Source: Bacteroidales bacterium (GTDB taxonomy: Bacteria > Bacteroidota > Bacteroidia > Bacteroidales > UBA932). Taken from it: 33,110 nucleotides of DNA. The position numbers and the translations under genes are program-made. The notes under the pieces are model-generated. The model was given only the letters and a program-made list of their open reading frames with translations, did no database searches and had not been told where the DNA came from. The DNA lies in NCBI GenBank assembly GCA_017429765.1, contig JAFROJ010000020.1:1-33110 (forward strand), given 5' to 3'. Positions 1-33,110 of the stretch are shown here, piece by piece (position 1 is the stretch's first letter; every line of letters begins with the position of its first letter).

Positions 1-474
1 CATACCCATCTTGTAGGCCAGTGATGTGCCGACAACCAATTGGGGAAGCTGCCCTTTGTGCAGGGAGAAATCCCCGGCTGTCATATGACCGGCCAGCGGC
101 GACTCCTCCTCGTACGCCTTGTCAACTCCTTTGGCTTTGGCGACCCCCTGACGCCCGTCATAGTCCACGAACACGTTCTCCTCGAGTATCTTGTAACAGC
201 CCTCGATCTCGGGGACAGCCTCAAGCCGGGCCATCGCTTCCTCCTCCGGGATGAAAACTTTCCCCTTGGCCGGAATCACGAGGATGTCCGGCTCAACGTT
301 GCCGAGGGTCGACCTGACCAGGTCGTCGAAGCCGTTGTAGATGGAGAGGATTATGATCAAGGCGGCCGTGCCGATAGCCATGCCCACGGCGCTGATCGCG
401 GAGATTGTGTTGATCACATTGTGTGACTTCTTCGCGAACAGGTACCTTCCGGCTATGAACAGCGGCAGGTTCAT
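1..474 (-). CDS. LolC/LolE-type (FtsX/MacB family) ABC transporter permease, N-terminal part
   Basis: The gene runs off the left edge, so only the first 158 residues are visible. The protein starts MNLPLFIAGRYLFAKKS and continues with a hydrophobic helix at about residues 22-45 (AISAVGMAIGTAALIIIL). It then enters a periplasmic domain containing ILVIPAKGKVF and a segment like the MacB periplasmic core. This order is typical of the LolC/LolE permeases of Bacteroidota, which extract lipoproteins from the inner membrane together with a LolD ATPase. The start lies 5 bp after the glnS stop, so it is probably co-transcribed with glnS. Family assignment rests on this N-terminal part alone. A MacB-like export permease is the main alternative, because the C-terminal membrane helices are outside the window. 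Confidence 0.85.
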   Translation of the reverse strand, partial: MNLPLFIAGRYLFAKKSHNVINTISAISAVGMAIGTAALIIILSIYNGFDDLVRSTLGNVEPDILVIPAKGKVFIPEEEAMARLEAVPEIEGCYKILEENVFVDYDGRQGVAKAKGVDKAYEEESPLAGHMTAGDFSLHKGQLPQLVVGTSLAYKMGM

Positions 475-479
475 GTCTT

Positions 480-2132
480 CTATTCAGGCTTGTAGGAATC
501 CTTCAGGGCCGTTGTCTTGTTGAAGACCGGCTTTTCGGGCGTGCTGTCAGGATCCTTGAAATAGTAGCCGGTACGCTCGAACTGGACGGCTATTCCCGAA
601 TTGTCCTCCAGAAGGGCGGGCTCGGCGAAACCGGTCAGGACCTTGAGTGACTCGGGGTTGAGGAAGTCCTTGTAGTCCATGCCCTCGGGGATCGAGTTCA
701 TGTCCTCCTTGGTGAAGAGGCGGTCGTAGTCGCGGATCTCGATCTCCTTGGCGAAAGAGGTGGAGACCCAGTGGATGGTGCCCTTGACGGAGCGCCAGAC
801 CTCGCCTCCGGGCCTCGTGGACGGGTCGTAGGTGCACTTCAGTTCGACCACGTTCCCCTCGGCGTCCTTGACGACCTCCTCGCATTTGATGATGTAGGTG
901 TATTTCAGCCTGACCTCGCCTTCCGGCTTGAGCCTGAAGAACTTCTTGGGGGCGTCCTCCATGAAGTCGTCCCTCTCGATGAAGAGTTCTCCCGTGAACG
1001 GGACCTTCCTTGTGGCTCCCTCCGGCTCGGCGGGGTTGAGGGGGCAGTCGAACCACTCGACCTTGCCTTCCTCCCAATTAGTCAAAGTGACCTTCAGGGG
1101 CTTCTGGACGACCATGTACCTGTTCGCCCTGGCGTTGAGATCCTGGCGGACGCACCACTCCAGGAGCTGGATGTCCATCATCTGGTCGCGTTTGGAGACT
1201 CCGATCTTCTCGCAGAACATCTTGAGGGCCTCGGGGGTGTAGCCCCTGCGCCTGACTCCGCAAAGGGTGGGCATCCTGGGATCGTCCCAACCCGAGACCA
1301 TCCCTTTCTGCACGAGCTCGAGGAGCTTGCGCTTGCTCATGAGGGTGTAGGTCAGGTTCAGCCTGGCGAACTCGTACTGATGGCTGGGGTAGATCCTGAG
1401 GGCCTGGATGAACCAGTCGTAAAGGGGCCTGTGGACGTCGAACTCGAGGGTGCAGATCGAGTGGGTGATGTGCTCTATGGAGTCGCTCTGGCCATGGGTG
1501 AAGTCGTACATAGGGTAGATGCACCACTTGTCTCCAGTGCGGTGGTGGGAGGCGTGCTTGATGCGGTAGAGGATGGGGTCGCGGAACATCATGTTGGGCG
1601 AGGCCATGTCGATCTTGGCTCGAAGGACCTTCTCGCCGTCGGCGTATTTCCCGTCCCTCATCTCCCTGAACAGACGGAGGTTCTCATCCACGCTCCTGTT
1701 CCTGTAGGGGCTCTCGGCGCCGGGGGTCTCAACGGTGCCGCGTCCCTTGCTGATCTCCTCCTGGGTCTGGTCGTCGACATAGGCGATGCCCTCCCGGATC
1801 ATCTGCTCGGCCCACTCGTAGAGCTGGTCGAAATAGTCGGAGGCGTAGAGTTCCTTGTCCCACTTGAAGCCCATCCAGCGGATGTCCTCCTTGATCGCGT
1901 CGACATATTCAGTGTCCTCCTTCGTGGGGTTGGTGTCGTCGTAGCGGAGGTTGGTCTTGCCGCCGTATTTCTCGGCGAGACCGAAGTTGATGCAGAGGCT
2001 TTTGGCGTGGCCGAGGTGGAGATATCCGTTGGGTTCCGGGGGGAAGCGGGTCATGACGCTGTCCACCTTGCCGGATTTAAGGTCGTCCTCGATGATCTCC
2101 TCAAGGAAATTGAGTTTCTTCGTCTCTTCCAT
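480..2132 (-). CDS. glnS: glutaminyl-tRNA synthetase
   Basis: Class I aminoacyl-tRNA synthetase that charges tRNA-Gln with glutamine in the cytoplasm. The 550-residue protein is close to the usual length of about 550. The ATP-binding HIGH signature is seen as PPEPNGYLHLGHAKS (HLGH at residues 39-42), and the KMSKS-like loop as LMSKR at residues 264-268. The C-terminal half (about 340-545) matches the beta-barrel anticodon-binding domains. The open frame continues 34 codons further upstream, but MEETKKLNFLEE is the conserved N-terminus of the family. The upstream extension lies in the gap after the SGNH gene and looks non-coding, so the inner ATG was chosen. The gene sits 49 bp downstream of the SGNH hydrolase and 5 bp upstream of the permease, all on one strand. 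Confidence 0.97.
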   Translation of the reverse strand: MEETKKLNFLEEIIEDDLKSGKVDSVMTRFPPEPNGYLHLGHAKSLCINFGLAEKYGGKTNLRYDDTNPTKEDTEYVDAIKEDIRWMGFKWDKELYASDYFDQLYEWAEQMIREGIAYVDDQTQEEISKGRGTVETPGAESPYRNRSVDENLRLFREMRDGKYADGEKVLRAKIDMASPNMMFRDPILYRIKHASHHRTGDKWCIYPMYDFTHGQSDSIEHITHSICTLEFDVHRPLYDWFIQALRIYPSHQYEFARLNLTYTLMSKRKLLELVQKGMVSGWDDPRMPTLCGVRRRGYTPEALKMFCEKIGVSKRDQMMDIQLLEWCVRQDLNARANRYMVVQKPLKVTLTNWEEGKVEWFDCPLNPAEPEGATRKVPFTGELFIERDDFMEDAPKKFFRLKPEGEVRLKYTYIIKCEEVVKDAEGNVVELKCTYDPSTRPGGEVWRSVKGTIHWVSTSFAKEIEIRDYDRLFTKEDMNSIPEGMDYKDFLNPESLKVLTGFAEPALLEDNSGIAVQFERTGYYFKDPDSTPEKPVFNKTTALKDSYKPE

Positions 2133-2181
2133 TTTCGATGTCTGTTTCAATCCCGCAAAATTACAAAAAAATCCGCCGGTT

Positions 2182-2946
2182 TCACTTTCCCAGGACCGTC
2201 TTTTCGGCCACAGAGCGGAGGAAGGCGGCGACATCCGGGTCCACCCCGCAGTCGGCAGGCTTCCCGTGGAAAGGTTTTCTGGTGATTATCAGATAGTTGA
2301 CGCAGGCTTTCAGGTAGGCTCCCTCAAGGGATTGGTGATGCTCGTCCGGGCCGAGAAGTCTCACGTCCGGCCTTATCGCCTCGGCGGCCGTGAAAGCGTC
2401 CCCGATGGGCGAGACCTTGACATGGCTCTTCCTGGCCATCTTCCGTACGCCTTTGACGAGGTGGCGCTCAAGATTGTCCTTAGTCCCGAGGCCGCCTGCC
2501 TCGAACCCGCTGTACGACCAGGTCCGCTCAAGAAAGACCTTGCAGCCTGGAGAGGAGGTCAACACGTTCTTTTTCAATGTCTTGAGATCCTCCAGAACGG
2601 TCTTGTCCCTGTCCCTTGAGTATCTGGCGGGGTTGGAGCTCTGGTCTTGGAGGAAGGCGTAGTCATAGCCCCCGAAATCAACGGCCGCGCGGGAGTCCTT
2701 GTTCTCCAGGTGCCGTCCGAAAGTGTAACCTCCGGCAAGGTATTTCCCGACCTGGATGTCCAGGCCCTGGCTTGAGGCGATCTCGCGGAGCATGGTGTCC
2801 GTGCCGTTGACGTAGGTGAATGAGTTCCCGACGCAAAGCACCCTGACGCCGCCCGGAGCGGATTCGCCCGGAAGTTGGAATTCCTGTGAGAAGGCCGCGA
2901 GAGAGAAGATCAGGCAGGCCGTGAGTGAGATGATGGTTCTTTTCAT
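2182..2946 (-). CDS. secreted SGNH/GDSL-type hydrolase (DUF4886-like)
   Basis: A 254-residue protein with a cleavable signal peptide (residues 1-20, ending AAFSQ). Block I is VLCVGNSFTYVNG with the likely nucleophile Ser42. The central LQDQSS segment (residues 99-104) is typical of this family. The last block is GPDEHHQSLEGAYL, with Asp201 and His203/204 completing a Ser-Asp-His arrangement. Such enzymes are usually esterases or deacetylases acting on acylated glycans in the periplasm, but the substrate cannot be read from the sequence. It is the first gene of a probable operon with glnS and the permease and is divergent from yicC. Confidence is high for the fold and low for the substrate. 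Confidence 0.85.
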   Translation of the reverse strand: MKRTIISLTACLIFSLAAFSQEFQLPGESAPGGVRVLCVGNSFTYVNGTDTMLREIASSQGLDIQVGKYLAGGYTFGRHLENKDSRAAVDFGGYDYAFLQDQSSNPARYSRDRDKTVLEDLKTLKKNVLTSSPGCKVFLERTWSYSGFEAGGLGTKDNLERHLVKGVRKMARKSHVKVSPIGDAFTAAEAIRPDVRLLGPDEHHQSLEGAYLKACVNYLIITRKPFHGKPADCGVDPDVAAFLRSVAEKTVLGK

Positions 2947-2966
2947 GATTTTCTGGTTTCTTTACG

Positions 2967-3018
2967 CGAATATACCCAAAAGCGTCCCGCTTTTGACTAT
3001 ATTTTTTGACTATATTTG
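2967..3018. promoter_or_regulatory. divergent promoter region with an 8-bp palindrome and a tandem 14-bp repeat
   Basis: Between the divergent SGNH gene and yicC lies a perfect inverted repeat, CAAAAGCG-TCC-CGCTTTTG (2977-2995). It is followed by two overlapping copies of TTTTGACTATATTT (2991-3004 and 3004-3017). The second copy ends in TATATTTG (3011-3018), matching the Bacteroidota -7 box for yicC. The nearest TTTG is only 15 bp upstream, shorter than the usual 19-21. On the other strand TATATTCG (2967-2974) could serve the SGNH gene. A regulator binding the palindrome is an inference. Confidence 0.5.
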
Positions 3019-3036
3019 TAAAATAAACATCCGGAC

Positions 3037-3936
3037 ATGATCAAGTCAATGACAGGGTACGGCAAGGCGGAGGCCGTCCTGGAGACAGGGAAACTCACCA
3101 TCGAGATAAAGACGCTCAACGGGAAGAACTCCGACGCCAACATAAAGACCCAGCTCCTTCCCAAGGACAAGGAACTGGCCGTGCGCCAGATGATCTCAGA
3201 GTCGCTGGTGAGGGGGACTATCGATTTCTTCATGACCTGGGAGCCGGGAGCCGGCGCCGCCAAACGGGTGAACCCGGATCTCGTGAAGGAGTATTTCGGT
3301 CAGATGAAGGAGATCAGGAACAGCCTGACGAGTTACCGCGCGTCCGCTTTCGGGGAGCAGGCCAGGATGGACAACGAGCTGCTCGCCTCCATCATGCGTT
3401 TCCCTGACGTGATGGACAACTCGCGCCAGGACGTGGTCACTGAGGAGAACTGGCCCCTGGTCGAGAAAGCGATAAAGACGGCCCTGGACGCTGTCAATGA
3501 ATATAGGGCCAAGGAGGGTAAGGCCCTTTACGAGGATGTCACCGGGAGGGTCAAGGGTATATTGGCCCTCGAGGACGAGGTTGAGGCCCTGGAAGGGGAA
3601 AGACTGGAGGCTGTCCGGTCGAGGCTCACCAGGAACCTTGCCGACCTGGAGCAGAAGGTGGATCCCTCGCGCTTCGAGCAGGAGATGATCTTCTATCTTG
3701 AGAAACTGGACATCAACGAGGAGAAGGTCCGCCTCCGCCAGCATTGCGGGTATTTCCTTGACACCATCGACTCTGAGCCCTATCCCGGGAAGAAGCTCGG
3801 TTTCATCATCCAGGAGATGGGACGCGAGATCAACACCACCGGCTCGAAAGCGAACCACGCCGGCATCCAGAAGCTCGTTGTTCGGATGAAGGACGAGCTC
3901 GAGAAGGTCAGGGAGCAATCGATGAATATTCTCTAA
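3037..3936 (+). CDS. yicC: YicC/YloC family endoribonuclease
   Basis: A 299-residue protein beginning with the family hallmark MIKSMTGYGKAE and ending in the conserved C-terminal domain (about residues 215-299: EEKVRLRQHCGYF, then GFIIQEMGREINTTGSKAN). YicC proteins are cytoplasmic ring-forming endoribonucleases linked to RNA turnover and stationary-phase fitness. The length fits the family (about 290). The start is the first ATG after a TATATTTG -7 box, leaving a very short leader. In many Bacteroidota yicC is followed by guanylate kinase; here rmuC follows after 3 bp instead, so the two are almost certainly co-transcribed. Confidence 0.93.
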   Translation: MIKSMTGYGKAEAVLETGKLTIEIKTLNGKNSDANIKTQLLPKDKELAVRQMISESLVRGTIDFFMTWEPGAGAAKRVNPDLVKEYFGQMKEIRNSLTSYRASAFGEQARMDNELLASIMRFPDVMDNSRQDVVTEENWPLVEKAIKTALDAVNEYRAKEGKALYEDVTGRVKGILALEDEVEALEGERLEAVRSRLTRNLADLEQKVDPSRFEQEMIFYLEKLDINEEKVRLRQHCGYFLDTIDSEPYPGKKLGFIIQEMGREINTTGSKANHAGIQKLVVRMKDELEKVREQSMNIL

Positions 3937-3939
3937 GCC

Positions 3940-5334
3940 ATGGACACGAGTGTCATTATAGTTGTTCTTGCGGTTGTTGCCTTCCTGGCTGTCGCCGCCA
4001 TGGTCGCCGTCATCTTCTGGAGCTCCGGGGAGCGCCGCAAGCTTTCGAGGCGCCACGAGGAGGAGGAAGACTCCCTGCGTGAGAGGATAACCGCCCTTTC
4101 CAGCGAGAAGGCGGCCGTGGAGAGCCTGCTCTCCGCGAGGGAGGAGTTTGAGGAGAGGCTGAAGGAGGAGAGGGACAAGGCGTTCAAGATGCAGAGCGAG
4201 CGCCATGACAAGGAGATAGCCGGCATGAAAGACGCTTTCAAGGCCCTTTCGGCGGAGAACAGCGCGGTGTTCAAGCGCCAGAGCTCGGAGACTATCTCCG
4301 ACTTGCTAAAGCCCATAAAGGAGAAGTTCGAGGCGTTTGACAAGACGGTGCGGGAGTCTCAGAAGGAGAACGCCGCCCAAAGCGAGTCCCTTAAGGCGAA
4401 CATCGAGACGGTGCTCAAGCACTCCAAGACCGTGGGGGACGAGGCCAGAAACCTGGCGAACGCCCTGACCGGTTATTCTAAAATCCAGGGAGACTTCGGG
4501 GAAATGCTTCTGACAGACGTCCTTAAGAACGCCGGTCTGGTCGAGGGGGTGCATTTCTTCACCCAGGGAGTCATCACCGACAGCGGCGGTCATGAGATAA
4601 AGAGCGAGGAGGGCAGGACGCTGATCCCGGACGTGATGGTCTTCTATCCGGACGACACCACCGTCATCATCGATTCCAAAGTCAGCCTCAACTCGTTCAA
4701 GGAATATATGGTCAGCGAGACTCTCGAGAGCAGGCGTAAATTCGCCAAGGCCCATGTCGAGAGTGTCCGGAAGCATGTCGACGAGCTCAAGGCCAAGGAT
4801 TACGCCTCTTACATCCCCGAGGGCCGCAGGAAGGTCAGCTACAACCTGATGTTCATCCCGGTCGAGGGGGCTTTCCGCCTGATGCTCGAGGAGGATTCAA
4901 TGCTCTGGCAGGTTGCCAAGGACAACAACGTCCTGATTGTCAGCCAGATGACTTTGATAATCGTCCTGAATATGATCCAGATGGCCTGGAAGCAGGCCAA
5001 CCAGGAGAAGAATATCGCCGAGGTCTACAAGACCGCGGAGGAGCTGATGGGGCAGATCTCCGGATGGCTGGCAGCCTACACCAAGGTGGGTTCCTCGCTG
5101 AAAGACGCCCTGAAGGCCTACGGCGAGGCCACCGACAAGCTCACGGAGTCCAACCAGAGCGTGGTCAGGAAGATCCGGAAGCTTGAGAATCTCGGGCTCT
5201 CCCCGAGGAAGTCCAGGGGAAAGATCAAGACCGGCGCCAGGATGACCGCCCCGGGTTCCGTCATCCCCGCCTCACTCTATCCCTCGGACGAGAAGGACAA
5301 TCCTGAAGAAACTATACCTGATGATGAGAACTGA
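3940..5334 (+). CDS. rmuC: DNA recombination protein RmuC
   Basis: A 464-residue protein with one N-terminal membrane helix (about residues 4-27), a long charged coiled coil (about 33-145) and the RmuC domain (about 170-415). Within that domain, YSKIQGDFGEMLL is followed by a PD-(D/E)XK-like nuclease core, with Pro230-Asp231 and then IIDSK with Asp245 and Lys247. RmuC limits inversions and illegitimate recombination at inverted repeats, probably as a membrane-tethered nuclease. The length matches the family (about 475 in E. coli). The last 14 bp overlap the start of the epimerase gene. The C-terminal 40 residues are low-complexity, charged and probably disordered. Confidence 0.93.
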   Translation: MDTSVIIVVLAVVAFLAVAAMVAVIFWSSGERRKLSRRHEEEEDSLRERITALSSEKAAVESLLSAREEFEERLKEERDKAFKMQSERHDKEIAGMKDAFKALSAENSAVFKRQSSETISDLLKPIKEKFEAFDKTVRESQKENAAQSESLKANIETVLKHSKTVGDEARNLANALTGYSKIQGDFGEMLLTDVLKNAGLVEGVHFFTQGVITDSGGHEIKSEEGRTLIPDVMVFYPDDTTVIIDSKVSLNSFKEYMVSETLESRRKFAKAHVESVRKHVDELKAKDYASYIPEGRRKVSYNLMFIPVEGAFRLMLEEDSMLWQVAKDNNVLIVSQMTLIIVLNMIQMAWKQANQEKNIAEVYKTAEELMGQISGWLAAYTKVGSSLKDALKAYGEATDKLTESNQSVVRKIRKLENLGLSPRKSRGKIKTGARMTAPGSVIPASLYPSDEKDNPEETIPDDEN

Positions 5335-6502
5335 TGTGGATTTCGCCTCGATGGCGGCCCGTTACAGGAGTGAGCTCCTGGACAATGTCTTACCTTTCTG
5401 GCTGGAGAAGTCCCAGGACAAGGAACACGGGGGCTACTTCACCTGTCTCGACCGGGACGGGTCGGTGTTCGACACCGACAAGTTCGTCTGGCTGCAAGGG
5501 CGGGAGGTTTGGATGTTCTCCATGCTCTACAATTCTTTCAAGAAAGATCCGGCCTGGCTGGAGTGCGCCGCCCAGGGGGCCAGGTTCCTTCTGGATCATG
5601 GCCACGACGGGAACTTTGATTTCTATTTCTCCCTGACCAGGGAAGGAAAGCCTCTCGTGCAGCCGTACAACATATTCTCCAACACCTTCGCTTGCATGGC
5701 TTTCGCCCAGATGGCTAAGGCTACAGGCGGCGCGGAGTACGCCGAGGCGGCCAGGAAGACCTTCGCCAGGATTCTCCAGAGGCGCCCGAACCCCAAGGGG
5801 ATCTGGTCCAAGGGGGTTCCCGGGACACGACCCATGAAGGATTTCGCCCTGCCGATGATCATCTGCAACATGGCTCTTGAGGTCGAGGAGATCATCGATG
5901 ACCCCGAGTTGATGGAGAGGACAATCGACGAGTGCCTCCGCGAGGTCCTTGACGTGTTCTACCAGCCTGATCTGGGCGTCATGGTGGAGAATGTCTCCTC
6001 GGTCGACGGGAGCCTTGTGGACTGTTTCGAGGGCCGCAGGGTGAACCCTGGCCACGACCTGGAAGCCCTGTGGTTCATCGAGAACCTCGGCGTCAGGAAG
6101 GGTGACAAGGACTTGATACAGAAGGCTGTGGACATCTCCCTCCGGGTGATTGACTATGGCTGGGACAAGGAATATGGAGGGATATTCTATTTCATGGACC
6201 GGAAAGGCTGCCCTCCCCAGGAACTCGAGTGGGACCAGAAACTGTGGTGGGTTCATCTTGAGGCCGCCATCGCCATGCTGAAGGGGTACCGGCTGACCGG
6301 GAACGAGAAATGCCTGGAATGGTTCCTGAAACTCGACGAGTATCTGTGGGCCCGCTTCAAAGACCCCGAGTACCCTGAGTGGTTCGGCTACCTTAACCGG
6401 AGGGGAGAGGTGCTCCTCCCGCTTAAGGGAGGCAAGTGGAAGGGCTGCTTCCACGTGCCGAGGGGACTCTATCAGATCGGGAATATCCTTGAGGAGTTAT
6501 GA
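5321..6502 (+). CDS. N-acylglucosamine 2-epimerase (AGE) family sugar epimerase
   Basis: A 393-residue (alpha/alpha)6-barrel enzyme of the AGE/renin-binding-protein family, which interconverts N-acetylglucosamine and N-acetylmannosamine or epimerises related sugars. Family marks are FVWLQGREVWMF (about residues 55-66), NPGHDLEALW with candidate catalytic His245, and GCFHVPRGLYQ with candidate His378. There is no signal peptide, so it is cytoplasmic. It overlaps rmuC by 14 bp and the next lipoprotein gene by 4 bp (ATGA), so translation is probably coupled. No sialic-acid lyase or transporter is nearby, so the substrate is open; cellobiose or mannose epimerase activity is possible. Either of the two adjacent Met codons could be the start. 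Confidence 0.88.
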   Translation: MMRTDVDFASMAARYRSELLDNVLPFWLEKSQDKEHGGYFTCLDRDGSVFDTDKFVWLQGREVWMFSMLYNSFKKDPAWLECAAQGARFLLDHGHDGNFDFYFSLTREGKPLVQPYNIFSNTFACMAFAQMAKATGGAEYAEAARKTFARILQRRPNPKGIWSKGVPGTRPMKDFALPMIICNMALEVEEIIDDPELMERTIDECLREVLDVFYQPDLGVMVENVSSVDGSLVDCFEGRRVNPGHDLEALWFIENLGVRKGDKDLIQKAVDISLRVIDYGWDKEYGGIFYFMDRKGCPPQELEWDQKLWWVHLEAAIAMLKGYRLTGNEKCLEWFLKLDEYLWARFKDPEYPEWFGYLNRRGEVLLPLKGGKWKGCFHVPRGLYQIGNILEEL

Positions 6503-8145
6503 GAATGATCCGTGGCATATTAGCGGCCGCTTTCCTGGCTCTGTTTGTTTCCTGCGGGGAGGAGAGGGAAGAGGTGTTCCTGATCCCATATTCCCCGGTG
6601 GCTCCTTCGTTCGAGGGCTTGCTCTCTTCCTCCGTCTGGGAGGCCATCCCTCCGGTCGAGGGCTTCCACGCCCCTTGGAACGGCCTGGATGACAGCACAT
6701 TATTCAGGTGCTTCGTCTCGGACAGCCTTTTCTTTTTCCGATTCGACACGCGGGACTCCACCCTGGCCTTGAAAGGAGACTTCTCCAATGAGATGGACGT
6801 CGAGCCGGAAGACAGGGTTGAGATATTCTTCTCCCATCCTGGCGAGTTGGACACTTATGTCGGCGCCGAGATGGATCCCGCCGGACACACCCTGGACTAC
6901 AAGTGCTCTTTCTACCGCCAGTTCGATTACAGCTGGGATTTCAGCACCCTGGACTATCTCCACGAGATCCGTCCCGACGGTTACTCGGTGGCCGGAGCCG
7001 TCACCCTTGAGGAACTCTCATGGTTCGGGATCGACATGTTCGAGGGGGTTCAGATGGGTGTGTTCAGGGCGGATTTCCGTCCGGATGGGAAGGTGGTCTG
7101 GTATTCAATGAAATCGACCGACGACGAGAAGCCTGATTTCCACCAGCCCAAGGTCTTCTTCAACGCCAGGGCGGAGAGGAAGTCCTGGTTCGGGATGAGG
7201 GGCGCTGTCCTCTCAGTGGAGGATCTACAGACCGCTCCCTGGCCCGGGATAGCAGCGAGGAACGGGATCAACACGATCGGCACGCACATCACGCCGTCGC
7301 AGGTGCTGTCTTTCATTCAGTCGGACAGGGGGCAGGCTTTCCTGAGGGAATGCTCAGACCTGGGGATCGATGTCGAGCACCAGCTCCACGCGATGGGAGA
7401 CCTGCTCCCGAGAGACCTCTTCGAGGAGGACTCCACCATGTTCAGGATGAACAGGGAGGGGCGCAGGGTGGCTGATCACAACTGCTGCCCGCACTCCGGT
7501 AAGGCGCTGGGGATCATCGCCTCGAACGCCGCCAGGTTCGCCGCCTCGCTGCCGGCCACGAATCACAGGTATTACTATTGGCTGGACGACAACTCCGAGC
7601 CTTGTTTCTGCCCTCTCTGTCAGGACTATTCCGCGAGTGACCAGGCGCTTATCATCGAGAACAGGATGCTGGAGGCGATCCGGAAGGTGGATCCCGAGGC
7701 GACCCTCGCGCACCTGGCCTACCAGGAGACCATGGAGCCTCCAGTGAAAGTCATACCTTCCGAGGGGATATTCCTTGAGTTCGCCCCGATAGAGAGGGAG
7801 TGGGACCGTCCCCTGACCGATCTCGAAGCCCCCGGCAGGAAGGGCAGGATGTCGCACAGGAGGGTGCTGGAACTCCTCGACGCCAATCTTAAGGTGTTCC
7901 CGGCCGAGACAGCGGTCGTCCTGGAATATTGGTTGGATGTGTCCCTGGCCAGCGGCTGGAGGAAACCGGCTGTGGAGTTGCCCTGGCGTCCGGATGTGTT
8001 TGTCGCGGACCTTGGGGTTTACAAGGACAGGGGCCTGAGGAATGTCACCTCCTTCGCCGTGTACATGGACTCGACTTATTTCAGCGTTTACCCCGGCGAG
8101 GAGAGTCTCGCGGACTACGGCACCATTCTTGGTTTGTGCCGATAA
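6499..8145 (+). CDS. lipoprotein with CBM9-like domain and DUF4838 domain
   Basis: A 548-residue protein with a lipoprotein signal (MRMIRGILAAAFLALFVSC, lipid Cys19). Residues about 30-225 resemble the CBM9/DOMON-like sugar-binding sandwich found in Bacteroidota surface proteins (VWEAIPPVEGF, then DRVEIFFS). Residues about 230-545 match DUF4838, a TIM-barrel-like domain of carbohydrate-active proteins, seen in YYYWLDDNSEPCFCPLC (358-374) and the following ENRMLEAIRKVDPEATLAH. It probably binds or hydrolyses a glycan at the cell surface or in the periplasm; no activity is established for the domain. The ATGA overlap with the epimerase gene suggests linked sugar metabolism. The Cys pair at 371/374 may be structural. 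Confidence 0.8.
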   Translation: MRMIRGILAAAFLALFVSCGEEREEVFLIPYSPVAPSFEGLLSSSVWEAIPPVEGFHAPWNGLDDSTLFRCFVSDSLFFFRFDTRDSTLALKGDFSNEMDVEPEDRVEIFFSHPGELDTYVGAEMDPAGHTLDYKCSFYRQFDYSWDFSTLDYLHEIRPDGYSVAGAVTLEELSWFGIDMFEGVQMGVFRADFRPDGKVVWYSMKSTDDEKPDFHQPKVFFNARAERKSWFGMRGAVLSVEDLQTAPWPGIAARNGINTIGTHITPSQVLSFIQSDRGQAFLRECSDLGIDVEHQLHAMGDLLPRDLFEEDSTMFRMNREGRRVADHNCCPHSGKALGIIASNAARFAASLPATNHRYYYWLDDNSEPCFCPLCQDYSASDQALIIENRMLEAIRKVDPEATLAHLAYQETMEPPVKVIPSEGIFLEFAPIEREWDRPLTDLEAPGRKGRMSHRRVLELLDANLKVFPAETAVVLEYWLDVSLASGWRKPAVELPWRPDVFVADLGVYKDRGLRNVTSFAVYMDSTYFSVYPGEESLADYGTILGLCR

Positions 8146-8165
8146 GAGGATTTTTTATATATTTG
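8133..8165 (+). promoter_or_regulatory. Bacteroidota sigma-ABfr-type promoter for the HAMP protein/trkH operon
   Basis: TTTG at 8133-8136 is followed after 21 bp by TATATTTG at 8158-8165, a full match to TTTG-N19-21-TAnnTTTG. The -33 box lies in the last codons of the upstream lipoprotein gene. The predicted start of transcription, near 8172, leaves a leader of roughly 17 nt before the ATG at 8189. This marks 8189 as the start of a new transcription unit. Confidence 0.8.
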
Positions 8166-8188
8166 TAACTTGAATATCACCGCTTTGA

Positions 8189-9034
8189 ATGTTCAGGAAG
8201 GTTAAAGAAAGAATAAGGGAGAGGAGACTGTCGATGAGGGCTAAGTTAACCTTGAGCCTTCTTGCCATCGCGGTTGCCCTTCTGGCCTCGAGTGTGATCT
8301 CTATCCTCGAGTACACCAGGATGAGCGACTATGTCTCCGGGCTCATGGCTGACAATGTCAAGAGCATCGGCGTGGCCCAGAAACTGTCGGAGGTCAGCAG
8401 CCAGTACAATCTCGACCTCCTCGCCGTCATCGGTGACGATTCGGTCAGCGCCCTTCCTGATTTCCGCCAGAAGGAATTCATGAGCCATTGCGACTCGCTT
8501 CGTAAGTCGTTGATGTCAGCCAAGATGATGCCCCTCACTGATTCAGTGGTCTACGCCTATTCGGCTTACATGCTGACCTCGCTCGAGCTCGACGAGGTCC
8601 TGCTCTCGGACTTCATCGACACGAGAACCTGGTACTTCGAGCGCCTGCAGCCCTGTTACCAGAGGCTGAACCACTACATCGGGAACCTTGACGAGGCGAT
8701 CTACGAGGATCTTGAGAAGAACTCCCGCACTTTCCAGCGGGGTTTCTACCGCAGCATCATCCCCGGGGCGGTGGCCGTCGGGGTGGGGCTACTGCTCATC
8801 CTGATGCTGCTTTTCTTCATCCTCGTGTATTATGTGAACCCTATCTACAAGATGCTCGCCGGCCTGAATAACTACCGTTCCTCCAACAAGAAATACACCT
8901 ACACATTCGAGGGGGACGACCAGCTGGCGGAGCTGAACGACGGCATCAAGGAGCTCGCCGGCGAGAATCAGCAGCTCAGAAAGAGGGTGTACGACATGAG
9001 GGCCAAGATCCTTCGGCAATCCCAGGAGAGCTAA
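8189..9034 (+). CDS. two-TM sensor-like membrane protein with HAMP-like C-terminus, no output domain
   Basis: A 281-residue protein. TM1 (about residues 19-40) is followed by a mainly helical extracytoplasmic domain (about 45-190), similar in layout to the four-helix-bundle sensor of chemoreceptors. TM2 (about 193-217) ends in YYVNPIYKMLAGL, a HAMP-like entry with the usual proline. The cytoplasmic remainder (about 218-281) is a short HAMP/coiled-coil segment. No kinase, methyl-accepting or cyclase domain follows, because the frame stops at once. trkH begins 1 bp after the stop, so both proteins are made from one message. The sequence suggests a sensor-like accessory protein to the K+ transporter; this is inference. 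The signal sensed is unknown. Confidence 0.7.
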   Translation: MFRKVKERIRERRLSMRAKLTLSLLAIAVALLASSVISILEYTRMSDYVSGLMADNVKSIGVAQKLSEVSSQYNLDLLAVIGDDSVSALPDFRQKEFMSHCDSLRKSLMSAKMMPLTDSVVYAYSAYMLTSLELDEVLLSDFIDTRTWYFERLQPCYQRLNHYIGNLDEAIYEDLEKNSRTFQRGFYRSIIPGAVAVGVGLLLILMLLFFILVYYVNPIYKMLAGLNNYRSSNKKYTYTFEGDDQLAELNDGIKELAGENQQLRKRVYDMRAKILRQSQES

Positions 9035-9035
9035 A

Positions 9036-10493
9036 ATGAACGTGAAGGTCATATCGAGGAATGTCGGCTACGCGTTGCTGGTCAGCGCGTTGTTCATGTT
9101 CCTGTCGATCCTGGTCTCGGTGGCCAACGGCAACGACAGCGCCCTGGCGGCCTTGTTGATCAGTTTCACCATCACTTTCACTGTCGGGATATTCCCGTTC
9201 ATCTTTGTCAGGAGAACATCTGAGATCACCTTGAAGGACGGGTACATGATCATCGTCCTGTCGTGGCTCCTCTCTTTCGTGTTCGGCATGCTGCCGTACG
9301 CCCTCTGGGGAGGCCCTTTCACCGTCATAAACGCCTGGTTCGAGAGTGTCTCGGGCTTCACCACCACCGGGGCCTCGATCCTCGACAACATAGAGTCCCT
9401 TCCTAAAAGCTTGCTTTTCTGGCGGTCCTCGACCCACTTCATCGGCGGTTTGGGAGTCGTTGTGTTCCTTCTGCTGATCATCCCCAGCTCTTCCCAGATG
9501 AAACTGAGGCTGACCAACCTTGAACTGTCGTCGCTTTCCAAGGGGGAGTACCAGTCCGGCACCAACAGGACGGTCTCGATATTCACGAGGGTTTATCTTG
9601 GCATGCTCGTGGCCTCTTTCCTCTGCTACCTGCTCGCCGGGATGAGTCCTTTCGACGCGATCAACCACGCCATGAGTGTCACGGCGACCGGGGGATTCAG
9701 CACCAGGAATCTCTCCATCGGGGCTTTCGACTCCGTGGCGGTCAACCTGGTCACCATGTTCTTCATGCTGCTGTCCTCAGTCCACTTTGGGATGGTGTAC
9801 ATCTCGATCGTGACAAGATCTCTCAAGCCTTTCAAGAACGAGATATTCAGGTTCTACCTGTGGGTCCTCATAGTGGTCAGCGTCATTGTCACTATATCAC
9901 TGAAGATCAACGGCATAGAAGCCTCTTGGGGAACGGCCGCCATGTCCGGGTCGTTCCATGTGCTGAGCTTCGCGTCCACCTCCGGTTTCGGGATCGCGGA
10001 CAACGCCGTCTGGCCCGCCCTGCCCTCAGCCATGCTGGTGTTCGTGGGAATCTGGTGCGGCATGGCCGGATCGACAACGGGAGGAATAAAATCCGACAGG
10101 GCCCTGCTTCTGTTCAAGGAGATCCATTACCGTCTGAAAACGGTCCTTCACCCCGCGTCGGTCAACGAGGTGAGGGTGAACCACAGGGTTGTCAGGCAGG
10201 ATGACATCACTCCCCACATCCTGTACATAGCGCTGTACATGCTTCTCATACTGATCTCCCTGTCAGTTAACCTGGCCGTCAATCCCGACAACCATAACGC
10301 TGTCGCGGCCACATTCACCTCCTTGAGCAATGTCGGTCCGGCTATCGGGGACCTGGGCACTTTCGGCAATTTCGGGGCCGAGCCCACAGGGGCCAAACTG
10401 ATGTACACCATCGACATGTTCCTCGGGCGTGTCGAGATCTACCCCGTGCTCGCGGTCTTGATGATGTTGTTCGGCAAGAGCGCGAAGAGATGA
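9036..10493 (+). CDS. trkH: TrkH family potassium uptake protein
   Basis: A 485-residue polytopic inner-membrane protein with about 10-12 hydrophobic helices. The four pore loops of the Trk/Ktr family are recognisable: SGFTTTGAS, TATGGFSTR, ASTSGFGIA and SLSNVGPAIGD, each carrying the filter glycine. It is the ion-conducting subunit of low-affinity K+ uptake and normally needs a cytoplasmic NAD-binding TrkA partner, which is not in this window. The length equals E. coli TrkH. It sits directly behind the HAMP-like protein, and its stop overlaps the next start (ATGA). Confidence 0.95.
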   Translation: MNVKVISRNVGYALLVSALFMFLSILVSVANGNDSALAALLISFTITFTVGIFPFIFVRRTSEITLKDGYMIIVLSWLLSFVFGMLPYALWGGPFTVINAWFESVSGFTTTGASILDNIESLPKSLLFWRSSTHFIGGLGVVVFLLLIIPSSSQMKLRLTNLELSSLSKGEYQSGTNRTVSIFTRVYLGMLVASFLCYLLAGMSPFDAINHAMSVTATGGFSTRNLSIGAFDSVAVNLVTMFFMLLSSVHFGMVYISIVTRSLKPFKNEIFRFYLWVLIVVSVIVTISLKINGIEASWGTAAMSGSFHVLSFASTSGFGIADNAVWPALPSAMLVFVGIWCGMAGSTTGGIKSDRALLLFKEIHYRLKTVLHPASVNEVRVNHRVVRQDDITPHILYIALYMLLILISLSVNLAVNPDNHNAVAATFTSLSNVGPAIGDLGTFGNFGAEPTGAKLMYTIDMFLGRVEIYPVLAVLMMLFGKSAKR

Positions 10494-11962
10494 GCGGGAG
10501 CGATTTTTTTTACCATAGGTTCAAGGAACGTTTCCCCTTCGGCCTGACTTCCGACCAGGACAGGCTCCTGTCCGTGGTGGCAGGCTTCCTGGCCGGTGAT
10601 GACCATGACATCCTCGTCGTCAACGGCTACGCCGGAACGGGTAAGACCACCGCTGTCGCCGCCATTGTGGAGGCCATGGACGACCTCCGGCCGGTGAGGG
10701 ACGGGGAGCCTGAGGAGATATGCGTCCTTCTCGCCCCCACAGGAAGGGCGGCCAAGGTGCTTTCCCGTTATTCCGGGAAACCGGCCAGCACAATCCATAA
10801 ATGCATCTACAGGCAGAAGTCATTCGGGGCCGACGGTCTCGGCCTGTTCTCCCTGGCCCCGAACAAGAGGTCTCATAAGCTGTTCATTGTCGATGAGGTC
10901 TCGCTCATCGGGATCGATGACCAGGGAAAGCAGGGATCCGCCACTTTCGGCACCGGCGACCTCCTGAAAGACCTTGTCGATTTCGTGAGGTCAGGGAATG
11001 ACTGCCGGCTGATCCTGATCGGGGATTCAGCCCAGTTGCCTCCCGTCGGCCTCGACGCGTCACCGGCCCTCTCGCCGGGCTACATGGATGGTTTCGGCGG
11101 GGTGATGTACTGCTCCCTGACTGAGGTTGTCCGCCAGCGGAAGGAGTCAGGAATATTGTGGAACGCGACGAGACTCAGGGAGTTGATCACCTCCGACCCT
11201 TACGGGGGAGAGACTTTCTCTCCCGGGGACATAGGCCTCAGGACAGATGGTTTTGACGATGTCGCGCGGATCACCGGCGGGGATTTGCTCGACTCTCTCA
11301 ACCAGACCTATTACACTGATTACTCGAAAGACGACGCCATCGTCCTGTGTCGCTCGAACAAGAGGGCGAACCGTTACAACGCCGGGATCAGGAGCCAGGT
11401 TTTCTACAACGAGGAGCGACTTGTCAGGGGTGAGAGACTGATGATCGTGAAGAACTGTTACCAGTTCACGGGGAATGCCGCCGGAATGGACTACATCGCT
11501 AACGGCGACATGGCCAAGTTGCTGTCTATCAAGAATTTCGAGGAGAGGTACGGACTCAGTTTCGCTGACGCGAGACTGTGTTTCCCGGACTTTGACGACG
11601 CCGAGATCACCGCCAAGGTGTGTCTCGACACCCTGGATTCTGAGGCCGCCTCGCTGACTTACGAGCAGCGGAACCAGCTTTATCTCGGGGTCAGCGAGGA
11701 TTACTCCCATCTCACCACCAAGAAGAAGCGTCACGAGGCTGTCCGTGAGGACCCTTATTTCAACGCCCTCCAGCTGAAGTACGCCAACGCCATCACCTGC
11801 CACAAGAGCCAGGGAGGGCAGTGGGACTGTGTCTTCGTGGACAATTCCTTCTGGATGGACGAGCTGGCTGTCGATGATCTCAAATGGCTCTACACCGCCT
11901 TAACCAGGGCAGTGGAGAAAGTCTATCTCGTGAACTTCAAGGATGAATATTTCAAAAACTAA
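10490..11962 (+). CDS. RecD-like superfamily 1 ATP-dependent DNA helicase
   Basis: A 490-residue helicase. The Walker A motif NGYAGTGKT ends at Thr53, LLAPTGRAAKVL follows, motif II is IVDEVSLIG (residues 133-141) and motif III is LIGDSAQLPPVG (176-187). A later VVRQR segment carries the motif IV arginine, and the C-terminal UvrD/RecD fold contains HKSQGGQWD (438-446) and YTALTRA (468-474). There is no N-terminal RecD2 extension, so this is a compact RecD/Dda-like 5'-3' helicase of the type widespread in Bacteroidota. It probably acts in DNA repair or recombination. The start overlaps the trkH stop by 4 bp, and the two functions look unrelated. Confidence 0.9.
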   Translation: MSGSDFFYHRFKERFPFGLTSDQDRLLSVVAGFLAGDDHDILVVNGYAGTGKTTAVAAIVEAMDDLRPVRDGEPEEICVLLAPTGRAAKVLSRYSGKPASTIHKCIYRQKSFGADGLGLFSLAPNKRSHKLFIVDEVSLIGIDDQGKQGSATFGTGDLLKDLVDFVRSGNDCRLILIGDSAQLPPVGLDASPALSPGYMDGFGGVMYCSLTEVVRQRKESGILWNATRLRELITSDPYGGETFSPGDIGLRTDGFDDVARITGGDLLDSLNQTYYTDYSKDDAIVLCRSNKRANRYNAGIRSQVFYNEERLVRGERLMIVKNCYQFTGNAAGMDYIANGDMAKLLSIKNFEERYGLSFADARLCFPDFDDAEITAKVCLDTLDSEAASLTYEQRNQLYLGVSEDYSHLTTKKKRHEAVREDPYFNALQLKYANAITCHKSQGGQWDCVFVDNSFWMDELAVDDLKWLYTALTRAVEKVYLVNFKDEYFKN

Positions 11963-11969
11963 GATAGTC

Positions 11970-14117
11970 ATGAAAAAAATCTTGTTATCCCTTTCCATCT
12001 GCGTCGCCACAATTGCCGGCGCCCAGGAATTCAACCGGCTTCCCACGATGGGAGGATGGGTCGGTGACCATCAGGTGGCGTTCCATTATAATATGGGTTC
12101 TGCCTCTGAGGATGATTTCGTGGTTGACGCGGCCACTGGTAAAAGGACTAAGGGAGCCGCCAGTCCCGCGATGAGGCAAATGCCTGGCAGGGGAGCTCGC
12201 CCGGTCAGGATTGACGGGGCGGAGAATCCCACCTATTCCCCTGACTCCACCAAGATGGCCTTTACCAGGGGCAACGACCTGTGGGTCATGGATGTCGCCA
12301 CCAAGAAGGAGACCCGTCTGACCTCCGACGGCTCGGATGTGATCTTGAACGGCTATTCCTCCTGGGTGTATTACGAGGAGATCCTCGGACGGGGTACCCG
12401 TTACAAGGCTTTCTGGTGGTCTCCGGACTCGAGGAAGATAGGCTTCTACCGTTTCGACAACACCGAGGTGCCTTTCTTCCCGATCTACTCGGCCGTGGCC
12501 GTGAACGCTGACCGTTCCGGCCTGCAACTTGGTTACGGACAGAACGCCGGAGGCGCCGTGGACCTGGAGGACATGTCTCCCACGGGGGGCTCGGTGAGGA
12601 TGACCCGTTATCCTAAATGCGGGGATTCCAACCCCAAGGTGAAGATCGGAATCGCCGATGTCGAGAGCGGGAATATCGCCTGGGCCGACTTCAACGAGAA
12701 CGATGACCAGTATTTCGGGACCCCGTTCTGGAGCGCCGACAGCAGGGCTTTCTTCATTCAGCGGGAACCCAGGATCCAGAACACGCTTGATCTCTTCGCG
12801 GTCTCTCCGGAGGATGGCTCCAAGACCCACATCTACCATGAGACCTACAAGACCTGGCTTGATTGGATCCAGGGAATGTGTTTCGGCCGTGACGGACTCT
12901 ACATGGTCCGCTCCTTCGAGACCGGCTGGGAGCAGATCTATTTCCTTTCATACGACGGGAAGACTTTCAAGTGCCTGACTGACGGGGAAAACTGGAGGGC
13001 CCAGATCATCTCCGTCAAGGAGGGAAAGCCGGCGAAAGGTTTTGACGGGACCACCTCCGAGGTCGTGTATTCCGCCCAGAGGGACTCCCATGTCAGGACA
13101 GGAATATATCTGGCCACAAAAGGCTCTGTCAGAACTATTTCCGATCCTGGTTTGAGCGCTTCCATGATCTCGGTCTCTCCTGATAAGAAGTATGCCGAGG
13201 CAATCCTGAGCAACTCGAACACCCCGAACCAGCACTGGGTTTTCAACCTTGCGAAGCCCTCCAAGTCATTCAAGGTAGCTGATCTGGCGGGTCCTTATTT
13301 CAACCCCGACGCACCGACCCTGCCGAAGATCATCACCATGACCACGAGCGATGGTCTTGAGCTGCCCGGGCTTATCGTGTATCCCAAGGATTTCGATCCT
13401 TCCAAGAAATATCCCGTGCATGTGGATATTTATGGTGGCCCCGACTCCCCCCAGGTGTCCGACAGGTTCAGCACCTTCAATCGTTACCAGTGGTATTCCG
13501 ACAATGGCATTATCGAGTGTGTCCTGGACTGCAGGGCTGCCGGATACAACGGTCGTGAAGGTCTGGATATGATTTATAAGCACCTTGACGAGATTGAGGT
13601 CAAGGACTTCGTCGAGTGGGCGGAGTATCTCAAGAAACTCCCCTACGTCAACGGTGACAAGATCGGAGTCGAGGGATTCTCCTTCGGCGGCACGATGACA
13701 GCCCTTCTGGTGATGAAGCATCCTGAAGCCTTCCATTATGGGATCGCCGGCGGTGGAGTCTATGAGTGGGCGCTTTACGACACCCATTACACCGAGCGTT
13801 TCATGTCCACACCCCAGGACAATCCCGAGGGCTATGAGAGGACAAAGGTGACCGCCGCCGCCAAGGAATATCCTGTCACGGAAGAGAATTATGACGGCTC
13901 GGTCATGCTGAAACTGACCCACGGGACGGGCGACGATAATGTCCATTTCCAGAACACTTTGAAACTTGTCGACGCTCTACAGGCCGGCGGCAAGAAGTTC
14001 GAGCTGATGATCTACCCGGACGGGATGCATGGCTACAGGGGCTACCAGGGCGGGCACTTCAACGCCGCCAACAGGGCTTTCTGGCTGAAATACTTGAAGG
14101 GAGAAGGTGCCGAGTAG
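11970..14117 (+). CDS. secreted dipeptidyl peptidase IV-type serine peptidase (S9B)
   Basis: A 715-residue protein with a signal peptide (MKKILLSLSICVATIAGAQ). A beta-propeller (about 40-470) carries WVYYEEI, with Glu136-Glu137 at the place of the double-Glu that binds the substrate N-terminus in DPP4. The C-terminal alpha/beta hydrolase (about 475-712) has the triad Ser571 (GFSFGG), Asp655 (GTGDDNVHF) and His687 (DGMHGYRG); the Asp-His spacing of 32 equals that of human DPP4. It should release Xaa-Pro dipeptides in the periplasm. An upstream ATG at 11943 in the same frame would put nine residues before the signal peptide and lie inside the helicase gene, so the ATG at 11970 was preferred. 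Confidence 0.93.
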   Translation: MKKILLSLSICVATIAGAQEFNRLPTMGGWVGDHQVAFHYNMGSASEDDFVVDAATGKRTKGAASPAMRQMPGRGARPVRIDGAENPTYSPDSTKMAFTRGNDLWVMDVATKKETRLTSDGSDVILNGYSSWVYYEEILGRGTRYKAFWWSPDSRKIGFYRFDNTEVPFFPIYSAVAVNADRSGLQLGYGQNAGGAVDLEDMSPTGGSVRMTRYPKCGDSNPKVKIGIADVESGNIAWADFNENDDQYFGTPFWSADSRAFFIQREPRIQNTLDLFAVSPEDGSKTHIYHETYKTWLDWIQGMCFGRDGLYMVRSFETGWEQIYFLSYDGKTFKCLTDGENWRAQIISVKEGKPAKGFDGTTSEVVYSAQRDSHVRTGIYLATKGSVRTISDPGLSASMISVSPDKKYAEAILSNSNTPNQHWVFNLAKPSKSFKVADLAGPYFNPDAPTLPKIITMTTSDGLELPGLIVYPKDFDPSKKYPVHVDIYGGPDSPQVSDRFSTFNRYQWYSDNGIIECVLDCRAAGYNGREGLDMIYKHLDEIEVKDFVEWAEYLKKLPYVNGDKIGVEGFSFGGTMTALLVMKHPEAFHYGIAGGGVYEWALYDTHYTERFMSTPQDNPEGYERTKVTAAAKEYPVTEENYDGSVMLKLTHGTGDDNVHFQNTLKLVDALQAGGKKFELMIYPDGMHGYRGYQGGHFNAANRAFWLKYLKGEGAE

Positions 14118-15381
14118 TTTCGAGTCATTCATAAAAGAGAATGCGGAAGCCGAGGTGTCCCGGCTTCTGCTCTCTTGTAGGGACTGGCCGTCTCCGGATA
14201 GTCCCTCCCTGGGCTCTCTTGAAGGGAAGTCCTTGGCTGTCAACACGATCGAGGCCCGAAGGAAACTTCGCGACAAGGCCCCGGAGTGGTATTCGAAGAC
14301 TTCTCTCGTCTATCCGAACGCCCTTTGCGCGGAGCAGTGCAGCTCATCGGTCACGGCTCTTTACAAAGCCTCCCTCGCAGCGAGGATTCTTTCATCGAGC
14401 GGGATCAGGGAAGGGAGGATAGCCGACCTCACAGGGGGACTCGGGGTGGATTCCCGGGCGTTCGCGGAAGTCGCCGGAGAGGTCCTGTACAACGAGAGGG
14501 ACCTGTGCCTCTACTTGGCCGCCGGGCATAACTTCAAGGAACTCGGTGCCGGTAATATCCGACTTGTCAACGGGGACCTCACCCCTTCCACCCTCGGCGA
14601 CATCCTCTTAGGTTTCGATCCGGACATAATCTACCTTGATCCTGCCAGGCGAGCGGGAAGCGGCGACAGGGTCTATTCCATAGAGGACTCTTCCCCGGAC
14701 GTCCTGACCCTCCTGCCGGGACTGTTCGAAAGGTCCAGGCATATTCTTTTGAAAATATCCCCGATGGTGGACATCTCGGCCGCGGTCGGGAAACTGGGCC
14801 CCCGGGTGAGGGAGATCCACGCTGTCGCGACCGGAGGGGAGTGCAAGGAGTCGCTGGTCTGGATGGACAGGGGATGGGACGGGGAGTATTCCATTGTTTG
14901 CCGCGAGGACGGGGGAACCCTCTCTTTCGGGAGAGGGGAAGTGGTGAGAGCCAAGCCGTCATTCCCGGACTCGGCTTATGTGAGATTCCTTTTCGATCCC
15001 GGGAAATCTATTCTTAAAGCTCAGGCCTGCAACGCGTTGTGCGAACGGTTCGGGATGGTCAAGCTCGCCCGCTTCACCCACCTGCTCTCTTTCAACGAGG
15101 CCCTTCTGGAGGACGAGTTCCGCTCAAGGCTGGGAGAGCTGGCCGGAATGGGCAGGCTGTACAGGATTGATGAGGTCCGAAAGATGGACAAGTCAGCGTT
15201 CAAGGAGCTCGGCGCCAAATACCCCAACTCCGAGGTCACGGCCAGGAATATTCCTCTCTCAAGCGTCGAGTTGCGGAATCGTTTGAGGGTGAGATCGGGG
15301 GATGACGCCCATATTTTCGGCGTCAGGATCGAGACACCCTTCGAATCCGCCAAATTCCTCCTCGCGGGCCACCGAATCTGA
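14107..15381 (+). CDS. class I SAM-dependent methyltransferase with THUMP-like C-terminal domain
   Basis: A 424-residue cytoplasmic protein. The Rossmann methyltransferase core shows the SAM-binding DLTGGLGVDS (residues 107-116) and the catalytic-loop-like YLDPARR (176-182). The last 90 residues (about 330-420) match the THUMP-like domain that follows this core in Bacteroidota homologues. An RNA substrate is likely because THUMP modules bind RNA, but the target base is not known. The start is GTG at 14107, overlapping the end of the peptidase gene by 11 bp. No better ATG lies before the conserved part, so coupling to the upstream gene is probable. Confidence 0.85.
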   Translation: MPSSFESFIKENAEAEVSRLLLSCRDWPSPDSPSLGSLEGKSLAVNTIEARRKLRDKAPEWYSKTSLVYPNALCAEQCSSSVTALYKASLAARILSSSGIREGRIADLTGGLGVDSRAFAEVAGEVLYNERDLCLYLAAGHNFKELGAGNIRLVNGDLTPSTLGDILLGFDPDIIYLDPARRAGSGDRVYSIEDSSPDVLTLLPGLFERSRHILLKISPMVDISAAVGKLGPRVREIHAVATGGECKESLVWMDRGWDGEYSIVCREDGGTLSFGRGEVVRAKPSFPDSAYVRFLFDPGKSILKAQACNALCERFGMVKLARFTHLLSFNEALLEDEFRSRLGELAGMGRLYRIDEVRKMDKSAFKELGAKYPNSEVTARNIPLSSVELRNRLRVRSGDDAHIFGVRIETPFESAKFLLAGHRI

Positions 15382-15392
15382 ACTTTTTTCAT

Positions 15393-15400
15393 TAAATTTG
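15393..15400 (+). promoter_or_regulatory. -7 box for the phosphohexomutase gene
   Basis: TAAATTTG matches TAnnTTTG and lies 24 bp before the ATG at 15425, in the short AT-rich gap after the methyltransferase gene. No TTTG is found at the expected -33 distance, so the promoter is only half supported. The gap also holds a short direct repeat, AAAACGCCT, at 15403-15411 and 15413-15421. Confidence 0.45.
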
Positions 15401-15424
15401 GAAAACGCCTAAAAACGCCTTTTT

Positions 15425-17098
15425 ATGTCACAGGATTATAAAGCAGCGGCCCAGAAGTGGCTGGAGGGGGACTTCGACCCCGAGACCAAGATGAAAGTCA
15501 TAGAGCTCAGGAACAACGACCCCACCGGGTTCGAGGACGCTTTCTACAAGAATCTTGAATTCGGTACCGGAGGTCTCCGGGGCATCATGGGAGTCGGAAC
15601 CAACAGGATGAACAAGTACACTGTCGGAATGGCCACCCAGGGACTCGCCAACTACATCCTGAAGCATGTCGAGGGCGAGGACATCAGGGTCTGCATCTCC
15701 TACGACAGCCGCAACAACTCCAAACTGTTCGCCAAGATATCCTCCGACATCCTCAGCGCCAACGGCTTGAATGTGTTCCTGTTCGACAACATCCGGCCCG
15801 TGCCGGAGCTCAGCTACGCCATCAGGTACATGGGCGCCATTGCCGGCATCATGATCACCGCCTCCCACAACCCGAAGGAGTACAACGGCTACAAAGTCTT
15901 CTGGTCCGATGGCGCCCAGATAGTCCCTCCCGTGGACAAGGACATCATCGAGGAGGTCGGGAAGATCACCGAGCCTTCCCAGGTGAAGTTCGAGAGAGGA
16001 GAGCGTTGCGGCGAGGTCCAGCTGATGGGCAAGAAGGTGGACGAGGCCTACATGGGCGACATACTGTCCCTGGCCCTCAGCCCTGAGTCGAGGGAGCGCC
16101 ATAAGGACATCAAGATAGTCTACACCCCCCTGCACGGCTGTGGCGTGCGTATCGTCCCCGAGTGCCTCAAGAGGCTCGGTTTCGAGAACATCTACCATAT
16201 TCCCGCCCAGGACGTGAGTGACGGGGACTTTCCGACGGTCGTGTCTCCCAACCCGGAGGAGCCCGCGGCCATGAAGATGGCTCTCGCGCGCGCCGATGAG
16301 GTTGGGGCCGACATCGTGATGGCCACCGACCCTGACGCCGACCGCCTCGGGATAGCCGTGAGGGACAATGAGGGCAAGATGGTCCAGCTCAACGGCAACC
16401 AGACCGCCTCAATGCTGACCTATTACATCCTGACCCGCTGGAAGGAGCTGGGCAAGCTTGACGGCACGAAGTACTGCGTCAAGACCATAGTGACCACCAG
16501 GCTCATCGCCGACATCTGCGAGAGCTTCGGTGTCGGCTGCCATGACGTGCTGACCGGATTCAAGTGGATAGGCAAGGTGGTCAGGGAGAACGAGGGTAAA
16601 GGTGAGTTCATCTGCGGCGGCGAGGAGAGCTACGGCTTCAACATCGGGGAGTTCACCCGAGACAAGGACGCCCCCGTCTCCTGCGCGATGGTCGCCGAGT
16701 GCGCCGCCTGGGCCGCTGACCAGGGACTTACTCTGTACCAACTGCTTCAGAAGATCTATGAGGAATATGGCTACCGCAAGGAAAGCATGGTCTATCTTGT
16801 CCGTCAGGGCAAGTCGGGCGCCGAGGAGATCGCCAAGATCATGGAGGACATGAGGAACGAGCCTCCGAAGGAGCTTGGCGCATCGCCTGTCGTCAAGGTG
16901 GTGGACTACAACTATCCCGAGAAGACCGGCCTTCCCAAGTCCAATGTACTTCAATATTTCGACGAGGAGGGTGATGTGGTGACTGTGCGTCCTTCCGGCA
17001 CAGAGCCCAAGATCAAGTTCTATTTCGGAGCCACCGCCGCCGACGCCGCTGCAGTCGAGAATAAACTCGAGGCGTTCAAGAAGCAGTTTCTGGGATAG
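15425..17098 (+). CDS. pgm: phosphoglucomutase/phosphomannomutase (alpha-D-phosphohexomutase family)
   Basis: A 557-residue cytoplasmic enzyme that interconverts hexose 1- and 6-phosphates. All four signature loops are present: the phosphoserine loop TASHNPKEYNGYK (Ser147), the Mg2+ loop DPDADR (302-307), the sugar-binding loop GGEESYGF (398-405) and the phosphate-binding loop RPSGTEPKIK (522-531). The length and the N-terminal FGTGGLRG place it in the PGM2-like group of about 550-580 residues. Preference between glucose and mannose cannot be read from this. Its stop is only 3 bp from the end of the convergent mnmA, with no terminator hairpin between them. Confidence 0.94.
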   Translation: MSQDYKAAAQKWLEGDFDPETKMKVIELRNNDPTGFEDAFYKNLEFGTGGLRGIMGVGTNRMNKYTVGMATQGLANYILKHVEGEDIRVCISYDSRNNSKLFAKISSDILSANGLNVFLFDNIRPVPELSYAIRYMGAIAGIMITASHNPKEYNGYKVFWSDGAQIVPPVDKDIIEEVGKITEPSQVKFERGERCGEVQLMGKKVDEAYMGDILSLALSPESRERHKDIKIVYTPLHGCGVRIVPECLKRLGFENIYHIPAQDVSDGDFPTVVSPNPEEPAAMKMALARADEVGADIVMATDPDADRLGIAVRDNEGKMVQLNGNQTASMLTYYILTRWKELGKLDGTKYCVKTIVTTRLIADICESFGVGCHDVLTGFKWIGKVVRENEGKGEFICGGEESYGFNIGEFTRDKDAPVSCAMVAECAAWAADQGLTLYQLLQKIYEEYGYRKESMVYLVRQGKSGAEEIAKIMEDMRNEPPKELGASPVVKVVDYNYPEKTGLPKSNVLQYFDEEGDVVTVRPSGTEPKIKFYFGATAADAAAVENKLEAFKKQFLG

Positions 17099-17101
17099 GG
17101 T

Positions 17102-18544
17102 TTAATAGACCCCGGAGCCGAGGGTCTCGCCCTCGTCCGAGTACCAGGCCGCGAACTGCCCAGACGAGAGGCCTCTCTGGGGCATGTCAAAAAGGATAAA
17201 CAACCCTTCAGGGCGTTTGGCCAGCCAGGCGCCCTGCAATGGTTGGCGATAGCGGACACGGACACGGCAGCGGCGGATTTCCCCGTCCGTCATCTCCATG
17301 TCCTTCCTGATCCAATGAATATCCTCCGGCGCTATCCGGACGCAACTTCTGGACAGGCCCTTGTGGTTGTGCCCCTCGCCGACATAGATTATGTTCCGCT
17401 CCACGTCGGTGGCGATCACGAACACGGAATCCTTGTGGCCGCCTATTCCGAGGCCCTTGCGCTGCCCGATGGTGTAGAACTGGGCACCGTCGTGCTTTCC
17501 GACCACCTTGCCGAGGGGGTTGTCCTTGTAACGGACCTTCTTTATGCGCTTTTTCCCGCTTCGGTAGGTCTCGGTCTCGAACTTAATAGCCGAATAGTCA
17601 ACAGGTTCCGAAAGTCTCATCCAATCCTCGCCGCTCAGGCCCGCAAGTTTCTTCTCGTCGAAAGAATTAGCTATGATGGCAAAAGATGCCACCGGAGCAA
17701 TGATGCTTTTGTTATTGAATCCGGCGCCGCCGGTGTCTTCCGAGGAGAAGGCGGTGGTCATCACCGGCTCGCCCGGCACTGCCAGCAATGAGGCCAGGGT
17801 GTCGCGGACGGACGCGTAATGGCCGCATGAATCATAGAAGGCGTCGAACACCTCCACGACCTCTCCCTCTCTGGGTTCCAGCTTCTGCTTCAGGAAAGTC
17901 GGCAGATCCACCTTGCCGACAAAGCATATTCCCTGGGAGTCCTTCTTGTCAGCGGAGGGGAGATCGGCCTGACGGGCGATTTCCCTCACCTGCGGCTTGG
18001 TCAGGCCCCCGATGGGAAAGAGAGCCTTATCAAGCTGATCCTGAGTTAGTTGACAAAGAAAATAGCTCTGGTCTTTGTTCGGATCCACTCCCTCAAGCAG
18101 CCTCCACTGGGGCCGGCCGTCGATGATGACCTGATTCCCGGACGCGTCTGTCAGCGGGAGCCTCCGGCAATAGTGGCCGGTGGCCACCATGTCGGCGCCT
18201 AGGCCTCGGGCAGCCTCCAGGAAGGCGTCGAATTTTATCTCACGGTTGCAGAGGATGTCAGGATTCGGGGTACGCCCGGCGGAATATTCATTGAACATGT
18301 ATTCCACGACCCTCTGGCGGTACTGCCTGGAGAGATCGACGAAATAGAAGGGTATGCCTATCTTCCTCGCCACCATCTCCGCCACGAAACGGTCCTCCTC
18401 CCACTCGCAGTCCCCGTGGAGGGTGGTGTCGGCGTCGTGCCAGTTCTGCATGAACATGGCGAACACGTCGTGGCCCTCCCGCTTCAGCAGCAGGGCGGCG
18501 ACGCTGGAGTCGACTCCTCCGGAAAGACCTACGCAAACCTTCAT
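17102..18544 (-). CDS. mnmA: tRNA-specific 2-thiouridylase MnmA with a large central insertion
   Basis: Thiolates uridine 34 in the Lys, Glu and Gln tRNAs. The PP-loop SGGVDSS (residues 8-14), the nucleophile in NPDILCN (Cys99) and the second catalytic Cys in SQGICFVG (Cys207) are all present, as are KDQSYFL and YTIGQRKGLGIGG (357-369). The protein has 480 residues, whereas the family is normally about 350-400. The extra length lies between PREGEVVEV (about 224-232) and NPLGKVVGKHDG (about 342-353), a segment of some 110 residues where usual enzymes have a few to about 40. The reading frame is open through the insertion and all motifs stay in one frame, so this is not a frameshift. ATG 18544 follows a TATCTTTG box. 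Confidence 0.93.
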   Translation of the reverse strand: MKVCVGLSGGVDSSVAALLLKREGHDVFAMFMQNWHDADTTLHGDCEWEEDRFVAEMVARKIGIPFYFVDLSRQYRQRVVEYMFNEYSAGRTPNPDILCNREIKFDAFLEAARGLGADMVATGHYCRRLPLTDASGNQVIIDGRPQWRLLEGVDPNKDQSYFLCQLTQDQLDKALFPIGGLTKPQVREIARQADLPSADKKDSQGICFVGKVDLPTFLKQKLEPREGEVVEVFDAFYDSCGHYASVRDTLASLLAVPGEPVMTTAFSSEDTGGAGFNNKSIIAPVASFAIIANSFDEKKLAGLSGEDWMRLSEPVDYSAIKFETETYRSGKKRIKKVRYKDNPLGKVVGKHDGAQFYTIGQRKGLGIGGHKDSVFVIATDVERNIIYVGEGHNHKGLSRSCVRIAPEDIHWIRKDMEMTDGEIRRCRVRVRYRQPLQGAWLAKRPEGLFILFDMPQRGLSSGQFAAWYSDEGETLGSGVY

Positions 18545-18552
18545 GATCGCTG

Positions 18553-18560
18553 CAAAGATA
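18553..18560 (-). promoter_or_regulatory. -7 box for mnmA
   Basis: On the minus strand TATCTTTG (TAnnTTTG) ends 8 bp before the mnmA ATG, implying a nearly leaderless message. No TTTG is seen at the -33 distance. Confidence 0.45.
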
Positions 18561-18573
18561 CAGCTTTCGATGG

Positions 18574-18599
18574 ATATTCAGCGAATATTGTTATATTTG
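18574..18599 (+). promoter_or_regulatory. cdd -7 box with an adjacent ATATTC-AGC-GAATAT inverted repeat
   Basis: TATATTTG at 18592-18599 fits the -7 consensus, 26 bp before the cdd ATG at 18626. Just upstream lies a perfect 6-bp inverted repeat with a 3-nt spacer (18574-18588), inside what would be the promoter spacer and between the divergent mnmA and cdd starts. An operator role is possible but unproven. The -33 box is weak (TTTC at 18565-18568, spacer 23). Confidence 0.4.
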
Positions 18600-18625
18600 A
18601 GAAAACCAGAACGTTGACTCGAACA

Positions 18626-19108
18626 ATGAAGACAATCAGCCTTGACATCCGCTACGAGGAATATTCATCCATCGAGGAGATGGAGCATCGGGACCAGGCT
18701 CTAGTCCGGGAGGCTATCGAGGCCCAGAAAAGCTCTTATGCCCCGTATTCCAAATTCAACGTGGGGGCGGCGGTCCGGCTTGAGGACGGGACTTTCGTCA
18801 GGGGATCGAACCAGGAGAACGCCGCCTATCCCTCCGGGCTTTGCGCCGAGAGGACAGCCATGTTCGCCGCCTCGGCGGCTCATCCCGGCGTCCCGATGGA
18901 GGCTATAGCGATCGCGGGAGGTTTCGGCCACCAGGTCGCCAAGACTCCCTGCTCCCCTTGCGGAGCTTGCAGGCAGGTGATGGCGGAGTACCAGACTCTT
19001 TCCGGTAAGCCGCTGAGTGTCATTATGTTCGGGACTCAGAGAATATGGCGATTCTCAAAGGTCGATGACATTCTCCCGTTCATTTTTGACAGTTTCAACG
19101 AAAAGTAG
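18626..19108 (+). CDS. cdd: cytidine deaminase
   Basis: A 160-residue zinc enzyme that deaminates cytidine and deoxycytidine to the uridine forms for pyrimidine salvage. The active-site motif GLCAERTAMF supplies Zn ligand Cys73 and catalytic Glu75. PCSPCGACRQV supplies Cys109 and Cys112. SKFNVGAAV and SNQENAAYPSGL are the substrate-binding segments. The size matches the homotetrameric class. The open frame extends 70 codons upstream, but that part overlaps mnmA on the other strand. The ATG at 18626 was chosen because it follows the TATATTTG box and starts the family-like N-terminus. The 3' end contains the promoter of the SRP RNA gene. Confidence 0.93.
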   Translation: MKTISLDIRYEEYSSIEEMEHRDQALVREAIEAQKSSYAPYSKFNVGAAVRLEDGTFVRGSNQENAAYPSGLCAERTAMFAASAAHPGVPMEAIAIAGGFGHQVAKTPCSPCGACRQVMAEYQTLSGKPLSVIMFGTQRIWRFSKVDDILPFIFDSFNEK

Positions 19109-19116
19109 TATATTCG
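19085..19116 (+). promoter_or_regulatory. promoter of the SRP RNA gene, embedded in the end of cdd
   Basis: TTTG at 19085-19088, a 20-bp spacer, then TATATTCG at 19109-19116. The -33 box and spacer are inside cdd and the -7 box follows its stop codon directly. The expected transcription start, a few bases downstream, coincides with the 5' end of the RNA stem at 19121. Confidence 0.75.
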
Positions 19117-19120
19117 CGTC

Positions 19121-19219
19121 AGGGAAAGTCGTACACGACCAGCTCCCTCTGAATCCCCCCAGGGCCGGAAGGCAGCAAGGGTAGGAGGTTGTAGCGGTGC
19201 GATGTGCGTAGCTTTCCCT
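19121..19219 (+). ncRNA. ffs: signal recognition particle RNA, small bacterial type (4.5S-like)
   Basis: A roughly 99-nt RNA. The ends AGGGAAAG (19121-19128) and CTTTCCCT (19212-19219) pair to close a single long hairpin. The tip carries the universally conserved Ffh-binding core CAGGGCCGGAAGGCAGCAAG, with the GGAA tetraloop and the asymmetric and symmetric internal loops. With Ffh it targets nascent membrane proteins to the translocon. It lacks the Alu domain of the longer Gram-positive form. It is transcribed toward the convergent GH106 gene. Confidence 0.93.
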
Positions 19220-19232
19220 TCTTTCGTTTACT

Positions 19233-22226
19233 CTAGTACTCCTTGGTGATGATCCTCACCGGACCGGCCAGGCCTGACGGGAGCAGGGGATCGGAGGTCG
19301 AGTAATGCCTCCAGGTGGCGAATGTGTAGCGCCCGCTCGTCCGTGGCTCCCCCTCAGTCAGCCATTCAGGCCACTTTCCTCCGGCGGGCCCGTCGAAAAC
19401 CTTCAACTCGTCACCAATGAGCCGGTTCTGCCAGAGATTCACGACCTCGACCCTGAGAATATTCTTACCTTTCTTGATGGCGTCCCCGGCCGGGACGGTC
19501 CATGGGGATGTCCAGACTATTCCGAGATCCTTCCCGTTGAGGCTGACTTTGGCCATGACATTGACCTTCCCCAGGTCGATGAGGCAATCCGCGGGCTTGT
19601 CGACATTGAACTCTGTGGTGTAGACGGCCTTGCCGGAATAGTGCTTCACCCTGGGGTCGCGGCTTTCCGACCAGTCTGTCAACTCTTTGAATATCACCGG
19701 CTCCTCGGGACCGCCCCATCTCTTGTCGAAGCGGACCAGCCATGGGCCGGGAAGTGTGGCGACGACCTTGGTCTCGGGAATATTGGCATGGACTCTCCTG
19801 GCTCCGGCGCCCTCTTTCGCGAACACGATAAAGAAACCCTGAAGGGCATCGAAGGCCAGGGGGATACTGGTGACGGTCCCGTTGTCGACAAAGCCTGGCA
19901 GGGTGCGCTTCTCCCCGTTCATCGGGTCCCAGATCTCAGGCACCATGCCGGTGACCCTGAAGACGCAGGTGGTCCGGAGCGCCTCCTCCGACCGGTTGGA
20001 GATGAAATAAATCTCCGAGTCACCAAGGGTGCGGTGGGTGTGGCGTATGGCGCCGCAATGGGAGGTGAAATCCTCCGGAACCATCTCTTTCAGAATGCTT
20101 TCGGTAAATGAATACGGCGGATAGAGGTTCTCGGTCGGGCCTTCGTGAAGGATGGCCTTGCCCTTACCGACAGACCTAATGGCCTCGCCTTTGTCGCCCC
20201 AGATCTTCAGGGACAGTGCCTCCACCTTCCTGTCGCAACGAGGATAGTCCTTAAGGCTAGGGGAGTTCAAGACGGGACGGCCAATGACCGTGGCCCCGGC
20301 CTTGATCAATGAATAGATCACCTCCATCAATTCAGGAGTCGCTGTCGGATAGTCGGGCAGGACAAGAAGCCTGTAGGCCGCCCCGCTGGGGAATACTATC
20401 ATCCCGTCCTTGACCTTGGCCTTGGAGAGCAGGCTCGGGGGGCAGGCGTCGAAATTGTAGCCCTTCCTGTCCGGCATGAAGGTGCCGGGGAGGTCATAGG
20501 CAGAGTCAGGGGCCTTGAAGACATGCGGGGCTCCCTCCGGGGCGAGATAGAGGATGTCGGCCTCCGTTCGGCCCTGGCGCAGCATGTATTGGCAGCGGGC
20601 GATGTAGGTGTGATAGGCCCCGGACATCGGCCACCAGCTCTGTCCCCGGTCCCAATGGACCCCGTAAGGTCCCATGGTCATTCCCGGTCGCAGGGAGTCG
20701 TCCAGGCACTGATGCTGGAAGGTGTGGAACATAATCCTGTTGATCCCCGCCGCCAGGGCCCAGTCGGTCTGGTTCTTAAGGCTTCCCGGGTACTGCCTCC
20801 AGCCGTCGAATTGCGAGGTGAACGACTCGGCCGGAACAACCTTCTGGCCTATGAGGTGGGCGGCTGAGGTACCCTCGGCCACAGCGAAGGTCGTGTTGAA
20901 GCCGAAACCGTCGCTCCAGAACTCGGCCATAGGGTAGTCGGCCGAGACCGCTAGCTCGAGGTCGGCCGTCGGGTTCATGTCATAGGGCTCTATCGAGATC
21001 TTCAGGCCACGCTCCCTGGCGTATCGCCTGACCTCGCCGACGTGGTTCTCGAGAACGAGTTCCTGGGCCGTACGGCGGACATCCCAGAGGAATCTCTCCG
21101 TCCGGTTGGCGTCGCCGACGATCAGTCCCGTGTAGGCCGGGAAATAGCGCAGGGGATCATACCCGCGGCGCTTGGTGAACTCGTCGCGGAATGAGTCGCT
21201 CCAGTTCTGCGCCCCCATCTCCCAACTGTCGAGGTGCAGGAGCTCTATCACGTCAGCGGCGTCCTCCCCGGCGTCCTCGAACAGTCTGTCCGTGAAGGCG
21301 GCCAGATGGTGCCGGAGGGCCTCCTTGCTGAATTTGTCGCACTCCATCCCGACTCCCGGCGTGGGTGCCGGACGTGTGGCGGCCCCGTTATTCCTGCTTC
21401 CGAGCCTCATCACTGTCCAGTCTCCCTCAGGAGCGTCCCACTCGACAGTCCCGTCGGGACTCATCCTGTCGGAGATGTCCAGAACCTTGTCAAGGTCAAT
21501 CGCCCCCTCAGCCGTCCCGGCGGCCGGTTTCCCTTCCGGAGCCTCGAAGAAGGGCCGCACCCCCTCTTTCGAGCTGAAGGGATGGCGGATGTACAGCGCG
21601 CGCTCTTTTATGTCTTCGATCCGGTTCCCGTCCGATGGGGTCGGGAACGCCAGGACACAGACGTCCTCGTAGTAGTCCAGCCAGTCTTGCCTCATCTTCG
21701 GGGTGAAAGATCCCTCCCCGAAGTATGGAGGGTTCGCCGCCGGCGTCTCCAGGCGGACACTGACCCTGCCCCCGCCTTTGACCGTGGCTGAAGAGGCCAC
21801 GAGATGCCTCATCGACTCCTCTCCCTTCACCCAAGGTCCTCCGCTGCCGGTCCAGCCGGGTCCTATCCCCAGAACCATCTTGATCCCGGTCCTCTTGCAC
21901 TCCCTGATGATGTGGGCGAATATGTCCAGCCACTCCTCGCTCATGAAGTCGATATTCCCGCGCGGGACACCGACATTGACCTCGAGGAAGACCACATAGC
22001 CTATTCCCTGGTTCCTCATGGCCTCAAGATCCTTGGTGATGCCTTCCTTGGAGAAATTCCCGTCCATGAAGTACCAGTAAACCCCCGGCCTCGCGTCGTC
22101 GGGAGGGGTCATGAAATTGGACGCTATCTCATTGATGGAGGCTTGCGGAAGGACGGCCTCTTTCTCTTTCCGGCAAGCGGCGAACGCCATTAACGCCAGA
22201 AGGCTTGCGACTATAATCTTCCTCAT
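19233..22226 (-). CDS. GH106-type alpha-L-rhamnosidase lipoprotein
   Basis: A 997-residue surface or periplasmic glycoside hydrolase. A lipoprotein signal (MRKIIVASLLALMAFAAC, lipid Cys18) is followed by the GH106 N-terminal hallmark: FMTPPDDARPGVYWYFMDG, then ITKDLEAMRNQGIGYVVFLE. Further family segments are LLHLDSWEMGAQNWSDSF and ISIEPYDMNPTADLE, which contain candidate catalytic acidic residues. A C-terminal GH2-like sugar-binding sandwich has VVNLWQNRLIGDE. The length fits GH106 (about 1000-1100). Known members remove L-rhamnose from pectic rhamnogalacturonan. An ATG six codons upstream lies on the promoter -7 box, so the inner Met with a clean signal peptide was chosen. No SusC/SusD pair is in the window, so it is not shown to be part of a PUL. 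Confidence 0.87.
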   Translation of the reverse strand: MRKIIVASLLALMAFAACRKEKEAVLPQASINEIASNFMTPPDDARPGVYWYFMDGNFSKEGITKDLEAMRNQGIGYVVFLEVNVGVPRGNIDFMSEEWLDIFAHIIRECKRTGIKMVLGIGPGWTGSGGPWVKGEESMRHLVASSATVKGGGRVSVRLETPAANPPYFGEGSFTPKMRQDWLDYYEDVCVLAFPTPSDGNRIEDIKERALYIRHPFSSKEGVRPFFEAPEGKPAAGTAEGAIDLDKVLDISDRMSPDGTVEWDAPEGDWTVMRLGSRNNGAATRPAPTPGVGMECDKFSKEALRHHLAAFTDRLFEDAGEDAADVIELLHLDSWEMGAQNWSDSFRDEFTKRRGYDPLRYFPAYTGLIVGDANRTERFLWDVRRTAQELVLENHVGEVRRYARERGLKISIEPYDMNPTADLELAVSADYPMAEFWSDGFGFNTTFAVAEGTSAAHLIGQKVVPAESFTSQFDGWRQYPGSLKNQTDWALAAGINRIMFHTFQHQCLDDSLRPGMTMGPYGVHWDRGQSWWPMSGAYHTYIARCQYMLRQGRTEADILYLAPEGAPHVFKAPDSAYDLPGTFMPDRKGYNFDACPPSLLSKAKVKDGMIVFPSGAAYRLLVLPDYPTATPELMEVIYSLIKAGATVIGRPVLNSPSLKDYPRCDRKVEALSLKIWGDKGEAIRSVGKGKAILHEGPTENLYPPYSFTESILKEMVPEDFTSHCGAIRHTHRTLGDSEIYFISNRSEEALRTTCVFRVTGMVPEIWDPMNGEKRTLPGFVDNGTVTSIPLAFDALQGFFIVFAKEGAGARRVHANIPETKVVATLPGPWLVRFDKRWGGPEEPVIFKELTDWSESRDPRVKHYSGKAVYTTEFNVDKPADCLIDLGKVNVMAKVSLNGKDLGIVWTSPWTVPAGDAIKKGKNILRVEVVNLWQNRLIGDELKVFDGPAGGKWPEWLTEGEPRTSGRYTFATWRHYSTSDPLLPSGLAGPVRIITKEY

Positions 22227-22241
22227 CGGGCATTGTTTTCT

Positions 22242-22273
22242 CAAAGATAGTTTTTTTTGCTGAAAAGAGGAAA
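22242..22273 (-). promoter_or_regulatory. promoter of the GH106 gene
   Basis: On the minus strand TTTC (22270-22273), a 20-bp spacer and TATCTTTG (22242-22249) give a near match to the Bacteroidota consensus, with one change in the -33 box. The -7 box is about 15 bp before the chosen ATG. It interleaves with the divergent promoter of the lipid kinase gene. Confidence 0.6.
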
Positions 22274-22287
22274 GAGCGGTAACTTTG
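22256..22287 (+). promoter_or_regulatory. promoter of the diacylglycerol kinase/LtaS-like operon
   Basis: TTTG at 22256-22259, a 20-bp spacer and TAACTTTG at 22280-22287 match the full consensus. The ATG is at 22307. The two divergent promoters physically overlap, so polymerase could not occupy both at once. Confidence 0.75.
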
Positions 22288-22306
22288 CTTTCCCTAACCG
22301 CGCCGG

Positions 22307-23185
22307 ATGGAAAAGGTGTTGTTCATAGTCAATCCAGTCTCTGGAGGAAAGTCCAAAAAGCCTTACCTTGAGGCTATAGACCGCTATCTTGACAAAGGGA
22401 GATATTCCTACAGGATAGCGATGACAGAGTATCCCGGTCACGCGGCTGAGCTCGCCCGTGAGAGTGAAGAGACTCTTGTTGTCGCCGTGGGAGGGGACGG
22501 GACGGTGAGTGAGGTGGCGAGAGGCCTCATCGGGACCGGCAAGACCTTCGGGATCGTTCCCTGCGGCAGCGGCGACGGTCTGGCACTTCATCTCGGAATC
22601 GGGAGGAATCCGAGGAAGTCATTGAATATCATTAATTCCGGCTTCGCCCAGATGATGGATTACGGCCTCGTGGACGGGACGCCATTTTTCTGTACGTCCG
22701 GCGTCGGGTTCGACGCGGTTGTCGCCGACCGTTTCGCCAAGTCTTCCTCCCGGGGGCTGATGACCTACATCACCACGGCTCTCAAGACCTGGATCGGGTT
22801 CAAGCCGGAGACCTACAAGGTGACGGTGGACGGGAAGACCCGGGATTATCCGGCAGCCATGCTGACCGTGGGGAACTCCAACCAGTGGGGGAACCAAGCC
22901 AGGATCACGTCGCTCGCCTCTGTGACAGACGGGCTTCTGGACGTGGCCATCGTGAGTCCTTTCCGCTCGGTCGAGATTCCTGTCCTCGCCTTGAGACTCC
23001 TGACAGGGAAGGCACACACCTCGTCAAGGGTCACTAATCTGAGGGGTAAAAGTGTGATAATAGAAAGGGACTCCGAGGGAGCGGCCCACCGCGACGGGGA
23101 TCCGTGCCGGATGGGGAAGAGGATATCCCTGGAGTCCGTCCCGTCAGCCCTGAAAGTCATTGTCCCAGAAGGGAGAAGAATATAG
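22307..23185 (+). CDS. diacylglycerol kinase family lipid kinase (DgkB/YegS-like)
   Basis: A 292-residue soluble lipid kinase. FIVNPVSGGKSKK opens the catalytic domain and VAVGGDGTVSEVARGL (59-74) is the nucleotide-binding GGDGT motif. GIVPCGSGDGLALHLG (82-97) stands where most relatives have P-x-GT-x-ND-x-A, so the usual Thr-x-Asn-Asp reads Ser-Gly-Asp here. The C-terminal half forms the beta-sandwich substrate domain. It phosphorylates diacylglycerol or a related lipid at the inner face of the inner membrane. It is followed 15 bp later by an LtaS-like transferase, an enzyme class that releases diacylglycerol, so recycling of that product is a natural reading. Sphingolipid or other lipid substrates are possible. 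Confidence 0.87.
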   Translation: MEKVLFIVNPVSGGKSKKPYLEAIDRYLDKGRYSYRIAMTEYPGHAAELARESEETLVVAVGGDGTVSEVARGLIGTGKTFGIVPCGSGDGLALHLGIGRNPRKSLNIINSGFAQMMDYGLVDGTPFFCTSGVGFDAVVADRFAKSSSRGLMTYITTALKTWIGFKPETYKVTVDGKTRDYPAAMLTVGNSNQWGNQARITSLASVTDGLLDVAIVSPFRSVEIPVLALRLLTGKAHTSSRVTNLRGKSVIIERDSEGAAHRDGDPCRMGKRISLESVPSALKVIVPEGRRI

Positions 23186-23200
23186 CGTCAGATTTGAGAA

Positions 23201-25261
23201 ATGAATAGAAAAGTCACTGATTGGTTCAGCTTTTTCGCGCCGAGATTCCTTTGCCTGACTCTGGCGCTTGGCCTTATTATCAGGATAATACTTATCCTCC
23301 ATCCCTTGACGGTCGTGGACTGGGGCTTCGCGGACTGGGTCAAGATATTCGTTCTTGGCTTTCTTAATGACGTGGCTTTCACGGCGATAGCCCTGGTGCC
23401 GGCTTTTTTGGTGTACACCTTCCTGACAGATGACAAGTACAGGCAACCGTTCGGATACATATTCACCGCCCTGTTCACGCTCCTGACCCTTTATGTCGTC
23501 TTCTTCAACGACATCACGGACGAGTACGGCGGGCCGCTGCCGAGGATAGTCAACGCTGTCCTCATATTCCTGGAACTGTGTCTTATCATCAAGATGTTTT
23601 TCCCGTCGGTGAGGAAGACGTGGAGGACAGTGGCCGTTTTCACTATCACGATGCTCTACCTCTGTTGCGCTGTGGCCATCGCGTTCAGCGAGGTGGTCTT
23701 CTGGAGCGAGTTCGGGGTGAGGTTCAATTTCATAGCGGTGGATTATCTCGTCTACACTAACGAGGTGGTCGGGAATATAATGGAGTCCTATCCGATGCCG
23801 TTGCTGATAGGGACCATGCTGGCGATCGCCGGCTTCATCTGCTATCTGATGGTGAGGGGTCATGACATCCGCCAGAGTGGTGTGGGAAGCTGGAAGAGAT
23901 GGTCCCTGATCCTTGTGACCCTCTCGCTGTCCTGCGTCGTGTCCTTCTCGTTCCTTCATTATGGCTACCGTCATTTCGGAGGAAAAAACCTTTTCGCCAC
24001 CCAGATCCAGGAGAACGGCTGCTGGGATTTCCTGGAGGCCTTCGTCTCCAACGAGTTGGACTATGAGAGGTTCTATCCCATGCTTCCCGGGGAGGAGGCC
24101 GCATCCCTCCAGAGGGAGCTGTGCGGGATGGAGAATGGCGTCAGGGAGATCCGCCCTGAGTCCGAGGCTGACCTCAAGAACATTGTCCTTGTCACCATCG
24201 AGAGCCTCAGCGCGTCTTTCCTGACAAGGTACGGCTCGACAAGCGGCATCACCCCCAATCTTGACACTCTCCTTGGGAAAAGCCTGGTCTTCGACAACCT
24301 TTTCGCCACGGGGAACCGCACGGTCAGGGGGCTTGAGGCACTAACCCTTTGTATTCCACCTAGTTCCGGCGAGAGCCTTGTCAAACGGGAGGATTGTTCC
24401 GGCTTCTTCTCGGCCGGTGATGTCCTCAGGGATCTGGGCTACACCACAAAGTTCATCTATGGCGGCGACAGCTATTTCGACAATATGGGAGCTTTCTTCG
24501 GAGGGTGCGGCTATGAGATCGTGGACAAGAAGTCATACGATCCTTCGGCGATCGTGTTCTCGAACATATGGGGAACCTCCGACGAGGACACCTACAGGGA
24601 GGCATTGGCCCGGTTCGATGAGGATCACGCCGCCGGGAAGCGGTTCTTCGCCCACATCATGACTATCTCCAACCATCGCCCTTACACCTATCCCGAAGGG
24701 AGGATCGAGTTCGACGGAAACCCCATGTCGAGGGCGGCGGCTGTGAAATACACCGACTTCGCGATCGGGGACTTCCTTTCCAAGGCGGCGGCCAAGGATT
24801 GGTTCGACGACACGATATTCGTCATTGTGGCCGATCATTGCGCCTCCTCGGCTGGCAAGACCTCCTTGCCTCTGGAGTGTTACCATATTCCCGCGATTGT
24901 CTATTGCCCTTCACTTGTGGAGCCGGCTTATGTCGGAAAGGTCTGCTCGCAGATTGACATCATGCCCACTCTCTTCGCGTTGATGAATATAAGCTATGAC
25001 AGCAAGTTCTTCGGGGACAATGTCTTATCGCCTGATTTCAAGGAGAGGGCCTTCATGGCGACCTATCAGGACCTGGGCTATTACAGCGACTCGGTGATGA
25101 CCGTGATGTCCCCGGTGCGGAAGGTCCAGCAGTTCTCGATCTCGTCTCCGGCCCCTTGGATCTGGGATGAGATTCCCGCCGAGGGCATCATCGACGAGAA
25201 CAACCTCAAAGAGGCCGAGGCGTACTACCAAGTCGCCAACCTCAGCAAAGGAAGATTGTAG
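23201..25261 (+). CDS. LTA synthase family / sulfatase-fold membrane transferase
   Basis: A 686-residue inner-membrane protein. About five membrane helices occupy residues 12-255. A periplasmic alkaline-phosphatase/sulfatase fold (about 325-610) follows, with VLVTIESLSASFLTRYGS (metal ligand Glu334), NRTVRGLEAL (likely nucleophile Thr374), TISNHRPY (His492) and VIVADHC (Asp545-His546). This residue set is that of LtaS-type phosphoglycerol transferases, which move glycerol phosphate from phosphatidylglycerol to an acceptor. Gram-negative Bacteroidales have no lipoteichoic acid, so the acceptor may be a periplasmic glucan, glycan or lipid; phosphoethanolamine transfer is an alternative. It is co-transcribed with the lipid kinase. 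Confidence 0.85.
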   Translation: MNRKVTDWFSFFAPRFLCLTLALGLIIRIILILHPLTVVDWGFADWVKIFVLGFLNDVAFTAIALVPAFLVYTFLTDDKYRQPFGYIFTALFTLLTLYVVFFNDITDEYGGPLPRIVNAVLIFLELCLIIKMFFPSVRKTWRTVAVFTITMLYLCCAVAIAFSEVVFWSEFGVRFNFIAVDYLVYTNEVVGNIMESYPMPLLIGTMLAIAGFICYLMVRGHDIRQSGVGSWKRWSLILVTLSLSCVVSFSFLHYGYRHFGGKNLFATQIQENGCWDFLEAFVSNELDYERFYPMLPGEEAASLQRELCGMENGVREIRPESEADLKNIVLVTIESLSASFLTRYGSTSGITPNLDTLLGKSLVFDNLFATGNRTVRGLEALTLCIPPSSGESLVKREDCSGFFSAGDVLRDLGYTTKFIYGGDSYFDNMGAFFGGCGYEIVDKKSYDPSAIVFSNIWGTSDEDTYREALARFDEDHAAGKRFFAHIMTISNHRPYTYPEGRIEFDGNPMSRAAAVKYTDFAIGDFLSKAAAKDWFDDTIFVIVADHCASSAGKTSLPLECYHIPAIVYCPSLVEPAYVGKVCSQIDIMPTLFALMNISYDSKFFGDNVLSPDFKERAFMATYQDLGYYSDSVMTVMSPVRKVQQFSISSPAPWIWDEIPAEGIIDENNLKEAEAYYQVANLSKGRL

Positions 25262-25343
25262 CCCCTTTCCCACCCTCCATTCCACCTGTGGTGGCATTAC
25301 GTCCACGCCGGAGGGGGTTTTCATGGACGGATTGAAAGACGTC

Positions 25344-25364
25344 ATTCCGGGCTTGACCCGGAAT
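25344..25364. repeat. REP-like perfect hairpin
   Basis: ATTCCGGG-CTTGA-CCCGGAAT: perfect 8-bp arms and a 5-nt loop. It lies 82 bp after the LtaS-like gene. It may end that transcript or belong to a dispersed palindromic repeat family; there is no T-run after it on the plus strand, so a simple intrinsic terminator is less likely. Confidence 0.7.
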
Positions 25365-25371
25365 CCCTCAG

Positions 25372-25556
25372 GCCAGTCCGGCGGGCGCTCCCCTACGGGG
25401 TACCACGTCGACTGGACTACTCGCGTCGGCCATGCTCGGCCGCTCGCTAACTCGGGCTTTTCAGCCCTCAGACAGACGCTCGCCTCTGGCCGGCCTGGCT
25501 CTCGCTCCCGACGTCCATTCTCCTAGGCCCCCTTCGGGGACGCCTGCCGGACTGGC
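25372..25556. repeat. 185-bp GC-rich element bounded by imperfect terminal inverted repeats
   Basis: GCCAGTCCGGCGGGCG (25372-25387) recurs inverted at 25541-25556 with 15 of 16 bases matching. Just inside both arms sits a small CCCC/GGGG hairpin (about 25389-25400 and 25528-25540). The interior is non-coding and contains further hairpins. Size, termini and the lack of an ORF recall a miniature, non-autonomous element or a dispersed structured repeat. No target-site duplication was recognised. Confidence 0.5.
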
Positions 25557-25774
25557 GGCTTATCGGCAAACCTGTAACAGGGGCTGATTATCCGTCAATT
25601 TAGTAGCTCCGAATACTGTATTCATGATTTGCTTTTCTAAATAAAAAAATTTAAATTCGCATGAGTAGCGATTATCAAACAGATTTCTGTAATTCCTTAG
25701 GCATTGTTCAACATCATGTCCCCGATTTGTTGTTTTTTCATATGGGGGGTAAGTGATTGATTATTAATATTATA

Positions 25775-25795
25775 GCAAAAGACACTCCCTTTTGC
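25775..25795. promoter_or_regulatory. GCAAAAG-N7-CTTTTGC inverted repeat upstream of the cassette
   Basis: Perfect 7-bp arms separated by 7 nt, ending 16 bp before the lipoprotein ATG. The core CAAAAG-N7-CTTTTG is the same, with the same spacing, as the palindrome between the SGNH gene and yicC (2977-2995). The location suits an operator covering the promoter or leader. No clear TAnnTTTG box was found here. Confidence 0.5.
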
Positions 25796-25811
25796 GTAAT
25801 TAAGTATTATT

Positions 25812-26792
25812 ATGACCAGAATAATCTTACTCCCCGCTATGGTTATCGTAGTCTCATCTCTTGTTTTTGTTGGATGCGGCAAATCTATTTCTGATGACCT
25901 TGACAATTCAGAGCTTGCAGAGTTCTCGAATCAACAACAATTTGAATTTACTCGTTTCATGGATTCGTTAGATTCTTTGAATCATGAGTTTGTTTCTTCT
26001 GACTTATGCGAAACTAGAGCTTGGGGTAGAGACCTTACTCAAAGTGTCGCTGATGCCGTAGGAGGGGCATTAGGGCAAAAATTTGGTTCATCAATTGGTG
26101 CCGCGGCGGGATCCGCAGGCGGCCCGGCAGGAGCCGTAGTTGGTTATTTAGTCGGGAGAAAATATGGTGGGGCTGTAGGCACTGTTGCTGCATCGACAAT
26201 TGCTGGGGCCGTATACGATTGGGTTTCAACAAAATCTGATTTGCCTTATATCGCTCAATATAAACACTACACTCAGTCTATTAATGATGAAGCTTCTATT
26301 GGCGAAGTACATAATGTGATTCTCTCCCAAATACAGTCAAACGGGAAAGCATATGTCTCTCTTGATGGTGCCGTGAAGATCGATGAAATATATGCGGATG
26401 TTGTTTCAATAGTAAATAAAATGGGAATCGAAGATTATCTCTGTGAAAACGAAGAGTACAAGGCATATATGAAGGACTTTTTCAAGGAAATAGTTGATAT
26501 TTCATTACAAGATAAGCATAGAATAACTGGAGACGTCAGTTATAAGTCTCAAGTTACTGATTTTCTATGCGAAAATAAAGGGTTTTCAGAAATTGAAGCA
26601 CAAAACATCATGTCGATAATCTCCTCGACTCAAATATCCGCATATTTACGTGAGTCACAAGCGATTGAGTATGAGAAGGAGTTTGTACGATTGGTTGACA
26701 ATTCGCGACTTTCTGATCAGAACAAGCGAATGATGATTGTCACGGGATCCATTTCCATAATGAGCACAAACTATTGGTATGCGGATAAGTAA
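25812..26792 (+). CDS. lipoprotein with glycine-zipper segment, unknown function
   Basis: Not recognised as a named family. The 326-residue protein has a lipoprotein signal (lipobox VFVGC, lipid Cys22) and an acidic stretch to about residue 65. A Gly/Ala-rich hydrophobic segment (about 79-135) follows, with repeated small-xxx-small spacing: VGGALGQKFGSSIG, AGAVVGYLVG and GGAVGTVAASTIAGAV. Such glycine zippers form packed helices in membranes and occur in bacteriocins, pore formers and some envelope proteins. Residues 140-326 are mixed alpha-helical and hydrophilic. The codon use is AT-rich, unlike the flanking genes. The stop overlaps the next gene by 14 bp. A membrane-active effector is an inference; an envelope-stress or structural lipoprotein is the main alternative. 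Confidence 0.75.
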   Translation: MTRIILLPAMVIVVSSLVFVGCGKSISDDLDNSELAEFSNQQQFEFTRFMDSLDSLNHEFVSSDLCETRAWGRDLTQSVADAVGGALGQKFGSSIGAAAGSAGGPAGAVVGYLVGRKYGGAVGTVAASTIAGAVYDWVSTKSDLPYIAQYKHYTQSINDEASIGEVHNVILSQIQSNGKAYVSLDGAVKIDEIYADVVSIVNKMGIEDYLCENEEYKAYMKDFFKEIVDISLQDKHRITGDVSYKSQVTDFLCENKGFSEIEAQNIMSIISSTQISAYLRESQAIEYEKEFVRLVDNSRLSDQNKRMMIVTGSISIMSTNYWYADK

Positions 26793-27324
26793 TAGATTTT
26801 GGGAAACCGTTATCACGCTAATGTGGTCACTCGCGATCGCGGCATTAATATACCCGGTTTGGCCGCGTCTTGTAGGCGTTGTTTTTATTTGTTTAGTTAT
26901 GGCATTGGGCATTTTCAGCTGTTGCTCAGAGAAATTATTTGCCATCCCATCCAAATTTATTCAGCGCCATATGACATTGTTTTTCAATCTCTTTATAGTG
27001 TTGATTGGAACTCTGTTATTTTTTATAGAGCATAACGAATTGCGTCTGTTTTATGCTTTTACGGCTATAAGTGGGCTATTCGGTCTCATATATTGGTTTA
27101 TTGATAAAAGATACATTAAAAAAAGCCGAGGAGAATTCATCCGCGAAGAATGTCATATTCTTCCTGCATTCATAGAGATAACCATAGCGGTTTTTTTTAT
27201 AATAGAAATCATATTTAGGAAAAGTTTTAGCGCCTCTTCACTTATCGTCATTCTTGTGTGCGTTATTGACTCTGTTTCCCAGTTTTTACAGAATAGGTCT
27301 TTAAACGGACAAACACAACAATAG
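26779..27324 (+). CDS. polytopic membrane protein, unknown function, coupled to the lipoprotein gene
   Basis: A 181-residue protein with about six hydrophobic helices (near residues 9-26, 29-48, 64-83, 89-108, 126-146 and 152-171). There is a positively charged loop, DKRYIKKSRGEF (109-120), between helices 4 and 5, and a short polar tail. No catalytic motif is visible and no family was recognised. The ATG lies inside the last codons of the lipoprotein gene in another frame (14-bp overlap), so translation is probably coupled and the two products made in a fixed ratio. It shares the low G+C of its partner. A small multi-pass protein next to a glycine-zipper protein is the usual layout of an immunity or export partner, but this is inference. 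Confidence 0.75.
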   Translation: MRISNRFWETVITLMWSLAIAALIYPVWPRLVGVVFICLVMALGIFSCCSEKLFAIPSKFIQRHMTLFFNLFIVLIGTLLFFIEHNELRLFYAFTAISGLFGLIYWFIDKRYIKKSRGEFIREECHILPAFIEITIAVFFIIEIIFRKSFSASSLIVILVCVIDSVSQFLQNRSLNGQTQQ

Positions 27325-27426
27325 ATTTCCGGAACACTCCTGGATTGTATCATGCTTCCAGACAGTGGAAACTCGTCGACAATTTGTGACGGACCATAAT
27401 CCTTGGCATACCAGTCACATACCATG

Positions 27427-27464
27427 AAAACGACAAAACCCACAACTCCAGAAGGGGTTGTAGG
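27427..27464 (-). terminator. intrinsic terminator of the tRNA-Thr transcript
   Basis: On the minus strand CCTACAAC (27464-27457) pairs with GTTGTGGG (27446-27439) through eight pairs, one of them a wobble, around a 10-nt loop. TTTTGTCGTTTT follows (27438-27427). This is a good Rho-independent terminator 31 bp after the tRNA. It shows that the native end of the tRNA unit is retained and that the foreign segment starts beyond it. Confidence 0.75.
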
Positions 27465-27494
27465 TTTGATAATGGCGCTAAATCGCTGATTTTG

Positions 27495-27566
27495 AGCCAC
27501 TTGGCAGATTTGAACTCCCGACCTGCGCGTTACGAATGCGCTGCTCTACCGCTGAGCTAAAGTGGC
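27495..27566 (-). tRNA. tRNA-Thr (anticodon CGU), with two mismatched stem pairs
   Basis: A 72-nt cloverleaf without encoded CCA. The acceptor stem GCCACTT/AAGTGGC is fully paired. The D-stem is GCTC/GAGC. The anticodon loop TTCGTAA reads ACG (Thr). The T-loop is TTCAAAT. The closing pair of the anticodon stem is A-C (G at plus-strand 27529), and the middle pair of the T-stem is G-G (C at 27505). All other stem pairs are canonical. It is followed by a terminator and preceded by a -7 box, so it is probably expressed. A wobble-reading tRNA-Thr(UGU) elsewhere could make it dispensable. Confidence 0.85.
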
Positions 27567-27594
27567 TTTCTTCATTTCTCGGGGAAATGGATTA

Positions 27595-27602
27595 CAAATA
27601 TA
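27595..27602 (-). promoter_or_regulatory. -7 box of the tRNA-Thr gene
   Basis: TATATTTG on the minus strand, about 28 bp upstream of the mature tRNA 5' end. No clear -33 TTTG is seen. Confidence 0.5.
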
Positions 27603-27625
27603 ATGTTTTTTTCGGAAGTTAAGAC

Positions 27626-27633
27626 TAAATTTG
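27626..27633 (+). promoter_or_regulatory. -7 box of the flavoprotein gene
   Basis: TAAATTTG on the plus strand ends 17 bp before the ATG at 27651. It is divergent from the tRNA promoter and 23 bp away from it. No -33 TTTG at the usual distance. Confidence 0.45.
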
Positions 27634-27650
27634 CCGGAGAAACGTAAAAC

Positions 27651-29078
27651 ATGAAATCCGATATCCTCATCATAGGCGGTGGCGCGGCTGGCCTGATGGC
27701 CGCTTATGGCGCCGCCAAAGCCCTTCCGGAAGGCTCCGGGGCCGTGGTCACCGTACTCGAGAAGATGCCCCGTCCAGGCCGCAAGATCCTGTTCACGGGC
27801 AAGGGACGTTGCAACATCACCAACTTGAAGAATTGGAACGAGTTCTCCAAGCACATCCGGACCAACCCGAATTTCGTCAAGCCGGCGTTCTATAACCTGA
27901 CCCCGGAGAATATGGTTGAGTTCCTTGAGTCAAGCGGGCTGGAGACTGTGGTCGAGAGGGGAGACCGGGTTTTCCCTTATTCCCACAGGGCCTCGGATGT
28001 GCTGGACACCATCGTTGACTCTGTCATGCGGCAGGGGGTCAAGTTGTTGACAGACAGGGAGGTGGAGCTGGTCAAGGTGGGGATGGAAGGCGGTTTCGAG
28101 GTCTTTTGCTCAGGAGGGGAGGTCTTCGAGTGCCGGAGACTTGTCATCGCGACCGGCGGTCTTTCCTACCCGGTCACCGGATCGACCGGGGACGGCTATA
28201 AATGGGCCGAGTTCCTCGGACACAAGATTGTCTCCTGTTTCCCGTCGCTGACCGCGCTTGTCCCGAAAGGTTACAAGATCCAGGATGGCAGGGAGCTGGA
28301 GATAAAGGGTCATGTCAGCCGCGAGACTCCGATGACCGCCGCGGGCGAGGCCCTCAAGGGCGCCAAGTTGAAGAATGTCAGCCTGACCGTGACCTATGAC
28401 AGCGGGGTGAAGGAGACTGAGTTCGGGGATCTGGATTTCACGGACGGTGGAATAGAGGGCCCGATCGGTTTCCAGGTCAGCCGCAAATGTGTCAAGACGC
28501 TGATGAACGGCGGCCGGATAGTTTTCTCCCTGGATCTTAAACCGGGAGTCCCGCCGGAGGAGCTCGCCCAGAGGGTGAAGACCCTTTGGAGCGAGATCAA
28601 GAACGACCCGAGGACACGGGAGGCGAAGGGAGGCCGGGGGATCAACGGGAAGGAGATGTACCGGATTCTTTTGGGCAAACTCATGCCCTGGGACTTGATT
28701 CCCGGGTTCCAGGCCTGGAACCCGGAGATCCTTAAATCCTCGCTGAAGAGGAATGAATATTCAAGAAGGGGCGCTCAGGGAAGGATGTCTTACGAGGTCG
28801 ATCTGACCAGATTGGCCAAGGCGTTGAAAGACTGGAGGTTCGAGATCGTTGGATTCGTGGGGTACGAGAGGTGTGTGATCACGGCGGGAGGGGTCTCGAC
28901 GGATGAGGTGGTGGCCAAGACGATGGAGTCGAAGATCCGGAAGGGGCTTTGGTTCTGCGGCGAGATACTCGACATGGACTGCGACACCGGCGGCTACAAC
29001 CTTCAATGCGCCTTCTCCACAGGCTTTCTCGCCGGCCAGTCCGCCGCCAAATCACTGCTGGCCGCTGACGGGGAATAG
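27651..29078 (+). CDS. BaiN/HI0933-family FAD-dependent oxidoreductase
   Basis: A 475-residue cytoplasmic flavoprotein. The N-terminal dinucleotide motif IIGGGAAGLMAAYGAA (7-22) binds FAD. GRKILFTGKGRCNITN (43-58) is the family hallmark following it. A C-terminal segment, CDTGGYNLQCAFSTGFLAG, completes the FAD site. Members reduce C=C bonds in steroids (BaiN) or have unknown physiological substrates; the old name is aminoacetone oxidase-like. The length is somewhat above the usual 400-420, with the extra residues in the middle domain. Its stop codon lies within the left arm of the large inverted repeat that separates it from the convergent gene. Confidence 0.88.
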   Translation: MKSDILIIGGGAAGLMAAYGAAKALPEGSGAVVTVLEKMPRPGRKILFTGKGRCNITNLKNWNEFSKHIRTNPNFVKPAFYNLTPENMVEFLESSGLETVVERGDRVFPYSHRASDVLDTIVDSVMRQGVKLLTDREVELVKVGMEGGFEVFCSGGEVFECRRLVIATGGLSYPVTGSTGDGYKWAEFLGHKIVSCFPSLTALVPKGYKIQDGRELEIKGHVSRETPMTAAGEALKGAKLKNVSLTVTYDSGVKETEFGDLDFTDGGIEGPIGFQVSRKCVKTLMNGGRIVFSLDLKPGVPPEELAQRVKTLWSEIKNDPRTREAKGGRGINGKEMYRILLGKLMPWDLIPGFQAWNPEILKSSLKRNEYSRRGAQGRMSYEVDLTRLAKALKDWRFEIVGFVGYERCVITAGGVSTDEVVAKTMESKIRKGLWFCGEILDMDCDTGGYNLQCAFSTGFLAGQSAAKSLLAADGE

Positions 29079-29214
29079 GAGTGCACCTCCCTGAACCACT
29101 GCCACCCTCGGCACGTTAAGAGGGGGGACCGGAGCGAAGCGAACGGCTTGCCGTGAGCGAGTCGAACGGTGGGGCCGCGAAGCGGCGGTTCAGGGAGGTG
29201 GCACTCCTATTCCC
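29071..29214. repeat. 144-bp structured element with 27-bp inverted termini between convergent genes
   Basis: The arms at 29071-29097 and 29187-29214 are complementary along 27 bases with a single bulged base. The left arm covers the stop codon of the flavoprotein gene. The right arm ends 8 bp from the end of the convergent small gene. Inside are the hairpins ACGGC-TT-GCCGT (29143-29154) and GCCGC-GAA-GCGGC (29175-29187), plus a 15-nt direct repeat, GAGCGAAGCGAACGG (29132-29146) and GAGCGAGTCGAACGG (29155-29169). It could end transcription from both sides, but it is far longer and more branched than an intrinsic terminator and has no T-run. Confidence 0.75.
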
Positions 29215-29221
29215 GGCCCGA

Positions 29222-29734
29222 TCACTTCGCGTCGTTGAGGGCTTTCAGGAGGTTCCGGGCGACGCGGGCGTTGTCCTTGGAGGGACGTAGCTGGAACCAG
29301 GCTCCGAGGACGCCGACAGCGGCGAAAGCCAGAGTCACCCATGCGTTGGCGTCGGAGATGAACCACCCGAGCATGGCCCAGATGATGATCAGGGAGAGGT
29401 GGACGTAGACGCCGACATTCGTGTTCTTGTTCCCCTCTTTCACCAGGGCCGCGTAACGGTGGATCTCCTCGCCGTCCGCTGTCCGCCCAACAGTCCCCGC
29501 GTCTTCCAACGAGCAGGAGATGTACTTCGATTTGTACCTTGTCGACCTGTCCATGAAGAGGTCGCACCCTTTGGACAATTCCGGAATATCCTCTTCTGAG
29601 AACTCGGTGGTTCTCAGGACCTTGCCGAACCCCGCCATCTCGTTTTTGATGCCCCCGAGAACGATCCCGTAAGGCTTCTCGCTCTCGAAAAGCCTCATGC
29701 CGGCATCCATCATGAAAGTGCCCTTGTCGATCAT
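29222..29734 (-). CDS. small two-TM membrane protein of unknown function
   Basis: A 170-residue protein, not recognised. The first about 105 residues are hydrophilic and mixed-charge. They are followed by two closely spaced membrane helices (about 115-133 and 138-156), joined by a short SDANA turn, and a basic C-terminal tail. This looks like a membrane hairpin with a cytoplasmic domain. The start at 29734 was chosen over an ATG 12 codons upstream because it forms an ATGA overlap with the stop of the upstream esterase gene. It is the last gene before the large inverted repeat. No function is proposed. Confidence 0.7.
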   Translation of the reverse strand: MIDKGTFMMDAGMRLFESEKPYGIVLGGIKNEMAGFGKVLRTTEFSEEDIPELSKGCDLFMDRSTRYKSKYISCSLEDAGTVGRTADGEEIHRYAALVKEGNKNTNVGVYVHLSLIIIWAMLGWFISDANAWVTLAFAAVGVLGAWFQLRPSKDNARVARNLLKALNDAK

Positions 29735-30633
29735 AAGTACCTGCTGAAAAAGTCCCAGATCGCCTCGCATGTGTCCATGTCCTTGTCAGACCAGCTATGA
29801 TCCCCTCCGATCACCTGATAGAGCAGGACATCGGCGGCGGGGCCTCCCTTGAACGCCGGTTTCCCACCCTGGAAATGATGAAGGATCACAAGGTTACCCC
29901 CTTCCTTGCGGGGAAGCTCGGTGATGGTCTCGCTGACGCAGCCGTTAGCCACGACCAACTGGCTCACGCTCACCGGAACGGCCAGGTAGGCTCCCCAGCC
30001 TCCCAGGTTCTCGGGATCGCCTGTCCACTCGGAGATCCTGTCCTCGGTACCGTGAACCTCCATGAAAGGAACGGGCGAAGGGTACTTGAGCGGCATCATG
30101 CAGGTTAGGGTGAGGCCGGCGATCGAGGCTATCGCCTTGAAGGCCTTGGGCTTCCTTTGGGCTGTCAGGTAGCACATCTCGCCACCGTTCGACATCCCGG
30201 TCAGGAAGACGTTCTCCTTGCTCAGGCCATATTCCTTGCCAAGGTGGCGGGAGAGTTTGACGATGAAATCCACATCATCGGTCTTCATCCCTTCCTGCGA
30301 GGGGTAACCCACGTTCCAACTCGTCTTGCCTTTCGGGTCGGCGAGGCCCTGGGGATAGCAGACCGCGAAACCGTGCCTGTCGGCCACATTCATCAACTCG
30401 GCCTTGCCGTGGGCGCCTGAGCCCCCGTAGCCATGAAGGCAGATCACCACTGGAGCGTCATATTCAAGTCCCTCAGGCTGATAGAGATAGTACTCTCTCT
30501 GGACGCCTTGATGCTTGTAGGTCCCATAGACGCAACGTCTTTGGATCTCTGTCTGTTCCTGGGCGTTCAGTGTGATGCCGGCCAGCAGGACAATCGCCAG
30601 CGACAGCGCGTTTTTGACAAGGTTAGAGGTCAT
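29731..30633 (-). CDS. secreted polyhydroxybutyrate depolymerase/feruloyl-esterase-like hydrolase (LpqC/CE1-like)
   Basis: A 300-residue alpha/beta hydrolase with a signal peptide (residues 1-24, ending LNAQ). Landmarks are the oxyanion-side VVICLHGYGGSGAHG (62-76), nucleophile Ser148 in LTGMSNGGEM, Asp198 in HGTEDRISEW and His279 in GGDHSW. YLYQPEGLEYDAPVVI matches the start of the catalytic domain in the LpqC/PHB-depolymerase family, to which many Bacteroidota feruloyl and acetyl esterases belong. The natural substrate is probably a plant-polysaccharide ester. It is coupled by ATGA to the small membrane protein and is divergent from the MBL-fold gene. Confidence 0.87.
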   Translation of the reverse strand: MTSNLVKNALSLAIVLLAGITLNAQEQTEIQRRCVYGTYKHQGVQREYYLYQPEGLEYDAPVVICLHGYGGSGAHGKAELMNVADRHGFAVCYPQGLADPKGKTSWNVGYPSQEGMKTDDVDFIVKLSRHLGKEYGLSKENVFLTGMSNGGEMCYLTAQRKPKAFKAIASIAGLTLTCMMPLKYPSPVPFMEVHGTEDRISEWTGDPENLGGWGAYLAVPVSVSQLVVANGCVSETITELPRKEGGNLVILHHFQGGKPAFKGGPAADVLLYQVIGGDHSWSDKDMDTCEAIWDFFSRYL

Positions 30634-30661
30634 GTGGTTGAATTATTATGAATATCCTTAC

Positions 30662-30688
30662 AATATTACGAAGTTTTTTCGTAATATT
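30662..30688. promoter_or_regulatory. 27-bp perfect palindrome between divergent genes
   Basis: AATATTACGAA-GTTTT-TTCGTAATATT: 11-bp arms and a 5-nt spacer. It is placed 29 bp from the esterase start and 21 bp from the MBL-fold gene start. Because the flanking genes diverge, a terminator makes no sense here, and an operator for both genes is the simplest reading. A following TTTG on the minus strand (30695-30698) could be the -33 box of the esterase promoter, but no good -7 box was found. Confidence 0.6.
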
Positions 30689-30708
30689 AGGAAACAAATC
30701 TCTGGATC

Positions 30709-31650
30709 ATGGATAGAAGATCATTCTTGCGCGCGGGGGCGGTCACCGTCGCCGCCACCAGCCTCGGGGGAGTGGCCTCCGCCATCCCCGCCAAACCTAA
30801 AAAGACCCAGCCCAAGGGCCCTTTCCACCATGTCCTGGGCGAGGAGTCCGACTCCCCCTTGAAGGTACGTTTCCTCGGGACCGGAGCCGCCGACTGGAAC
30901 GGGAAGGATGAGAGGGGAGACCTCCGCCGGCTTTCCAGCGTTTTGCTGGACGGGGCCATATTGATAGATTTCACCCCCACCGACGAGGATATGCTGCCGG
31001 AGGGGTGCCAGCCCGACGCTATTTTCTACACGCATTCGCACGGCGACCATTACAATCCGGCGGCCGCGCTGAGGCTCGGCCTCAAGAGGGTGTTCCTCGG
31101 GGCGACATGGATCGAGCGGGCGAGGGAGGATTTCGCCAAAGCCTCGTCTGAAACGGGTCTCCCCGTCCCGGAGATAACCCCTCTCGCTCCCGGAGACAAG
31201 GTGACAATCAGCGGGATGACACTCACCGCTCTTCCGGCCAACCACGCCACGGGCGACATTAATGAGTTGACTTTGATGTACTTGGTGGAAAAGGGCCATG
31301 TCCGTGTCATGTACGCCACAGACACTGGAGGCATCCCGGCCATCGCCGCCCGTATCGTCGGAATCGACCCTCACGTCAAGGGAAGGCCTATCACGGGCCT
31401 GATCATGGAGGCCACCATGGGCCTGGACGGTGACGAGGATTTCAGGATATTCACCCATTCCAGCGTGAGAACCGTGGAAAGGACGGTGGATATGCTGCTC
31501 AGGGAGGGACGCTACACCCCGGCTGACGGCCAATCAGTATATCTGACTCACCTGGCCAGGACATTGCATCCTCGCCAATCGGACATCAACGCCTTCCTGC
31601 CGCGCCCTCTCGTGGCCGCTAAGGACGGGCAAGAGGTGATATTCCGATAA
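30709..31650 (+). CDS. Tat-signal metallo-beta-lactamase fold hydrolase
   Basis: A 313-residue protein with a twin-arginine signal (MDRRSFLRAG, then a weakly hydrophobic stretch ending about residue 25) and an MBL domain (about 50-313). Zn ligands are seen in FYTHSHGDHYN (HSHGDH, 109-114), LPANHATGD, YATDTGG and the C-terminal LTHLARTLHP. The domain resembles PhnP-like phosphodiesterases and other small MBL hydrolases more than beta-lactamases. A folded, metal-loaded enzyme is the usual reason for Tat export, so a periplasmic location is likely. The substrate is unknown. It is divergent from the esterase and shares the palindromic region with it. Confidence 0.82.
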   Translation: MDRRSFLRAGAVTVAATSLGGVASAIPAKPKKTQPKGPFHHVLGEESDSPLKVRFLGTGAADWNGKDERGDLRRLSSVLLDGAILIDFTPTDEDMLPEGCQPDAIFYTHSHGDHYNPAAALRLGLKRVFLGATWIERAREDFAKASSETGLPVPEITPLAPGDKVTISGMTLTALPANHATGDINELTLMYLVEKGHVRVMYATDTGGIPAIAARIVGIDPHVKGRPITGLIMEATMGLDGDEDFRIFTHSSVRTVERTVDMLLREGRYTPADGQSVYLTHLARTLHPRQSDINAFLPRPLVAAKDGQEVIFR

Positions 31651-31666
31651 GATCGCCATAATAATA

Positions 31667-31698
31667 AGACACCCGGGGCTCTGAGGCTCCGGGTGTCT
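31667..31698. terminator. bidirectional intrinsic terminator between the MBL gene and nqrF
   Basis: AGACACCCGGGGC (31667-31679) pairs with GCTCCGGGTGTCT (31686-31698): 13 pairs including one wobble, with a 6-nt loop. On the minus strand it is followed by TTATTATTATGG, so it fits best as the end of the nqr operon. On the plus strand only GTTCTC follows. Confidence 0.8.
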
Positions 31699-31720
31699 GT
31701 TCTCAGGGCGTTCCTGAAGA

Positions 31721-32989
31721 CTATGAGAAGTTGTCGTACAGGATGCTCTCGGGCTGTACGCCAAGGCTGTCAAGCAGATTGTTGACGGCGCCGACCATCA
31801 TGGGCGGTCCGCACATGAAGTACTTGATGTCCTCGGGAGTCTCGTGGTCCTTCAGATAGGTCTCGTACATCACGTTGTGGACGAAGCCGGGAGTGTATTT
31901 CACACCGGCGGCGTCGGCCGCGGGATCCGGACGGTCGAGGGCGAGGTAGAACTTGAAGTTCGGGAACTCCCTCTCGATCTCCGCGAAGTCCTCGAGGTAG
32001 AATGCCTCCACAAGGGCGCGGGCGCCATAGAAGAAGCTGACCTTCCTTCCGGTTTTCAGGGTCTTGAAGAGGTGCATGATGTGGCTTCTCAGAGGAGCCA
32101 TTCCAGCACCGCCGCCAACGAATATGTACTCCTGCTCCTCGGGATCGTCCTTCGGGAGAAGGAACTCCCCGAACGGGCCGCTGATCCAGACCTTGTCGCC
32201 CGGCTTGCGGGTGAACACGTAGGACGAGGCGACTCCCGGAGGAACGGGCAGCATCTTGAAGACGCCCCTCGGCTGGCTCCTGTCGAAAGGAGGAGTCGCG
32301 ATACGGACGTTGAGCTTGATGACGTTCTTCTCGGCCGGATACGAGGCCATGGAGTAGGCGCGCACGGTGGGGACGGTGTTCTTGTGCTTGATGCCGAAGA
32401 AACCGTATTTCTCCCAGTCGCCCCTGTACTCGGGGGCCACGTCGATGTCGGCGAAGTCGATGTCGTACTCAGGGATGTCGATCTGGATGTACTCTCCGGA
32501 CTTGAACTCGATGTTCTCCCCCTCAGGAAGCTTGACGGTGAACTCCTTGATGAAGGTGGCGACGTTGTCGTTGCTGATGACTTCGCACTCAAGCTTCTTT
32601 ACACTGAGAGTCGAGTCGGGAACCTGGATCTTGATGTTGTCCTTGATCTTGACCTGGCAGCCGAGTCTGTAGCCGTCCTTGATCTGCTTGCGGTTGAAGA
32701 AGCCCTTCTCTGTAGGAAGGATGCTTCCGCCGCCTTCGAGGACCTGGACCTTGCACTGGCCGCAGTTGGCCTTTCCACCGCAAGCTGAGGGAAGGAATAT
32801 TCCCTGGTCGGCCAGGGTGTGCATAAGGTCGCCTCCGAGGGGTACTTCAAGGTTCTTCTTGCCGCCGTTGATGTCGATGCTGACAGATCCGGACGGGGTG
32901 AGCTTCGCCTTGATCACGAGGAGGAGGGCAACCAGAATGAGAGTTACGACAACTATTGTCGCTACAGCTCCGATGATTGTGTTGAACAT
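31721..32989 (-). CDS. nqrF: Na+-translocating NADH:quinone reductase subunit F
   Basis: The 422-residue entry subunit of the Na+-NQR complex, which takes electrons from NADH. An N-terminal membrane helix (about 3-27) is followed by a plant-type 2Fe-2S domain with Cys70, Cys76, Cys79 and Cys111 (SACGGKANCGQC, then LGC). An FAD domain (RAYSMASYP) and an NADH domain (FVGGGAGMAPLRSHI and the terminal FMCGPPMM) complete it. The length is normal for the family (about 407-425). It is the last gene of the nqrABCDEF order; the end of nqrE lies 16 bp upstream. A strong ribosome binding site and the terminator at 31667-31698 frame it. Confidence 0.96.
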   Translation of the reverse strand: MFNTIIGAVATIVVVTLILVALLLVIKAKLTPSGSVSIDINGGKKNLEVPLGGDLMHTLADQGIFLPSACGGKANCGQCKVQVLEGGGSILPTEKGFFNRKQIKDGYRLGCQVKIKDNIKIQVPDSTLSVKKLECEVISNDNVATFIKEFTVKLPEGENIEFKSGEYIQIDIPEYDIDFADIDVAPEYRGDWEKYGFFGIKHKNTVPTVRAYSMASYPAEKNVIKLNVRIATPPFDRSQPRGVFKMLPVPPGVASSYVFTRKPGDKVWISGPFGEFLLPKDDPEEQEYIFVGGGAGMAPLRSHIMHLFKTLKTGRKVSFFYGARALVEAFYLEDFAEIEREFPNFKFYLALDRPDPAADAAGVKYTPGFVHNVMYETYLKDHETPEDIKYFMCGPPMMVGAVNNLLDSLGVQPESILYDNFS

Positions 32990-32996
32990 AGCTTGA

Positions 32997-33004
32997 CCTC
33001 CTTC
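32997..33004 (-). promoter_or_regulatory. Shine-Dalgarno site of nqrF
   Basis: GAAGGAGG on the minus strand, 7 nt before the nqrF ATG and immediately after the nqrE stop. A full-length Shine-Dalgarno is uncommon in Bacteroidota, where most genes rely on A-rich leaders. It fixes this ATG as the start. Confidence 0.7.
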
Positions 33005-33005
33005 T

Positions 33006-33110
33006 TTAAAGTGAAATACCCATGAAAGTCATCATCGCGATAGCCATGAGGCCGACGGTGATGAATGTGATTCCGAGGCCCTTCAGAGGGGCGGGAACAT
33101 TACTGTATGA
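33006..33110 (-). CDS. nqrE: Na+-translocating NADH:quinone reductase subunit E, C-terminal end
   Basis: Only the last 34 residues are inside the window. They read [16 protein letters not shown] and continue into a hydrophobic helix ending MGISL. The YSNVPAPL-x-GLGI segment and the terminal helix are characteristic of NqrE, one of the polytopic subunits that carry Na+ across the inner membrane. Its position directly upstream of nqrF is the conserved operon order and supports the call. Confidence 0.85.

What the first reader, a model, noticed from the sequence alone, without database searches (positions are those of the whole stretch)
25585..27330. AT-rich cassette: glycine-zipper lipoprotein plus overlapping multi-pass membrane protein
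Seen: two genes overlapping by 14 bp, with much lower G+C than both sides, and nothing else in the segment. The first encodes a lipoprotein (Cys22) with a 55-residue Gly/Ala-rich hydrophobic stretch carrying small-xxx-small repeats; the second encodes a protein with about six membrane helices. Known: glycine zippers occur in membrane-inserting bacteriocins (for example the Cdz system of Caulobacter) and such genes are paired with small membrane immunity proteins. Inference: a surface-displayed antagonism pair, or a lipoprotein with a dedicated membrane partner. Neither protein was recognised as a named family, so this is the strongest candidate here for an undescribed system.
Basis: partly seen in the sequence, partly recalled or inferred. 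Interest (0 to 1): 0.75.

Follow-up and report, generated by a model that had tools for sequence, protein, structure and literature searches.

The report
Glycine-zipper lipoprotein with membrane partner
A small AT-rich gene pair in a Bacteroidales genome encodes a surface-type lipoprotein from a rare, uncatalogued family that looks like a bacteria-killing protein precursor, next to a membrane protein that could protect the producer.

Summary
Two genes (25812-26792, 26779-27324) overlap by 14 bp in an island of 38% G+C against 57.7% outside it. The first encodes a lipoprotein (Cys22) with 10 GxxxG pairs in residues 75-141 (3.0 expected), the second a protein with six hydrophobic segments.

The lipoprotein is not an orphan. 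A profile of eight relatives, built without it, finds it over its full length (58 bits). This uncatalogued Bacteroidales family shares a lipobox, an Arg 39-47 residues later, a Gly/Ala stretch, and a scaffold bounded by G-x-x-H-N and S-x-x-x-W. It is rare and patchy; the cassette was AT-rich in 10 of 12 loci measured.

Apparent relatives in other orders carry the zipper after the scaffold, some beside small membrane proteins. One genome has two tandem copies with 90% identical fronts, unrelated C-termini and unrelated 3-helix neighbours: a polymorphic toxin-immunity pattern.

Best reading: a protease-released, membrane-inserting antibacterial lipoprotein with a membrane immunity protein (0.55). 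Nothing was tested functionally, no structure could be computed, and no convincing relative of P0002 was found. In five of nine Bacteroidales loci the next gene is a barrel-like secreted protein instead.

The parts
25585..27330 (.). AT-rich island holding the cassette
   Evidence: G+C 0.380 vs 0.577 (sd 0.015, min 0.546) in 113 overlapping blocks outside
25812..26792 (+). lipoprotein gene, 326 aa (P0001), proposed bacteriocin-like precursor
25812..25877 (+). signal peptide and lipobox FVGC, Cys22; Asp28-Asp29 follow six and seven residues after the Cys
   Evidence: hydrophobic segment 4-22
26016..26018 (+). Arg69 in CETR|AW: proposed C11-type protease site (inferred)
   Evidence: an Arg at residues 60-69 is present in 9 of 9 Bacteroidales members, preceded by Thr in 8 of 9
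26046..26210 (+). glycine zipper, residues 79-133 (29 of 55 Gly/Ala)
   Evidence: 10 GxxxG pairs in residues 75-141 vs 2.96 in shuffles
26301..26315 (+). G-x-x-H-N motif, residues 164-168, start of the shared scaffold
   Evidence: present in 9 of 9 Bacteroidales members and in 4 of 9 proteins of the wider set
26763..26777 (+). S-x-x-x-W motif, residues 318-322, end of the shared scaffold
   Evidence: invariant S and W columns; spacing from G-x-x-H-N 137-158 in the nine Bacteroidales members and 126-144 in four others
26779..27324 (+). 181-aa protein with six hydrophobic segments (P0002), proposed membrane immunity protein (inferred)
   Evidence: no family match over a cut-off in Pfam or NCBIfam, none at E 0.1 in PHROGs or PADLOC
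27494..27566 (-). tRNA-Thr (CGT) bordering the island; its 3' end faces the cassette; not part of the pair

Best explanation
The cassette is a horizontally acquired antibacterial pair. The first gene makes a lipoprotein precursor that is anchored, probably on the outer surface. A surface C11-type protease cuts after the conserved Arg (Arg69 here) and releases a mature fragment that begins with the glycine zipper and ends with a roughly 150-residue scaffold. The zipper inserts into the envelope of a competing cell and damages it. The overlapping second gene makes a six-helix membrane protein that keeps the zipper from harming the producer. Shown here: gene layout, foreign composition, lipobox, zipper enrichment, family membership, patchy distribution, conserved Arg, and a weaker match of the scaffold end to a tandem constant/variable arrangement beside small membrane proteins. 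Inferred: surface display, cleavage, membrane insertion, killing and immunity.
Against: No functional data and no structure. No convincing relative of P0002. Among the nine Bacteroidales members alone the next gene has at least 2 helices in 3 of 9 (P 0.06); in five of nine it is a secreted protein that reads by eye like a beta-barrel. GxxxG pairs are few in some members (1 each in L039, L042, L044), so the zipper is not strictly conserved. The link to other orders is weak in places: the other-order profile gives the window protein only 8.9 bits, just below an unrelated ORF at 9.0; in the reverse direction the Bacteroidales scaffold profile gives L077 21.2, L073 15.8, L081 14.5 and L080 11.1 bits, where two unrelated ORFs reach 13.3 and 11.3. 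The G454 ORFs were picked at E 0.003-0.004 per genome from 395 genomes, where about one chance match is expected. T-R is absent at that place in the four other-order scaffold proteins. An empty site could not be shown. How the protein would reach a target's inner membrane is unknown.
Confidence: 0.55

Rival explanations
1. A surface lipoprotein with a non-toxic role, such as nutrient binding, envelope sensing or signalling, working with a dedicated membrane partner that varies between lineages.
For: In five of nine Bacteroidales loci the next gene encodes a secreted, barrel-like protein (read by eye). A DUF3244 protein lies upstream in L029/L037 (35.1 bits, cut-off 25), and similar small secreted proteins and large regulator-like ORFs lie near several others (read by eye).
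Against: Patchy, AT-rich cassettes, and the tandem constant/variable copies with unrelated 3-helix neighbours that match the scaffold end, are not expected of a housekeeping function.
Confidence: 0.27
2. A structural glycine-zipper outer-membrane lipoprotein of the Rick_17kDa or YiaD sort that by chance lies beside an unrelated membrane protein.
For: Such families give weak matches (Rick_17kDa 7.5 bits, YiaD 9.7 bits).
Against: Both are far below their cut-offs (24.2 and 175 bits). The family has its own conserved scaffold, and the two genes overlap and share composition.
Confidence: 0.1
3. A phage-derived or superinfection-exclusion gene: the zipper region resembles stretches of phage tail proteins.
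For: 15 PHROGs families match P0001 at E 0.1 or better, 14 of them over the zipper: phrog_16692 E 6.8e-10 (72-290, unknown function), a tail-associated lysin 7.2e-8 and tape-measure proteins among them.
Against: No relative found in phage records or viral contigs, only the two genes in the island, and a lipobox in 9 of 9 Bacteroidales members. The matches centre on the Gly/Ala stretch, so composition is the likely cause (not tested further).
Confidence: 0.05

Closest known systems
BcpT/BcpI of Phocaeicola (PMC9308784, sections read)
   Same: Bacteroidales lipoprotein precursor; an Arg after Thr about 45-50 residues into the mature protein; activating C11 proteases; small immunity gene just downstream
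   Different: 499 aa and two cut sites; immunity protein is a 57-aa lipoprotein and not a multi-helix protein; sequence homology not tested, no BcpT sequence was obtained
Fab1/RFab1 of Bacteroides fragilis (PMC8406203, sections read)
   Same: secreted antibacterial protoxin of patchy distribution with a downstream immunity gene; cleaved after Arg by fragipain
   Different: 50 kDa, cut after R200; sequence not compared here
Cdz of Caulobacter (PMC5380434, passages read)
   Same: glycine-zipper toxin on the cell surface; membrane immunity protein (CdzI, three predicted helices)
   Different: CdzC/D are 86 and 84 aa with an RTX-like signal, and type I secretion genes lie in the cluster
SitA/SitI of myxobacteria (PMC5562445, passages read)
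   Same: polymorphic lipoprotein toxins with variable C-terminal ends and downstream immunity genes
   Different: C-terminal nuclease domains in the cases described; delivery by outer-membrane exchange; sequences not compared here
Class IIb bacteriocins and microcin V (recalled; Pfam PF17508 tested)
   Same: Gly/Ala-rich membrane-inserting stretch with GxxxG pairs, small membrane immunity proteins
   Different: short peptides with double-glycine leaders; MccV match 11.8 bits against a cut-off of 27

Membership tests
New Bacteroidales G-x-x-H-N / S-x-x-x-W lipoprotein family (defined here) | full-length profile match with lipobox, conserved Arg, Gly/Ala stretch and both scaffold motifs | tested here: met
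   leave-one-out profile 58.2 bits, model 6-306 of 309; motifs and spacing
Polymorphic toxin systems | constant region with exchangeable toxin ends and cognate immunity genes | tested here: inconclusive
   layout seen in G454 for ORFs that weakly match the scaffold end; the window has a single copy
Cdz | precursor of about 85 aa with an RTX-type signal | tested here: not met
   326 aa with lipobox
Cdz | adjacent type I secretion genes | tested here: not met
   neighbours read by eye are an LtaS-like sulfatase and a FAD-dependent oxidoreductase; the rest of the window was not annotated
BcpT | SpII lipoprotein with T-R cleavage motif | tested here: met
   lipobox and T-R; only one such site is proposed here, BcpT has two; cleavage itself not tested
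BcpT | sequence homology to BcpT | not tested
   no BcpT sequence obtained; P0001 has no match in plasmid records, but whether pBCPT is among them is unknown
Microcin V (PF17508) | match over the curated cut-off | tested here: not met
   11.8 bits, cut-off 27
Rick_17kDa_Anti (PF05433) | match over the curated cut-off | tested here: not met
   7.5 bits, cut-off 24.2
Toxin-immunity pair | toxicity relieved by the partner | not testable with these tools
   needs expression or deletion experiments

The most novel reading that the evidence does not exclude
The G-x-x-H-N / S-x-x-x-W scaffold is a common carrier for antibacterial toxins across the class: a lipoprotein that carries a glycine-zipper pore module before the scaffold (Bacteroidales, unlocked by C11 proteases) or after it (other orders), or other C-terminal modules, each with its own small membrane immunity protein. 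The window's pair would be one member of an undescribed polymorphic lipoprotein-toxin system.
Probability: 0.35. Interest if true: 0.78.

Novelty: new variant of a known kind. Interest (0 to 1): 0.58.

Why it matters
Few antibacterial proteins of Bacteroidales are characterised (recalled; BcpT and Fab1, read here, were found by transposon or loss-of-function screens). A recognisable scaffold with exchangeable modules would let more be read from genomes. It would link three things now seen apart: surface lipoproteins, C11 proteases that activate secreted toxins, and glycine-zipper membrane insertion. It also makes a direct test possible, namely whether cleavage at one conserved Arg turns a lipoprotein into a membrane-active protein.

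Tried and rejected
Empty site: a tRNA-Thr (CGT) lies near the FAD gene in 7 of 18 loci examined, the window included, but its position and strand vary. In G017, the closest relative found by that gene, the tRNA borders a different gene on the other side, read by eye as a serine hydrolase, so insertion at the tRNA could not be shown. The direct repeats found around the island are short two-copy matches and none flanks the cassette as an attachment site would.

Phage or plasmid carriage: no match for P0001 in plasmids, phages or viral contigs, for P0002, L029 or L073 in plasmids, or for P0002 and two alignments in viral contigs. The viral scans start from exact short peptide patterns and can miss distant relatives.

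P0002: 10 weak matches outside its own genome (best E 4.2e-4). Nine lie in frames unlike P0002 in length or helix number (eight of 267-987 residues, and the 184-residue frame of L014, which reads by eye as a CvpA-type protein); L008 has no open frame over the match; none of the ten loci holds the scaffold motif pair.

Weak lipoprotein hits dropped: L003, L006, L014, L021, L023 and L025 carry proteins that read as unrelated; L004, L022, L024, L027 and L030 score under 12 bits with the family profile. Eleven of the 14 matches rest on the signal peptide and one on a stretch of a kinase-like protein. L074 and L075 read as unrelated.

L079 and L082 have a zipper but neither scaffold motif. They were counted in the 7-of-18 figure and dropped in the stricter count. 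L078 has only the S-x-x-x-W motif and was kept in both.

Bacteroidetes promoter motif: two exact matches in the window, none near the cassette. Sigma-70-like and terminator scans were near chance level. PDB: no relative (best E 0.0075, over positions 1-52 only).

Literature: of the nine searches I saw the listed rows and the starts of abstracts, not every paper counted; no listed title or abstract start describes this family. The library lacks most subscription journals and all bioRxiv preprints, so absence from print is not shown.

Full report
WHAT IS THERE. The window is one whole contig of its genome (G000:C4). The order is Bacteroidales, since loci of the same order carry titles such as Xylanibacter rodentium and Prevotellaceae. 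Two genes on the plus strand, 25812-26792 and 26779-27324, overlap by 14 bp. The surrounding 1.75 kb has 38.0% G+C, against a mean of 57.7% (sd 1.5, minimum 54.6) in 113 overlapping blocks of the same size outside it. Third-position G+C is 35-38% against 75-78% in the two flanking genes. A tRNA-Thr gene lies 170 bp downstream with its 3' end towards the cassette. The first protein (P0001) has a lipobox ending at Cys22 and a Gly/Ala-rich stretch (residues 79-133, 29 of 55) with 10 GxxxG pairs in residues 75-141 where shuffling gives 3.0. The second (P0002) has six hydrophobic segments. Neither reaches a Pfam or NCBIfam cut-off. PADLOC gives nothing for either and PHROGs nothing for P0002; of 15 PHROGs matches to P0001, 14 lie over the zipper.

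A FAMILY, NOT AN ORPHAN. Single-sequence searches found P0001 only in its own genome among 101 relatives and nothing in genome contigs, plasmids, phages or viral contigs. Two weak hits among 393 order genomes proved to be real: L002 (BLASTP E 3e-7 for the pair) and a broken copy, L005. A profile of the other eight finds P0001 over positions 6-306 of 309 with 58.2 bits, E 4.3e-14 for a million sequences. Shared features are the lipobox, an L-N pair about 30 residues later, an Arg at residue 60-69 (preceded by Thr in 8 of 9), the Gly/Ala stretch, S-I-G-x-x-H-N-x-I-L or a variant of it, and a C-terminal end around S-x-x-x-W. Some members have few GxxxG pairs (1 each in L039, L042, L044).

RARE, PATCHY, AT-RICH. 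Judged by the family profile, 3 of 393 order genomes have a member (6 matches: the window's genome, G271 and the broken G119 copy are real), as do 3 of 111 in one family (6 matches: G119, G902, G936), 4 of 15 in one genus and 2 of 188 in a second order sample (14 matches; 12 dropped). One search used a single sequence, so distant members may be missed. The cassette, with limits set by me, is at least 8 percentage points poorer in G+C than its flanks in 10 of 12 loci measured (exceptions L102 and L099). Together this argues for horizontal acquisition, though no mobile element was identified and the empty site could not be shown.

NEIGHBOURS. In L037 and L038 the next gene is a small multi-helix membrane protein (116 and 112 aa, 31% identical to each other while the lipoproteins are 54% identical). 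In L028 a 55-aa ORF begins 10 nt downstream and reads by eye as a two-helix hairpin (the scan counts one segment). In L039, L040, L042, L044 and L045 the next gene is a secreted protein of 171-216 aa that reads by eye as a beta-barrel. L042 and L044 have multi-helix ORFs of 138 and 171 aa further downstream. P0002 does not resemble the L037 partner; the others were not compared with it. Ten weak matches to P0002 elsewhere lie in proteins unlike it or in interrupted frames. So a membrane partner is common but not universal.

WIDER RELATIVES. The C-terminal 75 residues, used as a profile in 218 genomes of the phylum, found L073 in another order. L073 is a 285-aa lipoprotein with G-N-M-H-N, then S-F-K-Y-W 144 residues later, then a C-terminal glycine zipper, followed by three small multi-helix ORFs. 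Searching 137 genomes with it gave 6 further genomes; L077, L080 and L081 have the same scaffold spacing (126-137), L077 and L080 carry a zipper after the scaffold, and L081 does not. L078 has only the second motif. L079 and L082 have only a zipper, so they may share composition rather than descent. A scaffold profile from L073, L077, L080 and L081 scores L045 at 25.9 and L028 at 19.1 bits; the best of 360 shuffled sequences scores 7.4 and the best unrelated ORF 9.0. The window protein gets only 8.9 bits. In the reverse direction the Bacteroidales scaffold profile gives L077 21.2, L073 15.8, L081 14.5 and L080 11.1 bits, with two unrelated ORFs at 13.3 and 11.3. So the link is supported for the family as a whole and weak for this member and for L080. 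In genome G454 two tandem ORFs match the last ~55 residues (23.2 and 22.9 bits without the window in the profile, 25.5 and 24.8 with it). They had been picked at E 0.003-0.004 per genome among 395 genomes, a level at which about one chance match is expected, so the later scores are not independent of that choice. They are 90% identical over 242 residues, then have unrelated C-termini, and each is followed within 13 nt by an unrelated three-helix ORF. That is the arrangement of polymorphic toxins with cognate immunity genes. These two ORFs show no signal peptide by eye. Counting all 18 proteins by one rule, the next gene is a small protein with at least two helices in 7 of 18 against 5 of 61 other ORFs (P 0.004). 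Stricter counts give 6 of 17 (P 0.011), 6 of 16 (P 0.008), 5 of 15 (P 0.022) and 3 of 9 for Bacteroidales alone (P 0.06).

HOW IT MOST LIKELY WORKS. Two or more acidic residues follow the lipid Cys within seven residues in 8 of 9 members, like the Bacteroidetes surface export signal (PMC5080379, abstract). The conserved T-R, 39-47 residues after the Cys, resembles in place and type the first cut in BcpT, a Bacteroidales lipoprotein toxin that needs cleavage after L-T-R by C11 proteases (PMC9308784, sections read). Fab1 is also activated by a cut after Arg (PMC8406203, section read). The four other-order scaffold proteins lack T-R at that place, so this step would apply to Bacteroidales only. 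The window's genome has one C11 peptidase over the Pfam cut-off, itself a lipoprotein by its lipobox. I infer that cleavage at Arg69 frees a fragment headed by the glycine zipper, which inserts in a competitor's membrane, and that P0002 protects the producer. Cleavage, insertion, killing and protection are all untested.

COMPARISON AND VERDICT. It works like a glycine-zipper bacteriocin with a membrane immunity protein. It is not a Cdz system by the features tested (size, secretion signal, neighbours) and falls below the cut-off of the microcin V model and of every other Pfam and NCBIfam model it matched. Relation to BcpT or Fab1 by sequence was not tested. I rate it a new variant of a known kind, of moderate to good interest, with the bolder reading of a class-wide toxin scaffold kept open.

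Noticed in passing
window 25372-25556: GC-rich stretch between the sulfatase gene and the island with 29-nt inverted arms 127 nt apart (79% complementary); possibly an interspersed repeat.
   Followed up: no
window 27494-29078: A tRNA-Thr (CGT) lies near the FAD-dependent oxidoreductase gene in 7 of 18 loci (the window included), with varying position and strand; in G017 the gene on the other side of the tRNA differs from the window's.
   Followed up: partly
L005 / L103: In one genus a broken copy (G119) and an intact copy (G902) of the lipoprotein gene may lie at the same place, beside similar flanking ORFs.
   Followed up: partly
L037:3713-5949, L038, L040, L044: Large regulator-like ORFs and small secreted proteins (DUF3244 in L029/L037) recur near several Bacteroidales members (read by eye).
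   Followed up: partly
L081 (G1128): A scaffold relative without a glycine zipper lies beside what reads by eye as a recombinase fragment and mobile-element-type genes.
   Followed up: no
L042:6022-6485: Short ORFs with tandem-repeat-like peptides between the barrel-like gene and the downstream membrane gene.
   Followed up: no
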